Positions 1-64,000 of a stretch of DNA of 64,000 nucleotides are shown piece after piece. Below the pieces are notes generated by a model that had not been told where the DNA came from, made no database searches, and saw nothing but the letters and a program-made list of their open reading frames with translations. The DNA is from Steroidobacter gossypii (GTDB lineage Bacteria > Pseudomonadota > Gammaproteobacteria > Steroidobacterales > Steroidobacteraceae): NCBI RefSeq assembly GCF_016801985.1, contig NZ_JAEVLS010000005.1, positions 124,001 to 188,000 of the forward strand, written 5' to 3'. Each line of letters begins with the position of its first letter. Position 1 is the stretch's first letter. Both the position numbers and the translations under genes were made by a program.

Positions 1-1
1 G

Positions 2-409
2 CACTATCGCGTCGATCTCGGCGTGGCCGAGATCGTGCGGCCGGGCACTCAACTCACCATCATCACTTACGGAACGATGGTGCACGTCTGCATGGCGGCG
101 GCGGAAAAGGCCGGCGTCGATGCGGAGGTGATCGATCTGCGCTCGTTCGTGCCGCTGGACATCGAGACCATCGTCAGCTCGGTGAAAAAGACCGGTCGCT
201 GCATCGTCGCGCACGAGGCCACGCGCTTCGGCGGTTTCGGCGGCGAGATTCTCTCGACCGTTCAGGAAGAATGTTTCTGGCACCTGGAGGCGCCGATCCT
301 GCGCGTGGCCGGTTGGGATACGCCCTATCCGCACGCATTCGAGTGGGAATACTTTCCTGGCCAGGCGCGCGTCATCGCCGCCATCAAAGCCACGATGGAG
401 GCGTCATGA
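2..409 (+). CDS. 2-oxoisovalerate dehydrogenase E1 component, beta subunit (C-terminal part)
   Basis: The open frame runs in from the left edge, so only the last 135 residues are present. They form the C-terminal (cofactor/E2-contacting) domain of the thiamine-dependent E1-beta subunit of a branched-chain 2-oxoacid dehydrogenase. This complex oxidatively decarboxylates the keto acids of valine, leucine and isoleucine. Visible family blocks are the ITYG strand, the VIDLRSFVPLD block, HEA near residue 72 and the WDTPYPHAFEWEYFPG block, which is more typical of branched-chain than of pyruvate E1-beta. The TGA stop overlaps the ATG of the E2 gene (ATGA), so the two are translationally coupled. 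E1-alpha is expected just upstream, outside the window. Confidence 0.93.
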   Translation, partial: HYRVDLGVAEIVRPGTQLTIITYGTMVHVCMAAAEKAGVDAEVIDLRSFVPLDIETIVSSVKKTGRCIVAHEATRFGGFGGEILSTVQEECFWHLEAPILRVAGWDTPYPHAFEWEYFPGQARVIAAIKATMEAS

Positions 410-1719
410 GCCGTCATGTAGTCAAGCTGCCGGATCTCGGCGAAGGCACGGTGTCTTCGGAGATCGTGGCGTGGAAGGTCAAGGTCGGCGATCAGATCGC
501 CGAAGACGAGCCGATGGTGGAGATGTCCACCGACAAGGCGGTGGTCGAGATGCCCGCGCCGGTGAGCGGCCGCGTGGTTTCGCTCGGCGGCGAGCCCGGC
601 GATCAAATCGCCGTGGGTGCGGAATTGATCGTGCTCGAGACGGACGCGAGCGGTGCGGCCGCCTCAGGCGCGCCGGCAGCACAGAATGCCGCGGCCGCTT
701 CTCAAGCTTCATCTCAGAAGCCAGCGACGGAGAGCACGCCCTCTGCTCAGAAGCCGGCGTCGCAGGGCACGCCCGCGAAGACTGCTAGCAACGGCAACGG
801 CGCTGCGCAGCCTGCGAACAAGCCGACCGGTCGGGTCATGGCGTCACCGGCGACGCGTGCTCGCGCCAAGCAGTCGGGCATCGACCTCACCACGATCGCT
901 GGGTCTGGCCGCGACGGCCGCATCCAGCGCCAGGATCTGGAAGCTGCGATCCAGGAACGTCAGGTGGGTCGCGCGCCTGCGCCGCAGCCCTCGTCCGGCG
1001 GTCGACCGGAAGCGCGCACCGGCACCGAAGAGATCCGCATCCTGGGCGTACGTCGCGTGAGTGCTCAGCGCGTCGCCGACTCCAAGCGCAACATCCCGCA
1101 CTTCGCTTATGTCGAGGAAGTGGACCTGACGGAGCTGGAGCGGCTGCGCAAACATTTGAATTCGCAACTGCCCAAGGGCTCGCCTTCGTACACCTATCTG
1201 CCGTTCCTGGCGATGGCGCTGGTACGGGTGGTCGAGCAGTTCCCGAAGATCAACTCCCGCTACGACGCCGAGCGCAATGTGCTGGTCCGTTACGACGGCA
1301 TTCACGTCGGCGTCGCCACTCAGACCAACGATGGACTGAAGGTGCCGGTAGTGCGGCACGCCGAGTCGCTGTCTCTGAAGGAGATCGCGGCCGAGATTCG
1401 TCGCGTCTCCTCCGCTGCGCGCGATGGCACGGCCAGTCGCAACGAACTGCAGGGCTCGACCATCACGATCACCAGCCTCGGCAAGCTCGGCGGCATCGTG
1501 TCCACGCCCATCATCAACGCCCCGGAAGTCGCCATCATCGGTATCAACAAGGCCGTGGAACGGCCGGTCATCGTCAACGGCGAAGTGGCGGTGCGCTTGA
1601 TGATGAACGTGTCCTCGTCGTTCGATCATCGCTTCATCGATGGCTACGACGCCGCCGAGGCCATCCAGGCCCTGAAAGAAAAGCTCGAGCAGCCCGCGAC
1701 CATTTTCATTCGCGAGTGA
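406..1719 (+). CDS. Dihydrolipoamide acyltransferase (E2) of the branched-chain 2-oxoacid dehydrogenase complex
   Basis: 437 residues. It transfers the acyl group from E1 via lipoyl-lysine to CoA and forms the core of the complex. Domain order: one lipoyl domain at about residues 3-78 with lipoyl lysine K44 in the TDKA motif; an Ala/Pro/Ser-rich flexible linker at about 80-140; a peripheral subunit-binding domain at about 145-182 (ATRARAKQSGIDL...GRDGRI); and the catalytic chloramphenicol-acetyltransferase-like domain at about 205-437 with DHRFIDG near the C-terminus (H408, D412). The start at 406 is fixed by the ATGA overlap with E1-beta; a longer upstream frame to 271 lies inside E1-beta. 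A single lipoyl domain is usual for branched-chain E2. An E3 gene does not follow. Confidence 0.95.
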   Translation: MSRHVVKLPDLGEGTVSSEIVAWKVKVGDQIAEDEPMVEMSTDKAVVEMPAPVSGRVVSLGGEPGDQIAVGAELIVLETDASGAAASGAPAAQNAAAASQASSQKPATESTPSAQKPASQGTPAKTASNGNGAAQPANKPTGRVMASPATRARAKQSGIDLTTIAGSGRDGRIQRQDLEAAIQERQVGRAPAPQPSSGGRPEARTGTEEIRILGVRRVSAQRVADSKRNIPHFAYVEEVDLTELERLRKHLNSQLPKGSPSYTYLPFLAMALVRVVEQFPKINSRYDAERNVLVRYDGIHVGVATQTNDGLKVPVVRHAESLSLKEIAAEIRRVSSAARDGTASRNELQGSTITITSLGKLGGIVSTPIINAPEVAIIGINKAVERPVIVNGEVAVRLMMNVSSSFDHRFIDGYDAAEAIQALKEKLEQPATIFIRE

Positions 1720-2019
1720 TCTTCGGCCGCCGGATCGGGGCTCCTGCCCCGCCCGGCGCGGCGAGTTGGCAAAAGGCGTGACTTTTGCCTCTCGCCCGCC
1801 GCCGATGGCGGCGGGTACACCCTGTACCTGGGGCGGCAGGCTTCGACCACAGACGCACATGCCGCGTGATGCAATTCACATTCCGCGCCGGCGGCGTTGC
1901 ATCGCACGACGCAATTCCTTGCCAATCCGTGAGTTGTTTGCGAACGGCTTCCTACCGCGCGAGCTGCGAGCCATCTACATTTGCCGCCCGGAGCCCGGCC
2001 AACAAGGGCGAGCAAGACT
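1720..2019. other. 300-base intergenic region between the E2 gene and the GGDEF/EAL gene
   Basis: I find no convincing gene here. It holds a perfect GC hairpin at 1795-1815 (cccgccgcc, loop gat, ggcggcggg) and a smaller one at 1736-1751, neither followed by a T-run. They may mark the 3' end of the E2 transcript without being canonical terminators. The overlapping open frames have no family resemblance and look like GC-driven noise. Confidence 0.5.
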
Positions 2020-3735
2020 ATGGATCTGGCAAGCAGCACGATTCGACAGTTCCTCATCGAAGCACAGCGCCGCGTGAGCTGCCACGCTGCGGCTTTCATC
2101 GCCCCCTCGCGCGATCAGTTCGATTTCCATTGTGACGCGCCCGACGCCAAGGAGATCGAAGAGATGCTCCGGGGCATCGGCGACACCTTCATGGCGCAGG
2201 CTCGCTTGCATGCGAGCAACGACGCGTGCAGTCCGCTGATCCGAAACAAGGTGCGCTATGAGAATGGCGGCCCGTTGATCGGCCGCTTCCTGGTCGCGCC
2301 CATCCCGGACGCATCCGGCGACTTCTCCAGCATCGTGATCCTGTTCCGCTTGATGACGTCGGGCGGCTTCAACGAGGAACATCTGCGCCAGGCGGCGCAG
2401 CTGGCTCGACAGCTTGCCGCGATGTCGTCGCTGCCGGCCGATCCGGTCACCGGACTGATGGCGCGCGAGAGCATGGAGAAGCTGGTCAGCTGGCGATTGC
2501 AATCGCTCGGCGACGGCTGCGAATCCAGCGTGCTTTACGGCGACATCGATCAGCTGCGCCTGGTGAACGATCTGCTCGGCTTTGAAGTCGGAGATCGCGC
2601 CATCGCCACCGTCGCGCACGCGCTCGCCGCGGGACTCGCCAATGAAGACGCTGTGCTCAGCCGCATCTCCGGCGATCGCTTCACCGTGTTCTTGCCCGAT
2701 TGCACTCTGCAGCGTGCACAGAACATCGCGGCTCGTCTGCGCGAGGCCGTGCAGGCGCGTCCGTTCGCCATCGGCGATGAAAGCATCCCCTTGTCGATTT
2801 GTTTCGGCGCCGCGGTGCTCGGCAACGGCGGGCGCAGCTTCGAGCATTCGCTGGCGGGCGCAGAAGTGGCCTGCAAAGCCGCCAAGGATCGCGGCCGCAA
2901 TCGCGTCGAGATCTATCACGTGTCGGATACCAGCATCATCCGCCGCCGCGACGACTTCTCCATCGTGGGAAGACTGCGCAGCGCCTTCGAGGAAGGCCGG
3001 TATCAAATCATGGGCCAGCCGATCGCCTCGCTGCTGACGCCCGACTCCGTGCATCGCTACGAGATGCTGCTGCGGATCATCGACGAGAAAGGCCGGTTGG
3101 TATTGCCAGCGCACTTCATGTCGTCCGCCACGCGCTACCAACTGCTGCCGCAGATCGATCGCCGCGTGATCTCCGACGTGCTCAATCACCTGCGCGCCGC
3201 CCCGACGCGGCCCGGTGTCAAACCGCTGCACGTCTCCATCAATCTCTCCGGCCCCACCATCGCTGACGACACTTTCCTCGACTGGCTGCAGGCTCAGCTC
3301 GACGAAACCGGCGTGGGCGGCGACCGACTGACATTCGATCTCACCGAGACCGTCGCCGTCGGCAACATGGCGCAAACCCAATTGCTGATGAGCAAGCTCG
3401 GCGCCCGCGGCTGCCGCTTCGCGCTCGATGATTTCGGCACCGGCTTGAGCTCGCTCACGCACCTGAAGGACCTGCCGTTCTCGTCGTTGAAGATCGACGG
3501 CTCCTTCATCCGCGACATCCGCCACAACGAGCGCTCGCAATCCCTGGTGCGCGCGGTCGCGCAACTTGCGAGCGCCATGGGCATGGAAACCATCGCCGAG
3601 TACGTGGAGACGCCGGAAATCTGCATGCGCCTGATCGAGCTGCAGGTGGAATTCGGCCAGGGCTACGCCATCGGCAAGCCCCGGCCCATCAACGGCATCC
3701 TCGCCCCGGCCGCCAACCTGCTGCACGCAAGCTGA
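2020..3735 (+). CDS. GGDEF/EAL protein, probably a c-di-GMP phosphodiesterase with a degenerate cyclase domain
   Basis: 571 residues, no membrane segment. The first ~130 residues look like a GAF-type sensory region. A GGDEF domain follows (about 140-300), beginning with DPVTGL, but the signature is SGDRF at 217-221 instead of GGDEF, so cyclase activity is unlikely. It may still bind GTP. The EAL domain spans about 325-565 and keeps the catalytic-type residues: E348 in EMLLR, the Asn of INLSG, the Glu of DLTET, the DD pair of DDFGTG, the Lys of LKIDGSF, the Glu of IAEYVET and the Gln of GQGYAIGKP. An active c-di-GMP phosphodiesterase is therefore likely. I chose ATG 2020 over TTG 1981 because a purine-rich AAGGGCGAG precedes it. 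Confidence 0.88.
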   Translation: MDLASSTIRQFLIEAQRRVSCHAAAFIAPSRDQFDFHCDAPDAKEIEEMLRGIGDTFMAQARLHASNDACSPLIRNKVRYENGGPLIGRFLVAPIPDASGDFSSIVILFRLMTSGGFNEEHLRQAAQLARQLAAMSSLPADPVTGLMARESMEKLVSWRLQSLGDGCESSVLYGDIDQLRLVNDLLGFEVGDRAIATVAHALAAGLANEDAVLSRISGDRFTVFLPDCTLQRAQNIAARLREAVQARPFAIGDESIPLSICFGAAVLGNGGRSFEHSLAGAEVACKAAKDRGRNRVEIYHVSDTSIIRRRDDFSIVGRLRSAFEEGRYQIMGQPIASLLTPDSVHRYEMLLRIIDEKGRLVLPAHFMSSATRYQLLPQIDRRVISDVLNHLRAAPTRPGVKPLHVSINLSGPTIADDTFLDWLQAQLDETGVGGDRLTFDLTETVAVGNMAQTQLLMSKLGARGCRFALDDFGTGLSSLTHLKDLPFSSLKIDGSFIRDIRHNERSQSLVRAVAQLASAMGMETIAEYVETPEICMRLIELQVEFGQGYAIGKPRPINGILAPAANLLHAS

Positions 3736-3782
3736 CGAGCTTGCGTTAAGCTAGCAGCGTGTTCTCTGCTGGCTGCTTGCCC

Positions 3783-4388
3783 ATGCCCTGGCCTGAACCT
3801 GTCACTCTGCGCGGCGCGCATGTCACATTGGAACCGCTGACCCAGGCGCGTCACGACGAATTCGTCGAGGCGGTGCGCGACGGGGAATTGTGGAACCTGT
3901 GGTACACGTTCATTCCCACGCCGGACAAGATGCAGGCCGAGATCGACAAGCGCCTGGCCCAGCAGAAGCAGGGCACGATGCTGCCGTTCGCGGTCATCGA
4001 GCCCGGCAGCGGCAAAGCGGTCGGCATGACGACCTATATGAACGTCGATGCCGAGCAGCGTCGCGTGGAGATCGGCTCGACCTGGTATCGGAAGAGCGTC
4101 CAGCGCACGGCGCTCAACACCGAATGCAAGCTGCTGCTGCTCTCGCATGCGTTCGAGCAGCTCGGCTGCATCGCAGTCGAGTTCCGCACGCACTATTTGA
4201 ATCAGCAGAGCCGGCGCGCCATCGAGCGCCTGGGCGCCAGGCTCGACGGCATTCTCCGCAATCACCGCCGCTCCAGCGACGGCACGCTGCGCGACACCTG
4301 CGTTTACAGCATCATCGAAAGCGAATGGCCGGCCGTGCGCTCACACCTGCGCCATCAGCTCGCGACGCGCGCGGCTACATCTCTTTGA
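3783..4388 (+). CDS. GNAT-family N-acetyltransferase (RimJ/RimL-like)
   Basis: 201 residues. It resembles the GNAT fold that transfers acetyl from acetyl-CoA to an amine, of the RimJ/RimL ribosomal-protein type. It opens with VTLRG..VTLEPL and contains the IGSTWY strand, the ALNTECKLLLLSHAF helix after the acetyl-CoA loop, and the NQQSRRAIERLGA stretch near residue 145 that is characteristic of these enzymes. The substrate cannot be told from sequence. Start is ATG 3783; an in-frame GTG at 3759 would add eight residues. Its last 14 bases overlap the 3' end of the convergent carbonic anhydrase gene. Confidence 0.85.
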   Translation: MPWPEPVTLRGAHVTLEPLTQARHDEFVEAVRDGELWNLWYTFIPTPDKMQAEIDKRLAQQKQGTMLPFAVIEPGSGKAVGMTTYMNVDAEQRRVEIGSTWYRKSVQRTALNTECKLLLLSHAFEQLGCIAVEFRTHYLNQQSRRAIERLGARLDGILRNHRRSSDGTLRDTCVYSIIESEWPAVRSHLRHQLATRAATSL

Positions 4389-4896
4389 GATTGGCGAGGA
4401 ACTGCGCGCGTCGATCGACGTAACTTTCGGCCGATTTCAGCAGGTTCGCCGCATCCTCATCCGACAACGTGCGCACCACGCGAGCAGGGGCGCCGAGAAT
4501 CAACGAGCGATCCGGGAACACCTTGCGCTCGGTGACGATGGCGCCGGCGCCGACCAGGCAGCCCTTGCCAATCACCGCGCCGTTGAGCACCACGGCCTGA
4601 ATGCCGATCAATGAGCCGTCGCCGATGGTGCATCCGTGCAGCATGGCCTGATGGCCGATCGTGACATTCTCGCCCACCGTCAACGCCAGCCCTGGATCTG
4701 TGTGCAGCACCGCGCCTTCCTGCACGTTGGAGTTTTTGCCCAGGGTGATGATGTCGTTGTCGCCGCGAATGGTGGCTCCGAACCACACGCTGACATTTTC
4801 TGACAGCACTACGCTGCCGATCACACTCGCGCTGGGCGCGACGAACACGCTGTCGTGCAAGGAAGGAACGCGTTCGCCGTATCGATACACAGGCAT
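4375..4896 (-). CDS. Gamma-class carbonic anhydrase / hexapeptide-repeat protein (YrdA-like)
   Basis: 173 residues forming a left-handed beta-helix of hexapeptide repeats. Members of this group are zinc or iron gamma-carbonic anhydrases or close relatives. The repeat register is visible throughout (for example SASVIGSVVLSENVSVW). The three metal-ligand histidines are in place: one in VLHTD and two in IGHQAMLHG. Conserved RGDN follows the first coils. The C-terminal helix (about 145-173) is typical. I start at ATG 4896 because family members begin with a short MPVY..., although the open frame continues upstream to 4965. Substrate or true carbonic anhydrase activity is not proven by sequence. 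Confidence 0.9.
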   Translation of the reverse strand: MPVYRYGERVPSLHDSVFVAPSASVIGSVVLSENVSVWFGATIRGDNDIITLGKNSNVQEGAVLHTDPGLALTVGENVTIGHQAMLHGCTIGDGSLIGIQAVVLNGAVIGKGCLVGAGAIVTERKVFPDRSLILGAPARVVRTLSDEDAANLLKSAESYVDRRAQFLANLKEM

Positions 4897-5009
4897 GGCA
4901 ACTCCAACAAGGCGCATCAGGTGCCGGCATTCTAACCTCCGCCCGCGCCGGAACTCCCCCGCCATCTCGATCCTTCCAATGACACCTCCGTCACTCGCGG
5001 GATATCGTC

Positions 5010-6395
5010 ATGCGCGTTCCTGCAAAAACTGCTCTCGCCTCCCCCCTCGCATTGTTGATCGCTAGCGTCGGCTGCTCGGCTGCCGACGAAGTGACCACAC
5101 AGATGACCGAGGACCAGGGCTACGGTCTCAACCCGCGACTGCCCGAGCCCGACAAATCGCTGATCCCGACGGTGAAAATCGCAGAAGCGCAGCCATGGAA
5201 GGCCAATGAGACGCCGACGCCCGCGAAAGGGCTTTCGGTCGCGCGCTTTGCCTGCAATCTGGATCATCCACGCTGGTTGTACGTGCTGCCCAATGGCGAT
5301 CTGCTGGTCGCGGAAACCAACGCACCGGAGCGGCCCGAGGACAAGAAAGGCATCAAGGGTTATTTCATGAGCAAGGCCATGGAAAAGGCCGGCGCGGCCA
5401 CGCCCAGCGCCAATCGCATCACCCTGCTGCGCGATGCGAACGGCGACGGCCAGCCCGAAGTGCGCACCAGGTTTCTAGAGGGCTTGAATTCGCCCTTCGG
5501 CATGGCACTGGTGGAGAACACCTTCTACGTCGCCAACACCGACGCGGTGGTGCGCTTCAACTATCAGGCCGGCGCCACCCAGATCAAACAAGCCGGGACC
5601 AAGCTCGTCGACCTGCCCGGCGGCCCACTCAATCACCACTGGACCAAGAATCTGATCGCGAGCCGCAACGGCGACAAGCTGTATGCGACCGTCGGCTCGA
5701 ACAGCAACGTCGCCGAGAACGGCATCGAGGCCGAGGAGAAGCGGGCGGCGATACTGGAGATCGATATCGCCTCGGGCGCGACGCGCGTGTTCGCATCCGG
5801 CCTGCGCAATCCCAACGGCATGGATTGGCAACCTCAGAGCGGCGTGCTGTGGACGGTGGTGAACGAGCGCGACGAGATCGGCCACAACCTGGTGCCCGAC
5901 TATCTCACGTCGGTGCAGGAAGGTGGCTTCTATGGCTGGCCGTACAGCTACTATGGCCAACACGTCGACGAGCGCGTCGAGCCGCAACGCCCTGACCTGG
6001 TCGCCAAGGCCATCGTGCCCGACTACGCGCTGGGCTCACATACTGCGTCGTTGGGCCTGGCGTTCTACGACGGCGAGATGCTGCCCGACAAATATCGCAA
6101 CGGCGCATTCATCGGGATGCACGGCTCGTGGAACCGCGAGCCCCGCAGCGGCTACAAGGTCGTGTTTGTTTCTTTCGCCAACGGCCGGCCCATCGGCTTG
6201 CCCGAAGACGTGCTCACCGGCTTTCTGAGCCCCGAAGGCGAAGCCCGCGGCCGCCCAGTGGGAGTTGCGGTCGGGCGCGATGGCGCGTTGCTCGTGGCGG
6301 ACGATGTCGGCAACTGCGTGTGGCGCGTTACGCCGGCTGCGTCGCGGGTGAGCCAAGCTGCAGACGCATCTGCTTCCGAAGCAACGTCACGCTGA
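5010..6395 (+). CDS. Sorbosone/glucose dehydrogenase-family beta-propeller protein, exported
   Basis: 461 residues with an N-terminal signal ending in a Cys (VGCS, around residue 22), so a lipoprotein or a cleaved periplasmic protein. The rest is a six-bladed propeller like the L-sorbosone dehydrogenase (SNDH)/GSDH family of PQQ-dependent sugar dehydrogenases. It has LDHPRWLYVLPNGDLLVAET in blade 1, LRNPNGMDW, VNERDEIG and GGFYGWPYSYYG, then HGSWNR near the C-terminus. No heme motif is present. A periplasmic sugar or aldose oxidation role is likely. The 3' end overlaps the convergent MATE gene by 68 bases. Confidence 0.85.
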   Translation: MRVPAKTALASPLALLIASVGCSAADEVTTQMTEDQGYGLNPRLPEPDKSLIPTVKIAEAQPWKANETPTPAKGLSVARFACNLDHPRWLYVLPNGDLLVAETNAPERPEDKKGIKGYFMSKAMEKAGAATPSANRITLLRDANGDGQPEVRTRFLEGLNSPFGMALVENTFYVANTDAVVRFNYQAGATQIKQAGTKLVDLPGGPLNHHWTKNLIASRNGDKLYATVGSNSNVAENGIEAEEKRAAILEIDIASGATRVFASGLRNPNGMDWQPQSGVLWTVVNERDEIGHNLVPDYLTSVQEGGFYGWPYSYYGQHVDERVEPQRPDLVAKAIVPDYALGSHTASLGLAFYDGEMLPDKYRNGAFIGMHGSWNREPRSGYKVVFVSFANGRPIGLPEDVLTGFLSPEGEARGRPVGVAVGRDGALLVADDVGNCVWRVTPAASRVSQAADASASEATSR

Positions 6396-7683
6396 TCACG
6401 GCCTGGACCGCACTGGCGGCAATGGACAGGTACCACACCTGTTCCAACTGGTAGCCCGGCCGCGACGTGAGCCATACCAGCGGCAAGGCATACACCACCA
6501 GTCGTGTCACCGAACTGACCAGCGCCGGCACCGTGTTGCCTAGCGCCTGAAACAAACCGGAGCAGGTGAAGATCAGCCCGCTCATCACGAAGTTCCACGA
6601 GATCAGGTGCAGAAACAAGGCGCCGACCCGGATCACCTCGGGCTCCTCGGTGAAGAACGCGACCAGGACTTCCGGCTGCCACTGGCACAGCACCATCACC
6701 ACCAGCATCACGCCGACGCATTGAGTGGCTGCAACCCGGAATGTTTCGCGAACGCGCGCCATCTGCTTGGCGCCGAAGTTCTGACCTGCCACCGGCGCGA
6801 CCACGAATGCGATGGCCATGGCGGGCAGGAAGATGCCTTGCATGATGCGGGATCCGATGCCGAAGCCCGCCTGCGCGGCCGCGCCGAAATCGCGAATCGC
6901 CCAGTAGGTGATGGCCGTGTAAAAGAACATCAGCGCGAACTCGCCACCCGCCGGCAGGCCGATGGTCAGCATGCGCTTCCACACGGCGACGCGGGGCTGC
7001 CACTGCTCGGGATGAAACGAAACATATTTTTCCAGGCGCGCGAAATAAATCGTCAGCACCACCACGCCGATGGCGATCGCGATACTGCTCGCCAGCCCTG
7101 CGCCGGCGACGCCCATGGCGTAACCGGTGCCCCACCCTGCGATCAGGATCGGCGCAAGCGCAGTGTTGAGCAACACGGTGAGCGCCTGGACGACCATGGT
7201 GGGCTTGACGATGCCCGTGCCGCGCAAGGCAGAGGACATGGCGACCAAGGCGAACTGCAACGCCATGCCCGGCAGGAACCAGTACAGATAATCGCGACCA
7301 TGCGCGATCGTTTCCTCGTCGGCAGCAACCGAGCTCAGATAAACATCCGTGATCAGATAACCCGCGAGCAGCACGAGCAGCCCACCCAGCGCCGCGATCA
7401 ACAGCGACTGGTTGAAAATCAGATTGGCGTCCTGCTGATCCTTGCGCCCCACCGCGTGGGAAATCAGCGCCATGGTGCCGACGCCCAACACCTGGGTCAG
7501 CGCCATGACGATGAACATGACATTGCCCGCCGCGCTGACGCCGGCCACCGCGGCATCGCCCAGGGCGGCCACGAAGTACAGATCGACGAAGTAGTACAGG
7601 GTCTGGAACAACATGCCCGCCGCCGTGGGCACTGCGAGCGAGATCAGGTGCCCGGCGATGGAACCTTGAGTGAGATCTTTCAT
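6328..7683 (-). CDS. MATE-family multidrug/toxin exporter
   Basis: 451 residues with about twelve hydrophobic segments in two pseudo-symmetric halves, as in NorM/DinF-type cation-coupled exporters. It begins MKDLTQGSIAGHLISLAVPTA, the normal amphipathic start, and the first half has the PTAAGMLFQTLYYFVDLYFV block. It would export cationic compounds across the inner membrane. Start is the ATG at 7683; thioredoxin 2 lies divergently 158 bases away. Its 3' 68 bases run antisense through the end of the sorbosone-dehydrogenase-like gene. The substrate is unknown. Confidence 0.92.
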   Translation of the reverse strand: MKDLTQGSIAGHLISLAVPTAAGMLFQTLYYFVDLYFVAALGDAAVAGVSAAGNVMFIVMALTQVLGVGTMALISHAVGRKDQQDANLIFNQSLLIAALGGLLVLLAGYLITDVYLSSVAADEETIAHGRDYLYWFLPGMALQFALVAMSSALRGTGIVKPTMVVQALTVLLNTALAPILIAGWGTGYAMGVAGAGLASSIAIAIGVVVLTIYFARLEKYVSFHPEQWQPRVAVWKRMLTIGLPAGGEFALMFFYTAITYWAIRDFGAAAQAGFGIGSRIMQGIFLPAMAIAFVVAPVAGQNFGAKQMARVRETFRVAATQCVGVMLVVMVLCQWQPEVLVAFFTEEPEVIRVGALFLHLISWNFVMSGLIFTCSGLFQALGNTVPALVSSVTRLVVYALPLVWLTSRPGYQLEQVWYLSIAASAVQAVISVTLLRKQMRLQLGSPATQPA

Positions 7684-7841
7684 GCGCGACGGATGAGCGG
7701 GACTTTCCTTACGAGCGACGGCCGAAGGGAGTGGGCAGACCCGCTATTGTGCTCGAAATCGCGCCGGCCGCGTGGGCTTGTATGCGATTTCCATCGACCC
7801 CATGACGGGGTCTTATCACTGACGCCAGGAAGCCGCGTTTC

Positions 7842-8297
7842 ATGAGCTCATCGACCGCCGCCGCCAACGGCCTGCATCTGGTCTGCGGACATTGCAATTC
7901 CGTGGTACGGATTCCCGCGGACCGCCTGGACCAGGGGCCCAAGTGTCCGAAATGTCATCACGCATTGTTCGAAGGGCATCCGATCGAGCTGACCACGGCG
8001 GCATTCGATAAACACCTCACCCGCGGCGATCTGCCACTGATCGTAGATTTCTGGGCGCCCTGGTGTGGCCCCTGCCGAATGATGGCTCCGCATTTCGAGG
8101 AGGCCACGCGGCGACTGCAGACCAAGGCGCGTTTCGCCAAAGTGAATTCCGACGATGAGCCGTCGCTGTCGGCGCGCTTCGGGATACGGGGCATCCCGAC
8201 CCTGATCGCATTCAAACAAGGACAAGAGATTGCCCGCCAATCGGGAGCGATGGACCTGCGAGGGCTGCTCCAATGGCTGCAGCCCCATCTGCAGTAA
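7842..8297 (+). CDS. trxC: Thioredoxin 2 (zinc-binding thioredoxin)
   Basis: 151 residues. It is a protein-disulfide reductase distinguished from Trx1 by an N-terminal zinc ribbon: cysteines C15, C18 (CGHC) and C35, C38 (CPKC). The thioredoxin domain follows with the active site WCGPC at 74-78, then the cis-proline loop GIRGIPT. Cytoplasmic, with no signal. TrxC proteins respond to oxidative stress and are often OxyR-controlled, but I could not identify a clear operator here. It converges with the aldo/keto reductase gene, leaving only 21 bases between stops. Confidence 0.95.
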   Translation: MSSSTAAANGLHLVCGHCNSVVRIPADRLDQGPKCPKCHHALFEGHPIELTTAAFDKHLTRGDLPLIVDFWAPWCGPCRMMAPHFEEATRRLQTKARFAKVNSDDEPSLSARFGIRGIPTLIAFKQGQEIARQSGAMDLRGLLQWLQPHLQ

Positions 8298-8318
8298 TTT
8301 CCTGATGCGCGGCGTCGG

Positions 8319-9266
8319 TCAGAGGCTCGCCCACAACGCCTCGATGCGCTTGCGACCGGCGGCATCCGGCAGGCGGCCGCGGCCGGCCAGCTGATTGTCT
8401 TTCAAGTGCGTGATCTTGGTGGTTCCTGGAATCACCGCCGTCACCGCCGGGTGCGAGATGTTGTATTTCAAAAAGAGCTGCGCCCAGCTGGTCACATCGT
8501 AGTCGGCCGCCCAGGCCGGCAGCGGCTTGTCCTTCACCTTCGACAGCACATTGCCGCGCCGGCCGCCGAGCGGCACATTGACCAGCACCGCCATGCCCTT
8601 CTGTTGCGCGAGCGGCAAAATCTTCTCCTCGGCGCCGCGGTTGTCGATGGAATAATCGACCTGGATGAAATCGAGCTCGAGGCTGTTCATCGCCTCCAGC
8701 ATCTGCGGATACTGATCGTCGGTGGACGTAGTGATGCCGACGTAACGCACCTTCTTGGCCTGCTTCCATTGCAGCAGTTTCGGGAACAGCGTGTCGATGG
8801 CGTTGAAGTTATGAATCTGCAACAGATCGAGGCGGTCGGTCTGCAGACGCTGCAACGCCAGCTCGAGCTCGCCGTCGCCCGACGCGGGCGCGCCGCGAAT
8901 CGGGGTCTTGGTCGCGAGGAAAATCTGATCGCGATTGCCCAGCTCCTTGAGCAGCTTGCCAATGACCACTTCGGACTCGCCGTAGCTGCGCGCGGTGTCG
9001 ATCACTTTGGCGCCGAGCTTGGGAAAGCCCTGCAGGACCTCGCGCCGCGCAGCGATGTCTTCATCGGAAGTGACGCTGTACTGATTGGTGCCGAGGCCGA
9101 CCACCGGCAACTTCTCGCCCGTGGACGGGATCGCTCTGGTGATGAGGGCGGAGCCGCCCGACTTCGCAGGCGTGTCCGCGGCTTCGACCATGCCGCCCAT
9201 TGCAAGACCAACGCCCGCGGCAACGCCGCTCTTGAGCACCGTCCGACGCGTGATCACTGAACTCAC
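8319..9266 (-). CDS. Aldo/keto reductase with a Tat-type signal
   Basis: 315 residues. An NADPH-type aldo/keto reductase barrel is preceded by a twin-arginine signal (TRRTVLKSG at about 6-14, then a hydrophobic run and an Ala-rich cleavage region), so it is probably exported folded. The tetrad is recognisable: Asp and Tyr in VIDTARSYG, Lys in ATKTP and His in QIHNFN. I start at GTG 9266 because GGAGG sits five bases upstream; the longer frame to 9410 would bury the signal behind 48 unlikely residues. The substrate is unknown. Confidence 0.88.
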   Translation of the reverse strand: MSSVITRRTVLKSGVAAGVGLAMGGMVEAADTPAKSGGSALITRAIPSTGEKLPVVGLGTNQYSVTSDEDIAARREVLQGFPKLGAKVIDTARSYGESEVVIGKLLKELGNRDQIFLATKTPIRGAPASGDGELELALQRLQTDRLDLLQIHNFNAIDTLFPKLLQWKQAKKVRYVGITTSTDDQYPQMLEAMNSLELDFIQVDYSIDNRGAEEKILPLAQQKGMAVLVNVPLGGRRGNVLSKVKDKPLPAWAADYDVTSWAQLFLKYNISHPAVTAVIPGTTKITHLKDNQLAGRGRLPDAAGRKRIEALWASL

Positions 9267-9524
9267 ACCGACCTCCACTCGATCCCCACGGAATCTCGAT
9301 TCACTACCTATACGGCAGCCGGTTGACGTCTGGCTGACCGGAAGCTGACCGCATGCTGACGCGCGAGCATTAGCTGAACGCCCGCACGGGACCGCGTTTA
9401 TGACGGTCACGCGCGAGCACTGTCAATAACAGCCCAATCAAATCGACTGCATCCGACGACAGGCACATTGCCGAATATCGTCGCTAAGGAGCAGTCGCTC
9501 TCCCACCGACAGGATTCATTGCAG

Positions 9525-9752
9525 ATGCCCAAAGACAGGCGATCGACGAGAGCAGCGGCGGCATGGTCGGCGGTCGCGGTGACGACCACCTTGCTGGCCG
9601 TGGCGCTGATCGACGCTCCGAATCCCAGTGCCGCCACCGGCAATCTCGTCAGCACGGCGATGCAGCCCAGGCTGTCTTATGCCCCGAGCACGGCGCCTCG
9701 CGCGCTGGTGAATCCGGGATCGATCTCGAACTCGAACTCCGGTCGTCACTGA
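9525..9752 (+). CDS. Small predicted membrane or secreted protein
   Basis: 75 residues, not recognised. A basic start (MPKDRRSTR) leads into one hydrophobic segment (about 12-28, AWSAVAVTTTLLAVALI) and a polar Ser/Asn-rich tail. This would fit a single-span or secreted peptide. An AGGA lies about 11 bases before ATG 9525. In support of a real transcription unit, a strong intrinsic terminator follows 20 bases after the stop. An in-frame start at 9468 would add 19 residues. The protein has no recognisable family, so it could still be spurious. Confidence 0.45.
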   Translation: MPKDRRSTRAAAAWSAVAVTTTLLAVALIDAPNPSAATGNLVSTAMQPRLSYAPSTAPRALVNPGSISNSNSGRH

Positions 9753-9771
9753 CCCAACTTGCTTTCCCGGA

Positions 9772-9810
9772 AGCCATCGTCGCGGGGCTCGCGGCGGTGG
9801 CTCTTTTTTT
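9772..9810 (+). terminator. Strong intrinsic terminator
   Basis: Arms 9772-9783 and 9791-9802 pair over 12 bases (two G-U pairs), with a 7-base loop. They are followed by seven T residues at 9804-9810. It would end transcription coming from the small gene at 9525 and insulate the following hydrolase gene. Confidence 0.85.
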
Positions 9811-9870
9811 GCGCATGGTCAGTAGAATCCCGGGTCCGTTCATCTTCGGGACGCCACAAAAGGACTCTCA

Positions 9871-11184
9871 ATGCGCACGCCCCCACTGACGACCAGGTTG
9901 CTGAGCGCCACCTTGCTGGCCCTGCTCAGCACTGCAAGCCTCGCCGATAGACCGCAGCAGCCCGAAAGCTGGACTGCCTCGAACGGCGCCGGCGCGCAAA
10001 TCTCCGCCGCCACCAGCATTTCCAAAGAGCGACTGGCCCGCATCGACGCGCTGATGAAGCAGTATGTCGACGACAACCTGATCGCAGGCGCCGTCGCTTT
10101 GATCCTGCAGAACGGCCAGCCCGTGTACGAGCACGCCGAAGGCTGGGCTGACAAGGAAGCCGGCACGCGCATGACCACGGACACCATCTTTCGGATCGCC
10201 TCGCAGACCAAGGCGCTCACCAGCGCGGCCGTCCTGCAGTTGCAGGAGCAAGGCAAGCTGGTGGTCACCGATCCGGTGAGCAAGTACATCCCCGAGTTCG
10301 CCAAGACCACGGTGTACGACAAGGACAAAGGCGCAGCCGTGCCTGCCACGCGCGCCATCACGTTGCGCGACTTGCTGACACATTCGGCCGGCATCTCCTA
10401 CGGCACGCAACCCGAGATCGCATCGCTGTATGCGGAAAAAAATCTCGGCCCCAAGGCCGGCATGGGCTGGTACACCGCCGATAAAAACGAAGCGACCTGC
10501 ACGACCATGGCGCGACTCGCATCGTTGCCGTTCGTCGCGCAACCCGGCGCCGAATTCGTGTATGGCTATAACACCGATATCCTCGGCTGCGTGGTCGAGC
10601 GTGCCTCGGGCATGCCGTTGGATGAATATTTCCGTACTCACATCACACAGCCGCTGGGCATGCGAGACACGCACTTCTTCCTGCCCAAAGAACAGCGGCG
10701 CCGGCTCGCAGCTGTTTACTACACAGGCGCGAACGGCAAGATCGCACGCGCCGCTGACGACGCGAAAGGCCAGGGTGACTATGTGGATGGCCCACGCAAG
10801 AACTTCGCGGGCGGCGCGGGCCTGCTATCGACCGCGCGCGATTACGCACGTTTTCTTGAAGCCATTCGCAATGGCGGCGCGCTGGGCAACGCGCGCATCC
10901 TGTCACCGCGCAGTGTCGCTCTCATGACCACGGATCAAGTTGGCGATATCTACAAGCCACGAATGGGCTTTGGCTTCGGCTTCGAAGTGGTGGAAGAATT
11001 CGGCGCGGTCGGTTTGGAAGCGCCGGGCAGCTTCGGCTGGGGCGGCGCCTACGGCACCAGCTATCGCGTCGATCCCACCTCGGGTCTGGTGGTGGTGTTG
11101 ATGATTCAGCTCATGCCGAATGGCACCGACTTCCGCGAGAAGTTCGCGAACCTGGTGTACCAGTCGCTGCTGCCCAGCGAATAA
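9871..11184 (+). CDS. Secreted serine hydrolase of the class C beta-lactamase/esterase fold
   Basis: 437 residues with an N-terminal signal peptide (LLSATLLALLSTASLA). The penicillin-binding/beta-lactamase fold is shown by the SxxK nucleophile motif S111-Q-T-K114 in FRIASQTKALTS, the tyrosine motif GYNTD around Y233, and the C-terminal FGWGGAYGTSYRVDP segment where the third motif sits. Many such proteins are esterases, D-aminopeptidases or 6-aminohexanoate hydrolases rather than true beta-lactamases, and the sequence does not decide between them. Periplasmic. The convergent epimerase gene follows after ten bases. Confidence 0.85.
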   Translation: MRTPPLTTRLLSATLLALLSTASLADRPQQPESWTASNGAGAQISAATSISKERLARIDALMKQYVDDNLIAGAVALILQNGQPVYEHAEGWADKEAGTRMTTDTIFRIASQTKALTSAAVLQLQEQGKLVVTDPVSKYIPEFAKTTVYDKDKGAAVPATRAITLRDLLTHSAGISYGTQPEIASLYAEKNLGPKAGMGWYTADKNEATCTTMARLASLPFVAQPGAEFVYGYNTDILGCVVERASGMPLDEYFRTHITQPLGMRDTHFFLPKEQRRRLAAVYYTGANGKIARAADDAKGQGDYVDGPRKNFAGGAGLLSTARDYARFLEAIRNGGALGNARILSPRSVALMTTDQVGDIYKPRMGFGFGFEVVEEFGAVGLEAPGSFGWGGAYGTSYRVDPTSGLVVVLMIQLMPNGTDFREKFANLVYQSLLPSE

Positions 11185-11194
11185 TCGCTCGAGG

Positions 11195-12250
11195 CTAGTA
11201 ATCGCTCGGAAAGAGCGCAATCAACGAAATCGCCACACAGGCCTGCGCCAGCGTGGCGGGGTTTCTTTCCTGCCGCAACGCGCCCAGCGTTGCGGCAAAC
11301 CCCTCGGCGAGATCGACCTTGGGCTGCCAACCCAGCAGCGCCTGCGCCTGCCTGGAATCGAACGCTGCGTCGTTCAAATAAAAATCCATGCGCCGACGAT
11401 AAATCGGCGGTTTGATCTTCAGCATCTTGCACGTGTCCTCGACCACCGCGGCCAGCGCCAGCATCGGCCCCAGCGGCAGACTCGGCCCGAACGCGGAGCG
11501 ATTCGCGACCTGCGCGATGGTTTCTAACATTTCCCGCAGCGGCACCGCCTTCGGTCCCGCGACGATCAACTCACGATTGGCCGCCAGCGGCGCCGTGCAT
11601 GCACGCAGGAAAGCATCGGCCAGATCGGTGACATAGATCATGTGGCGACGGCCCTCGCCACGACCGAACAACGGGAAGCGCCCCTTGGCCACCGAGCGAA
11701 ACAGTTTCAGCAAGCGCTCGTCGCGCGGACCGTACACCGCCGTGGGTCGCAGGATGACGTATTCCATGCCGGCGTCACCGGCGATCTTCCGCACGCGTTC
11801 GTCGGCCGCAAGCTTGCTGCGCTCGTAGCTGTTCCAGGGTCGGATGGGTGTTTGCTCGTCGATTGTGCCCGGCACGCGCTGACCGTAGATGCCAGCAGTG
11901 CCACAGTGAACGAAGCGTTTGACGCCAGCGGCAACTGCGGCCTCGACCACGTGGGTGGTCCCCTGAACATTCATGCGCTCGAAGTATGCCTCGTCGGCGC
12001 CCGACTCGCGGAACGCGGCGGCGAAGTGACAAACGCAATCCACGCCAGTCATCGCGCCGGCGAATGTTTCAGGCTTCAGAATGTCACCGCGCTGTAATCG
12101 CGCGCCGCGCGCGCTCAAACGCGAAATCTCGTCGCTATGCTTCGGTCCGTTGCTGCGATACAGGCCGAGCACTTCATGCCCCTCCGCCAAGGCACGCTCG
12201 ACGAAGTGCGCTCCGATGAATCCGGTAGCGCCAGTCACGAACATCCGCAT
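11195..12250 (-). CDS. NAD-dependent epimerase/dehydratase (extended SDR)
   Basis: 351 residues. The N-terminal Rossmann motif is GATGFIGAHF at about 7-16, and the catalytic YxxxK is present as YERSKLAADE at about 140. VILRPTAVYGPRD follows, the usual extended-SDR block after the active site. It is closest in style to 3-beta-hydroxysteroid dehydrogenase/isomerase or dihydroflavonol-reductase-like SDRs. The substrate (sterol, sugar nucleotide or other) is not determined. Start is ATG 12250, with a second in-frame ATG two codons later. Confidence 0.88.
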   Translation of the reverse strand: MRMFVTGATGFIGAHFVERALAEGHEVLGLYRSNGPKHSDEISRLSARGARLQRGDILKPETFAGAMTGVDCVCHFAAAFRESGADEAYFERMNVQGTTHVVEAAVAAGVKRFVHCGTAGIYGQRVPGTIDEQTPIRPWNSYERSKLAADERVRKIAGDAGMEYVILRPTAVYGPRDERLLKLFRSVAKGRFPLFGRGEGRRHMIYVTDLADAFLRACTAPLAANRELIVAGPKAVPLREMLETIAQVANRSAFGPSLPLGPMLALAAVVEDTCKMLKIKPPIYRRRMDFYLNDAAFDSRQAQALLGWQPKVDLAEGFAATLGALRQERNPATLAQACVAISLIALFPSDY

Positions 12251-12450
12251 ATATGGCCGCCGATATTGTTAGAAACGCGTTTGCAAGATTTATACGCGAC
12301 AGACCCCAATGCACGAGCGGGCCGGTTCGTTCCCTGCGCTCGAAAATATTTGTGCACACACAGGGCGCACTGCGCAAAGCAACATCGGCGTTGCTATTTG
12401 ATCAGAAGCGGTTTACATCCCTTGTCAGGCCCACCGCTTGGGAGTGAGTT

Positions 12451-14964
12451 ATGGACAACAACAACGGTTCTCACACCTTTTCCCGCGCCTCGCTGTCGGT
12501 GTTATCGGTGTTGCTTGCCAGCACCGCGCCGGCCCAGGAAGCCAATCAGCAGGGCAGCCAGAACGCCGCCGACATGGAACGGATCATCGTCACCGGCACT
12601 CGCGTCGCGAACCGCTCGGCCCTGGACACCGCGGTGCCGGTCGATGTGGTCAGCGGCGAACAGTTGGAGAACCTGGGTGTCACCGAAGTGAGTCAGGCGC
12701 TGTCGGTGACCGTGCCGTCCTTCAACTTTCCGCGGCCGGGCCTGGCCGACGGCACCGACACCGTGCGGCCGGCCACGTTGCGCGGCCTCGCTCCCGATCA
12801 GACGCTGGTGCTGGTGAATGGCAAACGTCGCCATCAGGCGGCCCTGGTCAACATCAACAACAGCATCGGCCGCGGCTCCACGGCGGTCGATTTGAACACC
12901 ATCCCGAATGCCATCATTCAATCCGTGGAAGTATTACGCGACGGCGCCTCGGCGCAGTACGGCTCGGACGCCATCGCCGGCGTCATCAACCTGCGACTCA
13001 AGACCGATGCGGACGGCGGTGACGCCGGGGTCACCTACGGCTGGCGTGAAACCAGCTACGACGTGCTGGTTCGGCCGATTCCGGCGCCCAATCCCACGTG
13101 GTCCGCGCCGTCGCGACTCAGTCGTGATCTGAGCGACGGCGAAACATTGACCGTGTCGGCCTGGAAGGGCCTGCCCATTGGCTCCACCGGCTCGGTGGTG
13201 ATCGCGGCCGAATACAAAGATCAGGAGCATACCGAGCGCGGCGGCTACGATACCCGCCAGCAGTATCCGCTGGTGAACGGCCAATATGATCCGCGCGAGC
13301 TCACTTTCGATCGTTTCAATTCCTGGTACGGCGAGCCGGAGATGGAGCAGAAGACGCTGTTCGTCAACGCCGAATACGAAGTGGCCAGCGGCGCGACCGT
13401 GTATGGCTGGGCGAGCTATCAGGATCGCGACGCGCTGTCGGCGGGCTTCTATCGCATCGCCAGCGACGTTCGCAACACCATCGAAATCTATCCGGACGGC
13501 TTCCTGCCGTTGATCGCGCCGGAAGTGATCGACCTGTCGGCCGCATTCGGCGCGACCTGGCGCCTGGGCGAATGGAACATGGATTCTTCGCTGAGCTACG
13601 GCCGCAACGAGATGGATTATCGGATCCGCAATACGCTGAACCGCTCGCTTGGCCCGGCCAGCAAAACGACCTTCGACTCCGGCGGCTTCGACTACGACCA
13701 GTTGACCCTGAACGTTTCCGGCGTGCGCACCGTGGATGTCGGCCTGGCCTCACCGCTCAACATCGCCATCGGCGTGGAAGCGCGTCGAGAAACATTCGGC
13801 ATCGACGCAGGCGAGCCCGACTCGTATCGCAATGGCGGCGTGCGCCTGCCGGACGGCTCGCCAACACAGTCGGGCGCGCAGGTCTTCCCGGGGTTCCGTC
13901 CCGAGAACGAAGTCGACGAAGACCGCACCGCTGTCGGCGCGTACATCGACCTGGAAGCCAATCTGACGCAACAGTTGCTCGCATCGGTGGCGTTGCGTGG
14001 CGAGAGCTATTCGGACTTCGGCGAGAATCTCGCCGGCAAGCTCTCGCTGCGTTATGACTTCACCGAACAATTCGCCTTGCGCGCGTCGGTACAAAACGGC
14101 TTCAAAGCGCCGTCGTTGCAACAGCAGTACTTCTCGACCACCTCGACCAACTTCATCGGCGGCATCCCGTTCGATATCGCCACCTTTCCGGTGAACGATC
14201 CGGCCGCCATCGCTCTGGGCGCGCAGCCGCTCGACGCCGAAGAATCGTTGAACTATTCGCTGGGCGCGGTGGCCCGGATCGGCGATCTCACGCTCACCAT
14301 CGACGCGTATCGGATCGACATCGACGACCGCATCGTGCTGTCGGAAAACCTCACCTCCGGCGATGTCATCAACTATCTGACCAGCCTCGGCTTCATCGGC
14401 ATCGGCGGCGGCCGCTTTTTCATCAACGGCGTGGACACCGAAACCGAAGGCGTGGACGTGGTGCTGACCTACCCGCTTACCACCGACGCGCTGGGTCGCT
14501 TCGACTTCACCTTGACGGCAAACTACAACTCCACGGATGTCACCAGAGTACCGACAACGCCCCAGCTGTCGGCGCTGCCGACCCCGCCGGTGCTGTTCAA
14601 CCGCTTCAACGTATTGAGCTACGAGGAAGGCACGCCGGAAGATAAATACGCGGCAGCCATCAACTGGACGCTCGGTGGCTGGGGCGCCACGCTGCGCGCG
14701 ACGCGCTATGGCGAAGTGTTGTCGCCCGATCCGAATCCGGCTCTGGACGTGGTGCTGTCGCCCACTACTTTGGTCGACGTCGAAGCGCGCCTGTCAGTCA
14801 CCGACCACATCAAGGTGGCGATCGGCGCCGACAATGTCACCGACGAGTATCCGGATCCGCTGCCGCCGGCGAACAATCTCACCGGCACGCAGTCGTTCTC
14901 CAACTACTCGGCGTTCGGCCGCTCCGGACGTTTTGTTTATGGGCGTCTGACGTACAGCTTCTAA
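12451..14964 (+). CDS. TonB-dependent outer-membrane receptor
   Basis: 837 residues. A signal peptide (about 1-29) is followed by a TonB-box-like ERIIVTGTRV at about 44, then the plug domain (about 60-175). The plug contains LRGLAPDQTLVLVNGKRRH and SVEVLRDGASAQYGSDAIAGVIN, both hallmark blocks. The remaining ~650 residues are beta-barrel strands, ending in the C-terminal FVYGRLTYSF with a terminal Phe. It imports a large or scarce substrate using the TonB-ExbBD complex. No FecR or sigma factor is adjacent, so regulation is probably local. The ligand is unknown, since the next genes are not an obvious pathway. Confidence 0.95.
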   Translation: MDNNNGSHTFSRASLSVLSVLLASTAPAQEANQQGSQNAADMERIIVTGTRVANRSALDTAVPVDVVSGEQLENLGVTEVSQALSVTVPSFNFPRPGLADGTDTVRPATLRGLAPDQTLVLVNGKRRHQAALVNINNSIGRGSTAVDLNTIPNAIIQSVEVLRDGASAQYGSDAIAGVINLRLKTDADGGDAGVTYGWRETSYDVLVRPIPAPNPTWSAPSRLSRDLSDGETLTVSAWKGLPIGSTGSVVIAAEYKDQEHTERGGYDTRQQYPLVNGQYDPRELTFDRFNSWYGEPEMEQKTLFVNAEYEVASGATVYGWASYQDRDALSAGFYRIASDVRNTIEIYPDGFLPLIAPEVIDLSAAFGATWRLGEWNMDSSLSYGRNEMDYRIRNTLNRSLGPASKTTFDSGGFDYDQLTLNVSGVRTVDVGLASPLNIAIGVEARRETFGIDAGEPDSYRNGGVRLPDGSPTQSGAQVFPGFRPENEVDEDRTAVGAYIDLEANLTQQLLASVALRGESYSDFGENLAGKLSLRYDFTEQFALRASVQNGFKAPSLQQQYFSTTSTNFIGGIPFDIATFPVNDPAAIALGAQPLDAEESLNYSLGAVARIGDLTLTIDAYRIDIDDRIVLSENLTSGDVINYLTSLGFIGIGGGRFFINGVDTETEGVDVVLTYPLTTDALGRFDFTLTANYNSTDVTRVPTTPQLSALPTPPVLFNRFNVLSYEEGTPEDKYAAAINWTLGGWGATLRATRYGEVLSPDPNPALDVVLSPTTLVDVEARLSVTDHIKVAIGADNVTDEYPDPLPPANNLTGTQSFSNYSAFGRSGRFVYGRLTYSF

Positions 14965-14972
14965 CTGGAGCT

Positions 14973-15590
14973 CTAACGGGTCGCCACTGCGACGGCTGCG
15001 CAGGCCATCGCGGCGCCTGTGCCGCGATTGATTCTGCGTACCGCCGTGGCGCTCTTGAACACCTGCCGAGCGCGGGCGGCGAGCAAGACGTACGCGCCAA
15101 GCGTCAGCGGCAACAGAATCGAGATGGCCACGACCATTTCGACAAAGCCCAGCAACGTCAGTTGCTCCAAGGACACGACCGTGGGCAACAGCGCCAGGAA
15201 AAACACCATGGTCTTGGGATTGGCGAGCGTCAGCGCCAGGCTGCCAAGGAACAGCTGGAACGGCTTCTGACCGCGATCCAGATCGGGCGCCTGATCGGCC
15301 GCTACGGCCGGCGCGGTCCACAGCTTGTAGGCCAGAAACAGCAAGTATGCTGCGCCCGCGTACTTCACCACGACGAACACGGCCTGCGCACTCTGCGCCA
15401 GGGCGGCGAGCCCGGTCGCTGCAAATGCAAACCAGATGAGATCGCCGACCAGAAAGCCCGCGATGAACGCCGGCGCGCCACGCGTACCGTTCGCCAGCGA
15501 TCGTGCGATGACCGCGGCGACACCCGGGCCCGGCGAAGCCACGGCAAGACAATAGACCGCGCAAAAAACCAGAAGCCCATACAAAGACAT
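14973..15590 (-). CDS. LysE/RhtB-family amino-acid exporter
   Basis: 205 residues with about six transmembrane segments. It begins with the family pattern LLVFCAVYCLAVASPGPGVAAVIARSLANGTRGAP, where the PGP after the first helix is diagnostic. It exports amino acids or their derivatives across the inner membrane. GGCAGGAGG lies seven bases before ATG 15590, which fixes the start. It converges with the TonB receptor with eight bases between the stops. Confidence 0.92.
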   Translation of the reverse strand: MSLYGLLVFCAVYCLAVASPGPGVAAVIARSLANGTRGAPAFIAGFLVGDLIWFAFAATGLAALAQSAQAVFVVVKYAGAAYLLFLAYKLWTAPAVAADQAPDLDRGQKPFQLFLGSLALTLANPKTMVFFLALLPTVVSLEQLTLLGFVEMVVAISILLPLTLGAYVLLAARARQVFKSATAVRRINRGTGAAMACAAVAVATR

Positions 15591-15906
15591 ATCGCGCCTC
15601 CTGCCAGGTTCGAGTCATCCAGATGTCGATTCATCCCGGATGCGAGTCCTCCATGCGCAGGAGGATTCACACAGCCATTTCGCGGTGAGCATACCAAATG
15701 ATCGCCGCGCTCACTCGCCGGGCCACTCGACACCGATGTAGCGCAGATGATCTTTTCAGTTGTGTAACAGCGCGGCTCTCGGATATCCGTGGTGACTGCG
15801 CTGCCCAGCGGGGAATACTCTTTTGCTTGCGGGTGGCGCGAGCTGACGACTCACTCGCAGGTACGCGAGCTTCGCGTCATCTCATGGAGTCACGGGGGGA
15901 ACGATC
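15591..15906. other. 316-base divergent intergenic region
   Basis: It separates the exporter gene (minus) from the small lipoprotein gene (plus) and must hold both promoters. I see an inverted repeat with CCTCC and GGAGG arms at about 15643-15665 that could sequester a purine-rich site in the exporter leader, and an AGGGGGAACG-like stretch just before 15907. I could not place promoter boxes with confidence, and no gene is convincing here. Confidence 0.4.
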
Positions 15907-16410
15907 ATGAACACTGTGGCTGGTTACTCAAGGACGATGCTGACGCTGGGAGCATTGCTCGGCGTCACGCTAGGAGGCTGCGGTAGCAACGGCAACGACA
16001 GATTGCCCAAGGCGGTGGTCCAATCGTTCGAGCAGTGCTTCAACGCCGACGATCTGGACAAGTGCGTGAATCTGTTCGATGACGACGCACAGATCCTGCC
16101 CGAGCGGGGCCCGGCCGTGGCCGGCCGCGAGGGCATCGAAGCGTTTCTGAAGGATCAGATGACGCCGGTGGTGTCCTTCAACACCGAGTCCGACATGAGC
16201 CTGGTGAGAAACGATATCGCCATCGAGCAAGGGCACTACAAGGTTCGCGACGTACGGCGCGGCTCGGACGTCGAGGAAGGCAAGTACATGCACGTCTGGC
16301 GCAATCGCAATGGCGATTGGAAGCTATATCGGGTGATGTACAACACCGACGTAGCGCCGGACACCGCAGTGTCCGTCGCCGCTGCTGACCAGGAGAGCGA
16401 GCCCGGCTGA
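15907..16410 (+). CDS. NTF2/SnoaL-fold lipoprotein of unknown function
   Basis: 167 residues. The N-terminal signal ends in the lipobox LGGC (Cys near residue 22), so it is a lipoprotein. The body looks like the NTF2-like cone fold seen in SnoaL and DUF4440 proteins: VVQSFEQCFNADDLDKCVNLFDDDA, VAGREGIEAFL, GHYKV and a final HVWRNRNGDWKLYRVMY strand pair. Such domains bind small ligands or act as isomerases. Here no catalytic residues are identifiable. It stands alone between divergent and convergent neighbours. Confidence 0.75.
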   Translation: MNTVAGYSRTMLTLGALLGVTLGGCGSNGNDRLPKAVVQSFEQCFNADDLDKCVNLFDDDAQILPERGPAVAGREGIEAFLKDQMTPVVSFNTESDMSLVRNDIAIEQGHYKVRDVRRGSDVEEGKYMHVWRNRNGDWKLYRVMYNTDVAPDTAVSVAAADQESEPG

Positions 16411-16425
16411 GCGCCCGGCCCGCCG

Positions 16426-18192
16426 CTACATCGGGCCCGCTTCGAAGTCGCTGCGAACGTCGATCGAGGTGGTCCGGGACAATGGCTCGCCGTTGTGAAA
16501 GACGGCGGCTTTGATCACCGTTGTCTTCGGCACTTCGAGCACGTCCATATACACGGTGGATCGGCCGGTCGGCTCGGCGCCGTTCACGGTGTAGCGGATT
16601 TCTCCCAACGGCGCCTGCTTGGCGAGCTCGATCGAAACGCGATCGCCCGACTCGCCGCGCTTGATCGCCATCGCGCGAAACGCCGCGTCGCTGAAGCGGA
16701 CGCCGAGCCGCGAATAACGGCCCATCATGGTCACCAGGCGCTGCTGGAAATCCGCCCAGCGCTGCTCGGAGGGTGGCGTCCAGCCGATCTCGGCCAGAGC
16801 AGCGGCGCGCGGAAAAGTCAGCGACTCGATCTCCTGCTCGTTGCCATCCGTGCGCGTCCAGACGTTGGCGTGAACGCCGATCAAGCGGCTGCGATCCTGC
16901 GCCGACAACGCCGCGGGCGCGGGATCGAAGCGATACACCTCGGCGAGGCTGAGAAAATCGCCGGCCTTCGCGTACTGATTCGGCGCCGCCTGCGGACGAT
17001 CGAAACTCAGCAGGCTCGCCGAAGAAACGATCACGTCGTGCCCCGAGGCCACCGCGCCCAACGCGCCGTCGAGACCGTGCGCGGTCATGATCGTCGAGTC
17101 CGGCACGCCGCCGCCGAATATGCTGTCCCACCCGACGATGCGCCGGCCGTGCTTCTGCGTGAGCTGACCGATGCGCTCGAAGAAGTAACGTTGCACGCCC
17201 GCTTCGTTGACGATGCCCAGCTCACGCATGCGGGCTTGCACGCTGTTCGACTGCCGCCACGGGTCTTTGGGAACGTCGTCCGCGCCGATGTGAATGTAGG
17301 GGGCCGGAAACAATGCGGCCACCTGCGCGAACACGGCGTCGAAGAAAGCGAACGTTTCCTCTTCGATGTTATACAGGCTGCTCGCGCCGCCTGGCGCATC
17401 GGCGGCTCGCAACAAGGGATACGCCGTGACCGCGGCTTTGGCATGTCCCGGCATCTCCAGCCCCGGGACGACCATCACATTGCGAGTGGCCGCGTGCATC
17501 ACCACCTCGCGCACGTCCGCCTCGGAGTATGAGCTCAGGCCGCGGGTCAGCTTGGGATATTTCGGCACCTGCAGGCGCCAGGCCTGATCGTCGACCAGAT
17601 GCCAGTGCAGGACGTTGAGCTTGTGAAGCGCCATGACATCGATGTAGCGCTTGATGAACTCGACCGTCTGATACTGGCGCGCCGAGTCCAGCAGCAGCCC
17701 GCGCCAACGCAGGCGGGGTGCGTCATCGATGCGAACTGCCGGGATGCGTACTTCCGGCGCGACATACGAGTGCACGCTCGCCAGCTGCCACAACGTGACC
17801 GCGCCGTTGAATAGGCCACGGGCATCCGCGGCTGAGACCAGCGCCAGCCTGGACGTCACATCGATTTGATACGCTTCGGGGTCCGCGCTGCTGCCGCCTA
17901 GTGCAAAGACCACCGAGCGCTTGGGCGCGTCCTTGACGGTTCCGGGCACGATCACGGGGCGTACGCCGCGCGTGCGCTCCAATAATTCACCAAAATAGTG
18001 CGCCGTCGTCCGCGCCGGCTCGCCGCCTTCCCAGACGATCTGAGTCTGCGCTTCGAGGGTGAACGAGCCGCCCTGCGCAGTCACGCTGGCGGGCCACGGA
18101 ATGAGGGAAATCTCGGCAGGACGCTCGGCGGCGCCCGCGCCTGCGGCCAGGCAAAGCAATACCCAGAAAGCAGCGGTCAGTCTGCTCGTCAT
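16426..18192 (-). CDS. Glycoside hydrolase family 20 protein (beta-N-acetylhexosaminidase-like), exported
   Basis: 588 residues with a signal peptide (WVLLCLAAGAGA). An N-terminal beta domain (LIPWPASV...) is followed by the GH20 barrel from about residue 150: LDSARQYQTVEFIKRYIDVMALHKLNVLHWHLVDDQAWRL-type blocks, split by the usual motifs. A C-terminal beta module (ITYTVNGAEPTG region, about 520-588) resembles chitobiase C-terminal domains. The family releases terminal N-acetylhexosamines in the periplasm. The usual catalytic Asp-Glu pair reads Asp-Asp here (D305-D306 in HIGADDVPK), so activity is uncertain. Start 18192 is fixed by GGGAGGAAA just upstream. Confidence 0.88.
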   Translation of the reverse strand: MTSRLTAAFWVLLCLAAGAGAAERPAEISLIPWPASVTAQGGSFTLEAQTQIVWEGGEPARTTAHYFGELLERTRGVRPVIVPGTVKDAPKRSVVFALGGSSADPEAYQIDVTSRLALVSAADARGLFNGAVTLWQLASVHSYVAPEVRIPAVRIDDAPRLRWRGLLLDSARQYQTVEFIKRYIDVMALHKLNVLHWHLVDDQAWRLQVPKYPKLTRGLSSYSEADVREVVMHAATRNVMVVPGLEMPGHAKAAVTAYPLLRAADAPGGASSLYNIEEETFAFFDAVFAQVAALFPAPYIHIGADDVPKDPWRQSNSVQARMRELGIVNEAGVQRYFFERIGQLTQKHGRRIVGWDSIFGGGVPDSTIMTAHGLDGALGAVASGHDVIVSSASLLSFDRPQAAPNQYAKAGDFLSLAEVYRFDPAPAALSAQDRSRLIGVHANVWTRTDGNEQEIESLTFPRAAALAEIGWTPPSEQRWADFQQRLVTMMGRYSRLGVRFSDAAFRAMAIKRGESGDRVSIELAKQAPLGEIRYTVNGAEPTGRSTVYMDVLEVPKTTVIKAAVFHNGEPLSRTTSIDVRSDFEAGPM

Positions 18193-18340
18193 TATGTTTC
18201 CTCCCGACGTCATGCGCGTGCGCAAGCGTTCTGTTTCGCCAGCTACATGCAGGAGCCATGCCCGCTCCTCGATCTCACAATTCTTAGGTGGCGGCGCGGA
18301 CCTCTCTTGACTTAAATATCGGCAGCAAGGGGGATGAACA

Positions 18341-20248
18341 ATGCACGCCAAAGCTGCGCATCGCGCTGTCGCACGGAGAGCCTGGGGATTGCTGGCAGCG
18401 GTGGCGCTATCCGGGGCGCAGGCCGCCATGGAGGCGCCTCATCCCGGCCAGGCCGTCTACGAACGCAGCTGCGCCGCTTGTCACAACCAGCCCGAGGCCA
18501 CGCGCGCACCGTCGTTGGACACGCTCAAGGCCATGCGTTACCAGACCATTCTGTATGCCTTGAATGAAGGCAAAATGAAAGCCCAGGCGTCGATGCTGAG
18601 CGCCACTCAGAAGGCGGCAGTGATCGATTTTCTGGTGGGCCGCGAAGCCACCTCCGATGAATGGCTCGGCCACGCGATGTGCGCGCCGGAGCGTCGCATC
18701 CCGAAGCTGGATGACCCGGCAACGGTCATGGGATTTGGCTTCGACCCGAAGAATCATCGCCGGCTGAGCGCCGCGCAGAGCGGGCTGCGCACCGCCGACA
18801 TGCGCACTCTCGAGCTCGCGTGGGCCATGGGCTTTCCGAAGGCGACGCAAATGCGTTCGCAACCGGCCATCGTCGGCACGACTTTGTTTCTGCCGGTGGC
18901 CGATGCGCAGCGGCTGTTCGCCATCGACATCTCCGCCCAGCCCTGCGTGCAATGGGTTTACTGGCACGCAACACCGCTGCGGACCGGCGCGGCGTTCGGG
19001 GAGTTGCCGAACGGTCGCAAAGTCGTGGTGTTCAGCGACATCGCATCCAAGGTTCATATGCTGGACGCGACCACCGGCCAGGCGCTGTGGATTCAGCACG
19101 TGGGCCTGTACCCGCTGTCACTCACCACCGGGACACCTGCGCTTCACGGCGATCGCGTGTACGTGCCGATCTCTCAATATGAGATTTCCCTCGGCGGCAA
19201 CGACGATCACGAGTGTTGTCGCACGCACGGCGCGGTGACGGCGCTCGACGCCATGACCGGCAAGCCGATCTGGACCGCGCACACCATGGAAGAAGCCAGG
19301 CCCGTGCGCGATCGCGGCGACGGCAAGATGATCTTCGGCCCTTCAGGCGCGCCGATCTGGACTTCGCCCGCGATCGATGCGAAGCGCGGCGTCCTTTACG
19401 TCGGCACCGGTGAGGCGACTTCCGAACCTGCAGCGCCGACCACCGATGCGATTCTCGCCATCGATCTGAAGGACGGCCGCATTCGCTGGTCGTTCCAAGC
19501 CACCGAGAACGATATCTTTCTCACCGGCTGCGTCCGCAATCGGGACGGCCTGAACTGCCCGAAAAACTCCGTGCATCGTGATGTCGATTTCGGCGCTTCG
19601 GTGATCATCGCGCAACGCGCCGACGGTTCCGATGTGCTCCTCGCCGGGCAGAAGTCAGGCACCCTCTGGGCGCTCGACCCGGATCGCGACGGCAAACTGG
19701 TGTGGCGGCAGGACTTCGGCGAGGGTTCACCGCTCGGCGGCATTCATTGGGGCATCGCTTATGACGGCACGCGCGTGTTCGCGCCCATCAATCGCCCCTA
19801 CGCCTCCGCCACCAAGGCGGGCTCGCAAAAACCTGGATTGCATGCGGTGCGTGTCGACACGGGCGCGGTGGAGTGGTCGTATACAGCAAAGCCGGATTGC
19901 AGCGGCAAGCGCGCCGAGCTCGTGAAGGCCTGCGCAACGAACATCGGTTTCTCCGGCGCGCCCACCGTGATCGACGGTGCAGTTGTGAGCGGCAGCCTCG
20001 ATGGCTTCGTCCACGCATTCGATGCAAAGACCGGCGAGCTGCTGTTCAAATTCGACACCGCTCGCGCTTTCGACACTTTCAACGGCGTGCCCGCAAGCGG
20101 CGGCGCGATCGACAACGCGACCATCGTCGCGGCCAACGGCATGTTGTTCGTCAGCTCGGGCTATGGCTTGTTCGGTCAGATGCCGGGCAACGTGCTGCTG
20201 GCGTTCCGGCCCAAAGCAAAACAGATTCCGGCCACGCCCTCGCCCTGA
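18341..20248 (+). CDS. Cytochrome c-PQQ quinohemoprotein, polyvinyl-alcohol-dehydrogenase-like
   Basis: 635 residues, exported (Ala-rich signal, about 12-29). The heme c domain comes first, with C44-A-A-C47-H48, and an eight-bladed beta-propeller of PQQ-binding type follows from about 120. This order, plus GPSGAPIWTSPAID and RGVLYVGTGEATSEP, resembles cytochrome-containing PVA dehydrogenases rather than methanol/ethanol dehydrogenases, in which the heme is absent or C-terminal. It would oxidise an alcohol in the periplasm and pass electrons to the respiratory chain. AAGGGGGAT lies upstream of ATG 18341. The actual substrate cannot be read from the sequence. Confidence 0.85.
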   Translation: MHAKAAHRAVARRAWGLLAAVALSGAQAAMEAPHPGQAVYERSCAACHNQPEATRAPSLDTLKAMRYQTILYALNEGKMKAQASMLSATQKAAVIDFLVGREATSDEWLGHAMCAPERRIPKLDDPATVMGFGFDPKNHRRLSAAQSGLRTADMRTLELAWAMGFPKATQMRSQPAIVGTTLFLPVADAQRLFAIDISAQPCVQWVYWHATPLRTGAAFGELPNGRKVVVFSDIASKVHMLDATTGQALWIQHVGLYPLSLTTGTPALHGDRVYVPISQYEISLGGNDDHECCRTHGAVTALDAMTGKPIWTAHTMEEARPVRDRGDGKMIFGPSGAPIWTSPAIDAKRGVLYVGTGEATSEPAAPTTDAILAIDLKDGRIRWSFQATENDIFLTGCVRNRDGLNCPKNSVHRDVDFGASVIIAQRADGSDVLLAGQKSGTLWALDPDRDGKLVWRQDFGEGSPLGGIHWGIAYDGTRVFAPINRPYASATKAGSQKPGLHAVRVDTGAVEWSYTAKPDCSGKRAELVKACATNIGFSGAPTVIDGAVVSGSLDGFVHAFDAKTGELLFKFDTARAFDTFNGVPASGGAIDNATIVAANGMLFVSSGYGLFGQMPGNVLLAFRPKAKQIPATPSP

Positions 20249-20255
20249 GCGGCGC

Positions 20256-20867
20256 TCAGGTCTTTCGCAAGAAACGCTCGTACACGCCGAGAAAATGCTC
20301 GGCGGCCAGTTTGGTGTTGGTGCGCCAGTCGTCGCCGGCCGCGTGATCGGCGCCGTCGGTCACATACTTCACGGCGGTGAATGGAGCGCGCTCGAACCAG
20401 CATACTTTGGCCAAGGCATAACCTTCCATGTCGACCACATCGCATTCGACTGCGCCTTGCACGATCACGAACGAATCGCCGCTGCCGCACACACCGCGCG
20501 GCAAATGTTCGAACATCGGCGGGAACTCCAGCCGCGCGGGAATCTCATCTTCCAGCGGCGTGACGCCGAGGGCGAAACCGAGGCCGCTGACATCCATGTC
20601 CCGCTGCACGAAGGCATGACATTCCAGCACCGTGCCGGTCGCATGCACTCGACTGCCCACGGTGCCGAAGTTGATCACCTGCGGCATGGGCGCGCCTGCA
20701 TGCGCATAGGCGGCGAGCCGACGCGTCAACGCGTAAGCCGCGTTCACTTTGCCAACGCCGGTATACAACACTGGAATGTTGGCGCGCTCGAATATGCCCT
20801 GGCTCTCGAGCGGCAGCGCCATCACCAGCAATGGATTGGGAAGGTCGTGTAGCGTTGGATGCGACAT
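20256..20867 (-). CDS. Methylthioadenosine/adenosylhomocysteine-nucleosidase-like phosphorylase superfamily protein
   Basis: 203 residues. It has the nucleoside phosphorylase/hydrolase fold: TGVGKVNAAYALTRRL at about 36-51, INFGTVGS, the purine/ribose block VVDMEGYALAKVCW and the C-terminal VKYVTDGAD, whose Asp matches the general acid of MTA/SAH nucleosidases. Likely hydrolysis of a purine nucleoside such as MTA, SAH or futalosine; which one is open. The start ATG 20867 removes 20 unlikely upstream residues. It is divergent from the permease gene, 71 bases apart. Confidence 0.8.
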   Translation of the reverse strand: MSHPTLHDLPNPLLVMALPLESQGIFERANIPVLYTGVGKVNAAYALTRRLAAYAHAGAPMPQVINFGTVGSRVHATGTVLECHAFVQRDMDVSGLGFALGVTPLEDEIPARLEFPPMFEHLPRGVCGSGDSFVIVQGAVECDVVDMEGYALAKVCWFERAPFTAVKYVTDGADHAAGDDWRTNTKLAAEHFLGVYERFLRKT

Positions 20868-20938
20868 GGTGGCTGCATCATAGCGCGCGGGCAAAGCCAC
20901 GGCCGTACAATAGCGGCACACGAACAATGGGGAGCGTT

Positions 20939-22348
20939 ATGGCTTTCTGGAATCGCCGCAAGAGTCTCGAGTCGGTCAGCGCCCGGCAGTCGCACAGCGC
21001 GCTGCGGCCTACGTTGGGCTGGCCGCATCTGATGTGTCTGGGGATCGGAGGCATCGTTGGCACTGGCATTTACACTTTGATCGGCGTGGGCGCGGGGCTG
21101 GCCGGACCTGCCGTGATCCTCTCGTTCGTCGTGGCGGGCCTGGTGTGCGCGTGCGCCGCGCTGGCGTACACAGAGATGTCGACTATGATGCCGATGGCTG
21201 GCAGCGCCTACACGTATAGCTATGTGGCGCTCGGTGAGTTGCCCGCCTGGTTCGTGGGCTGGACGTTGATTCTCGAGTACACCGTCGTGTGCAGCGTCGT
21301 CGCCGTCGGCTGGTCTGGCTATGCCGGCGGCTTCCTCCGTTCGGTCGGGGTGGACTTCCCAGAAGCGCTGCTCGCCGGCCCGGCCGCGGGCGGCGTGATC
21401 AATGTGCCCGCCATCGTGATTGCGCTGGCGGTCGCCGCATTGCTCGCCCTGGGCTCGCGCGAAAGCGCGACGGTGAACATGATCCTCGTGTTCGTGAAGT
21501 TGGCGGCACTCGCCACTTTCATCGCACTGGCCATTCCGGCCTTCGATGCGAACAACTTCGAACCGTTCGCGCCTCATGGCTTCGGCGCCAAGGAAATCGG
21601 CGACGCCAAGTACGGCATGATGGGCGCAGCCGCGCTGATCTTTTTCGCGTTCTATGGTTTCGATGCGGTGTCCACTGCCGCCGAAGAAGCGAAGAATCCC
21701 GGTCGCGATCTGAAAATCGGCATCGTCGGCTCCATGGTCGCCTGCACGCTCATCTACATGGTCGTGGCCGCCGCCGCTATCGGCAGCACTCGCACGGATG
21801 TGCTGGCCGCCAGCTCCGAGCCGCTTGCCATGGTGTTACGTGGACTCGAGCACCCCGGCGCCGCCCGGTGGATCGGCATTGCCGCGGTGGTAGCGCTGCC
21901 GACTGTGATCATGGCGTTCATGTATGGCCAGTCGCGAATCTTCTTCGTGATGGCGCGTGACGGGCTGTTACCCGAACGACTGAGCGCGGTGAGCGAAAGC
22001 TCCGGAACGCCGGTGTTGATGACGATGGTCACTGGCGTGATCGTCGCCATCATTGCAGGCTTTCTGCCGCTGCAGCGAATCGCCGAGGTCGCCAACGCGG
22101 GCACGCTGGTCGCGTTCATCGCTGTCGCGATCTGCATGCTCGTGCTGAGAAACAAAGCGCCCAACGCACCGCGCCCGTTCCGCACCCCGGCGGCGACGCT
22201 AGTGGCGCTGGGCGCGATCATCGGTTGCGCGTATCTGTTCTCCAGCCTGCCTCGAGTGACGATCTATACGTTCCTGATCTGGAACGCGATCGGCATCGCG
22301 GTGTATTTCATCTACGCCCGGCACCAGAGCGGTCTGGCTCGCGCGTGA
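20939..22348 (+). CDS. APC-superfamily amino-acid permease (cationic amino-acid transporter-like)
   Basis: 469 residues with about twelve membrane helices. The first helix carries LGIGGIVGTGIYTLIGVGAG, the glycine-rich substrate-binding break of the APC fold, and helix 6 has FFAFYGFDAVSTAAEEAKNPGRD, the other signature of the CAT/YfnA branch. It is probably a proton-coupled amino-acid importer. ATG 20939 follows GGGGAG and gives the normal cytoplasmic start MAFWNRRK; the open frame upstream to 20831 overlaps the nucleosidase gene and is rejected. Confidence 0.92.
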   Translation: MAFWNRRKSLESVSARQSHSALRPTLGWPHLMCLGIGGIVGTGIYTLIGVGAGLAGPAVILSFVVAGLVCACAALAYTEMSTMMPMAGSAYTYSYVALGELPAWFVGWTLILEYTVVCSVVAVGWSGYAGGFLRSVGVDFPEALLAGPAAGGVINVPAIVIALAVAALLALGSRESATVNMILVFVKLAALATFIALAIPAFDANNFEPFAPHGFGAKEIGDAKYGMMGAAALIFFAFYGFDAVSTAAEEAKNPGRDLKIGIVGSMVACTLIYMVVAAAAIGSTRTDVLAASSEPLAMVLRGLEHPGAARWIGIAAVVALPTVIMAFMYGQSRIFFVMARDGLLPERLSAVSESSGTPVLMTMVTGVIVAIIAGFLPLQRIAEVANAGTLVAFIAVAICMLVLRNKAPNAPRPFRTPAATLVALGAIIGCAYLFSSLPRVTIYTFLIWNAIGIAVYFIYARHQSGLARA

Positions 22349-22358
22349 GGCCTATCCG

Positions 22359-23228
22359 TTACTCGGCGGATGAGGGCTTCGCCGAGTAGCGGAATATATA
22401 CTTCATGGCGTCGCCCACGGTGCTGGCCCACACGGACCACGCGTGGGCGCCATCGACGATACGCAGCTCGGCGGGCTGCTTGTTGGCTCGAAGCAGCGAG
22501 TACAGCTTGGTGGCCTCGACTTCGATCATGAACTCATCGTCGTCGCCGGAGTTGATGTACATGGGCACCGGCGTCTGCTTCGCCAGATACGCTTGCCACA
22601 GTGCTGGATAGTTCATGTCCTTCCACACCTGCTCGTCGAACTGCGGCGTTCCGAACGTACCCACCGAGCGCGCACTCGACGTCGCCGGCGGCAGCGGATC
22701 GTAGATCGCCGGCGACAACAGCGCCGCCGCAGCGAACATCTCCGGATACTTCATCGCGAAACGCAGCGAACCGTAACCGCCCATCGAGAGCCCGCCGATC
22801 AGCCGACCTTCCCGCGACTTCAACACCCGCCAGTGACTTTCGACATCCGGGATGAGATCCCGAATCACCGCCGTCTCCATTTTCTCCTTCCGATCCACGA
22901 ACCACGTCACTCCCGCATCCGGCATCACGATTACCGCCGCCGGGATCTCGCCGCTCTCGATCAAAGCGTCCGCCGTGCTTTGGATATTCCCTTGCTCTAC
23001 CCAATGCCGTCGCGTGCCGTTGTTGCCGTGAAGGAGATACAGCACGGGATAACTCAGTCTCGACGTCTCGTACCCCGTGGGAAGATACACCTCGTAAGCC
23101 CAGCTCCGGCCCAGTGCAGGTGACTTGAACTCTCGCGTGACGATTTCGCCCGAAAACGCTGGCGCTGCCATCGCCGCGCACAGGGCGATGACGATGGTCT
23201 GGAACACAAAATGAAGCATCTTTGGCAT
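22359..23228 (-). CDS. Exported esterase (esterase D / PF00756-type alpha/beta hydrolase)
   Basis: 289 residues with a signal peptide ending about residue 27 (AAMAAPAFSG). The fold resembles esterase D, feruloyl esterase and mycolyltransferase enzymes: SYPVLYLLHGNNGTRRHW, then the nucleophile elbow GGLSMGGYGSL with Ser at about residue 147, an acidic residue in NSGDDDEF and the catalytic His in GAHAWSVW near the C-terminus. It cleaves an ester in the periplasm, substrate unknown. No Shine-Dalgarno stands out before ATG 23228; ATG 23219 is an alternative. Confidence 0.87.
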   Translation of the reverse strand: MPKMLHFVFQTIVIALCAAMAAPAFSGEIVTREFKSPALGRSWAYEVYLPTGYETSRLSYPVLYLLHGNNGTRRHWVEQGNIQSTADALIESGEIPAAVIVMPDAGVTWFVDRKEKMETAVIRDLIPDVESHWRVLKSREGRLIGGLSMGGYGSLRFAMKYPEMFAAAALLSPAIYDPLPPATSSARSVGTFGTPQFDEQVWKDMNYPALWQAYLAKQTPVPMYINSGDDDEFMIEVEATKLYSLLRANKQPAELRIVDGAHAWSVWASTVGDAMKYIFRYSAKPSSAE

Positions 23229-23364
23229 GGGAAGTGAACAGAGCTGACGGTGCGGTCGGAACCGAACTTTACCCCAGCCCTCCGGGTCACGCGATCAAAG
23301 AACCGCGCAGCGCTGGTCGGGCCCCGAGGTCCTCCCGGCAGCGTCAGACACCAGCGACCCGAAT

Positions 23365-25080
23365 TCAAGTCCCAGCGCTGAACAACTCAGTCTGCGACGG
23401 CTCGGATGACTTGGATGGCGCTTTGTCCTCTTTGACGTTCCGATAGCGGATCACGCCGAAGACCATCTCCTCCCAAGTCTGCTCACCCCACGTAACCTCC
23501 CGATTCGGGTCCGGGTTGGCTTTGTTCTGAACGGAGTTATCGAACACCTGGGTGTACACGATGCGCGTGCCGGCGGGCACCGTCAGAGGTTGGGCGAGGT
23601 CATAGGTGGACTGCCAGTTGAAGTCATAGACCGGGATATTGATCAGCATCTGCTCGCGACCATCCGGATAGTGAGCCACGAAGCTCGAGGACTTGCCTCG
23701 AAAGTGCGCATGTGGATGCAGGCTGTAGATGACTGCGTCCTGATCGAACTTGCGTTCGGCCGTCTCCACGTGAACCTTGGTGTTCGGCGGAATCTTCAGC
23801 TTGGTATTGAAGAACACCATGCTCCTGAAGTTGTACTTGGGCGCCTCCTTCATGAAGTACAACCCCATCCGCGTCACATCCGTCAGCACCCGCCCGTTCG
23901 GCGTGTAGTGCACCTGGAAATGCAGCTTGGTCTTGGCTGGCAGCAGGATGCCATTGTCCTTCGGCACCTGCAGCGGCTCCGCGCCCGGTACGTAATTGTT
24001 CAAGCTGATGTTGCCGCGAGTCTCCCCGCCCGCCGACGCGATGATGTGATGAAGCACCGCGCGCTGCCCGGGCAGAAAGTCTACCGCTCGCACCCAAACA
24101 TCGCGATCGAGCGGATTGTCGATCTTGATGTTCTGATAAGGAATCGTCCCGGTCGCCGGCGTCGTGAATGGCGGCAGCTCCACGATCAGGTCGGGTTTGC
24201 CCAGCGGCCACTCCGGCCAATCTTTCTTCTGCGTCAGCAGCGGATCCGCACCCGTGCCTCGCGGCGAGCCGGCCTCGATCCAATGCACCAACGTTCTGGC
24301 CTGCTCCGGCGACAAGCCTCGATCGTTGCTGAACACGTTGTAGTGTGGATCGGCGTGCCACGGCGGCATGCGCTGCGTGCGTACGACTTCACGAATCATC
24401 GGTGAGAAGCCGCGAATCATGTCGTAGTTGCTCATCTGCCAGGGGCCGATTCCGCCTTCGCGATGACAGGCCACGCACTTGTCCATCAGCAACGGCGCGA
24501 TTTGTTTCTCGTACGAGATCTGCGTGTGCGCGCTGCGGTTCTCACGTTCAGGCATCTTGATGGCACAGCCCATCACAGTGGCGCTGGCAAGTGAGAGCTT
24601 GCCACCGATGACAGCATCGAGCGCACTGGCGACTCCGCTGGGACTGCCCCGATAAGCGATTTTCCAGCCCTTGGTGTTCACCACGAGAACTTCGCCGTTG
24701 TGAGTGAGATTCAGCGACTCGCCGACCAGCTGGGTGGTGTCCAGCATGATGGGCAGCTTGATACCTGCCTGCTTCGCTTCCTTGCCAATGGTCTGCAACG
24801 AGTCGCTCAGATTCGAATTGATTGCGAGGAAGGTCACGCCTTGCGGTTCATATTTGCTCTGCAAGGCCTGCACAGCAGTTGCGGCCTGCCGCGACGCCTC
24901 GCAGCCGTTGCCCTGAGCGAGCAGCACCACCGCCTTCATGTCGGAAAAGTAATGAAGCTCGTGCGACACCCCGCGATGATCCGTCAGGCGAAAATTGTCC
25001 GCGACATCGGCGGCGGCGAACGCATGCGCGCTCAGCAACAGCGAGGAAAGCAGGGTCCCCGCACGATGAAGGTTACTCAT
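23365..25080 (-). CDS. Exported redoxin - cytochrome c - copper-monooxygenase-like fusion protein
   Basis: 571 residues with a signal peptide. Three modules are visible. (1) A thioredoxin/peroxiredoxin-like domain (about 25-170, VVLLAQGNGCEASRQAA) with a single Cys in place of CxxC. (2) A heme-binding segment C202-V-A-C205-H206. (3) A C-terminal beta-rich part (about 290-550) with LHHIIASAG and LHPHAHFRGKS, resembling type II copper ascorbate-dependent monooxygenases (PHM/DBH fold). Together they suggest a periplasmic redox enzyme that receives electrons through heme. I chose ATG 25080; TTG 25110 adds ten residues. The reaction is not known to me. Confidence 0.8.
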   Translation of the reverse strand: MSNLHRAGTLLSSLLLSAHAFAAADVADNFRLTDHRGVSHELHYFSDMKAVVLLAQGNGCEASRQAATAVQALQSKYEPQGVTFLAINSNLSDSLQTIGKEAKQAGIKLPIMLDTTQLVGESLNLTHNGEVLVVNTKGWKIAYRGSPSGVASALDAVIGGKLSLASATVMGCAIKMPERENRSAHTQISYEKQIAPLLMDKCVACHREGGIGPWQMSNYDMIRGFSPMIREVVRTQRMPPWHADPHYNVFSNDRGLSPEQARTLVHWIEAGSPRGTGADPLLTQKKDWPEWPLGKPDLIVELPPFTTPATGTIPYQNIKIDNPLDRDVWVRAVDFLPGQRAVLHHIIASAGGETRGNISLNNYVPGAEPLQVPKDNGILLPAKTKLHFQVHYTPNGRVLTDVTRMGLYFMKEAPKYNFRSMVFFNTKLKIPPNTKVHVETAERKFDQDAVIYSLHPHAHFRGKSSSFVAHYPDGREQMLINIPVYDFNWQSTYDLAQPLTVPAGTRIVYTQVFDNSVQNKANPDPNREVTWGEQTWEEMVFGVIRYRNVKEDKAPSKSSEPSQTELFSAGT

Positions 25081-25295
25081 GTGACATCCGTTTGACTGGT
25101 CGGCCGACAAAGTGAATGGGACGAGCTAGTGTGCGATGGGGCATGCTTTAGTGTCCACGCGCGAACGGGGTCAAAACGCACGCTTAAACGGCGTCTTGAT
25201 AAATCTTGTATGTCGCTGGCAAGGGCGGTGCGCTCACCTGTCGTTACACTTCGAGCTCGCGTCGCATTCCGAGTCACTACAATGGCGAGGTGGGG

Positions 25296-26288
25296 ATGAA
25301 TCAGGGACTGCTGAGCGGTATTGCCGTTTTGCTGGCAGTGATTTCGATGACGGCGCACCCCGAGGGAAGCGCACGTTATCAGCCGCCGCGACTCGCGGAT
25401 GGCGCGCCCGATCTGCAGGGCGTGTGGACCAATGCCACGGCGACACCGATGGAGCGCGCCGTGGAATTGGGGACGCGACGAGCATTCACAGATGCGGAGG
25501 CGGCAGCGATCAGCAGAGCGGCGATCGCCGCGGTGGAGGCGGATGCGCGACCCAGCGATCCCGACAAGAAGATCGAAGCGGCGAGCTCGTTGCCGCCGGT
25601 GGGCAATTACAACTTGTTCTGGACGGATCGAGGCATGCAGGTGGCGGTCATCGATGGGGAGTATCGAACCTCCATGATCATCGAGCCGCTGAATGGTCGC
25701 ATGCCTCCGCTTACAGAGGCCGGGCAACGGCGAATAGCGGCGACCAGGATCGGGCGTTCCAACGATGGACCGGAGGGGCGGGCGTTAGGCGAGCGATGTT
25801 TGTTGTCGTTCGGCTCGGCGTCGGGGCCGCCGATGCTGCCGGTCATGTACAACAGCTACTACCAGATCGTGCAGTCGCCGGGGTATGTGATGATCCTTGT
25901 CGAGATGGTTCACGATGCGCGCATCATTCGTATCGATGATCGGCATGTGCCGGGGAATGTGCGCAAGTGGATGGGGGATTCTGTGGGGCGCTGGGAAGAC
26001 GACACGCTCGTGGTCGAGACGCGCAACTTTCGGCCGGAGCAGAGCTTCCGCGGGTCGTCGGAGAATGCGGTGGTCACCGAGAGGTTCACTCGGGTCGCGA
26101 AGGACAATATCGTGTATCGGTTCACCATCGAGGATCCGTCCACGTTCACGGCCATTATCAAGGGTGAGCTGCCTTTCCAGGCCGTCGATGCAAACATCTA
26201 CGAGTACGCGTGCCACGAGGGGAATTACGCGTTGCCTGGCATCCTCTCTGGCGCTAGGGAAGAGGAGAAGGCGGCAGCGGAGAGATAG
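25296..26288 (+). CDS. Exported protein of unknown function (GxPDLxGVW-type)
   Basis: 330 residues with a signal peptide (LLSGIAVLLAVISMTAHPEG). It is not assigned to an enzyme. Near the mature N-terminus is LADGAPDLQGVWTNAT, a motif I associate with a widespread uncharacterised secreted family in soil proteobacteria and acidobacteria. Later come a repeated beta pattern and a C-terminal HVPGNVRKWMGDSVGRWEDDTLVVETRNF block of the same family. The C-terminal YEYACHEGNY is also typical of it. GAGGTGGGG precedes ATG 25296, which fixes the start. No neighbour explains its role. Confidence 0.75.
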   Translation: MNQGLLSGIAVLLAVISMTAHPEGSARYQPPRLADGAPDLQGVWTNATATPMERAVELGTRRAFTDAEAAAISRAAIAAVEADARPSDPDKKIEAASSLPPVGNYNLFWTDRGMQVAVIDGEYRTSMIIEPLNGRMPPLTEAGQRRIAATRIGRSNDGPEGRALGERCLLSFGSASGPPMLPVMYNSYYQIVQSPGYVMILVEMVHDARIIRIDDRHVPGNVRKWMGDSVGRWEDDTLVVETRNFRPEQSFRGSSENAVVTERFTRVAKDNIVYRFTIEDPSTFTAIIKGELPFQAVDANIYEYACHEGNYALPGILSGAREEEKAAAER

Positions 26289-26332
26289 GGCGGCTGTGCA
26301 CCCCTCGCCTTAGGCGCTGCTCGACGCGCGAT

Positions 26333-26674
26333 TCAACGACTCGCCCGCGTGAGACTGACGATTTTGCCGTCGCGGATGACGACCGCCATCGGCAACTTTC
26401 CGGACGTGGGTTGATAGATCCAACGTTCCGTGACCGTGAAATTCCCGGTCTTCACGCGCATGCCGTTGGCGTTGGTGAGGTAGATCTCGTCCTTGGTCAC
26501 ATCGCGACTGATGGGCTGGCCACATTTTTTTACCAGCTCATCCAGCGTCACGGACTCGCTGACGACCCATTTGCCACAGCGCATGGAGTCGGCGTGGGCG
26601 ACGTCGAACGCGCCGGCTGCGAGCGCCAAGCAGATGATCAAATAGCGGGGATTGCGCAACGAGCCGCGACTCAT
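26333..26674 (-). CDS. DUF2845-like small exported protein
   Basis: 113 residues: signal peptide (YLIICLALAAGAFDVAHA), then the DUF2845 pattern SMRCGKWVVSESVTLDELVKKCGQP, in which two cysteines lie about 18 residues apart, and a C-terminal GKIVSL strand. The family is uncharacterised; some members resemble the BamE-like fold. GGAGG lies five bases before ATG 26674, so I prefer it over ATG 26686. Confidence 0.8.
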   Translation of the reverse strand: MSRGSLRNPRYLIICLALAAGAFDVAHADSMRCGKWVVSESVTLDELVKKCGQPISRDVTKDEIYLTNANGMRVKTGNFTVTERWIYQPTSGKLPMAVVIRDGKIVSLTRASR

Positions 26675-26775
26675 GTCTGCCTCCATCCATTCGTAGCCGA
26701 AGCTTACGGCGAATGACGGAAGCAGAACAGAGTGGCGGCCCGTCGCTGCGACAAAGCCGTTAAGGCAACGGCAGT

Positions 26776-27210
26776 TTATTCGTCGCGCGCGTAACGGTCG
26801 CGGTCGCGGCGGCCGTCGCGTGACTGCATTTCACGTTCGATGTCGAGGTAGGCCTCCGTCACCGACTGGAAGTCCTCAGAAGCATCCCGGCTGTCCGAAC
26901 GGTCGACTTCATCGCGCATGGCGTGATAGCGCCGCGATACATCGTTGAACGCATCTCGCACGTCTTCATCGGACGAGTCTCTGTCCTCGACAACGCGACG
27001 AAATTCGCGGGCCTCTTCGGCGAGCTCACGTGCGTCACGACGGAAGCCCGAGCGCTCGCCGTCATCGCGCGCTTCGTCTTCCAGAGCGAACGCACTACGT
27101 TCGAGGCGATTCGCCGAGCTGCTCAGATTGCCGCCCGTGGTGGCGCAGCCACCCACCGCCATCAAACCGATCGTTGCTGCCACTAAAAGATTGTTTCTCA
27201 TCCTGGTCAT
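26776..27210 (-). CDS. Highly charged coiled lipoprotein of unknown function
   Basis: 144 residues. The signal ends in the lipobox VGGC (about 19-22). The rest is almost entirely helical and strongly charged: runs of Glu, Asp and Arg with heptad-like spacing (RLERSAFALEDEARDDGE and similar), ending in an Arg/Asp-rich tail. It would be a periplasmic alpha-helical lipoprotein, perhaps a small-molecule or envelope-stress accessory. AGGAG lies seven bases before ATG 27210. I do not recognise a named family. Confidence 0.72.
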   Translation of the reverse strand: MTRMRNNLLVAATIGLMAVGGCATTGGNLSSSANRLERSAFALEDEARDDGERSGFRRDARELAEEAREFRRVVEDRDSSDEDVRDAFNDVSRRYHAMRDEVDRSDSRDASEDFQSVTEAYLDIEREMQSRDGRRDRDRYARDE

Positions 27211-27285
27211 GACCCACTCCTGCCTCTGCGGCGGCCATAAATAGATGCCACAGAAACGAGTCGGCCACAGGGTCGGTTCCAGCCG

Positions 27286-29270
27286 TCAGCGAGGCAGCAC
27301 GCCGATGGTTTGATATAGCTTCGGCACCTCGTAAAGTTTGCCGTCTTTGATCACCAGCTCGGTGTTTCTGATATCGCCGATATGTCGTGCGGGATCGCCT
27401 TCCACCAGAATCATATCCGCCAGTTTTCCAGGCGTGATCGAACCCAGGTCGGCGTCGCGCTTCAGCACTTTCGCCGCATTCAACGTCGCGATGCGCAGCA
27501 CCTCGGGCGCGGGGATTCCGGCCTGAACATACATTTCCAGTTCACGATGCAAGGTGAAGCCCGGCAGGTTGTCGGTGCCGGCCACCAGCGTGATCCCCGA
27601 GTCGTGAAGCAGTTTCACCATTCGCAGCATGGCGTCGGCGGAGTCGCGGTACTGCTGTTCGCTGCCTTTCGGGATGGGCAAGCCGCCGGCGAGCAATTCT
27701 CTGCGAATCTGTGGCGGTAGCCTGCTCGCGATGGGCGCGTACGCAGAGCCGATAACGCCGGGTCGATCGGTGAACATGGAGTAGAAGATGGTCACGGTGG
27801 GATCGACGACTACCTGCTTGTCCTTCAGCAGCTGCACGAATGCACGCACCTCGCTGGAGTTGAAATCCAGCTTCGCGGCGCGCTCCGCGACGGTGGTGAA
27901 GCGAGCCGGGGTGCGAGTGTCTTTCACCTCGTCGAAGAAGAAATTCAGGAACACGAAATTGATGTGCTGCATCTCATTGGCGCCCGCTTCGATGAACTGT
28001 CGCGCGGTCATGAATGCAGGCACGTGCCCGCCGACGCGCAGGCCTTTCTGGTGCGCTCGCTTGATGATGGCGGGCACCAGCTCGGGTTGAATGGAGCTGT
28101 AGATTTTTACGCCCTGGTAACCCAGCTCTGCGTAGTTGTCGACGGCGTCGCGAATTTCCTGTTCGGTGTCGACCAACACTTTGGTGGGGCCGGCGAATGG
28201 GCCAGGGCCGTCGAGGATGCCGGACATGAAAATGCGCGGCCCGATCTCGTCGCCTGCCTCGATACGGCCCTTTCAGCGCGAGCAGTGCGTCAGTGTCACC
28301 TGCCATGTCCCGAACCAGCGTCACACCGGCGGCGAGATGCTGGATGCCTTCGTCTTCTCCCAGATGCACGTGCATGTCCGCCAAGCCCGGCAGCAACGCC
28401 CCACCCCGCGCGTCGATTCGCTCCGCGCTGGCGGGGATGGTTACTTTTCCGTCGGCGCCGACGGCTCTGATGCGATTGCCTTCGACCAGCACGGTGCTGC
28501 GTGGGGTCGACTTGCCCGTCTGCGAGTCGAACAGGTTCGCATTCACGATGGCGAACGCGGCCGGCTGTCGCGTCAAAGCGCCGACCTGTTGCTTGGCGCG
28601 AATGTTTGCACGGGCGCTTTGCAGTTCCTGCAGTTTGGGAATGCTGGACTCCCAGCCTTCCCGAATCGTCACGAACCAGCTGCTGACGGTGGCGAAGAAG
28701 CTGCCGTCCTGCTCCAACCAGACGACCTCAGGCGCGAAGCCCAGGCCGGAGATCTCGTAGCTGGTCACGCGGCGTGAGCCTTGGTCCGACTGCACTGTCG
28801 TCTCGTCGGCGCGCCGGATCGTCGCCTGCCCTTCGGGCAGCAGAGGCAGCGTGTGACCTTTTGCTTGCAACAGGGCGTTCGCGAGTAGTGCGGTCTCTTC
28901 CGGGGTTGTTTGCAGGCTGAGGTAATACGGCAGGGGCGTTCAGCTGCTTCTCGCCTTTCTCGGCGTCGTTCTCCCAGCGTGCTACGCCTCGCTCGAGGGT
29001 GAAGGTTTCCTTCACGGGGACTTTGAGATAGTCGTTGCCGCTCGTCTGCAACTGCGTGGGCAAGCCGGCGTCGTTCACCTTGATCCGCGCCGTCAGCTTC
29101 GGGCCACGGCCGCGATCGTTGAACTCGAAGTTGATTTCCCGGACCCCGTCCGGTGTGACGCTCGATGTTTGTATACCGGCCTTGTTGCCGCCGAGAATGA
29201 CTGTGTAGCGCGTATCAGCCGCCGCGGCAGTGCTGATGAGCAGAGCGATCAGGGTCAGTACTCGTGACAT
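27286..29270 (-). pseudogene. Metal-dependent amidohydrolase, broken by two single-base insertions
   Basis: Three frames join into one protein of 660 residues if one base is removed at each of two short homopolymers: the G-run 28933-28936 and the C-run 28268-28270. Before the first site there is a signal peptide and a beta-rich domain (about 1-120). After it the frame resumes with LSLQTTPEETALLAN, a second domain, then the amidohydrolase barrel. The second break falls after LLALKG and resumes at RIEAGDEIGPRIF. All metal ligands survive: HVH in DMHVHLGED, Lys in GVKIYS, His in GGHVPAF and EMQHINF, and Asp in AGTDN. This is either a recent pseudogene or a sequencing error, since no other damage is seen. 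Confidence 0.8.
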
Positions 29271-29436
29271 GCCAGCCCCGTGGTTTTTGAGCAGGAGCGC
29301 AGTCTGCCAACTTCGCTTGCTCTTCGCCAAAGGAATAATCGTGTTTCACGAGTATCGACATTCAGGGGATAAGAGGCTCGCGACAGCTAGCCCTATGAAC
29401 CCCCCGAAAGGCGCCTCAAACCAGCAGCGACAGCTC

Positions 29437-31521
29437 CTAAAGCGCGACAGCGAGAGAAACGAGATAAGCGCGAATCTCCTCCGCTTGGGCCGCGGTGAGA
29501 GTCGAGCCGAAGCCAACCATGCCTTTGTCGGCGCGAGCGCCGTCTATGACGATGGATTTGAAGGTGTCGCGATCGACGATGGCGCTGGAGTAACGCAGAT
29601 CGGGAATGGCGGTGACGCTCCGAGCATCCATGCCGTGGCAGGCCATGCACACGCGATCGTAATTGCGGCGGCCTGCTTCGATATCGCCACCAGCGTTGGC
29701 GCGACGAACGTCCGGCGGACGACGGGCCGCGTTGGAGATCAACGCAGGCAACTCCGCCTTTCCACCTAACTTGAACGCCACCACGCGACCAAAAGCACTC
29801 CGGCTCTGCGAACCGCCCCGACCACCGGCGACAGCCACTCCACCGATGCCGGCAAGCGCCGCCACATACTGCTCGCCATCCAGTTCAAACGTCACCGGCC
29901 CACCGTGAATCGCATTCTGCACATCCCGCGACCACAAGCGCGCACCCGTGTCCGCAGCGTACGCATTGAACATGCCGTCGACCGACCCCTGAAACACCAG
30001 GCCGCCGCCCGTGGAAAGCAACCCGCCATTCCCAGCACGCTCATAGTTCACTCGCCACACCTCACGCTGAGCAACGGGATCCCACGCGAGCAGCATCGCC
30101 CCACCCTTGCTCTTCGCCGCGTCCGCCACCGTCTTAGCATTCGCCCCCTCGCGTGACAGCGAGAACGCAATTCCGGTATTCCAAGTACGATCGCGAAACT
30201 GAAACGCATCGTCATGTTTGTAATAACTCGACGCTTCCAGCGCCGGGATATACGCCAGCCGGGTCTGCGGACTGAACGTCATCGGATACCAGTTGTGCGC
30301 GCCAAGCGGCCCCGGCGACACCATCGCCGGCTCGCGTAGATAACGCGCCTCGGGAACGACCCCAGGCCGTCCCGTCTTCGGATCGAGCCCGGTGGTCCAA
30401 GTAACGTTCACATAGTTCCTGGCTTGAATGAATTCGCCAGTAGCGCGATCGATCACGTAGAAAAAACCGTTCTTCGGCGCCTGCATCAGCACCTTGCGGG
30501 CCCGCCCCTCGATGCTGAGATCGGCAAGGATGATGTGCTGAGTCGCCGTGAAGTCCCACGACTCCGCTGGCGTCGTCTGGAAATGCCACACATATTCGCC
30601 CGTCGCCGGCCGCAGGGCCACGATGGAAGACAGATAAAGATTGTCGCCTTCCCCGTTGGAACGGATGCGATGGTTCCAGGGGCTGCCATTGCCCACACCG
30701 ATGTACAGCAGATCCAGCTGTGGATCGTAGGCCATCGAGTCCCACACGGTGCCGCCGCCACCGTACTTCCACCACTCGCCATGCCACGTCTTCGCGGCCC
30801 GCTCCATCGCCGCGTTCTCGAAGCCATCCTTGGGATTGCCTGGCACGGTATAGAAACGCCACAGCATCTTGCCGTCGCGAGCGTCGTAGGCGGACACGTA
30901 ACCGCGCACGCCCATCTCACCGCCGCCGTTTCCGATGATCACTCGGCCGTCGATGACGCGTGGTGCGCCGGTGATGGTGTAGCGCTTCTTGGGATCGGTC
31001 GTCTGCACCGACCAGGCCGGTTGACCCGTCTCGCGATCGAGCGCGATCAATCGTCCGTCGAGCGTGCCGACGAACACACGCTTGCCCCACGCCGCGACAC
31101 CGCGATTGACCACGTCGCAGCAGGCATCGATCGCCTTCGCGCCATCGACTTTGGGATCGAAGCGCCACAACTCTCGGCCGGTACGCGCATCGAGCGCAAA
31201 CACCTTGCTCCACGCGGAAGTGACATACATGACGCCGTCGATCACCAGCGGCGTGGCTTCCTGCCCACGCGTGGTGTCGAAGTCATAAAACCAGGCGAGC
31301 TCGAGCTCGCCTACGTTGTTCTGGTTGATTCGAGCCAGCGGGCTGAAGCGCTGCTCGTCGTAAGTGCGCCCGTGAGTCAGCCAGTCGGAGGAATTGCCGG
31401 GCGCGGCCAGCAGACGTGACGCGTCGACTTCAGCAGCCGGAGCAGGGATGGAATGAACGAGCGCGACGCCGAGCATCGCCCCCAGAAACGCGCGCTGTAC
31501 TGCTGCATGGAATGGCCGCAC
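29437..31521 (-). CDS. PQQ-dependent quinohemoprotein alcohol dehydrogenase (type II)
   Basis: 694 residues with a signal peptide. An eight-bladed PQQ propeller (about 35-590) contains the vicinal disulfide cysteines C134-C135 (DACCDVVN) and tryptophan-docking repeats such as GRELWRFDP. A C-terminal cytochrome c domain carries C625-M-A-C628-H629. This order is that of soluble type II alcohol dehydrogenases, which oxidise alcohols in the periplasm. The start is GTG 31521, with GGGGGAG five bases before it. No dedicated cytochrome or pqq synthesis gene is nearby, so the cofactor must be supplied elsewhere or imported. Confidence 0.92.
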   Translation of the reverse strand: MRPFHAAVQRAFLGAMLGVALVHSIPAPAAEVDASRLLAAPGNSSDWLTHGRTYDEQRFSPLARINQNNVGELELAWFYDFDTTRGQEATPLVIDGVMYVTSAWSKVFALDARTGRELWRFDPKVDGAKAIDACCDVVNRGVAAWGKRVFVGTLDGRLIALDRETGQPAWSVQTTDPKKRYTITGAPRVIDGRVIIGNGGGEMGVRGYVSAYDARDGKMLWRFYTVPGNPKDGFENAAMERAAKTWHGEWWKYGGGGTVWDSMAYDPQLDLLYIGVGNGSPWNHRIRSNGEGDNLYLSSIVALRPATGEYVWHFQTTPAESWDFTATQHIILADLSIEGRARKVLMQAPKNGFFYVIDRATGEFIQARNYVNVTWTTGLDPKTGRPGVVPEARYLREPAMVSPGPLGAHNWYPMTFSPQTRLAYIPALEASSYYKHDDAFQFRDRTWNTGIAFSLSREGANAKTVADAAKSKGGAMLLAWDPVAQREVWRVNYERAGNGGLLSTGGGLVFQGSVDGMFNAYAADTGARLWSRDVQNAIHGGPVTFELDGEQYVAALAGIGGVAVAGGRGGSQSRSAFGRVVAFKLGGKAELPALISNAARRPPDVRRANAGGDIEAGRRNYDRVCMACHGMDARSVTAIPDLRYSSAIVDRDTFKSIVIDGARADKGMVGFGSTLTAAQAEEIRAYLVSLAVAL

Positions 31522-31672
31522 CGACTCCCCCTTTGGATCCGCGCCTTGGGTGACCGGCGCGGTGGGCGGAATCTTATACGGGCGGCCCGGGCTTCAGGCC
31601 CGCCGCCTTTTCAAAGAAACGTCATGATGGCCCGGTCTCATCGCCGGACGGGCGGCCCGTCGGGCGGGCGCT
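31522..31672. other. Intergenic region with GC-rich palindromic sequence
   Basis: The word acgggcggcccg occurs twice (near 31577 and 31648). The first copy is part of a bulged hairpin at about 31578-31605 followed by TTTT on the plus strand, although no plus-strand gene ends here. On the minus strand this is the 3' region of the small gene at 31673 and the leader of the alcohol dehydrogenase. Nothing coding is evident. Confidence 0.4.
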
Positions 31673-31879
31673 TTAGCGCAGCGACTGGCGAGCGATATTC
31701 AGAGCCGCTTCGAGGATGTCGGCCATGCTGTCGGTCTTGTTATAGGAGGGCAGATAGACCCACATCTTCACCACGTCGAGCGAGGGCTCGGTCGGCGCGT
31801 CCTTTTGCGACTGCGCCCCGACCTCGACCGACAGCGCGCCGCTGCGCAAGAAACTGATCGACATCACTTCCAGCTTCAT
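31673..31879 (-). CDS. Small hypothetical protein
   Basis: 68 residues, unrecognised. It begins MKLEVMSISFLRSGALSVEVGAQS, strand-like, and ends in a helix (MADILEAALNIARQSLR). The frame from the upstream TTG 31885 adds two residues, but GGGATTGGGA directly before ATG 31879 supports this start. It lies 52 bases downstream of the beta-barrel gene on the same strand, so the two probably form one transcript. No signal peptide. Confidence 0.6.
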   Translation of the reverse strand: MKLEVMSISFLRSGALSVEVGAQSQKDAPTEPSLDVVKMWVYLPSYNKTDSMADILEAALNIARQSLR

Positions 31880-31931
31880 TCCCAATCCATCCCGTTGTTA
31901 TTACAGATCCAACGCCAGCTTCGAGCGGCCT

Positions 31932-32564
31932 TCAGAACTGCGCTTCGAAGCTGAATCCCATGAAATTCACGCCGCCGCCGGTCTCGCTGAACAGACCGAA
32001 CACGCTCGAGCGGTGCCACACCAGAAAGCCCAGCGAGGCCTCCTCGATGGCGCCGCCGCCCTGGAACAATCCGAACTGGCGTAGCGGCAGATCGATGCTC
32101 CACTCCACGTAGTTCATCAACTTCTCCGACTCCGCGCCCTTCTTGGCGAAGTCACGCACCTCGCTCATCGGGATGCGCGTGACGTAGCTGAGCCCTTCAC
32201 CCAGCCCGAGCCGGACCTGCTTGTCGGTCCACGGCAGCTTCCAGCGATAGTGCGCCTTGATGTACGCCGTCACGCCGTAAGCGTCGTCCTGATAGCCCCG
32301 CTCGTCCAGGTACTGCACACCCAGGTTCGCGGTCATCTCCAGCGGCAGCGTGAACAACGTATCGCTGTACTGGTAGCCGTACACCGCGCCGATCAGATAG
32401 TTCGACTCCGGAGACGCGTCATAATCGCCGATCACCACCGTCGCCAGATCGGTCTCGGACGACTTGTTCCAATGCACCCGCAGGCTTTGCTCACCCTCGG
32501 CGTGCGCCGTCGAGCCGAGCAACCCGGCAATCAATGCAGTGGCGATGAAAAATCGACAAACCAC
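31932..32564 (-). CDS. Exported beta-barrel-like outer-membrane protein
   Basis: 210 residues: signal peptide (FFIATALIAGLLGSTAHA), then alternating strands with aromatic girdle residues (NYLIGAVYGYQYSDTLF, YIKAHYRWKLPW, SLGFLVWHRSSVFGLF), ending GFSFEAQF with a terminal Phe. This is characteristic of small outer-membrane barrels of about 8-10 strands. The function is not identified. I start at the GTG at 32564 because GAGGAAAC precedes it; the frame continues upstream without coding character. Confidence 0.72.
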   Translation of the reverse strand: MVCRFFIATALIAGLLGSTAHAEGEQSLRVHWNKSSETDLATVVIGDYDASPESNYLIGAVYGYQYSDTLFTLPLEMTANLGVQYLDERGYQDDAYGVTAYIKAHYRWKLPWTDKQVRLGLGEGLSYVTRIPMSEVRDFAKKGAESEKLMNYVEWSIDLPLRQFGLFQGGGAIEEASLGFLVWHRSSVFGLFSETGGGVNFMGFSFEAQF

Positions 32565-32758
32565 GGGCGTTTCCTCGGTGAGCGGCCAGCAACCGCCGAA
32601 ATTCGGCGCGCTGCATCTTAGCGACTGGCAGGCTGGCAGGCTGTACGATGAAACCTTAAGCGGCGGTAGTTTGACGCGGACAGAGCCGCGCATATGTGAC
32701 GTGATCGCCATTCTGTGGCTCCCTGGCGGGCAGCCGCCGATGCGCGCATCATTCATGC

Positions 32759-33589
32759 ATGACCAAGCATCGAAACCCGCAAGCCGAGCAGATGGCGGAC
32801 GAGTCTATGATCCGCAACCTGCGTGCCCAGGCCGAGGCCATCTGGCCGCAAGAACAATGCTTACTCGAGCGTTATGGACAGCCGTCACGCATCGCTGACA
32901 TCGGCTGTGGTAGCGGCGAAATCACCTGCCGGCTGGCCGAGCGCTACCCTGACGCCCAGCTCGTCGGGGTCGATATTTTGGAAAGCTCCGTGGCCTATGC
33001 GCGACGCGCTCATGCCTCGCTGTCCCCACGCGTGCGGTTCGAACAAGGCGACGCGTTCGAGCTGAGATTCCCGGCCGACGAGTTCGACCTGGTGGTGTGT
33101 CGTCACATGACCCAGGCGGTGCCCGATCCGGAAAAGGTCCTGAGCGAACTGTGCCGCATCGTCCGGCCGGACGGTTGGATACACGTGCTCAGCGAGGACT
33201 ACGGGATGTTGCACATGCCGGCCGGCAGCGTGGATCCCGACCGGCTGTGGCATGAAGGTGTCATCGAATATACCCGTCGCACCCACACCGACGCGCGCAT
33301 CGGCCGACGCACCTGGTCCATCATGAACCACCTGGGCTTGCAGGATCTGCGCGTCGACTATGTGGTGGTGGATACATTGCGCGTCCCCCGCCAGACTTTT
33401 GGCGCCATCCTGGGCGCCTGGCGCGACGGTTATACCGAAGCGCTGGCCGAGCACAGCAAGCTGAATGAGAATGAGCTTCGTGCGCTATTCGATCAGATCG
33501 TGAGCGCCATTCTCGATCCCGCTCAGTACGCGGTGTGGCACATTCCCATCGTCAGCGGGCGCAAGCCGGCTCAACGTTTCCAGCCGTAA
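32759..33589 (+). CDS. Class I SAM-dependent methyltransferase
   Basis: 276 residues, cytoplasmic. Motif I is IADIGCGSGEITCRLAE at about 46-62, the acidic ribose-binding residue follows in LVGVDILE, and motif IV is FDLVVCRHMTQAVPDPEKVL. This is the Rossmann-like methyltransferase fold of the UbiE/small-molecule group. The substrate is unknown. Start is the ATG at 32759. The last 19 bases overlap the 3' end of the convergent gene at 33571. Confidence 0.88.
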   Translation: MTKHRNPQAEQMADESMIRNLRAQAEAIWPQEQCLLERYGQPSRIADIGCGSGEITCRLAERYPDAQLVGVDILESSVAYARRAHASLSPRVRFEQGDAFELRFPADEFDLVVCRHMTQAVPDPEKVLSELCRIVRPDGWIHVLSEDYGMLHMPAGSVDPDRLWHEGVIEYTRRTHTDARIGRRTWSIMNHLGLQDLRVDYVVVDTLRVPRQTFGAILGAWRDGYTEALAEHSKLNENELRALFDQIVSAILDPAQYAVWHIPIVSGRKPAQRFQP

Positions 33590-34041
33590 GCCAGCTCGAA
33601 GCGCAGCCCGAGCACCCACGAATCGTCCAATGTGACATCCGTGCCGGGCATGGGCTCGAACGGCCGGGCGACTTCCAGCCCCTCATCGCGATAGGTCAGC
33701 TCCCAGGCGGAGCGGTGCTGGAAGCCCGGCAGCTCGTCGCTGCGCTGACGGCCGCTGTCATCCTCTTGTTCGTGGTAGTACGCAGCATATTCAGCCACTG
33801 TTGGCGGCGCTTCGAGCTCGTCACCTTCGACCACGAACACCTGGTACGACGGCTTCAGAGTACGCAACGTTTTAATAACAAACGAAGTGGCGGTGTCGAC
33901 CGCGGCAGTGACATCGAGCCGGACGGTCTTTGGAGCTGTGGCGGGGGCGCGCTGGCAATTCTCGCAAGCCTGCGCCGGTGAACTGACGATCGCTATAAGA
34001 AAAAAGGCCGCCCCTTGCGCGGCGGCCGAAATGCGACCCAT
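33571..34041 (-). CDS. Exported hypothetical protein
   Basis: 156 residues. A signal peptide (MGRISAAAQGAAFFLIAIVSSPAQA) precedes a mature start CENCQR with two close cysteines. The rest is mixed strand and charged, ending in beta-like LDDSWVLGLRFELAYGWKR. No family recognised. GGGAG lies seven bases before ATG 34041, so the GTG at 34047 is less likely. A terminator-like hairpin sits inside the signal-peptide codons. Confidence 0.65.
   Translation of the reverse strand: MGRISAAAQGAAFFLIAIVSSPAQACENCQRAPATAPKTVRLDVTAAVDTATSFVIKTLRTLKPSYQVFVVEGDELEAPPTVAEYAAYYHEQEDDSGRQRSDELPGFQHRSAWELTYRDEGLEVARPFEPMPGTDVTLDDSWVLGLRFELAYGWKR
34000..34027 (-). terminator. Terminator-like hairpin inside the start of a coding region
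   Basis: On the minus strand ggccgcc (34027-34021) and ggcggcc (34012-34006) pair over seven bases with an 8-base loop, followed directly by six T residues (34005-34000). This is a textbook intrinsic terminator shape located about 15 bases into the gene at 33571. It may be coincidence of Ala-Ala codons, or an attenuator that limits expression. Confidence 0.4.
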
Positions 34042-34241
34042 CGTCACACTCCCACTGAATGTCTCTATGTAACGGCACCGCGCACGCCTGGCTCAAGTGT
34101 CGAACCGTGCATGTGGGCATCAGATATTCCCTGAAGCGCCGCGCCGGATTTCGGTCAGTAGCGGTCCTCATTGTGTTGACAACGCAAACGGACGAGGGAC
34201 AATTTGGCCACGGCGTCGTGCGCGTTTGCGTAGGAAGTAGG

Positions 34242-34619
34242 ATGGGACAGCACACCCAAGGACCTTGGATCGTCAGTCTCGATCCGCGTTACCCCAGCGA
34301 ACCCTGCATCGATGCGGTGGTCGACGGGGTGGTCTGGCACGTCGCTCTATGTCATAACGCCGCGGGTCCCGACGAGGGCTGCGCCGAAGCCAACGCCCGC
34401 CTGATCGCCGCCGCGCCCGAGCTGCTCGCCACGCTCAAAGACGTTTTGCCGGTCTTGCGCGCCGAGTTGGAAAAACAATCGGCAGCCAGCGCCGGCAAGG
34501 AAAACGTCGAATCCATCGGCCTGCGCACCGCCCGCTCGCGCTATGAAGCCGCGGTTTCAGTGCTGGCAAAGATTGACGCGGCCGAACCCTACATCGAGCC
34601 GCATTCCGAGCGCTCCTGA
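34242..34619 (+). CDS. Phage-style small hypothetical protein
   Basis: 125 residues. It starts MGQHTQGPWIVS and contains EANARLIAAAPELLATLKDVLP, a motif pair common in uncharacterised small proteins of Siphoviridae-like phages and prophages. The second half is a helical segment. TAGGAAGTAGG precedes ATG 34242; an in-frame upstream frame to 34059 lacks coding character. No other phage gene is nearby, so it is a solitary remnant or a domesticated gene. Function unknown. Confidence 0.65.
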   Translation: MGQHTQGPWIVSLDPRYPSEPCIDAVVDGVVWHVALCHNAAGPDEGCAEANARLIAAAPELLATLKDVLPVLRAELEKQSAASAGKENVESIGLRTARSRYEAAVSVLAKIDAAEPYIEPHSERS

Positions 34620-34763
34620 GCGAAGCATTCCTAGCTTCACTCCAGCCGCGCAGCGCGAATTGTAACAATTCATCTCGGATTCAGAGTCGAATACAACACT
34701 ATTAGGCAAACGTCGCACCGATGGAGCTGCGACCCTTTGCGTCCGTAGCGCATCCAGCAGCGA

Positions 34764-35531
34764 ATGTTGCGAACTGTTGCCTGGATGCTCATTACGGTGG
34801 CGCGAACTGCCGCGGCCGTCGTTCTCACTGCCGCGCTGACGGTGTGCGGCAACAACTCCCTCGATAAGGACCAGAGCACGTTCCACGTGCGCAGCCTCAA
34901 CCTGGTGAAGGAGTCGCCTACGCTGGCGGTCGATGTGGACGATGCGTCCATGTTCACTGACGGTTACGGCCGCGCCAGCCGCTTCACTGCCGGTGACCCA
35001 GGTCAGCACACGCTCAGCTTCAGCGCGATTCTGCCGCCCGATCGTGACGACGATGAAATCGCGACCCGGGTCAGCGGCGCCTCGGCATACACATTTCTGG
35101 CTGGCACCGAATACACCGTGGTGGCTTACGGGACCATGGACGACCTTCGCACCTTCATCATCGAAGGTCTGGATCAACGCGAGCACGTCGAGGACGACAA
35201 GCTGGTGCTGCAATTCACTCACGCTTCGCCGGACACGCCGGCGGTGGACGTGTATGTGACCGCGGTGAAGGCCGGCATCACCTCGCGATACTATGTCGAC
35301 ACGTTATCGCTCACCGAAACCTCCGGTCCGCTCGAGCTGTCGCTGCTGCGGGATGACGGCTCTGAAACGGATGAACCTCTCTCGGCCGATGTCGTGATCG
35401 AATTGATGGCGGCCGGCACCAGCGACCTGGTGTATCGCTCCGATTCGCTCACGTTCACCGAACGCAATCGCATCATGCTGGCGATCGCCAGCAACCTGGA
35501 ACTGCTGCCGGTGAGCGCCGTGGCGGATTGA
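34764..35531 (+). CDS. DUF4397-domain exported protein
   Basis: 255 residues with an N-terminal hydrophobic signal ending in TVCGNN (possible lipid Cys). Two DUF4397-type beta units are visible, the second with VLQFTHASPDTPAVDVYVTA, the diagnostic strand. DUF4397 proteins are extracellular, beta-sandwich, and of unknown role, often adhesion-like. It begins at ATG 34764 without a strong Shine-Dalgarno. An intergenic tract of 280 bases follows. Confidence 0.85.
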   Translation: MLRTVAWMLITVARTAAAVVLTAALTVCGNNSLDKDQSTFHVRSLNLVKESPTLAVDVDDASMFTDGYGRASRFTAGDPGQHTLSFSAILPPDRDDDEIATRVSGASAYTFLAGTEYTVVAYGTMDDLRTFIIEGLDQREHVEDDKLVLQFTHASPDTPAVDVYVTAVKAGITSRYYVDTLSLTETSGPLELSLLRDDGSETDEPLSADVVIELMAAGTSDLVYRSDSLTFTERNRIMLAIASNLELLPVSAVAD

Positions 35532-35811
35532 TCGCTACACGAACCCCTCCTCACGACGCTCGGTGTTCTCGATTGCCGGTCGCAATTTCGAACACGCGTT
35601 AGAAGATCTCGCGCTGCAAGTTGATCCGGGTGGTCTTCGGGTTTCACCTCGATTCCGGTTGGCGACCCAAGGTGCAAGGTGGCGAGCGTCCGGCAACACA
35701 GCAGCAGAAGGCCGCATCGATACGATCGAGTAGAAGCCCGTCGCAATTTAACATTTGACGTTTCTGGAGCAACGTCGAATGTTAAATCAAACGGAGTCTC
35801 CGTGATCTTCT
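35532..35811. other. 280-base intergenic tract holding a long inverted repeat
   Basis: After the DUF4397 gene there is no convincing reading frame. The only clear structure is the AT-rich inverted repeat at 35746-35787 described separately. The surrounding sequence is less GC-rich than the neighbouring genes. Confidence 0.45.
35746..35787. repeat. Long near-perfect inverted repeat, 17-base arms
   Basis: Left arm 35746-35762, 8-base loop (tctggagc), right arm 35771-35787. Sixteen of 17 positions pair and the remaining one is a single mismatch. The arms are AT-rich in a GC-rich region. The outer seven bases are ATTTAAC and GTTAAAT, which formally fit the RYYYAAC/GTTRRRY cores of integron attC sites, but the element is short for attC. 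It ends 24 bases before the small lipoprotein gene. Confidence 0.75.
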
Positions 35812-35964
35812 ATGCATCGCACTCGGTTTCTCCCAACTGCCGTCCGCGCCGTGCTCATATTCCTTGCTGTACTAGCCGCGTGCAGTCGCCTCGCGACCGA
35901 TCCACCAAAAACGGATCGTGGTCATTGGATTCGCAACACGGATCTGTTCGATCGAGCGAAGTAG
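35812..35964 (+). CDS. Very small predicted lipoprotein
   Basis: 50 residues, unrecognised. It starts MHRTRFLPTAVRAVLIF, a basic then hydrophobic signal, and has the lipobox LAAC (Cys24), followed by only 26 polar residues ending NTDLFDRAK. This is a convincing lipoprotein precursor although it is tiny. A GGAG lies about 16 bases before ATG 35812, which is far. A possible continuation lies in the next frame just after the stop (RVLKLVLYPDAPYPLL to 36041), so it could be the truncated start of a longer ancestral gene. Confidence 0.5.
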   Translation: MHRTRFLPTAVRAVLIFLAVLAACSRLATDPPKTDRGHWIRNTDLFDRAK

Positions 35965-36094
35965 TGCTAGCTCACGGTGACCGTCGCGTCCTGAAACTGG
36001 TACTGTATCCGGACGCCCCGTATCCGTTACTTCGGACTTGACGGGTGCACGCGATCGATGAACATCGCAGCAAGCTGACCGAGTTTATTCTCAG

Positions 36095-37093
36095 ATGAAC
36101 GAGTCAGAGAACATCCGGTTTACCGAGTTCCTTCGCGAGAAGGCGGCCGAGGCCAAGAGGGACCTCGGCTACAATCCAACGGACTTCCTCAAGATGCTGG
36201 GCGCTGACGGCGGTTATGCGACCGTCTCCAGGTTGATTGCCGATAAGAAGCCTTCAACTGGTTTCGTGAAGCTATGGGAACACCGGCGCTTGGACCTTTC
36301 AGTCGAAGCACTGGTGCTGGAAACAGAGTGGCGCCGCTTTTTCGAAGAATCGGCGCTCCAGCATGCCGCAGAACGGTTGATTGACGCGGGATATGCCCTG
36401 CAGCCATTGGAAGCATCCTCCCGCACGGAAAGGTTGCCCGCCGAGACTCTCAATAAGGCCACGCCGGAGTACATCTGGCGCGCAGTTCAGCAGCTCCTGG
36501 CCGGCGATGTTGTGCATTCGTTCGGTCCTTCGACCGATTACGATCTGATCGCCGATGACGGGCGTCGCTTGCCACCAAAGGCAGTGTTTGGCGTGGCGCT
36601 GTCCATCGCACTGGCGGGGACCAAGATCGAACCGAAGCATTTCACTGCGGGTGATACGTCCGCGTGCTTTCGCCTACTCAGAGCTGCTGGGTACCAGGTC
36701 GTGCCCAAGGGGGCGGCGGGAATCGAGCCCGATCTGGACGTGGAAGCGAACGCCGGATGGACCGAAGGCAAGCCGCGGCTCGTCGCTCACGTAAAGCGGG
36801 AGCGAGGCCAAGGAATTGCCCGAGCCAAGAAGGCTCAGCATCGACGTCTGCACGGAAGGTTGTTTTGCGAGCGCTGCAAGCTTGATCCAGTTGAGCATTT
36901 TGGAACAGAAGAAGGTGAGGCTTGCATCGAGGTTCATCACGCTGCGACTCACGTCAGGGAGATGGCGGAGGGACACGTGACTACGTTAGAAGATCTTCAG
37001 TGTCTGTGTGCAAATTGTCACAGGCTGCTGCATGCGTTGTTACGCGCAGGCAAAGAAGATGTGGCTGGTTCTGGGCGGCAGGCGGTGGGATGA
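36095..37093 (+). CDS. HNH endonuclease, McrA-like (possible modification-dependent restriction enzyme)
   Basis: 332 residues. The C-terminal zinc HNH domain is clear: CERC at 258-261, the catalytic HH pair 281-282 (EVHHAAT), and CANCH at 305-309. A middle domain (about 130-215, TDYDLIADDGRRLPPKAVFGVALSIA with SACFRLLRAAGY) resembles the N-terminal head domain of ScoMcrA-type type IV restriction enzymes that cut modified DNA. The first ~100 residues are helical with an unusual LGYNPTDFLKMLGADGGYATVSRLIADKKPS. That looks like a DNA-binding turn, perhaps a second recognition module. No methyltransferase is adjacent. GC content is lower than in neighbours, suggesting transfer. Confidence 0.8.
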   Translation: MNESENIRFTEFLREKAAEAKRDLGYNPTDFLKMLGADGGYATVSRLIADKKPSTGFVKLWEHRRLDLSVEALVLETEWRRFFEESALQHAAERLIDAGYALQPLEASSRTERLPAETLNKATPEYIWRAVQQLLAGDVVHSFGPSTDYDLIADDGRRLPPKAVFGVALSIALAGTKIEPKHFTAGDTSACFRLLRAAGYQVVPKGAAGIEPDLDVEANAGWTEGKPRLVAHVKRERGQGIARAKKAQHRRLHGRLFCERCKLDPVEHFGTEEGEACIEVHHAATHVREMAEGHVTTLEDLQCLCANCHRLLHALLRAGKEDVAGSGRQAVG

Positions 37094-37139
37094 ATTGAAG
37101 CCGCCAACTGAGCGCAGAAGCCCACGGAACTGAAGTTCA

Positions 37140-37706
37140 ATGACATCACCTCCTGGCAATCTGGTACGAACTATGTCGATGTCGATCAACGTCACCTCAA
37201 GCGCATGCAAAGCTCTGCCACGATCGTTGGCCGGGTCACTTCTGCTCCTATTGAGCGCATGTGCGTCGGGTTATCTCGTGAATGGCAGACATGTGAGTGA
37301 CGAGGAGCTGACTAAGTATCGGTCGGCTTGGGCGGCTGAGACGCCTGCGATTGCAACCACCTCGGCAGTCGCACCGAAGGAGCATCAAGGCATTCTCGAT
37401 CTGATTGCGACGCTCGAGGCTCAGGGTGGTACGGACGCTCCTCCCTGCCAGGAGCTTGTGCTCACGGAGATCGTGCGCGGGCGGGAAACTGATTATGTGC
37501 AGTTCGCCTCGGGACAAACCTTCGGGCCGCTGAGCTTCTACGAGGATTGGCGAGTCCTCGCGTGTGGCCAAAAGCACAGCTGGATCGCGCTCGTCGGACC
37601 GCCACCTCGATCGGAATTGCAGGTCGTTTACTCGCGTGCGCCCAACGGTGACTGGATGCAACCCGCGCGGCAGAAGGCAAGCAGCCTAACGAGTAGCGAT
37701 CCGTAG
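37140..37706 (+). CDS. Hypothetical lipoprotein
   Basis: 188 residues. A hydrophobic stretch ends in the lipobox LLSAC (Cys about residue 41 from ATG 37140), so it is a lipoprotein. The in-frame ATG at 37173 would give a more usual signal length. The mature part begins SGYLVNGRHVSDEEL and has two cysteines (PPCQEL and LACGQKHS), likely disulfide-bonded. No family recognised. It sits 46 bases after the HNH gene and may share its transcript. Confidence 0.65.
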   Translation: MTSPPGNLVRTMSMSINVTSSACKALPRSLAGSLLLLLSACASGYLVNGRHVSDEELTKYRSAWAAETPAIATTSAVAPKEHQGILDLIATLEAQGGTDAPPCQELVLTEIVRGRETDYVQFASGQTFGPLSFYEDWRVLACGQKHSWIALVGPPPRSELQVVYSRAPNGDWMQPARQKASSLTSSDP

Positions 37707-37927
37707 CGCGAGTCTCTTCTGGCGCCGAGGGGCTATCCGGCCGAGACAGGCGGAGCCACCAGCGGCACCCACAAGGGCCAGAAGTTGCTTCGTGTATCGA
37801 TCCGTTTAGCCGATTGATTCTCGTCTCGCAGCATTGATCGGCATGGCGCCTGCCGTCCACCACAATCGCCAAGGTCCACGCCGTTGTTTGCGACGTGCAA
37901 AGAAACGGATCATCGGGTGCCAGCGCT

Positions 37928-40399
37928 TCATTGATTCGCAATTCGCAAGCGGTTGACCCGGACCTGCAGTTCGTCCGGTGGCATGTTGTTGATCGCCTGA
38001 ATGGACTCCTCAGGGGTCAACTTACGGCCGTCGGGGCTCAATGCGCCGCGGCGGCCTTCTTCCATCAGCAGAGGCACCACCGGCACGGACTGGTAGTACT
38101 TGTCTTCGCCCAGGTCGCCGATGATTCGAGCCGCTTCGGGCGTGAAGCCGGCGTCGATCAGGAACTGTTGTGACAACTCGATCTTCGCCTCCTTGTCTCG
38201 ATGCCCGGCCAGCGAACTGTTGCCAAACACCGAGATGCCCACCATCACCGAGCCAATCAACGCACCCGCCGGCCCGGAGGACAGGGCCATCACCACCGTT
38301 CCGGTGGCGCCGACCGCGTAGAGGCCGGCCTCGACATGTTTGTAGGGACGATCGGATAACAAAGCATCGACCATTTTCGCGACATCGCCGGTTGCTGAAA
38401 CCAGCCCGAGCGCGCGATTCCAATTTTCGAACCGCACGTCGGCGCGAATCGAGCGTTGTGTGTCGGCGAAGGAGCTGTCCGGTCCGACAGGCATGCTGCC
38501 AGGCCGGTGCATCAGATCGCGCACGTCCTTGGTCAGACCGGCGGCGTCGCCGAATGCGCCGATGGTGTTGGCCCAGCTCTGATCGCTGATGGCATCGCTG
38601 GTCGACTTGGCGAAGGTCAGGCCCGCGGCCGCCACGCCCAGGGATCGGAAAGTGATGCCCGCCGGCTGATCCGGATTGAATCCTTCGATGCCGCGCAACG
38701 CACTGTCGAACTGCTTGAGCCGCGTCTGCAGCAGAACCTGATTGTCGCCGGGCACATCCACGAGCTTGGAGAGCGCATCGATGGCCTGCTGATATTGCGC
38801 GGCGTCCTTGCCCAGCAGATTGGCGTAACGCGAGCCGAGTTGTTCCAGCCTGCTCTTGGCGTTGGCCACGCTGGCCGGATCGCTTCGATCGACCTCAGCG
38901 AACACCGCCAGCGCGTTTTGTTGAATCGCGTCCGAGGCCAGGCGTTTGAGGAATTCCGCGCCCTCCTTCGAAACCTTGTTCACGTCGAACAGGCTCAGCA
39001 TCGAGTCGGCCTTGGCGCCGACCAGGAAGTCACGATCGCGGGAGGCAGCCAAACCGATGGCCTGGAGCACGGAATCGCTATTCGCCAGCTGCTCGAGCTG
39101 CGACTGCAACTCGGGGTACGTCGTCTTCACGCTCTCAGGCAGCCCGTTCAAGCCCGCGAGTGTCTCTTTGAACAACTCACCGTGGCCGATCAGACGCTGC
39201 TCGAGCTGTTCGAACTTCGCCTTCCACTCCGGACCTTTGCCCTCGACATACTTCTCCACCGCCTTCGCGATAGCGTCCGGCGGCAAGCCTTCGGCGTACT
39301 TCAGAACGCGGCCGAGTTCGGCCAGCATGCCCTGGTATTCGGCGATATCCGCCTCGGTGCGTCGCTGCAATGCTTGCGCACCTTCGACAACGCCGCGCAA
39401 GACGATGCCGGACTCTTCAGTGCGCCCGCTCGCTTCCAACTGCCGTGCGATTTCCAACGCCAGCGCCGGACTTGCTCCATCGCGGATGGAATTGGAAATG
39501 TTTTCGCTCAGGGGCACCCATTGGCCGCGCCACTCGCTCGAGTGCGCAAGATAGGTCATCGCGATATCGCTGATGAGCTGCTGGGCCGCGGGACTATCGC
39601 CCAGCGAGCCCACCACACGCGCCATGTTCGTGTACGAACTGCCGCCGTACTTCTCGCCGGCGTACATTGGTTTGACCTCGGCGATCTTCATGATCGTATC
39701 GAGGTTCTGCGTCACCACCGCGGCGGCGAGTTCGGGCGGCAGTCCGGACGTGAGCTCCGCCAAACGGCGTGACGCCTCGTTGGCCGGCTGGATCTTTGCC
39801 TTGGGATCGCCGTTGTCTTGGAAGTTGGCGTATGGCTCAGCCACCCACGGCTCGACGCGCTCGCGCATCAACGTCGCGAGTTCTGGGCTCGTCGACAGCT
39901 GTGCGCGAGCTTCCGGGGAGAGCGACTGCCACTGGCTGTCGAGAATATTGATCACCGCCTGGGCATCGCCGCCGCCTGCCGCGACTCGAAGCGTGAAATC
40001 GACTTCGTGCTCGACTCTCAGTTCGTCAACCGCTCCGTTGATGACCTTCACCGTAGCGGGATCGTTGCCATAGCGGCCCGCAATGCTGCTGCCGTAGTGA
40101 TTGATGGTGCTGGCGTCATATACGGCGCCGGTCGGGCGCGCGCGAAACTCTTCCGCGTATCGCGCCTGCATCTCCGCATGAATAGCGGCTTTCAGCTCTG
40201 CGAGCGCCTCTGGCGTCGGCGACTGCTGATACTTCAGGACCGCCGCATCGGTGCGGTCTTTCGGAGTCTGCGCAGCTCGGTCCGCGGGCGCGGCGACGTT
40301 CATAACCTCCGGCCTGTGCGAGTCATCGGCGGTCAAGGTCGTGTCGACCAGGTTCTCAACGACGCGCGCTACGGAAGAGATTGCACTGAAGAATGTCAT
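37928..40399 (-). CDS. Large protein of unknown function with a C-terminal hydrophobic hairpin
   Basis: 823 residues, no signal peptide. Most of it is alpha-helical and acidic, with recurring helix pairs across about 90-560 (EARAQLSTSPELATLMRERV; ALEIARQLEASGRTEESG). Then comes a Gly/Ala-rich hydrophobic segment at about 693-732 (AVGATGTVVMALSSGPAGALIG) that looks like a membrane-inserting hairpin, and a soluble 91-residue tail. This architecture recalls large translocated effectors and pore-forming translocators of plant-associated gammaproteobacteria, but I recognise no family. GAGGCAGAAG precedes ATG 40399. It stands on the same strand 227 bases downstream of the permease-hydrolase fusion. 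Confidence 0.78.
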   Translation of the reverse strand: MTFFSAISSVARVVENLVDTTLTADDSHRPEVMNVAAPADRAAQTPKDRTDAAVLKYQQSPTPEALAELKAAIHAEMQARYAEEFRARPTGAVYDASTINHYGSSIAGRYGNDPATVKVINGAVDELRVEHEVDFTLRVAAGGGDAQAVINILDSQWQSLSPEARAQLSTSPELATLMRERVEPWVAEPYANFQDNGDPKAKIQPANEASRRLAELTSGLPPELAAAVVTQNLDTIMKIAEVKPMYAGEKYGGSSYTNMARVVGSLGDSPAAQQLISDIAMTYLAHSSEWRGQWVPLSENISNSIRDGASPALALEIARQLEASGRTEESGIVLRGVVEGAQALQRRTEADIAEYQGMLAELGRVLKYAEGLPPDAIAKAVEKYVEGKGPEWKAKFEQLEQRLIGHGELFKETLAGLNGLPESVKTTYPELQSQLEQLANSDSVLQAIGLAASRDRDFLVGAKADSMLSLFDVNKVSKEGAEFLKRLASDAIQQNALAVFAEVDRSDPASVANAKSRLEQLGSRYANLLGKDAAQYQQAIDALSKLVDVPGDNQVLLQTRLKQFDSALRGIEGFNPDQPAGITFRSLGVAAAGLTFAKSTSDAISDQSWANTIGAFGDAAGLTKDVRDLMHRPGSMPVGPDSSFADTQRSIRADVRFENWNRALGLVSATGDVAKMVDALLSDRPYKHVEAGLYAVGATGTVVMALSSGPAGALIGSVMVGISVFGNSSLAGHRDKEAKIELSQQFLIDAGFTPEAARIIGDLGEDKYYQSVPVVPLLMEEGRRGALSPDGRKLTPEESIQAINNMPPDELQVRVNRLRIANQ

Positions 40400-40626
40400 C
40401 GCTTCTGCCTCGGTATCCCTAAGACCAAAACCACGCTGATCGAGGAGTGCCCGCGGGGCTGCTCATCCTCCTAGGGAACATACCGGCTTCAGCGCTAGCA
40501 GGCGATGCACTTCAGCGCAGGCATAGCGACTGGTAGAAAAATTCGTGGTAGCGCCCGGACGTTTCGGACCGGGCCACGGACCCGGCTTCGAGGAACCTCG
40601 GAGATGAACAGCGCTCCGCGACTTGG
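40400..40626. other. 227-base gap between the permease-hydrolase gene and the large protein gene
   Basis: I see no gene. On the minus strand it must hold the leader of the 823-residue protein. Several GC-rich inverted segments (about 40548-40610) could form a hairpin after the hydrolase gene but lack a T-run. Promoter boxes are not clear. Confidence 0.35.
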
Positions 40627-43197
40627 CTAGGTGACGGGCAGATCTGCAACGAAATCGACGATGGCCTGCAATACAGCGTCTCGATGCGACAACATCACCC
40701 AATGCGATGCGCCGGGCAGCTCCGATACACGTGCCCCTTTGAGTTCGGCCCGAAACTTCTCGATCTCGCGTCGCTGCACGGCGTCTCTCATACTCTGCAG
40801 CTCACGCAGCTTTTGGCGCAGAGTCATGTCCGTAGCGTCGTGCCACGGCTTGAGCATTCCATCGGGACCGGCAGAGGTCGCATAGATTGCAAGCGCAGGC
40901 GCGGTGATGCTGCGATAGTCGGGACTGGAGATGCCGGCCTCGATGGCCTGTATGACGCGGGAGTCCACCGACCGCTGTCCCGCGAGATATCGCTTGTCGA
41001 CATTCCAAAGCGCAATCAGCTCACCTTCCGGAAGCGGGTCGGCCCCGGTTCGATCGAAGAATCCCAGCAATGACGTGTAAGACGACAGCTCCTCGGGTAA
41101 CGGGCGTGGTCGATCGGGAAGTGCGGCGCTCAATTCTCGATACCGCTTCGGCAAAGGCAACGAACGGTCGTATGCCGCATCCAAATAAATAAGCCCGGCG
41201 ACACGCCCAGCATGACGGGCGCCCAGCGTGCTGAGCTCTTCACCCGCAATCGAATGACCGGCGAACACAGCTCGACCGATTCCAAGTGCGTCCATCACTT
41301 CAATGACGTCCTGCGCCAGTCTCGCCTGGCTGTAACCGTGATCCGGGCGACTGGAGTAGCCGATACCGCGGCGGGTGATGCCCACGACTCGGAAATGTTG
41401 GGCGAGCAGCGGCCCGATTTCATCGAAGGAATGCGCCGTGGCGCCGAGGCCCGGCAGCAGCACCAATGCCGTGCCAGTGCCGCCCCAATCGAGTACTTCC
41501 AATTGGACATTGCTCGCCACCGCGATGGACTTGCTATCGTGCGCAGAGCGGTCGTTCCAGCTGGAGAGTCGCGGCGCCGCCGAATGAGTCACGGACGCAG
41601 GACAGTTCTCGCGGATGTCACCCAACCAGCCGGGGCTTCGCACGTGCACTGTTTTGAAGGCGTTCGCACGATAGGCGCTGACCTTGACGACTTCGGATTC
41701 GACCAGGTCCGGAGATCCGATGGACAACGTGACGCGCCGACTCTGCAGCAGACGTAGCGGCCACGGTGCGAAGTCCACGTTCTTCGAATCGACACGGCTT
41801 GCGGGCACGCCGTTCAATTCGGCGGCGATCATTGAGGGCAGCCGTCCAACGGCCAGGCATTCCACTGTGATGCGATCCTCGAGCGCATCGCGCATTGCGC
41901 GGCACGTACCGATGCCAGGCAGTCGACGATATTTTCCGTTCACGCTCAGCTGTGCGGAAGTGGGTTCGAGCACGGCGACCGAGTAGGCAAGGTCGAGCGT
42001 GGGTTCGGCGCCCTCATCGAGACGTTGCAGTACGGCTTGGGGTAACAGCCATGCGTGCGTCAGCGTCTCGATTTTCTCACCTCCGAAGCCGTTGCTACTG
42101 CCCGCGGCATGAAACGCCGGGCGCAGCCGCGCTATCGGCGTCTCGTCGGGCGCGTGATATGTGGCCCATGCGTACGCGACCTGTAAACGCCATTCATCCG
42201 GCAGTCCGCGTGGTCTGACTTGAGTGATAAAGGCCACTGCATCCTTGCCGGCCGCCTTCAAATGCTCATCTCCCCATCGATCCAGGGCGAACAGGCTCCT
42301 GGCATTTTCCGATTCGCCCCCTTCGGCGATCTCACCCAGGCGCGCAGCTGGAAAACACGCACGCGTGTGGCGTACTGCAGGCTCGGCCGCCTGGGCGTTT
42401 CGATCCGAGTCGGCATGCAGCGCCTGCTGCAGCCCGAAGCCGAATTGCCACGGCAGCAACAACATCGGGGCAACGATGGCTGCGATTCCAGCCACCAGGC
42501 CGGCGGCAAACGTCACGCGGGCCAGATAGGACGAGCGGCGCGCATAAGCAAACCAAAGGCAGGTTGCGGCCGCGATCATGAAGATCAGCTTGCCCGGAAA
42601 CATGCTCAGCCACTGCAGCCCGTTGTTCTGCATAGCTTCGCCCACCGTTAGATCTTCGGGGCCTGGCAGCGAGATGAACGGCGTCGGAACGACGAACACC
42701 GCAACGAACACAGCCAGCAGTACGCCGACGCCCTGAAGCATGCTGGCGGTACAAACCGCCGCCATCAGCACGATCGGCAAGTACAGCGGCTCGAACGAGC
42801 TCTGCCACAGCAGCGCGTCGAGCAACGCCGCTCCCAAGGGCTCCTGTCGTAGCAGATCGATCGCGAGCGTGGTCAACACCCGGGGCAGATAGATGACCAG
42901 CGTCAGCAGTAGCAACTTCGCAATCAGCAAAGCGCCGCGCGACACCGGCCGGCACAGCCAATCGTCCGTCAGGCTCACCGGTGGATCGGTCTGAATCACC
43001 GAGAAGATCGCCACGCTGTTGACGATGATCAGCAACAGAGGCAGCCAGGCTGTGAGCACCGGCCAGAGATCGGCTCTGCCCGCAACGACGGCCATCGCCT
43101 GCAACAGCGCCGTCAGCAGCAGCACCGGGCCGAGCGTCCGTGCGTCCTTGGTCAATATCGCAGTGATGACGCCGCGAAAGGTCCTGCTCGTTCCCAT
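40627..43197 (-). CDS. ABC-2 type permease fused to an alpha/beta hydrolase
   Basis: 856 residues in one uninterrupted frame. Residues 1-250 hold about six to seven hydrophobic helices, including one at PVLTAWLPLLLIIVNSVAIF, with a VSLTDDWLCRPVSRGALL block of ABC-2/YtrC-type permeases. A long hydrophilic middle (about 260-560) follows. From about 575 to the end is an alpha/beta hydrolase: VLLPGLGATAHSF, nucleophile elbow GHSIAGEE with S649, and His in GASHWVML near the end. It would be the membrane subunit of the adjacent ATPase, with the enzyme attached. I know no such fusion. Start ATG 43197; ATPase stop is nine bases upstream. Confidence 0.82.
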   Translation of the reverse strand: MGTSRTFRGVITAILTKDARTLGPVLLLTALLQAMAVVAGRADLWPVLTAWLPLLLIIVNSVAIFSVIQTDPPVSLTDDWLCRPVSRGALLIAKLLLLTLVIYLPRVLTTLAIDLLRQEPLGAALLDALLWQSSFEPLYLPIVLMAAVCTASMLQGVGVLLAVFVAVFVVPTPFISLPGPEDLTVGEAMQNNGLQWLSMFPGKLIFMIAAATCLWFAYARRSSYLARVTFAAGLVAGIAAIVAPMLLLPWQFGFGLQQALHADSDRNAQAAEPAVRHTRACFPAARLGEIAEGGESENARSLFALDRWGDEHLKAAGKDAVAFITQVRPRGLPDEWRLQVAYAWATYHAPDETPIARLRPAFHAAGSSNGFGGEKIETLTHAWLLPQAVLQRLDEGAEPTLDLAYSVAVLEPTSAQLSVNGKYRRLPGIGTCRAMRDALEDRITVECLAVGRLPSMIAAELNGVPASRVDSKNVDFAPWPLRLLQSRRVTLSIGSPDLVESEVVKVSAYRANAFKTVHVRSPGWLGDIRENCPASVTHSAAPRLSSWNDRSAHDSKSIAVASNVQLEVLDWGGTGTALVLLPGLGATAHSFDEIGPLLAQHFRVVGITRRGIGYSSRPDHGYSQARLAQDVIEVMDALGIGRAVFAGHSIAGEELSTLGARHAGRVAGLIYLDAAYDRSLPLPKRYRELSAALPDRPRPLPEELSSYTSLLGFFDRTGADPLPEGELIALWNVDKRYLAGQRSVDSRVIQAIEAGISSPDYRSITAPALAIYATSAGPDGMLKPWHDATDMTLRQKLRELQSMRDAVQRREIEKFRAELKGARVSELPGASHWVMLSHRDAVLQAIVDFVADLPVT

Positions 43198-43206
43198 GTG
43201 AGCTCG

Positions 43207-44106
43207 TTATTGCGCCTTGCGGCGATTGTGATCCTGCATCAGTGCGTTCGCGATGCTGCGTAGATTCATCGGCTCGGCGTATACGGAGACGGCGCCGAAA
43301 TGCTCCCTCACAGATGCGTGCAGCTGCTGGTCGTCGCGGTAGTCGCTCGTAATGAACTGCAGCTGATGACCCGCGACCTGCGGTAACAGCCAACCTGTCG
43401 GCAGCGGAGCTGGCAGACTCTGCTGTGCCGCCAGTCGCACGTTGACGTTACGAAAACGTTCTCGCAGCGTCTCGATTTGCTCCTGGATCAACAGCCGGCC
43501 GTCCTGCATGAAGGCCACATGCGTGGTGAAGCTTTCGATCTCCGTGAGCTCGTGCGATGAAATCAGGATGGTGGTGTCCTGGGCCTGCTGCAGCAGCCCA
43601 TTCACCACTTCGTCTCGCACCAGGGGATCGAGGCCGCTGAGCGGCTCATCGAGCACCAGCAGCTTCGGTCGAAACGCCAGTGCACCGACCAGCAGCAGCT
43701 TCATGCGCATGCCGTGCGACAGGTCCTTCAAGCGACGCTCCGAGGGCAGATCGAACTGGCGCAGCAACGCTTCTTCGAGCGCTACATCCCAGTTCGAATA
43801 CAAGCTGCGCAAATAGCCGAGGTATCGCGCCACATCGAGACGCTCTGGCAAGCGCTGGCTCTCGGAGGCGTAGCCGATGTGCTCGAAATGTCGGGAGGCG
43901 AGCAATGTGGAGCGCGTGCCCAGCACGTAGATCTCGCCCCGATCCGGCTGCAGGATGTTCAGTATCGTGCGGAGGGTGGTGGTCTTGCCGGCGCCGTTGG
44001 GACCGAGCAGCGCGAATACCGAGCCTTCGGGCACGCGCACGCTCACATCGCGAACTGCCTCGCAACCTCGATAGGTTTTGGCGAGCCCGTGCGATTCAAT
44101 CACCAT
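43207..44106 (-). CDS. ABC transporter ATP-binding protein
   Basis: 299 residues. Walker A GPNGAGKTTTLR at about 39-50, signature LSHGMRMKL (S-x-G), Walker B LLVLDEPLSGLDP and the switch His in ILISSHEL are all present, so an active ATPase. The layout matches YtrB/CcmA-type exporters' ATPases. The first 11 bases overlap the 3' end of the GntR regulator gene, and the permease-hydrolase gene begins nine bases after its stop, so this is an operon with translational coupling. ATG 44106 is preferred to 44166. Confidence 0.93.
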   Translation of the reverse strand: MVIESHGLAKTYRGCEAVRDVSVRVPEGSVFALLGPNGAGKTTTLRTILNILQPDRGEIYVLGTRSTLLASRHFEHIGYASESQRLPERLDVARYLGYLRSLYSNWDVALEEALLRQFDLPSERRLKDLSHGMRMKLLLVGALAFRPKLLVLDEPLSGLDPLVRDEVVNGLLQQAQDTTILISSHELTEIESFTTHVAFMQDGRLLIQEQIETLRERFRNVNVRLAAQQSLPAPLPTGWLLPQVAGHQLQFITSDYRDDQQLHASVREHFGAVSVYAEPMNLRSIANALMQDHNRRKAQ

Positions 44107-44500
44107 GTGACACAGCCTTGAGCCGTTGCAGACCGCGCCACTGCTCGGTGACAGCAGCGAGCACATCGTCCAGCGTTGCGCCGACCCGTATGGCCTCGAC
44201 CACGAGTTGTTCGATGTCCTGTTCCAGCAGGCGCTTGCGATCGCCAGAACGCGCTTTGGGCGGCTGCGCCACGAGCGTTCCGAGGCCCGGCTTGACGATC
44301 AGCCAGCGATCCTGAATCAGATGCTGAACGACCTTGTGCGCGGTATTTGGATGAATCTTGAGCGCCACCGCGAGCGCGCGCACGGACGGAAATGCCTCAC
44401 CCGGCTTCAGCTCGCCGGCCAGAATGGCGCGGGTGGCCGCAAAACAAACCTGCTCGAAGATCGATTGACCGGGATCGAGCTTTATCCTGAACGGAACCAT
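44096..44500 (-). CDS. GntR-family transcriptional regulator, YtrA subfamily
   Basis: 134 residues: the winged helix-turn-helix (about 11-78) with GELKPGEAFPSVRALAVALKIHPNTAHKVVQ, and a short helical C-terminal dimerisation part, the usual length of the YtrA subfamily. These regulators repress linked ABC transporter operons. Here it is the first gene, followed with an 11-base overlap by the ATPase. A matching inverted repeat stands just in front of the gene (44529-44551), consistent with autoregulation. The effector is unknown. Confidence 0.92.
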   Translation of the reverse strand: MVPFRIKLDPGQSIFEQVCFAATRAILAGELKPGEAFPSVRALAVALKIHPNTAHKVVQHLIQDRWLIVKPGLGTLVAQPPKARSGDRKRLLEQDIEQLVVEAIRVGATLDDVLAAVTEQWRGLQRLKAVSHGD

Positions 44501-44528
44501 GCCGCACCCACGTTACTCGGTGCATCCA

Positions 44529-44551
44529 GTGTAACAGCCGTACTGTGACAC
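44529..44551. promoter_or_regulatory. Inverted-repeat operator of the GntR/ABC operon
   Basis: gtgtaacag - 5-base spacer - ctgtgacac: nine-base arms with a single mismatched position. The site begins 29 bases before the regulator's start codon (44500, minus strand). A promoter reading TTTACA ... TACACT, with about 19 bases between them on the minus strand, overlaps it. Placement and symmetry fit a YtrA-type repressor site. Confidence 0.65.
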
Positions 44552-44609
44552 CTGTAAATGCCCAGGCGTCACAATCGCACTTTGCGCCACCGTTCGTGCA
44601 GCGACGGCG

Positions 44610-44882
44610 TCAAGCGACCGACAACGCCGCCGCAAGTTGCGCGGCGCTGACGCCATCGACTTCGACGGTCTTGCGTCGGCTCGTCAAACCGGCAGTGATA
44701 CGCACCCGGGACTTTGCGACATCCAACTGTTCGGCGACGAATTCGATCAACGCGGCATTGGCGGCGCCGTCGACGGGAGGTGCGGCCAATCTTATTTTGA
44801 TGCAGCCATCGTGCATGCCGACGACGGCAGTCTTGCTTGCCCGCGGTTGGACATAGACGTTGAGGCGCGCTGAATCGGACAT
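44610..44882 (-). CDS. YggU/DUF167 family protein
   Basis: 90 residues. The DUF167 pattern is complete: [38 protein letters not shown] and [17 protein letters not shown]. The family is small, conserved and of unknown function. It starts eight bases after the stop of the membrane protein gene upstream (44891), so the two are probably co-transcribed. Confidence 0.93.
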
Positions 44883-44890
44883 TGTGAAGC

Positions 44891-46027
44891 TCAGCGCTCC
44901 AGCTGGCGCGCCAGCTCGCCGGCGATGCGTTGAGCCACGTCATCGTTGTAACGATCCGAGAAACCTTGGAGCAGCATACGAGCCGTGCGGCGATCGCCGG
45001 CGTCACGGGCGAGCTCGATCAGTTTGATGGTGTCGCTGCCGTCTAGAGGTTTGAATTGGTCATCGCTGCGCAATTGCCTGCGAGCGATGTTCAGAGCATC
45101 GCCGGTACGACGCGATGCGAGCAGTCGAGGAATCAACTCTTGAGCCAAGCGATATGCGAGTCTCGGATCTGGCCACTGCGAGGCGCGTTCGAACAAATCT
45201 TTCAGATCCTCGCCCGGTAGCGAGCTGCTTTCCAAATGAGTTTGAATGGCGCGCCAGGCGTTGCCGTACGCGCCGCCGCGCCACTCGGCGAAGATGCGAT
45301 CGACGAGCATATCGATCTGCCGCTCACGTTCCCGCTGAGCTTTCTCAGCCTCGCGCTCGGGCGAACGCGACGGCTCGAACCCCAACTCGTGACGCCGCAC
45401 ATACAAAACACCGCCCAGCATGGCGAATGACGCCAGCCACGCATACATCAGGATGAAAATTCGCACCGTCTCCGGCAGCGGGATCTCGATGGACAGCGGC
45501 AGCTCGGCGGCTGGCAGCCAAGTGACGAGCATCGTCGCCAGCCACCACGCGCCCGCGAGCACAGCAAGCACCAGCGCATAGCTTCCGGGCACACGCAGGA
45601 TGACTTGTAACAACACGAGGGGATTCAGCGCTTGAGCAAAGCTGCCCGCCGCTTGAGTCATGATCACCGCGGGCACGAGCACCAAGCCAGCCGCACGCAA
45701 AAGGGTCACAGCTTCTTCGCCGAACCATGCACCCATTGCAGCGGTGACCACATAGAAAATCGTGACGACGAGCACCAGCCCAGCCGGCCGTGACTCGTTC
45801 ACGGGATTGACCATTTCATACGAAAGCACGGGAGGCTCGTTCACGCCGTCCGCCACCCGATCGAGCAGTGCGAAGCCGTATTTGAAGAACCAGGAAACCA
45901 CCAGCAACGCCAATGGCAAGCCGAGCAGCCCACCGTGGGCCGCCAGCAATAACAGGATACTGAATGAAACAACCAGAACCAGCGCCGCCCCGCGCAGGGG
46001 AATCAGCAGGTATTTGAGCGTCTCCAT
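44891..46027 (-). CDS. DUF4013-like membrane protein with a helical repeat tail
   Basis: 378 residues. Residues 1-225 have about six hydrophobic segments ([56 protein letters not shown]), and the remainder (about 240-378) is a soluble charged region resembling TPR repeats ([29 protein letters not shown]). The function is not known. Starts at 46027 and 46036 are both possible, with no strong Shine-Dalgarno. It precedes YggU by eight bases. Confidence 0.7.
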
Positions 46028-46121
46028 CGCATGCATGCGGCGACTGTAGTCGCGCACGCGTGCAGCTCGCAAGGCAGCGAGTCTGCTGTTTCGCCGAGCC
46101 TCTGGCCCGGGGGTCTGCGGC

Positions 46122-46358
46122 TTATCGACCCTTTTTTATCTTGCCGACGCGCCGCTCATTGAGGCGCTCGATCATTTCATCGACCAGCCGGGTGACTTCG
46201 GCCCGCGAGCCGGCGCGAAGCCCGGTGATTTGATTGGGGCCCTGCTCGATTACGTAGCTGTGCCAGACGCCGTCGGCGCCCGTGGGCGCATCCGCAGGCG
46301 TCACGGATTGCAATGTGAAGGGGGTTTCGAGCCAGGCTTCAGTCGGTGCTGCTTTCAT
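46122..46358 (-). CDS. Small hypothetical protein
   Basis: 78 residues, not recognised. It contains GVWHSYVIEQGPNQITGLRAGSRAEVTRLVDEMIERLNERR, two strands followed by a helix, and a Lys-rich end KIKKG. It lies downstream of the RRM gene on the same strand, separated by 54 bases. The composition fits a nucleic-acid-binding or ribosome-associated peptide, but that is a guess. Start ATG 46358; the frame continues upstream to 46406. Confidence 0.6.
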   Translation of the reverse strand: MKAAPTEAWLETPFTLQSVTPADAPTGADGVWHSYVIEQGPNQITGLRAGSRAEVTRLVDEMIERLNERRVGKIKKGR

Positions 46359-46412
46359 TTCTTGGGCTGACGCCCGCACGCACGTCACCGTGCGTGCGGG
46401 TGTCAAATGCGA

Positions 46413-46700
46413 TTACCAGCGACGCTGGCCGCCGCCACCACCGCCGCCACCGCCACGAGGCTTGTCCTGCGCCTCGTTGACCTTGAGCGGACGACCGCCC
46501 ATGTCGTGGCCGTTCAGGCTCTGGATAGCCCGGGCCGCATCGGCGCGCGGCATTTCGACAAAGCCAAAGCCGCGAGGACGACCGGTGTCACGGTCCATGA
46601 TCAGGGCCACGGAATCGACGGTGCCGTGCTGCGCGAACAGGTCGCGAACCGCGGTCTCGTCGGCGGAAAAGGGCAGATTGCCCACGTAAATCTTGCTCAT
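46413..46700 (-). CDS. RRM-type RNA-binding protein with a glycine-rich tail
   Basis: 95 residues. RNP2 KIYVGNLPF is at 3-11 and RNP1 RGFGFVEM at about 43-50, so it is a single RNA recognition motif. A tail of Pro/Arg then nine glycines and QRRW ends it. Bacterial proteins of this form (Rbp family) bind single-stranded RNA and are often cold-induced. It is preceded by a leader with two hairpins and may be regulated after transcription. No partner gene is evident. Confidence 0.93.
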   Translation of the reverse strand: MSKIYVGNLPFSADETAVRDLFAQHGTVDSVALIMDRDTGRPRGFGFVEMPRADAARAIQSLNGHDMGGRPLKVNEAQDKPRGGGGGGGGGQRRW

Positions 46701-46724
46701 TCAATACTCCAACAAACGCGAACC

Positions 46725-46742
46725 TGCCGGCTTCGGCCGGCA
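46725..46742 (-). promoter_or_regulatory. Leader hairpin before the RRM gene
   Basis: tgccggc and gccggca pair over seven bases with a four-base loop (cgaa on the transcribed minus strand). It ends 25 bases before the ATG of the RRM gene, close enough to influence ribosome access. Confidence 0.55.
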
Positions 46743-46749
46743 CTCAAAC

Positions 46750-46776
46750 GCGCCCCAAAGACATCCAGGGGGGCGC
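46750..46776 (-). promoter_or_regulatory. Second leader hairpin before the RRM gene
   Basis: gcgcccc (46750-46756) pairs with ggggcgc (46770-46776) over seven bases with a 13-base loop. It stands directly upstream of the first leader hairpin and could act with it. Confidence 0.5.
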
Positions 46777-46998
46777 CCAAACAGGCCGCACACTAAACAG
46801 GGTTATGCAAAACGCACGACCCACCAATGGTTCGGCAACGATTCGGTTTAGGTTGAGTTGGTCGCGCCGGAGTACGGCGTCGGCGATAGGTTTGGAACCG
46901 CCGCGGACCAAGAAAAGATAAAGAGAAAGGTGACGAGCCGCGGCCACTATACACAATCGGCGACACTTGCGAGCGGAATTTTCGCTGAATCTGCTGTG

Positions 46999-47027
46999 GG
47001 CGGCGCCTGACCCGGCCAGGCGCCGCC
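46999..47027 (-). terminator. Hairpin after the ABC-F gene
   Basis: ggcggcgcctg and caggcgccgcc pair perfectly over 11 bases with a 7-base loop, 12 bases after the ABC-F stop. There is no T-run, so it is a 3'-end stabilising hairpin or a weak terminator. Confidence 0.5.
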
Positions 47028-47039
47028 GCGTGCGAAGCC

Positions 47040-48644
47040 TCAGGCGGCCAGGCCCTGCTCGCGCAGATATTCGTCGTAGGTGCCTTTGAAATCGATCATC
47101 TTGCCGTCGGGCTTCAGCTCGATGATGCGATTGGCGATACCGCCGACGAACTCACGATCGTGCGACACGAACAGCACCGTGCCCGGATATTTCTCCACGC
47201 CGATCTGCAGCGACTCGATGGTTTCCATGTCCATGTGGTTGGTGGGCTCGTCCAGCAGCAGCACGTTGGGCTTGGTGAGCATGAGCTTGCCGTAGATCAT
47301 GCGGCCCTTCTCGCCACCGGACAGCACCTTCACCGACTTGCGGGTCTCATCGCCCGAGAACAGCAAACGGCCCAGCGTGGCGCGCACGATCTGATCGTCG
47401 TCGCTCTTGGAGCGCCACTCGCTCATCCAGGTGAACAGATCCACTTTTTCGGCGAACTCGGCCTGCGGATCCTGCGGCATGTAACCGAGCTTGGCGTTCT
47501 CCACCCAGGTGATGGTGCCTTTGCTCGGCTGCAGCTCACCGGCGAGCAGACGCATCAGCGTGGTCTTGCCGACGCCGTTCTGACCGATGATGGCGATGCG
47601 CTCGCCGGCCTCGACGTTGAAATTCACATTGTCCAGCACCGGCGTGTCCGCGCCGGGATACGTGAAGCTCAATTCCTCCACCGTCACCGCGTTTCGATAC
47701 AGCTTCTTTTCCTGCTCGAAACGAATGTATGGATTCTGGCGCGAGGACGGCTTCACCTCCTCGATCTTGATCTTGTCGATCTGACGCAAGCGCGAAGTGG
47801 CCTGGCGCGCCTTGGAAGCGTTCGCCGAAAAACGGCGCACGAATTCCTGCAGATCGGAGATTCGTTCCTTGGCCTTGGCGTTGGCCGCTTCCACACGCTC
47901 GCGCGCCTGCACCGAGGCGAGCATGAAGTCGTCGTAGTTGCCCGGATAGATCTTGATCTGGCCGTAGTCCAGGTCCGCCATGTGCGTGCACACCTGGTTC
48001 AGGAAGTGACGATCGTGGCTGATGATGATCATGGTGGCGTCGTACTGGTTGAGCACGCCTTCCAGCCAGCCGATGGAATGGATGTCCAGGTTGTTGGTGG
48101 GCTCGTCCAGCAGCAGCACGTCGGGACGCGAGAACAGCGCCTGAGCGAGCAGCACGCGCAATTTCCAGCCCGGCGCGACTTCACGCATCGGCCCGTTGTG
48201 ATAGGAAGGATCGATGCCCGCGTCCTTCAGAATGCTCGCCGCACGCGCCTCGGCGTCGTAGCCGCCGTATTCGGCGAACTTCGCTTCGAGCTCGGCCGCG
48301 CGCATGTAGTCGTCGTCGGTCGCGTTGGGATCGGCGTAGATGCGATCGCGCTCGACCATCGCCTGCCACATCTCCACGTGGCCCTGCATGACCACGTCGA
48401 GCACGCGCTGATCTTCATACGCGAACTGGTCCTGGCGCAGCTTGCCCAGGCGCAGGCCGTTCATGAGCATCACTTCGCCGGAGCTGGGCTCCAGCTCACC
48501 GCCGAGGATTTTCATGAACGTGGACTTGCCGCAGCCGTTGGCCCCGATCAGACCGTAACGATTGCCGTCGGCGAACTTGACCGAGACCTGTTCGAACAGC
48601 GGCTTGGCGCCGAATTGAATGGAAACGTTGGCGGTTTGAAGCAT
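47040..48644 (-). CDS. ybiT: ABC-F family ATPase, YbiT-type
   Basis: 534 residues, two ATPase cassettes and no membrane segment. Cassette 1: Walker [11 protein letters not shown] at about 36-45, an atypical signature VAPGWKLR, Walker [12 protein letters not shown]. Cassette 2: Walker [11 protein letters not shown], signature LSGGEKGR, Walker [13 protein letters not shown] charged linker between them (about 240-310) is the ribosome-contacting P-site tRNA interaction motif. The VAPGWKLR variant is itself characteristic of YbiT. Acts on translating ribosomes. ATG 48644 gives the usual [12 protein letters not shown] start. Confidence 0.94.
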
Positions 48645-48689
48645 TGCGCGCCTTGTGAATTGAAAAGCGATAAGACCCAAAAAGACGAA

Positions 48690-49976
48690 TCAAAGTGGTG
48701 GCTGCGGCCGGCGGATCAAGAGCAGCGCCAGCAGCGAAATCGCACCCGCAGCCGTGAGGTAATAGCCGACATACGCCAGGCCGTGATTCGTGGCGAGCCA
48801 CGTGGCCACATACGGCGCGAGCGAGGCGCCGAGGATGCCAGCGAGATTGAAAGTCAACGAAGCGCCAGTGTACCGGACCGAGGTCGGGAACAACTCTGAA
48901 AGTGCCGTCCCCAGCGGACCGTAGGTCAGGCCCATCAGGCCAAGCCCGAGCGCAAGGAATATCACCACGCGCAGCGGCGAGTCGGACCCGAACAGCGGCG
49001 CGAAAAACAGGCCGAACGCCATGATCCCGAGCGTCGCCGCGATCAACATGCTCCGGCGGCCGCGCCGGTCGGCGATCACCGCGGACAGCGGAATGGTGAG
49101 CGCGAAGAACAGCACGCCGATCATCTGCAGAATCAGGAATTCCTGGCGCGAATAGCCCAGCGCCGAGGTGCCCCAGCTGAGCGAGAACACCGTCATCAAA
49201 TAGAACACGACGAAGGTCGCGGTTGCGGCGAATGTTCCCAAGATCAACGTGCCCGTGTGCTGTGTGCAGACCGTTAGCATCGGCACGCGCACCCGCTCGT
49301 TGTTGTCGATGGCGCGCTGAAACGCCGGCGTTTCGTGCAATCGCAACCGGACATACAAACCGACGAACACCAGCAACGCGCTCGCCACGAACGGCACGCG
49401 CCAGCCCCAGGAAAAGAATTCGGCATCGCTCAGGTATTCGCTCAACAGCAGAAACACGCCGGTGGAACACAGAAACCCGAGCGGCGCGCCGAGCTGCGGG
49501 AACATGCCATACCAGGCCTGCTTGCCCGGCGGCGCATTTTCGGTGGCCAGCAGCACCGCCCCACCCCATTCGCCGCCCAAACCCAGGCCCTGGCCGAGGC
49601 GACATAAGGCGAGCAGCAAGGGCGCCAGCACGCCGATCGATTGATACGTCGGCAGCAGGCCAATGAACACCGTCGACAATCCCATGGTCAGCAGCGCCGC
49701 CACCAGTGTCGCCTTGCGCCCGATGCGGTCGCCGAAATGCCCGAACAGCGCCGAGCCCAGCGGCCGCGCGAAAAACGCGAGCGCGAACGTCGCCAGCGAC
49801 TGCAACGTGGCCGAGGCCGGGTCGCCCGCCGGAAAAAACAGCTGCGGGAACACCAGCACGGCCGCGGTGGCGTAGATATAGAAATCGAAATACTCGATCG
49901 TGGTGCCGATCAGGCTCGCAAACAGCACCCGCCGCGGCGAGTTGCCTGCGCCGCCTGACACCGACGTCTGACTCAT
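48690..49976 (-). CDS. MFS metabolite/proton symporter (MHS family)
   Basis: 428 residues with twelve membrane helices. It shows the MHS features: IGTTIEYFDFYIYATAA in helix 1, FGHFGDRIGRKATL in the 2-3 loop, the LGLGGEWGGAVLLATE block and WGWRVPFVASALL. Relatives carry dicarboxylates, shikimate, proline/betaine or citrate. Which substrate is unknown. Start ATG 49976; the frame upstream to 50090 lacks coding character. Confidence 0.93.
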   Translation of the reverse strand: MSQTSVSGGAGNSPRRVLFASLIGTTIEYFDFYIYATAAVLVFPQLFFPAGDPASATLQSLATFALAFFARPLGSALFGHFGDRIGRKATLVAALLTMGLSTVFIGLLPTYQSIGVLAPLLLALCRLGQGLGLGGEWGGAVLLATENAPPGKQAWYGMFPQLGAPLGFLCSTGVFLLLSEYLSDAEFFSWGWRVPFVASALLVFVGLYVRLRLHETPAFQRAIDNNERVRVPMLTVCTQHTGTLILGTFAATATFVVFYLMTVFSLSWGTSALGYSRQEFLILQMIGVLFFALTIPLSAVIADRRGRRSMLIAATLGIMAFGLFFAPLFGSDSPLRVVIFLALGLGLMGLTYGPLGTALSELFPTSVRYTGASLTFNLAGILGASLAPYVATWLATNHGLAYVGYYLTAAGAISLLALLLIRRPQPPL

Positions 49977-50170
49977 TGGGCTCGAGAAGAATGGGATTTC
50001 GAGAATCCGGCCGCGGATTCTCGCATGAATCGCCAGTCTCGGCAGCCGCGCGCCGGCCCCTCGTGCGCGGACTATCCGGAATGGCCGCAATCGCTGCGGG
50101 GAACCCCAGTCTCCAGCCCGGCCGCCGCTGGGCGATACCTGAACCGAGACAACTAAAAGGATCAGCCCCC

Positions 50171-50602
50171 ATGAGCTTACTTCCCTGGGATCCGCAGAAA
50201 TTCGACGTCCTGGTCGAGGAAATGAACCGGCAGCACCACGGCCTGGTGGATGCCATGAACGAGTTGCACCAGCGCGCCCATGCCGGCGCGGGCAAAGCCG
50301 AGTTGACCCGGCTGTTACAGCATCTGGAGAGGCTGACGGTGCGCCACTTCCGCGAGGAAGAAGCGATGCTGGCGCGCCAGCACTATCCGCAGCTGGAGAT
50401 TCACAAAGGCATCCATGCGCGCCTGCTCAAAGGGCTGGCCGAGCACAAGCAGGCCTTCCTCGATGGGCCCGGCACGTTCACCAGGGAATTCTTTGAGTAT
50501 CTGGAGCTGTGGCTGCGCTCTCACATCATGCACATCGACCGCAAGTACGGCGAGCACTTCGCGCACGAGCGCAAGAAGGCTACTGCCACAGCGACGGCTT
50601 AG
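50171..50602 (+). CDS. Bacteriohemerythrin
   Basis: 143 residues, four-helix bundle. The di-iron ligands are visible in order: His in NRQHHGLVDAMNELH, H-x3-E in RHFREEEAML, His in HKGIHARLL, and H-x4-D in SHIMHIDRKY. It binds oxygen reversibly, for storage, delivery to oxygenases or sensing. AAGGA precedes ATG 50171. The longer frame from 49706 overlaps the MFS gene antisense and is rejected. The 3' end overlaps the next convergent gene by 23 bases. Confidence 0.93.
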   Translation: MSLLPWDPQKFDVLVEEMNRQHHGLVDAMNELHQRAHAGAGKAELTRLLQHLERLTVRHFREEEAMLARQHYPQLEIHKGIHARLLKGLAEHKQAFLDGPGTFTREFFEYLELWLRSHIMHIDRKYGEHFAHERKKATATATA

Positions 50603-51314
50603 GACGTTGCGACAGCGCGGCGAACACCTGTTTCATGCGGTTGACGCGATCGATGTAACCCTGAACCGAGTGATCGCCGCAATGCTGGCCCGGTCGCGGC
50701 CGAAAGCCGCGGCGGGCGAAGCTGGCGCCCGCCCCAGCGCCGCACACGTGGATCACGGCCGCCAGATCCTGCTTCTGGCGCAAGCTCGCCGAGCGGATGC
50801 GGTTCTTGTAGAGGATGGCGGCGATCTGCCGGTCCAGATACGCAGCTGTCATCTCCACGGCATGTGACGGAATCACGCGCATGTACAGGCTGTTGAACCA
50901 GCACGAATCGAAGTCGTGCCACGGCCCGTCCTGCGCGACCTTGTGGTCGTGAATGCACAGGCGCCGCGTATATTCGAACGTTCCATCGGTGATCTGGTAC
51001 ATGCCCACCGCGCTCGACGCCGGCCGATACACCTCGAACGGCTTGTGAGTCAGCGACCAGCGCCAGTAGGTGCGTACGATGGGATTGCCCGAGCCTTCCA
51101 CTTGCGCCAGCGCCGCCAGCAGTTCCGGGCTGATGGTGTCGGTGGAATGTTTGCGAAAGATGGGTTCGTACGAGATCCAGGTCTCGCTGGGCGTCTTGTA
51201 GAGCGTGCCGCTGACCGGAAAGAACAATTCGGAGGGTTTGCGGATCACCTGATAGATCCAGTTGACCGCAAACCATGAGGACACGGTCAACAGCAGCACC
51301 ACCATCAATTGCAA
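50580..51314 (-). CDS. Membrane-anchored lytic transglycosylase-like protein
   Basis: 244 residues from TTG 51314. One membrane helix (LMVVLLLTVSSWFAVNWIYQV), a short linker with RKPSELFFPVSG, then a soluble lysozyme-like domain: LLAALAQVEGSGNP with catalytic-type Glu in QVEGSG, and AVGMYQITDGTFEYTRR, the SLT motif. It would cleave peptidoglycan at the periplasmic face. The true N-terminus is doubtful: a basic extension (RRRSKSRGSGKRGRSW...) is open upstream back to 51443 but has no ATG, GTG or TTG; see findings. Confidence 0.85.
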   Translation of the reverse strand: MQLMVVLLLTVSSWFAVNWIYQVIRKPSELFFPVSGTLYKTPSETWISYEPIFRKHSTDTISPELLAALAQVEGSGNPIVRTYWRWSLTHKPFEVYRPASSAVGMYQITDGTFEYTRRLCIHDHKVAQDGPWHDFDSCWFNSLYMRVIPSHAVEMTAAYLDRQIAAILYKNRIRSASLRQKQDLAAVIHVCGAGAGASFARRGFRPRPGQHCGDHSVQGYIDRVNRMKQVFAALSQRPKPSLWQ

Positions 51315-51423
51315 GGTGAGCGGTGCTGTACGCAGGATGCGCAGCCAACGCTTGCGCGTGGCTGCGCTAGGCAGGAATTTCGAGAGGCGCCAGCTCCGGC
51401 CTCGCTTGCCGGAGCCGCGCGAC

Positions 51424-52122
51424 TTACTGCGGCGTCGACTGATCGGCGGACTCTCCGTCCTTGTCTGCGTCCTTGGATTTACGCTTCGATTCCTTCTCGG
51501 CGGCCTTGTCGGGCTTGCCGGTCGGGCCGCCCACCGCCGCGATGTAATTCGACTTCAGGTAGTTCGCGACCATGTCGGTCACGCGGATCAGCATGGCTTT
51601 ATCGGTGCCGCCCATGGAATAAGCCGCGCCGAACGCATTGGCATGCTGATAGAACTCGGGCTCGGCGATCACTTCGCCGGTGGCCGCATCGCTCAGCTTG
51701 ACGGTCATCAACACCGCGGTGCCGCCCGCGAAAGCGCCGGCCCAGAAGCGCGCCTTGCCGCTGACGAATTTCACGTGACGAATGGTCGGCTCGATCTTCA
51801 AGGTGCGCGGCGGGGTATTCTTCGCTTCCTTCGCATTCCATTCTGTCAGCACCGGCGGCACGCGCTCATCGAGGTTGGCTTGCAACCGTTGCTTCGCCTG
51901 CTCGTTCGCCGGCTGCCCGGCATAAGGCGCGCCCATTGCGATGGGGGCGATTTCGAAACGATCGAACGTATCCAGCGGCGCCGCAGGCGGCGGATTGTTC
52001 AGGTTCTTCGCTTCGATGTAGTCGACCACGTCGCCGGCCGCCCACGACTGCTGCGGCAGCACCGCCAGCGTCGCCAGCATCATCGCCGCGACTGAACCCA
52101 CAGAAATACAACCAAGACGCAT
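51424..52122 (-). CDS. DUF4410-like exported protein
   Basis: 232 residues with a signal peptide (VGSVAAMMLATLAVLPQQSWA). The mature domain (about 60-200) has VVDYIEAKNLNNPPP, TIRHVKFVSGKARFWAGAFAGGTAVLMTVKLSDAATGEVIAEPEFYQ and TDKAMLIRVTDMVANYLKSNY, which resembles the DUF4410 pattern; that family's function is unknown. The last 30 residues are lysine/aspartate-rich. GGAG lies before ATG 52122. It is upstream of the transglycosylase gene and may overlap its true start. Confidence 0.72.
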   Translation of the reverse strand: MRLGCISVGSVAAMMLATLAVLPQQSWAAGDVVDYIEAKNLNNPPPAAPLDTFDRFEIAPIAMGAPYAGQPANEQAKQRLQANLDERVPPVLTEWNAKEAKNTPPRTLKIEPTIRHVKFVSGKARFWAGAFAGGTAVLMTVKLSDAATGEVIAEPEFYQHANAFGAAYSMGGTDKAMLIRVTDMVANYLKSNYIAAVGGPTGKPDKAAEKESKRKSKDADKDGESADQSTPQ

Positions 52123-52144
52123 AAGAACTCCGAGCTGAGGTCTC

Positions 52145-53086
52145 TCAGCCCGCGAGCACACCCGCTGCCGAGAGATAAGTATGGAACCACGCAGCGATCG
52201 AGCTGCGCAATGCTTCGACGTTCCCTGTGTCCGTCCAGACGTGCGCCAACCCGGGCGCGACGTTGAGTTGCAGGCGCTGCGCAGCGTTCGCTTCTCGATA
52301 TAAAGGTTGCAAGGTCCGGTGCAGTGTCGTGGCAATCTCGGCCGGCATCATTGCGTCGTCCTCACCGTGGATGAGCAGCAATGCCGGCGGCGGGCTGCCG
52401 GCAGCGATGTCCTTCGCACGAGTCACTGCATCCGAGCGCCGCGCGAGTCTACGCGCCGCCTCCGTCCAGGTGTATGACCCTTTAGTGGCACGCTCATAGG
52501 CATTGACGGACGCGGTCAAGCCCGTCGAAGCATTCAAAGTGACGGCGACATCCACAGGGACGTCCGCTTCAGCCAGGGCATAGAGCACCGACGCGCCGCC
52601 CGCCGAGAAACCAAACAATCCGACGCGGCCACCCTGCGAAATACAGCGATGCTGTTCCAACGCACGAATGACCGCCGGCAACTCCTGGGCGGCGCCCATG
52701 ACCACCGGCTCGAACACCAGCGTGGCAAGGTCCTCGCGCTGTCTACGGATCAATTCATCGCTTCCGGCAGCAGGCATTCGAGCGCCCAACATCGGCAGGC
52801 CGAGATAAACCTTCACAGCGGGCACTTCATCCAGCGGCAGCGCCTCCATCAACGCGCGTTCGTTCGCGGGTGGACCGAAGCCATGCCAAAGCAGAATGGG
52901 TGCTTTGTCGATCTGCGCTGGAATGCGAATGAGCGCCGGCGTCTCGCCGAGCGTCACAGCCACCACGGCTGGCTCATCGTTCGATGCACGCGTTGAGCAT
53001 GCAGGCTCGATGTGAGTTTGCGCATGGACCGTGTTGGCGAGCAGCCCCATGCATAGGCCAATCCCTGCGATCGCAGCGTAACGCAT
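52145..53086 (-). CDS. Exported alpha/beta hydrolase
   Basis: 313 residues with a signal peptide (IAGIGLCMGLLANTVHA). Triad candidates are visible: nucleophile Ser in VGLFGFSAGGASVL, Asp in HGEDDAM and His in GLAHVW near the C-terminus. ILLWHGFGPP carries the oxyanion-hole segment. The substrate is unknown; dienelactone-hydrolase-like or small esterases are closest. GGAGG precedes ATG 53086, which sets the start. It lies downstream of the PilS-like gene with 85 bases between. Confidence 0.82.
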   Translation of the reverse strand: MRYAAIAGIGLCMGLLANTVHAQTHIEPACSTRASNDEPAVVAVTLGETPALIRIPAQIDKAPILLWHGFGPPANERALMEALPLDEVPAVKVYLGLPMLGARMPAAGSDELIRRQREDLATLVFEPVVMGAAQELPAVIRALEQHRCISQGGRVGLFGFSAGGASVLYALAEADVPVDVAVTLNASTGLTASVNAYERATKGSYTWTEAARRLARRSDAVTRAKDIAAGSPPPALLLIHGEDDAMMPAEIATTLHRTLQPLYREANAAQRLQLNVAPGLAHVWTDTGNVEALRSSIAAWFHTYLSAAGVLAG

Positions 53087-53171
53087 TGAAACCTCCGGAC
53101 GCGTGAAGCGAGCCAGTATAGCCATGCGCTGCGACTCGGATGGGTCAGCGGATGCTTTTGTAGATGCGGCC

Positions 53172-55268
53172 TTATTCGGCGGCTTCTGCAGGCTTCGGTG
53201 ACGGCGCGTCCGCGAACACCAGCCGGAACACCACGCCGCCGCCGGGTCGCGGATCGTTGTTTGCACCGGTGCGAACGCCGGGCGACAGCTCGCGTGAGAC
53301 GAACATCGAAATGCCGGTGCCGGCCTTGCCCACCGAGAGGAAAGGTTCAAATACGCGCTTGGAATCGGCGGGCCCGATGGCCGAGCCGCGATCGATGACA
53401 TCGAGATAGCGGCGCTGGGTTGTGGCGCTGCGCCCGACGCGAATCTCGACCGGATCGGTCGAGTTACTGGCGCGACCGTACATCAGCAGATCGGTGCACA
53501 ACGTCCACAACAGCTTTTGAAGGTGAGCAGGATCGGCTCGCACCGGCACGTTTTCGCGCGGCGCGCTGAGCCGCAAAGTATCGGCGTCAATGTCTTCGGC
53601 CTGCCAAAACTCGGTGAGGAATTCCTTGCACCACGACGCGAGATCCACACGCTCCAGCCGCACCGATTCGCGCCGACCGAACTGCAGCGCATTGCCGATG
53701 ATGATGCGCAAGCGTGGATCGTTATTCGTGAGCATATTGCCAGGCGGCCGCGGAGGCTGCGGTGGCGGCCCTTGTGGCCGGCGCGTTTGTGCACCCGTAT
53801 TCGCTCCGGTCGGCGGTCGAACCGAAGGTTGTTGTTGCTGTCGCCGGGTTTGTGCTCCAGTCGCCGCGGAAGTCGGCGGACGCGCCTGTGGCTGCGGCGG
53901 TCTGGGGGCGTTTGCCCATGGTGAGACTTCCTGGAGCGCCGCGCGATATGTGTTCTGTCGCGCCAGATTCTCGCGCAATGTGTTGGCGCGATAACCCTCG
54001 TCGAGCTGGCCAACCTCCTCCACAGGCTCTTCTTCTCGATACACATCGGGACGAGCGGAATCGAAACGTGACGGACTGGGGCGGCGCGGTCCTTCTCGAT
54101 ACGACTCCTCGAATGGATTGCTTCGTGACTGACTGCTGCGCAGAGCGCTGACGGGCGCCAGGCTGCCAGCGTAGGGCCCGCCCTCATAGGACGGCTCGCG
54201 CACCGCGCCGGCTGCATACGGGCTTTGAAATGAAGGCGCCGGCGCACGCGGCGGAGGTGGCGGGGGTTCGGGCGCAGGCTCGCGAGGCGCCGGCATTTGA
54301 TTGACCTGCACCGACGCTGGAACCATCGAGCCCGCCAGCCACGCCGGCGCGCGCGATTTGTCTTCAACGAAGATCAGCGCCGGTCCCTGCACGCTGTTAT
54401 CGAGCGACACGAACTTCAGCTGCAGGCGACGCTCGCCGTCGAACCCCATCATGGTCGGCGAGCTGCGGCTTTCGTCGCAGAAAGAACGGCGCCAAACGTC
54501 GAGCAGGTTGAACAGTCGCGGCGAGATACTGCCGAGGGTTAGCCCTTGGGACGCGTTGCCGCCCTGGAGCAAGGTGGAGGCGGCATCGGAAATCATCGTC
54601 ACCCGGTTCTCGCCGTCGACCACCAGCACGCCTTCCCGCAGGTGCACGGTGAGAGCACGGTGCAGGTCGACCAGTTCGTTGTTGGCCGCTTCGCGGAGCC
54701 GGCTGATCTCTTCGTTCTGACGCATCACCCGCGCCAGCTGCGAGATGCCCAGCGAGATGACGATGGTCAGTGCGCCCGAGATGCCTGCCGTGGTGAGATC
54801 GCCCGTGGCGTCGGTGTTCGCCAGCAGTGTGATGATTGGCTGAACGAGCATGGCCATGGCCGCGCTGACGGCGATGGCCATGGCCAGGCGACGCCGCAGG
54901 ATGAAGCTGGCCGCCCCGATGGACAGCACCACCAGTGCCGAGATCCCGCCGTTCACGCCGCCGCTGGCGTAGGTCAGCAGCGATAGCACCAGGACATCGG
55001 CGAACACACCGGTCCATGTCTGCAACACGATATCGGGGTTGCGGCGGCGGATGCTGCCAACCGAAATGCCCGCGTACAGGAAATAGGCGGTCGCGGCCCC
55101 GGCGAACAGCGCGGGGTCGAGCTGCCCGACGGTCTCGGGCATGATGGAAACGAATAAAGTCGCGAGCGCAGACGCGGCGAGCAGCCGCAGCCCATTGACG
55201 AAGCCGAGCACCCGCCACGACAGCTCGGCCGTCGATATAGGCAAAAAAGTCTCCGGGCTCGATGCCAC
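53172..55268 (-). CDS. PilS-like membrane sensor with a lost phosphoacceptor and a proline-rich insert
   Basis: 698 residues. Residues 18-185 are six membrane helices in the PilS pattern, including LLTYASGGVNGGISALVVLSIGAASFILRRRLAM. A PAS-like domain follows (about 205-302, EGVLVVDGENRVTMISDAAS). Where the histidine-kinase H-box should stand there is instead a disordered, Pro/Gln/Arg-rich region (about 318-512) with two near-repeats of RPPTxAxTGAQTRR and no His. The second DHp helix remains (DPRLRIIIGNALQFGRR), then an ATPase domain (about 540-690) with an altered N-box (CTDLLMYG) and G-box (GTGISMF). Kinase activity is improbable. GTG 55268 follows GGAGGAAGGG. Confidence 0.82.
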   Translation of the reverse strand: MASSPETFLPISTAELSWRVLGFVNGLRLLAASALATLFVSIMPETVGQLDPALFAGAATAYFLYAGISVGSIRRRNPDIVLQTWTGVFADVLVLSLLTYASGGVNGGISALVVLSIGAASFILRRRLAMAIAVSAAMAMLVQPIITLLANTDATGDLTTAGISGALTIVISLGISQLARVMRQNEEISRLREAANNELVDLHRALTVHLREGVLVVDGENRVTMISDAASTLLQGGNASQGLTLGSISPRLFNLLDVWRRSFCDESRSSPTMMGFDGERRLQLKFVSLDNSVQGPALIFVEDKSRAPAWLAGSMVPASVQVNQMPAPREPAPEPPPPPPRAPAPSFQSPYAAGAVREPSYEGGPYAGSLAPVSALRSSQSRSNPFEESYREGPRRPSPSRFDSARPDVYREEEPVEEVGQLDEGYRANTLRENLARQNTYRAALQEVSPWANAPRPPQPQARPPTSAATGAQTRRQQQQPSVRPPTGANTGAQTRRPQGPPPQPPRPPGNMLTNNDPRLRIIIGNALQFGRRESVRLERVDLASWCKEFLTEFWQAEDIDADTLRLSAPRENVPVRADPAHLQKLLWTLCTDLLMYGRASNSTDPVEIRVGRSATTQRRYLDVIDRGSAIGPADSKRVFEPFLSVGKAGTGISMFVSRELSPGVRTGANNDPRPGGGVVFRLVFADAPSPKPAEAAE

Positions 55269-55496
55269 CGCCGCGCCCTTCCTCCCATGTCCAAGGCGGG
55301 GATTCGTCCCGCCACATCCTATTGGATTCGGCCTATGGACTCGGCAAGCGGCCTCGTGCCACGGGCCTGCCATGAGCGTGGCACTGGCCAATGCCGGTCG
55401 CAATAGCTGCACGGATCGGGCGCTGCACTGGACGCTGCGAGACAGGGACGCTAGCGTACCGGCCCCGTTTTTCCCGCCACCGAGCCCGAGGGATGT
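55269..55496. other. 228-base divergent region between the PilS-like gene and the peptidase gene
   Basis: Contains both leaders. The minus-strand GGAGGAAGGG used by the PilS-like gene lies at about 55277-55286. The overlapping reading frames have no coding character. I could not assign a promoter with confidence. Confidence 0.4.
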
Positions 55497-57578
55497 ATGC
55501 GCCCGTTGCCGCTACTCGTTGCGTTGTTGATGACCCTGTCTGTGCCGCTGCCAGCTGCACAGGCCGCGCCGGCCGAGGCGCCCAACCGAATCTTCCAGGG
55601 CCGCGATCTGTTCGGCCTGCAATATGCGGCTGATCCGCAGATCCGCCCCGATGGCAGCGCGGTCGCCTACAGCCGCCGCTCGTTCGACATCATGACCGAC
55701 CGCGGCCGCAGCTCGATCTGGCTGATCGACACTGACTCGGGCCAGCAGACCCCGCTGGTCACTGGCGCCGGCTCGCACAGCTCGCCACGCTGGTCGCCGA
55801 AGGGCGACCGGCTCGCCTATGTATCCACCGCCGAGGACGGCCGCCCGCAGCTGTTCGTGCGCTGGATGCAGAATGGCCAGGCCGCCAAGCTCGCCGAGCT
55901 GCTGGACGCACCGGAATCGCTCACATGGTCGCCGGACGGCAAATGGATCGCGTTCACCATGTTCGCGCCGGATTCCAAACAGCCGCTGGGCGAGGCTCCG
56001 CCCAAGCCGGAGAACGCGCAGTGGGCGCCGCCACTGGAAGTGATCACTGATATCGTCTACCGCACGGATAGCTCCGGCTACCTGAAGCCCGGCTACACGC
56101 ATGTCTATGTCATCGCCGCGGACGGCGGCGCTCCGAGGCAGCTGACATTCGGCGCGTTCGACGAGTCCGGGCCGTTGTCGTGGGCGCCGGACGGCAGCTA
56201 CATCGTGGCCAGCGGCAATAGAAACGAAAACTGGCGCCGCGAGCCGGTGAACTCCGAGCTGTATCGCATCTCGATCGCCGACGGCGCGATCACGCCGCTC
56301 ACCACGCGCAACGGTCCGGACACCAATGCGCGCGTTTCGCCGAACGGCAAGCACATCGCGTATCTCAGCTTCGACGATAAGTTCATGGGTTATCAGAACC
56401 TCGAGCTGTACGTGATGAATGCCGACGGCAGCGATGCGCGTTCGTTGACTGCTTCACTGGACCGTTCCGTGGATCGCGTCGAGTGGGCGCCCGATGGCCG
56501 CAGTCTCTATATTCAATATGACGATCAGGCCGTCACCAAAGTCGCTCGCGTGACGCTCAACGGTCGGGTGACTCCGGTTGCAGAGGGCTTGAGCGGCTCC
56601 GCGCTCGATCGTCCTTACACGGGCGGTGAATTCACCGTCGCGAACGACGGCACCATCGCGTTCACCAGCGGCACCGGCGCGCGGCCGTCGGATATCTCCA
56701 TCGCTCGCGGAGGCCGCACAAAGCAGCTCACTGCTTTGAATGAAGGGCTGCTGGGCGGTAAGACGCTGGGTGAAGTGCGGGCGCTGGAGGTGAAGTCGTC
56801 CTTCGATCAGCGTGACATCGATGCGTGGCTGGTGTTGCCGCCCAACTTCGACCGCAACAAGAAATATCCGCTGATCCTGGAGATTCACGGCGGACCGTTC
56901 GCGGCTTATGGCCCGGTGTTCTCCACCGACAATCAGTTGTACGCCGCGGCGGGTTACGTGGTGTTGTACACCAATCCGCGTGGCTCGACGTCGTATGGCG
57001 ACGAATTCGCCAACCTGATCCATCACAAATATCCCGGCAACGATTACGACGATCTGATCAGCTGCGTCGATGCAGCCATCGCGCAGGGCTTCGTCGATCC
57101 GAACAATCTGTTCGTCACCGGCGGCTCCGGCGGCGGCGTGCTCACCGCCTGGATCGTCGGCAAGACGAACCGCTTCAAGGCGGCGGCCACGCAGAAGCCG
57201 GTGATCAACTGGGCGTCCACCGTGCTGACCACGGACATCGCCACGTTCATGCCCAAGTACTGGTTCGACAAGATGCCTTGGGAGGATCCGGATGCGTACT
57301 GGTCGCGGTCGCCGCTGTCTCTGGTTGGCTCGGTGAAGACCCCTACCCTGGTGGTGGTCGGCGATCAGGACTTCCGCACGCCGCTCTCCGATTCCGAGCA
57401 GTACTATCAAGCGTTGCAGCTCGCGGGCGTCCCCACCGGCCTGGTCAAAGTCCCCGGCGCCTCCCACGGCGGCTTCACCGCCCGCCCCTCGCAGTCGGCC
57501 GCCAAGGCGAGCGCGATTTTGGCGTGGTTCGAACGTTATAAATCCAAGCCTGCCTCGGGCTCTCAGCCCGCTCCTTGA
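55497..57578 (+). CDS. Exported S9-family prolyl oligopeptidase/dipeptidyl peptidase
   Basis: 693 residues with a signal peptide (LLVALLMTLSVPLPAAQA). Residues 40-400 form a beta-propeller of the TolB/WD40 type with repeats such as SPRWSPKGDRLAYVS and LTWSPDGKWIAF. The C-terminal alpha/beta hydrolase has the nucleophile in VTGGSGGGVL, catalytic Asp in VVGDQDFRTP and His in GASHGGF, the order of S9C acylaminoacyl-peptidase-like enzymes. It cleaves short peptides in the periplasm. Start ATG 55497. Confidence 0.94.
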   Translation: MRPLPLLVALLMTLSVPLPAAQAAPAEAPNRIFQGRDLFGLQYAADPQIRPDGSAVAYSRRSFDIMTDRGRSSIWLIDTDSGQQTPLVTGAGSHSSPRWSPKGDRLAYVSTAEDGRPQLFVRWMQNGQAAKLAELLDAPESLTWSPDGKWIAFTMFAPDSKQPLGEAPPKPENAQWAPPLEVITDIVYRTDSSGYLKPGYTHVYVIAADGGAPRQLTFGAFDESGPLSWAPDGSYIVASGNRNENWRREPVNSELYRISIADGAITPLTTRNGPDTNARVSPNGKHIAYLSFDDKFMGYQNLELYVMNADGSDARSLTASLDRSVDRVEWAPDGRSLYIQYDDQAVTKVARVTLNGRVTPVAEGLSGSALDRPYTGGEFTVANDGTIAFTSGTGARPSDISIARGGRTKQLTALNEGLLGGKTLGEVRALEVKSSFDQRDIDAWLVLPPNFDRNKKYPLILEIHGGPFAAYGPVFSTDNQLYAAAGYVVLYTNPRGSTSYGDEFANLIHHKYPGNDYDDLISCVDAAIAQGFVDPNNLFVTGGSGGGVLTAWIVGKTNRFKAAATQKPVINWASTVLTTDIATFMPKYWFDKMPWEDPDAYWSRSPLSLVGSVKTPTLVVVGDQDFRTPLSDSEQYYQALQLAGVPTGLVKVPGASHGGFTARPSQSAAKASAILAWFERYKSKPASGSQPAP

Positions 57579-57621
57579 ACTTTCGCTGATTTTCGTTTTC
57601 GTTCGAAGACCCACCCCCTAA

Positions 57622-57645
57622 CCCCCTCCCGTGCTCGGGAGGGGG
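57622..57645 (+). repeat. Perfect palindromic hairpin after the peptidase gene
   Basis: ccccctcccg, loop tgct, cgggaggggg: ten paired bases. It is followed at a distance by AATAGATATTTTTAT, so it may help end the peptidase transcript, and it also looks like a dispersed palindromic element. Confidence 0.6.
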
Positions 57646-57832
57646 AATAGATATTTTTATCTTTCGCCTGCGGCGGGCTTTCCGGAAAAGGAAAGCCGAC
57701 TATGTGTGTGCTCACTAGTCCCTCCGTGCCGAAGGGGGAATCGGTTCTTCGCCTCGACGCCTCTTAACGCCACCAAGAGCAGCGGAGGCCGCACACCCAA
57801 CTCCGTAGACCCGTCAACGAAGCAGCGCCCCA

Positions 57833-57862
57833 ATAAAAAGGCCGGGCTAACAAGCCCGGCCC
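57833..57862 (-). terminator. Intrinsic terminator of the GlsB/YeaQ-like gene
   Basis: On the minus strand gggccgggct pairs with agcccggcc across a TTGT-type loop and is followed by TTTTTATT. It stands about 28 bases after the stop of the gene at 57891. Confidence 0.85.
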
Positions 57863-57890
57863 GTTTGCATTTCGACCCGGAAGAATGCGC

Positions 57891-58157
57891 TTAACGCACG
57901 CTACCGCGACGGAACAAGTTGACGATGGCCAGCAAGATGACAGCGCCCAGCAACGAGACCAGGAAGGTCGCGAGCGAGATGCCCTCGTTGATGGTTCCTA
58001 CGCCGACCATCGGCGAAACAATGAACCCCGCCAGCAACGCGCCGACGATGCCCACGATCACGTTCAACAACACACCTTGCTGTGCATCGGTGCGCATGAT
58101 GATGCTGGCCAGCCAGCCAACCACGCCGCCGACGATCAACCAAACGAGAATACCCAT
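57891..58157 (-). CDS. GlsB/YeaQ/YmgE-family small membrane protein
   Basis: 88 residues with three hydrophobic segments. The family pattern is clear: MGILVWLIVGGVVGWLASIIM, GVLLNVIVGIVGALLAGFIV and SLLGAVILLAIVNLF. It is a small inner-membrane protein often induced by stress or stationary phase; the precise role is unknown. A good Shine-Dalgarno (GGAGG) precedes ATG 58157. A strong terminator follows. Confidence 0.92.
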   Translation of the reverse strand: MGILVWLIVGGVVGWLASIIMRTDAQQGVLLNVIVGIVGALLAGFIVSPMVGVGTINEGISLATFLVSLLGAVILLAIVNLFRRGSVR

Positions 58158-58240
58158 AAGACCCTCCTCCGGGGCGTCGTAACCAGTGTCAGCGACGAAA
58201 TGAGGGGGCCTGGGGGTTGGTTCCGTAACGGCCGGTCGAT

Positions 58241-58609
58241 TTAGTCAGTAAATCGGGACACCAGACGTGCGATGACCGCCTGCTGCGGCTGGTCCGGTAA
58301 ATAACGCACGGACACAGTCGCTCCGACCGCCGGCAAAGAGGCGCGCAATTCGCCGGCCGCGCGACGGTCGACATGACAACCGCGCACTGTGCCTTCGATG
58401 CCGACCGGCTCGAATTCGAAATAGATGCGCGTGAAAGCGCCCCACAGCTTGGGACGCCAGACATGCAGGACGCGGCCATGGGCGACCTGGCCTCGTTTCA
58501 AAATCTCCTGCTGCAACCTGGCGGCGCGCGACACGCTCAACGACGACAAAATCGCCGCGACCATGGCGCCCGAGAGGAAGGCGATAATGGGCATCAATTC
58601 TGCAGACAT
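58241..58609 (-). CDS. DUF3592-like small membrane protein
   Basis: 122 residues. One membrane helix at 5-25 (MPIIAFLSGAMVAAILSSLSV), then ARLQQEILKRGQVAHGRVLHVW and a beta-rich domain ending VGATVSVRYLPDQPQQAVIARL, the DUF3592 pattern. Function unknown. ATG 58609 is preferred; the frame runs upstream to 58684 without coding character. Confidence 0.75.
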   Translation of the reverse strand: MSAELMPIIAFLSGAMVAAILSSLSVSRAARLQQEILKRGQVAHGRVLHVWRPKLWGAFTRIYFEFEPVGIEGTVRGCHVDRRAAGELRASLPAVGATVSVRYLPDQPQQAVIARLVSRFTD

Positions 58610-58781
58610 TGCTGAATCCACGACGAAGGGGCGGCACGCGCAGAATGCGGGAGACGCTCTGCGACAATCAGCGCAGTGGATCACGAATCCGCGCGCATTA
58701 CCTTCAGGCAGATCCTGAATAATGGGCGAACGATGTTTCCTGACATCGATGTTTGCTCAGGTCGAGCGTATTTTTCTTACA

Positions 58782-59735
58782 TCATTGTTTGTCGAGCCAG
58801 GCACCCAACCCTTGGGCGTTCAGCTCGATATCGGTCGCCAGCGCTTCGCGTAGGAAAGATTCCGGCAAGGTCGACCCGCAGCGACGCAGCTCGGCGATAT
58901 AGATGTCGGCGAACGCCCGTCTCAATTGCTCATGCCGATCCGCCACCCGCGACAGCTCCCGTGCGGCGTCGACCATGGCATCCACCTGCGCCAGAAACTG
59001 CACTGCCAGGGCTTCCGGATTGCCCACCGCGCCGTAGTGGGTCAGATACATCAACGCCGGCCGCTGAGCGAGCAGCCGTGCCACCGACTCATGCAGCGCC
59101 TTTGGATCGAACTGAATTGGCGCGGTTGCAGGCACCACGTAGGGCCCGCGAGGCGTGTGCAGCTCGGGATAGGCAAGGCCGAAAGTGTCGCCCGTAAACC
59201 AGCCCTGGCTCGCCTCATCCCATATGCAGTGGTGATGTTTCGCGTGACCCGGCGTATCCATGAAGCGCAGCGGCCGTCCGCCCAAGGAAACAACCATCCC
59301 ATCGCTGGTCGTGGTCACCCGCTCCTCCGGCACCGGCACGAGCTCGCCGTAATCACGATTCGCCACCTCGACCCCATACACGGCGCGCACTCCTTCCATG
59401 AGCACCGTGGGATCGATCATGTGACGCGCGCCCCGGGGATGAATCAGCATCCTCGCGTTCGGCAGCTCTCGCATCAGCAACCCCGCGCCGCCTGCGTGGT
59501 CCAGATGCACATGCGTCGGAATCACGTAGTCCACGGCGCTTCGCTCCAGGCCCACCGCCTCCAGTGCGGCCAGCAAGCGAGGCACGGCAGCGTTCGGGCC
59601 AGTATCGATATATGCCGCGTGACCGTTCTCTACGATCAAATAAGCGGCATCGAAGCGAGGCCGGACGAAGCCGGTGTCGATGACCGTGATGCCGTGCTCG
59701 AGGTGTTGGCAGAACTCGGTGCTAGTGGCGCTCAT
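58782..59735 (-). CDS. Metallo-beta-lactamase-fold hydrolase
   Basis: 317 residues. The metal-binding motif is THVHLDHAGG at about 71-80 (H-x-H-x-D-H), with further ligands in DTPGHAKHHH and FTGDTFG, then THYGAVG near 215. It resembles glyoxalase-II-like or lactonase hydrolases; it is not clearly a beta-lactamase. Start ATG 59735 lies inside the last 14 bases of the RND pump gene, so the two are translationally coupled and it may act on a pump substrate. Cytoplasmic. Confidence 0.87.
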   Translation of the reverse strand: MSATSTEFCQHLEHGITVIDTGFVRPRFDAAYLIVENGHAAYIDTGPNAAVPRLLAALEAVGLERSAVDYVIPTHVHLDHAGGAGLLMRELPNARMLIHPRGARHMIDPTVLMEGVRAVYGVEVANRDYGELVPVPEERVTTTSDGMVVSLGGRPLRFMDTPGHAKHHHCIWDEASQGWFTGDTFGLAYPELHTPRGPYVVPATAPIQFDPKALHESVARLLAQRPALMYLTHYGAVGNPEALAVQFLAQVDAMVDAARELSRVADRHEQLRRAFADIYIAELRRCGSTLPESFLREALATDIELNAQGLGAWLDKQ

Positions 59736-62700
59736 GAGGCTCGTTGTGCAGTGGATGAACCGAGCCGGTCCCGGCCGACGGCCGGTGCTGGCCCAGCATT
59801 CGATCCAGCATGCGGCTGACATGCTCGGGCGACTTGGTGCGCCGGGCAAAAATGGAATAAACCGCCGGCACCGCGAACAACGTCAGGAACACCGAAACGA
59901 TGGTGCCGTAGAACACCACGATGCCGATAGGAATGCGCTGCTCGGAGCCGGCGCCCGTAGCAAACAACAGAGGCAGCGCGCCGAACGCCGTACACAAGCT
60001 GGTCATGAGCACCGGCCGCAGCCGCGTTTCGGCCGCCTTCACCACGGCCTCGGTGAACTCCACGCCGCGATCTCGCAGCTGATTGGCGAACTCGACGATG
60101 AGCACACCGTTCTTCGCCGCGATACCGATCAGCATCACCACGGCGATCTGACTGAAGATGTTGATGCTCTGGCCATACAGTTTGAGGCCGAACACCGCGC
60201 CGAGCAGCGCCAGCGGCACCGTCACCATGATGATGGCCGGATGCACGAAGCTTTCGAACTGCGCCGCCAGCACCAGGAACACAACGGCCAGCGCGAAGAA
60301 GAACGTCAGATACATTTGCTCGCCGGCGCGCAGGTACTGCTCGGACTCGCCGTCCCACATCACCACCGCTTCGGGAGGCAACTCGCGCGCGGCAGTCTCT
60401 TGGAACCACTCGATCGCATCACCCAGGGTATAACCCGGCGCGAGATCGCCGCGGATTTCCACCGAGCGCAGTCGATTGAAACGCGGCAACTGCACGGCGC
60501 CGGCCGTCTCCTCGACCTGCACCACGTTCGACAATGGAATCAGCGTATCGCCGCGCGCCGAACGCACACGAATGTTTGTTAGATCGGTGATGGTCTCGCG
60601 CGCATCATCGCTGGCTTGCAGGATGACGTTGTACTCGCGACCGCGATCGACATACGTCGTGACGATGCGCGAGCCGAGCACAGTCTCGAGGGTGCGTCCG
60701 ACCACTTGCAACGAAACGCCCAACTCCGCCGCGCGGCTGCGATCGATCGAGACACGCAACTGCGGCTTGCGCTCTTTGTAACTGTTGTCGACATTGCGCA
60801 GGCCCGGATACTGGCGCGCCAGGTCCAGCATCTTGTTCGACCAGACCGCCAGCGACTCATAATCCGGACCGCCCAGCACGGCCTCGAATGGGCGACCCGA
60901 ACCGCGCCGACCGAGGCTGCCGAATTGATTGGCCATGGCGCGCACGCCGGGCATCGCCTGCTGCGCCTGGCTCACGATCGCGTCCTGAATCTCGCGCGCC
61001 GAGCGCTTTCGATCGTGCCAGTCGGTAAGCATCATGAAGACACGCGCCGAGTTCACATCGCCCGTGCGCACCTGGCCGCCGCCGGCGCCCGGCACTCGCA
61101 GCAGGATGTGTTCGATATCGCCGTGCGTCTGCTGTTCCTTGAGTGCGATGGCTTCGAGCTTCAGAGCGTACTGATACATGTGATCGAAGCTGGTGCCTTC
61201 CGGCGCTTCGATGCTGACGCTGGCGCGACCCGAATCGGCCAGCGGCGTGAACTCCGACGGCACCGAGCGGAATGTCACTGCGCCCAACACCACCAGGCCA
61301 CCGACTGCGCCGACGATCAGCCAGGGACGGCGAATCAGCGAGCGCAGGCGTCGGTCATAAACTTCGGAGAGCCGGCGGAAGAAGCGATCCACGCCCTGGG
61401 CGAAGCGATTGCGATGCAGCTCGGGCAGCTTGGAGGCCAGCATCGGCGTGAGCGTCAGTGCGACCAGCGCCGAGAACAACACCGACGCCGCCAGAGTGAA
61501 GCCGAATTCGCTGAACAAACGTCCCAGATCGCCCGGCAGGAATGAGATCGGAATGAACACGGCCGCGAGCGTCAAGGTCGTGGCAATAACCGCGAAACCG
61601 ATCTCGCTACTTCCAGTAACCGCAGCAACCAGCGGCGGCTCGCCCATCTCGGTGCGACGATGCACGTTCTCGAGCACCACGATGGCGTCGTCCACCACCA
61701 GACCGATGGCCAGCACCAGGCCGAGCAAGGTGAGCACGTTCACCGAGTAGCCCAAGGCATACATCACCGTGAACGAGGCGATGATGGATACCGGAATGGT
61801 CACGGCCGGGATCAGTGTCGCGCGCAGGCTGCCCAGGAACGCATAGATCACCAGCAGCACCGACAACAGTGCGAACACGACCGCGATGATCACCTCACGC
61901 AGCGCCGCTTCGATGGCAATGCCGTTGTCCACGCCGACCTGCAACTTCGCGCCGCGCGGCAAGGTGTCCTGCAAACGATCGATCTCGGCTCGAACGCCGC
62001 GCACGATGTCCAGCGTGTTCGCTTTCGACTGAGCCTCCACCGCCATCGAAACGCCGGCCTCGCCATCGAAGCGAGCTGTGGCGCGATCGTTCTCCGCCGC
62101 CAGCTGCACCTTCGCGACTTCGCTCAAACGAATCAAATGACCGTCGGAGCCGCGCGCGATCACGAGATCGCGAAAGTCCTGTTCATCGTCCAGGCCGACC
62201 AGGGTGCGGAGCGTGAACTCGCGCGTTTTGGATTCGATACGTCCCGCGGGCAACTCGACGTTCTCACGTCGTAGCGCGTCCTCGACGTCGGTCACCGTCA
62301 ACTGGCGCGCCGCCAGCGCCTGGCGATCCAGCCAGATACGCATCGAGTAGCGCCGTGCGCCGTTGATGGAAACGCGCGCCACGCCGGGCACCGTAGAGAG
62401 TCGGTCGATCAGATTGCGCTCGGCGTAGTCGGTCACTTCCAGCACCGACATGTTGTCGGAGCTGAACAGGATGTACATGACCGGGTCCGAGCCCGCATCG
62501 GCTTTGAGCACCTCCGGCGGGTCCGCTTCTTCCGGCAGATTGCCCAGCACTCGCGCCACTCGATCGCGCACGTCGTTGGCCGCGCCGTCGATCTCGCGAT
62601 CCACGTCGAACTCGATGCGCACCGAGGAGCGCTCGTCCTCGCTGTCGGACTCGATCTTGAGAATGCCCTCGATGCCGGCGACCGAATCTTCGATCACCTG

Positions 62701-62892
62701 GGTGATCTTGGTCTCGATGACCGCGGCCGAGGCGCCCGTATAGGTGGTGGTGACCGACACCACCGGCCGATCGATGTCGGGATATTCGCGAACCGCCAGG
62801 CGTTGCAGCGACACCAGGCCGAAGATGATCAGCAACAGACTGATGACGGTCGCGAAGACCGGGCGGCGAACCGACAGCTCGGACAGCTTCAT
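59722..62892 (-). CDS. RND efflux pump, inner-membrane transporter (HAE1 type)
   Basis: 1056 residues with twelve membrane helices and two large periplasmic loops, as in AcrB/MexB. It starts MKLSELSVRRPVFATVISLLL, and the proton-relay Asp pair stands in LVVDDAIVVLENV. Later blocks IGIAAKNGVLIVEFANQLRDRG and the mid-protein TIPVSIIASFTVMYALGYSVN confirm the family. It exports hydrophobic compounds, with the adaptor encoded two bases upstream and an outer-membrane channel encoded elsewhere. The substrate is unknown. Confidence 0.96.
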   Translation of the reverse strand: MKLSELSVRRPVFATVISLLLIIFGLVSLQRLAVREYPDIDRPVVSVTTTYTGASAAVIETKITQVIEDSVAGIEGILKIESDSEDERSSVRIEFDVDREIDGAANDVRDRVARVLGNLPEEADPPEVLKADAGSDPVMYILFSSDNMSVLEVTDYAERNLIDRLSTVPGVARVSINGARRYSMRIWLDRQALAARQLTVTDVEDALRRENVELPAGRIESKTREFTLRTLVGLDDEQDFRDLVIARGSDGHLIRLSEVAKVQLAAENDRATARFDGEAGVSMAVEAQSKANTLDIVRGVRAEIDRLQDTLPRGAKLQVGVDNGIAIEAALREVIIAVVFALLSVLLVIYAFLGSLRATLIPAVTIPVSIIASFTVMYALGYSVNVLTLLGLVLAIGLVVDDAIVVLENVHRRTEMGEPPLVAAVTGSSEIGFAVIATTLTLAAVFIPISFLPGDLGRLFSEFGFTLAASVLFSALVALTLTPMLASKLPELHRNRFAQGVDRFFRRLSEVYDRRLRSLIRRPWLIVGAVGGLVVLGAVTFRSVPSEFTPLADSGRASVSIEAPEGTSFDHMYQYALKLEAIALKEQQTHGDIEHILLRVPGAGGGQVRTGDVNSARVFMMLTDWHDRKRSAREIQDAIVSQAQQAMPGVRAMANQFGSLGRRGSGRPFEAVLGGPDYESLAVWSNKMLDLARQYPGLRNVDNSYKERKPQLRVSIDRSRAAELGVSLQVVGRTLETVLGSRIVTTYVDRGREYNVILQASDDARETITDLTNIRVRSARGDTLIPLSNVVQVEETAGAVQLPRFNRLRSVEIRGDLAPGYTLGDAIEWFQETAARELPPEAVVMWDGESEQYLRAGEQMYLTFFFALAVVFLVLAAQFESFVHPAIIMVTVPLALLGAVFGLKLYGQSINIFSQIAVVMLIGIAAKNGVLIVEFANQLRDRGVEFTEAVVKAAETRLRPVLMTSLCTAFGALPLLFATGAGSEQRIPIGIVVFYGTIVSVFLTLFAVPAVYSIFARRTKSPEHVSRMLDRMLGQHRPSAGTGSVHPLHNEPHERH

Positions 62893-62894
62893 GG

Positions 62895-63977
62895 TCAGGA
62901 ACTCGTCTGTTCGGCCTGGGCTTGCGACTGTTGCTGCTGCTCGCGCACCGGCCCGCCATCGCGCAGGTTCTGGGTGCCTTCAACCACCACGCGCTCGTGT
63001 TCCTTCAAACCTTCGAGGACTTCCACTTCGCCTGGCCGACGCTTGCCGAGCTTCACCTCCCGGCGCACCGCCTCGCCATTCTCGACGACGAACACGAAGG
63101 TACGGCCCTGCTCGGGCACGATGGCCGCTTCGGGCACCAGCAGCGCCGGCGTCTCCTGGCCCTGCATCCTCACCGTCATGAACATGCCCGGCCGCAGCTC
63201 GCCCTTGGGATTCGGCAGTTCGGCGCGCACGGCGATGGAGCGGCTCACCGGATCGATGCGCGAATCGATCTGGGCGACTTTGCCAGTGAACTCGCGTCCC
63301 GGCAGCCCCGCGGTCGCTGCCCTGACCGCCAGGCCTTTGTCCAATACATACAGATAGGTTTCCGGGACCGTGAAGTCGAGCTTGATCACCGAAGTGTCGT
63401 CGAGCGTGGTGATCACCGTGCCCGGGCTCACCAGACTGCCGACACTGACCCGACGGAAACCGGTGTTGCCGTCGAAGCTGGCGCGAATGATGGTGTCGGC
63501 CAGCCGCGCCTTGGCCACATCGACGCGCGCTTGATTGCCTTTCAACGTCGCCTCGATCAGATCGAGCTGTGAGACCGACAACGCCTTGCTGGTGTAGAGA
63601 TCCCGGCTGCGCTTGAAATTGTTCTGGCTTTCGGCGAGCGCGGCCTCCGCTTCAGCCAGCGCCGCGCGCTCCTCGGCGTTGTCGAGTTCCACCAGCACCT
63701 GGCCCCGGCGCACACGATCGCCTTCCTCGAAACGAATCGCACTGATGGTGTTCGACGCCTTGGATGTGACTTCGACGGATTCATTGGCGCGGGCCGTACC
63801 CACCGCCTCGATCTCGATGCCGAGCGGTTTGATGAGGGCTTCGGCTGTGACGACATCGATGACTTCCGGCCCACCGCCGCGGCCCGCGCCTGCCTGTTCA
63901 CGCGAGCAACCTGCGACGGCGATCACGAGCATCGCGCACAGGGCCCACTGCAGCGGGCGGGAACCTCGATCGGGCAT
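62895..63977 (-). CDS. RND efflux periplasmic adaptor (membrane fusion protein)
   Basis: 360 residues with a lipobox (AVAGCSRE), so lipid-anchored. Standard adaptor order: a barrel-hybrid/lipoyl part (VEVTSKASNTISAIRFEEGDRVRRGQVLVELDN), a coiled-coil hairpin (AALAEAEAALAESQNNFKRSRDLY), the second lipoyl half, then a beta-barrel and membrane-proximal domain with PEAAIVPEQGRTFVFVVENG. It links the pump to an outer-membrane channel. First gene of the operon with the pump and the metallo-hydrolase; GGAAG precedes ATG 63977. Confidence 0.95.
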   Translation of the reverse strand: MPDRGSRPLQWALCAMLVIAVAGCSREQAGAGRGGGPEVIDVVTAEALIKPLGIEIEAVGTARANESVEVTSKASNTISAIRFEEGDRVRRGQVLVELDNAEERAALAEAEAALAESQNNFKRSRDLYTSKALSVSQLDLIEATLKGNQARVDVAKARLADTIIRASFDGNTGFRRVSVGSLVSPGTVITTLDDTSVIKLDFTVPETYLYVLDKGLAVRAATAGLPGREFTGKVAQIDSRIDPVSRSIAVRAELPNPKGELRPGMFMTVRMQGQETPALLVPEAAIVPEQGRTFVFVVENGEAVRREVKLGKRRPGEVEVLEGLKEHERVVVEGTQNLRDGGPVREQQQQSQAQAEQTSS

Positions 63978-64000
63978 GGAATCTTCCGTTGTCTTGTCGC

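What the first reader, a model, noticed from the sequence alone, without database searches (positions are those of the whole stretch)
40627..44551. GntR-ABC operon whose permease is fused to an alpha/beta hydrolase
The order is a YtrA-type regulator, an ABC ATPase (11-base overlap), then one continuous 856-residue frame. In that frame an ABC-2-like membrane domain, a ~300-residue hydrophilic middle and a complete alpha/beta hydrolase (GHSIAGEE, S649; HGASHW-type His) are joined. YtrA operons normally encode separate permeases. Attaching a hydrolase would place an enzyme at the transport site, for example to process a lipid, ester or lipopeptide as it is moved. I know of no described family with this fusion. 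A misassembly or a lost stop codon would be the dull explanation; the reading frame and codon style are uniform across the join.
Basis: partly seen in the sequence, partly recalled or inferred. Interest (0 to 1): 0.78.

Follow-up and report, generated by a model that had tools for sequence, protein, structure and literature searches.

The report
ABC transporter fused to periplasmic hydrolase
A soil bacterium carries a repressor-controlled membrane pump whose membrane protein has an ester-cutting type of enzyme attached, apparently on the outer face of the inner membrane; relatives with and without the attached enzyme show that the fusion is real and kept by selection, but what it pumps or cuts is not known.

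Summary
Window 40627-43197(-) is one 856-residue frame: a membrane part, a ~285-residue hydrophilic part and a complete alpha/beta hydrolase, behind a 134-aa YtrA-like regulator and an ABC ATPase (11-base overlap). It is not an assembly artefact: three further homologues (58, 40, 41% identity) cross the same join behind the same two genes. All lie in Steroidobacteraceae; no other was found in the samples searched. The four fusions group together (100/99), nearest to an unfused permease that stops where the hydrolase would begin. Ser649, Asp673 and His832 are kept in all four, and the hydrolase is the best-conserved part. Helix parity and a positive last loop point to a periplasmic C-terminus; two stand-alone relatives of the hydrolase look exported. 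A YtrA-like palindrome precedes the regulator in 9 of 9 loci that hold it. One sibling carries NHL repeats at the same place. Permease-enzyme fusion has a precedent, ABC-2/M1 peptidase (PMC3924187). Substrate unknown; most likely a YtrA-repressed exporter that moves an amphiphilic ester and cleaves it on the periplasmic side.

The parts
44529..44551 (-). Probable YtrA-type operator, GTGTCACA-N7-TGTTACAC, 28 bases before the GntR start codon
   Evidence: like sites before the regulator in 9 of 9 loci (0-3 mismatches to GTGTCACA-N7-TGTGACAC; the pattern was taken from three of them); only site with up to 2 mismatches in the 7.1 Mb genome, but the backward control pattern also gives one
44096..44500 (-). 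YtrA-like GntR regulator, 134 aa, without a large effector domain
   Evidence: PF00392 E 2.4e-10; PmtR model E 4e-8, below its cut-off
43207..44106 (-). ABC ATPase, 299 aa, ATG at 44106, overlaps the GntR gene by 11 bases
   Evidence: PF00005 E 1e-23; PmtA model E 5.9e-45, below its cut-off
40627..43197 (-). Fusion protein, 856 aa: permease + middle domain + alpha/beta hydrolase
42433..43197 (-). Membrane part, residues 1-255: N-terminal helix and up to seven membrane helices, N-in, C-out; ABC-2-like stretch DWLCRPVSRGALLIAK
41578..42432 (-). Middle domain, residues 256-540, predicted mostly beta; cysteines 281, 432, 447, 532 kept in all four fusions, C432 and C447 in 11 of 11 family members
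41554..41598 (-). Low-confidence linker at the join, residues 534-548
   Evidence: pLDDT below 50
40627..41577 (-). Alpha/beta hydrolase domain, residues 541-856 and stop
41251..41253 (-). Ser649, predicted nucleophile, directly after predicted strand 643-648
41179..41181 (-). Asp673 in YLDAAYD, predicted catalytic acid, directly after predicted strand 666-672
40702..40704 (-). His832, predicted catalytic base

Best explanation
A YtrA-repressed ABC exporter with its own periplasmic serine hydrolase. The GntR protein binds the palindrome at 44529-44551 and keeps the operon off until an inducer appears. The ATPase drives a dimer of the fusion protein. The membrane part moves or lifts an amphiphilic ester or lactone (a lipid, lipopeptide or membrane-active natural product) to the periplasmic face, where the hydrolase (Ser649-Asp673-His832), tethered by the cysteine-bearing middle domain and a flexible linker, cleaves it so that it cannot re-insert. 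Shown here: the fusion, its kinship with unfused siblings, selection on all parts, conserved catalytic residues, the conserved palindrome, the gene order. Inferred with good support: periplasmic side, active enzyme, autoregulation, one fusion event. Only inferred: the dimer, that one substrate is both moved and cut, and that it is an amphiphilic ester.
For: Four fusions in one group 100/99. Catalytic S/D/H in 4 of 4 fusions; hydrolase the most conserved segment in all six pairs. Net positive loop before the last helix and positive N-terminus in 11 of 11; C-out whether or not the two helices at 136-169 cross. Cysteines 432 and 447 in 11 of 11. Two stand-alone relatives of the hydrolase begin with signal-like stretches, judged by eye: Variovorax with a twin-arginine-like and an LAAC motif, Spirosoma with a hydrophobic N-terminus. 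Operator-like palindrome in 9 of 9, like the published YtrA site (PMC8060467). The best NCBIfam match of the ATPase and second-best of the regulator are PmtA and PmtR, of a peptide exporter with its own GntR repressor (PMC5080381 abstract). Solved folds ranked high include esterases, lactonases and the membrane phospholipase A 6i8w.
Against: No substrate evidence; neighbouring genes differ between loci. The PmtA and PmtR scores are far below their cut-offs. YtrBCDEF gave no consistent role in antibiotic survival in a recent study (PMC12772383 abstract). Topology is my hand assignment: the loop between helices 2 and 3, supposed to be inside, is not net positive in 9 of 11, and the 42 residues after the last helix are net positive in 5 of 11. 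Placement of the domains in the model is unproven (pTM 0.61). Pfam does not certify the permease as ABC-2.
Confidence: 0.42

Rival explanations
1. Tethering only: the hydrolase acts on periplasmic or membrane esters independently; the fusion merely anchors it and puts it under YtrA control.
For: Stand-alone relatives look exported on their own; low-confidence linker; 6i8w, a membrane phospholipase A, is the third-ranked fold.
Against: Four fusions in two sub-groups kept all parts under selection, and the ATPase and regulator genes stand before each.
Confidence: 0.25
2. ATP-gated enzyme: nothing is transported; the ATPase cycle is passed through the membrane part to switch the periplasmic hydrolase on and off, as recalled for FtsEX and MacB-type proteins.
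For: A large middle domain lies between the last helix and the enzyme; PMC12772383 (abstract) links the ytr transporter to the cell-wall cycle rather than to drug survival.
Against: Helix number and the DWL.RPV.R..L..AK stretch are closer to ABC-2 permeases than to the four-helix MacB/FtsX plan (recalled); unfused siblings show that the transporter exists without the enzyme.
Confidence: 0.2
3. The hydrolase lies in the cytoplasm and processes the substrate before export.
For: Ordinary ABC-2 permeases end in the cytoplasm (recalled); loop charges are not uniformly in favour of my topology.
Against: Net positive loop before the last helix in 11 of 11, invariant cysteines, exported-looking stand-alone relatives.
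Confidence: 0.1
4. Assembly error or lost stop codon in this genome.
For: None found.
Against: Same fusion in three other loci at 40-58% identity.
Confidence: 0.01

Closest known systems
ABC-2 permease/M1 aminopeptidase fusions (Myxococcus Q1D520, TC 3.A.1.145.1)
   Same: ABC-2-type membrane part with a hydrolytic enzyme fused at the C-terminus; one is in this very genome (G000:C11, 1219 aa, PF01433 E 1.6e-11), directly after an ABC ATPase gene
   Different: Zinc peptidase instead of serine hydrolase; 13 helices in Q1D520; in this genome no GntR-like frame within the 1.1 kb listed before the ATPase (by eye)
Bacillus subtilis YtrGABCDEF
   Same: GntR repressor in the operon; published site AGTGTA-13-TACACT, i.e. 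GTGT-N15-ACAC (PMC8060467 passages); that outer pattern is exact in 6 of the 9 loci here, the window included
   Different: Several separate transporter proteins, no enzyme fusion (recalled)
Staphylococcus PmtR and PmtABCD
   Same: Best NCBIfam match of the ATPase, second-best of the regulator; GntR repressor of its own exporter
   Different: Scores far below the curated cut-offs; no enzyme fusion (recalled)
PlaF, membrane phospholipase A (6i8w)
   Same: Membrane-held alpha/beta hydrolase, third-ranked fold
   Different: 22% identity; no ABC partner known to me (recalled)
Stand-alone alpha/beta hydrolases of Spirosoma (L031) and Variovorax (L032) plasmids
   Same: 34% and 60% (two pieces of the split Spirosoma gene) and 31% identity; GHSIAG and YLD motifs
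   Different: Not fused; own signal-like N-terminus

Membership tests
YtrA subfamily of GntR regulators | GntR winged-helix domain in a short protein without a large effector domain | tested here: met
   PF00392 E 2.4e-10 in 134 aa
YtrA subfamily of GntR regulators | In one operon with an ABC transporter | tested here: met
   regulator also found before ATPase and permease in L009, L020, L052, L037, L053, L054, L056, L058; none found in L055 (contig ends inside the ATPase) and L057
YtrA subfamily of GntR regulators | Inverted repeat of GTGT-N15-ACAC type before its own gene | tested here: met
   palindrome in 9 of 9 loci with 0-3 mismatches; outer GTGT-N15-ACAC exact in 6 of 9, not in L009, L037, L058; binding not tested
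ABC-2 type permease | Match to an ABC-2 family model above cut-off | tested here: not met
   no match in the window protein, L009, L020, L052 or L053; below cut-off in L037, L056, L058
ABC-2 type permease | Profile similarity to ABC-2 permeases around the stretch after the second helix | tested here: inconclusive
   hhalign 98 columns, E 2.4e-4 but probability 43.7%
ABC-2 type permease | Six membrane helices, both ends in the cytoplasm (recalled) | tested here: inconclusive
   seven helices predicted, C-terminus outside
Alpha/beta hydrolase, serine type | Fold | tested here: met
   PF12697 E 1.1e-19; Foldseek 3kxp E 1.6e-14
Alpha/beta hydrolase, serine type | Nucleophile, acid and His | tested here: met
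   S649, D673, H832 in 4 of 4 fusions and both stand-alone relatives; the usual acid position after the strand at 768-774 is not conserved; activity not tested
ABC-2/M1 peptidase fusions (TC 3.A.1.145) | M1 peptidase domain | tested here: not met
   only Abhydrolase matches
PmtABCD/PmtR | Score above the NCBIfam cut-off | tested here: not met
   PmtA 153.7 bits against 350; PmtR 33.3 against 200

The most novel reading that the evidence does not exclude
A previously undescribed family of YtrA-controlled ABC transporters in Steroidobacteraceae whose membrane subunit ends in a cysteine-bearing periplasmic domain that serves as a docking place for exchangeable modules: none in six siblings, an alpha/beta hydrolase in four, NHL repeats in one. 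The hydrolase form would be a one-protein extract-and-cleave machine: ATP lifts an amphiphilic ester out of the inner membrane straight into the enzyme.
Probability: 0.3. Interest if true: 0.72.

Novelty: new variant of a known kind. Interest (0 to 1): 0.52.

Why it matters
ABC exporters are usually thought of as moving intact molecules. A transporter with a conserved, covalently attached serine hydrolase, apparently periplasmic, offers a direct way to ask whether transport and chemistry are coupled, and the unfused relative that ends at the join is a natural control. What YtrA-controlled transporters handle is unsettled; an attached enzyme gives a biochemical handle, since substrates can be screened with a soluble domain.

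Tried and rejected
Artefact: rejected by three other loci with the same join. Anti-phage system: PADLOC gave no match for the fusion or the regulator, and ten ATPase-type models for the ATPase. RNA element in 40000-45500: none at the gathering threshold. Relatives in viral contigs: none for either half. Plasmids: none for the permease part; 452 records with some hydrolase match, 8 covering at least 80% of it. L010 (Actinomycetes MAG) is a stand-alone hydrolase frame, not a fusion. First structure model with 3 rows was poor (pLDDT 51.5) and was not used; the second, with 15 rows, gave 83.1. Gene neighbours as a clue to substrate: none in common in those looked at; beside L020 a TraB/GumN-family gene, after L037 a signal-like DUF3471 gene, after L009 an aldo-keto reductase. 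Middle domain: no solved relative by sequence (none; two matches at E 0.35 and 0.42); of the 50 Foldseek rows shown of 1638, those whose titles name an enzyme are alpha/beta-hydrolase enzymes, so nothing was learned about it.

Counts and their limits. (all 217 genomes of the family offered, profile of three fusions, E up to 0.01): 15 matched. I fetched stretches of all but the two already in hand. Nine genomes hold true members, 11 genes in all: 4 hydrolase fusions in 3 genomes, 1 NHL fusion, 6 unfused in 5 genomes. The other six (G225, G199, G1116, G287, G1131, G249; E 2.4e-4 to 0.0042) are chance: no frame in those stretches scored better than E 0.27 against the 11-row profile and no regulator- or ATPase-like frame stood by. 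Note that L058 (G193) had a weaker score, 0.006, than these six; it counts as a member because of the regulator, ATPase and alignment. Genus: 2 of 14. Order sample: 2 of 296 at E up to 1e-20. Class samples: 1 of 369 and 1 of 350, both times the own genome; at most 3 or 4 candidates per genome were scored, so distant relatives may be missed. Family sample with the 11-row profile: 6 of 157. Hydrolase alone: 1 of 398 in the phylum at E up to 1e-40, 7 of 196 in the order at E up to 1e-18, the six others at 69-72 bits against 610 for the window. The scan of named genome contigs uses exact 8-residue patterns and did not return L020. L009, L019, L022 and L060 are one gene, as are L020, L023 and L063, and are counted once.

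Mended after checking: operator lies 28, not 29, bases before the start codon; outer GTGT-N15-ACAC is exact in 6 of 9, not all; the six weak matches were fetched and tested; topology charges against my reading were added, and the odds of a cytoplasmic enzyme raised from 0.08 to 0.10 for that reason.
Full report
Where it lies. The window is G000:C27:124001-188000 of a 7.1 Mb genome. That makes the family Steroidobacteraceae; the other loci cited come from the same family.

The observation. The three genes are present as described: GntR 44096-44500(-), ABC ATPase 43207-44106(-) with an 11-base overlap, and the 856-residue frame 40627-43197(-), 9 bases after the ATPase stop. Pfam finds the hydrolase, the ABC ATPase and the GntR domain, and nothing in residues 1-540 of the fusion.

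The fusion is real and shared. The named Steroidobacter MAG (L009, CALMII010000006.1) encodes a homologue over residues 4-854 at 58% identity. The same genome holds a second copy (L020, 40%) on a 9.3-kb contig. A fourth lies in G1098, another genus of the family (L052, 41%, frame open to the contig end). Regulator and ATPase stand in front of each. Differences that change an amino acid are rarer per site than silent ones in each segment of all six pairs, with silent sites near saturation, and the hydrolase is the most conserved segment each time (window against L009: 57% membrane part, 47% middle, 70% hydrolase).

Unfused siblings. Among the 217 genomes of the family, nine hold true members of this permease family, 11 genes (six further weak matches proved to be chance). 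Six are without hydrolase, 494-556 aa, each next to an ABC ATPase gene. One, L037, ends in SSCPAP at the place where the fusions go on into the hydrolase. In a tree of the 11 permease parts the four fusions are one side of a branch with support 100/99, and L037 joins them at 100/100. The tree is rooted at its midpoint for drawing only, so 'sister' and 'one origin' assume that the root lies elsewhere; one origin is not ruled out, rather than proved. The gene after L037 on the same strand starts with a signal-like stretch and has a DUF3471 domain. A permease gene fusing with a following gene for an exported protein would fit, but that route is inference. L058 in G193 carries NHL repeats at its C-terminus (TEN_NHL E 1.6e-7, NHL E 1.9e-4). 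Its permease matched the first profile only at E 0.006 and forms a long branch, but it follows the same kind of regulator and ATPase. L058 was a member of the later profile, so its strong score is no independent proof.

Which side of the membrane. I assigned helices by hand from hydropathy averaged over 11 relatives. The N-terminus and the loop before the last helix are net positive in 11 of 11, as expected inside. Against this, the loop between helices 2 and 3, which should also be inside, is net positive in only 2 of 11, and the 42 residues after the last helix are net positive in 5 of 11. The AlphaFold model built on 15 rows (pLDDT 83.1, pTM 0.61) shows an N-terminal helix 3-21, then helices 23-42, 46-69, 87-116, 136-149, 153-169, 195-220 and 223-247. 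The pair 136-169 may or may not cross; either way the number of crossings is odd and the C-terminus is outside. Two cysteines of the middle domain (432, 447) are invariant in 11 of 11 and two more (281, 532) in the four fusions and L037, as expected of disulfides outside the cytoplasm. Two stand-alone relatives of the hydrolase, on Variovorax and Spirosoma plasmids, begin with signal-like stretches, judged by eye; no signal predictor was run.

The enzyme. Ser649 directly follows strand 643-648, Asp673 directly follows strand 666-672, and His832 comes four residues after strand 823-828. Ser, this Asp and His are kept in four fusions and both stand-alone relatives, whereas no acid is conserved after the strand at 768-774. 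This resembles enzymes that take their acid from the earlier strand (LinB type, recalled). L052 has GSSIAG for GHSIAG, still with the serine. High-ranked solved folds include esterases, lactonases, epoxide hydrolases, dehalogenases and the membrane phospholipase A 6i8w, at 16-23% identity in the 50 rows shown; they do not fix a substrate.

The switch. A palindrome like GTGTCACA-N7-TGTGACAC stands before the regulator in all nine loci in which a regulator was found (of 11 loci searched), with 1, 1, 0, 0, 3, 1, 1, 1 and 3 mismatches (window, L009, L020, L052, L037, L053, L054, L056, L058). The pattern was taken from the first three, so the other six are the test. The second-best site in each stretch has 5-7 mismatches, except in L052, which has a second overlapping site with 2. 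The outer geometry GTGT-N15-ACAC is exact in 6 of 9, the window included, and equals that of the B. subtilis YtrA site AGTGTA-13-TACACT (PMC8060467, passages read). In the 7.1 Mb genome it is the only site with up to two mismatches, and the backward control pattern also gives one, so the single hit is near chance by itself; conservation among loci carries the argument.

What is known. ABC-2 permease fused to M1 aminopeptidase is described for Myxococcus (PMC3924187, passages read), and the present genome has one too. Searches for a described fusion with an alpha/beta hydrolase found none: 0 papers; 1 paper each, PMC3924187; 20 papers, 15 listed, none of these with the hydrolase term. The library holds open-licence papers only. 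YtrBCDEF: PMC8060467 (passages), PMC12772383 (abstract and section list). Pmt: PMC5080381 (abstract and section list). PlaF: PMC9132575 (search listing only).

Verdict. A real, rare and selected fusion, probably of one origin; a new variant of a known kind (permease fused to hydrolytic enzyme). That the enzyme is periplasmic and active is likely; that it cleaves what the permease moves is the best guess, not a result.

Noticed in passing
L058:4401-6464 (G193): Same permease family with NHL repeats at the C-terminus instead of a hydrolase; the repeat part looks short for a full propeller, and by eye no continuation was seen in the three forward frames after it.
   Followed up: partly
L033:2018-5677 (G000:C11): ABC-2 permease/M1 aminopeptidase fusion of 1219 aa in the window's own genome, directly after an ABC ATPase gene.
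   Followed up: partly
L037, below 522 on the - strand: A gene with a signal-like start and a DUF3471 domain follows the unfused permease on the same strand and runs to the contig end.
   Followed up: partly
L020:97-1119 (-): TraB/PrgY/GumN-family gene directly after the second fusion, one base from its end.
   Followed up: no
L052, before the regulator: Two overlapping operator-like palindromes (0 and 2 mismatches) instead of one.
   Followed up: no
L057:3532-5903: ATPase and unfused permease directly behind what looks like a drug-efflux and outer-membrane-factor gene pair, without the regulator (gene types by eye).
   Followed up: no
window 37928-40399 (-): 823-aa protein without a Pfam match above cut-off, just downstream of the operon.
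   Followed up: no
window 36095-37093 (+): 332-aa protein with an HNH-nuclease-like Cys/His pattern near its C-terminus (by eye).
   Followed up: no
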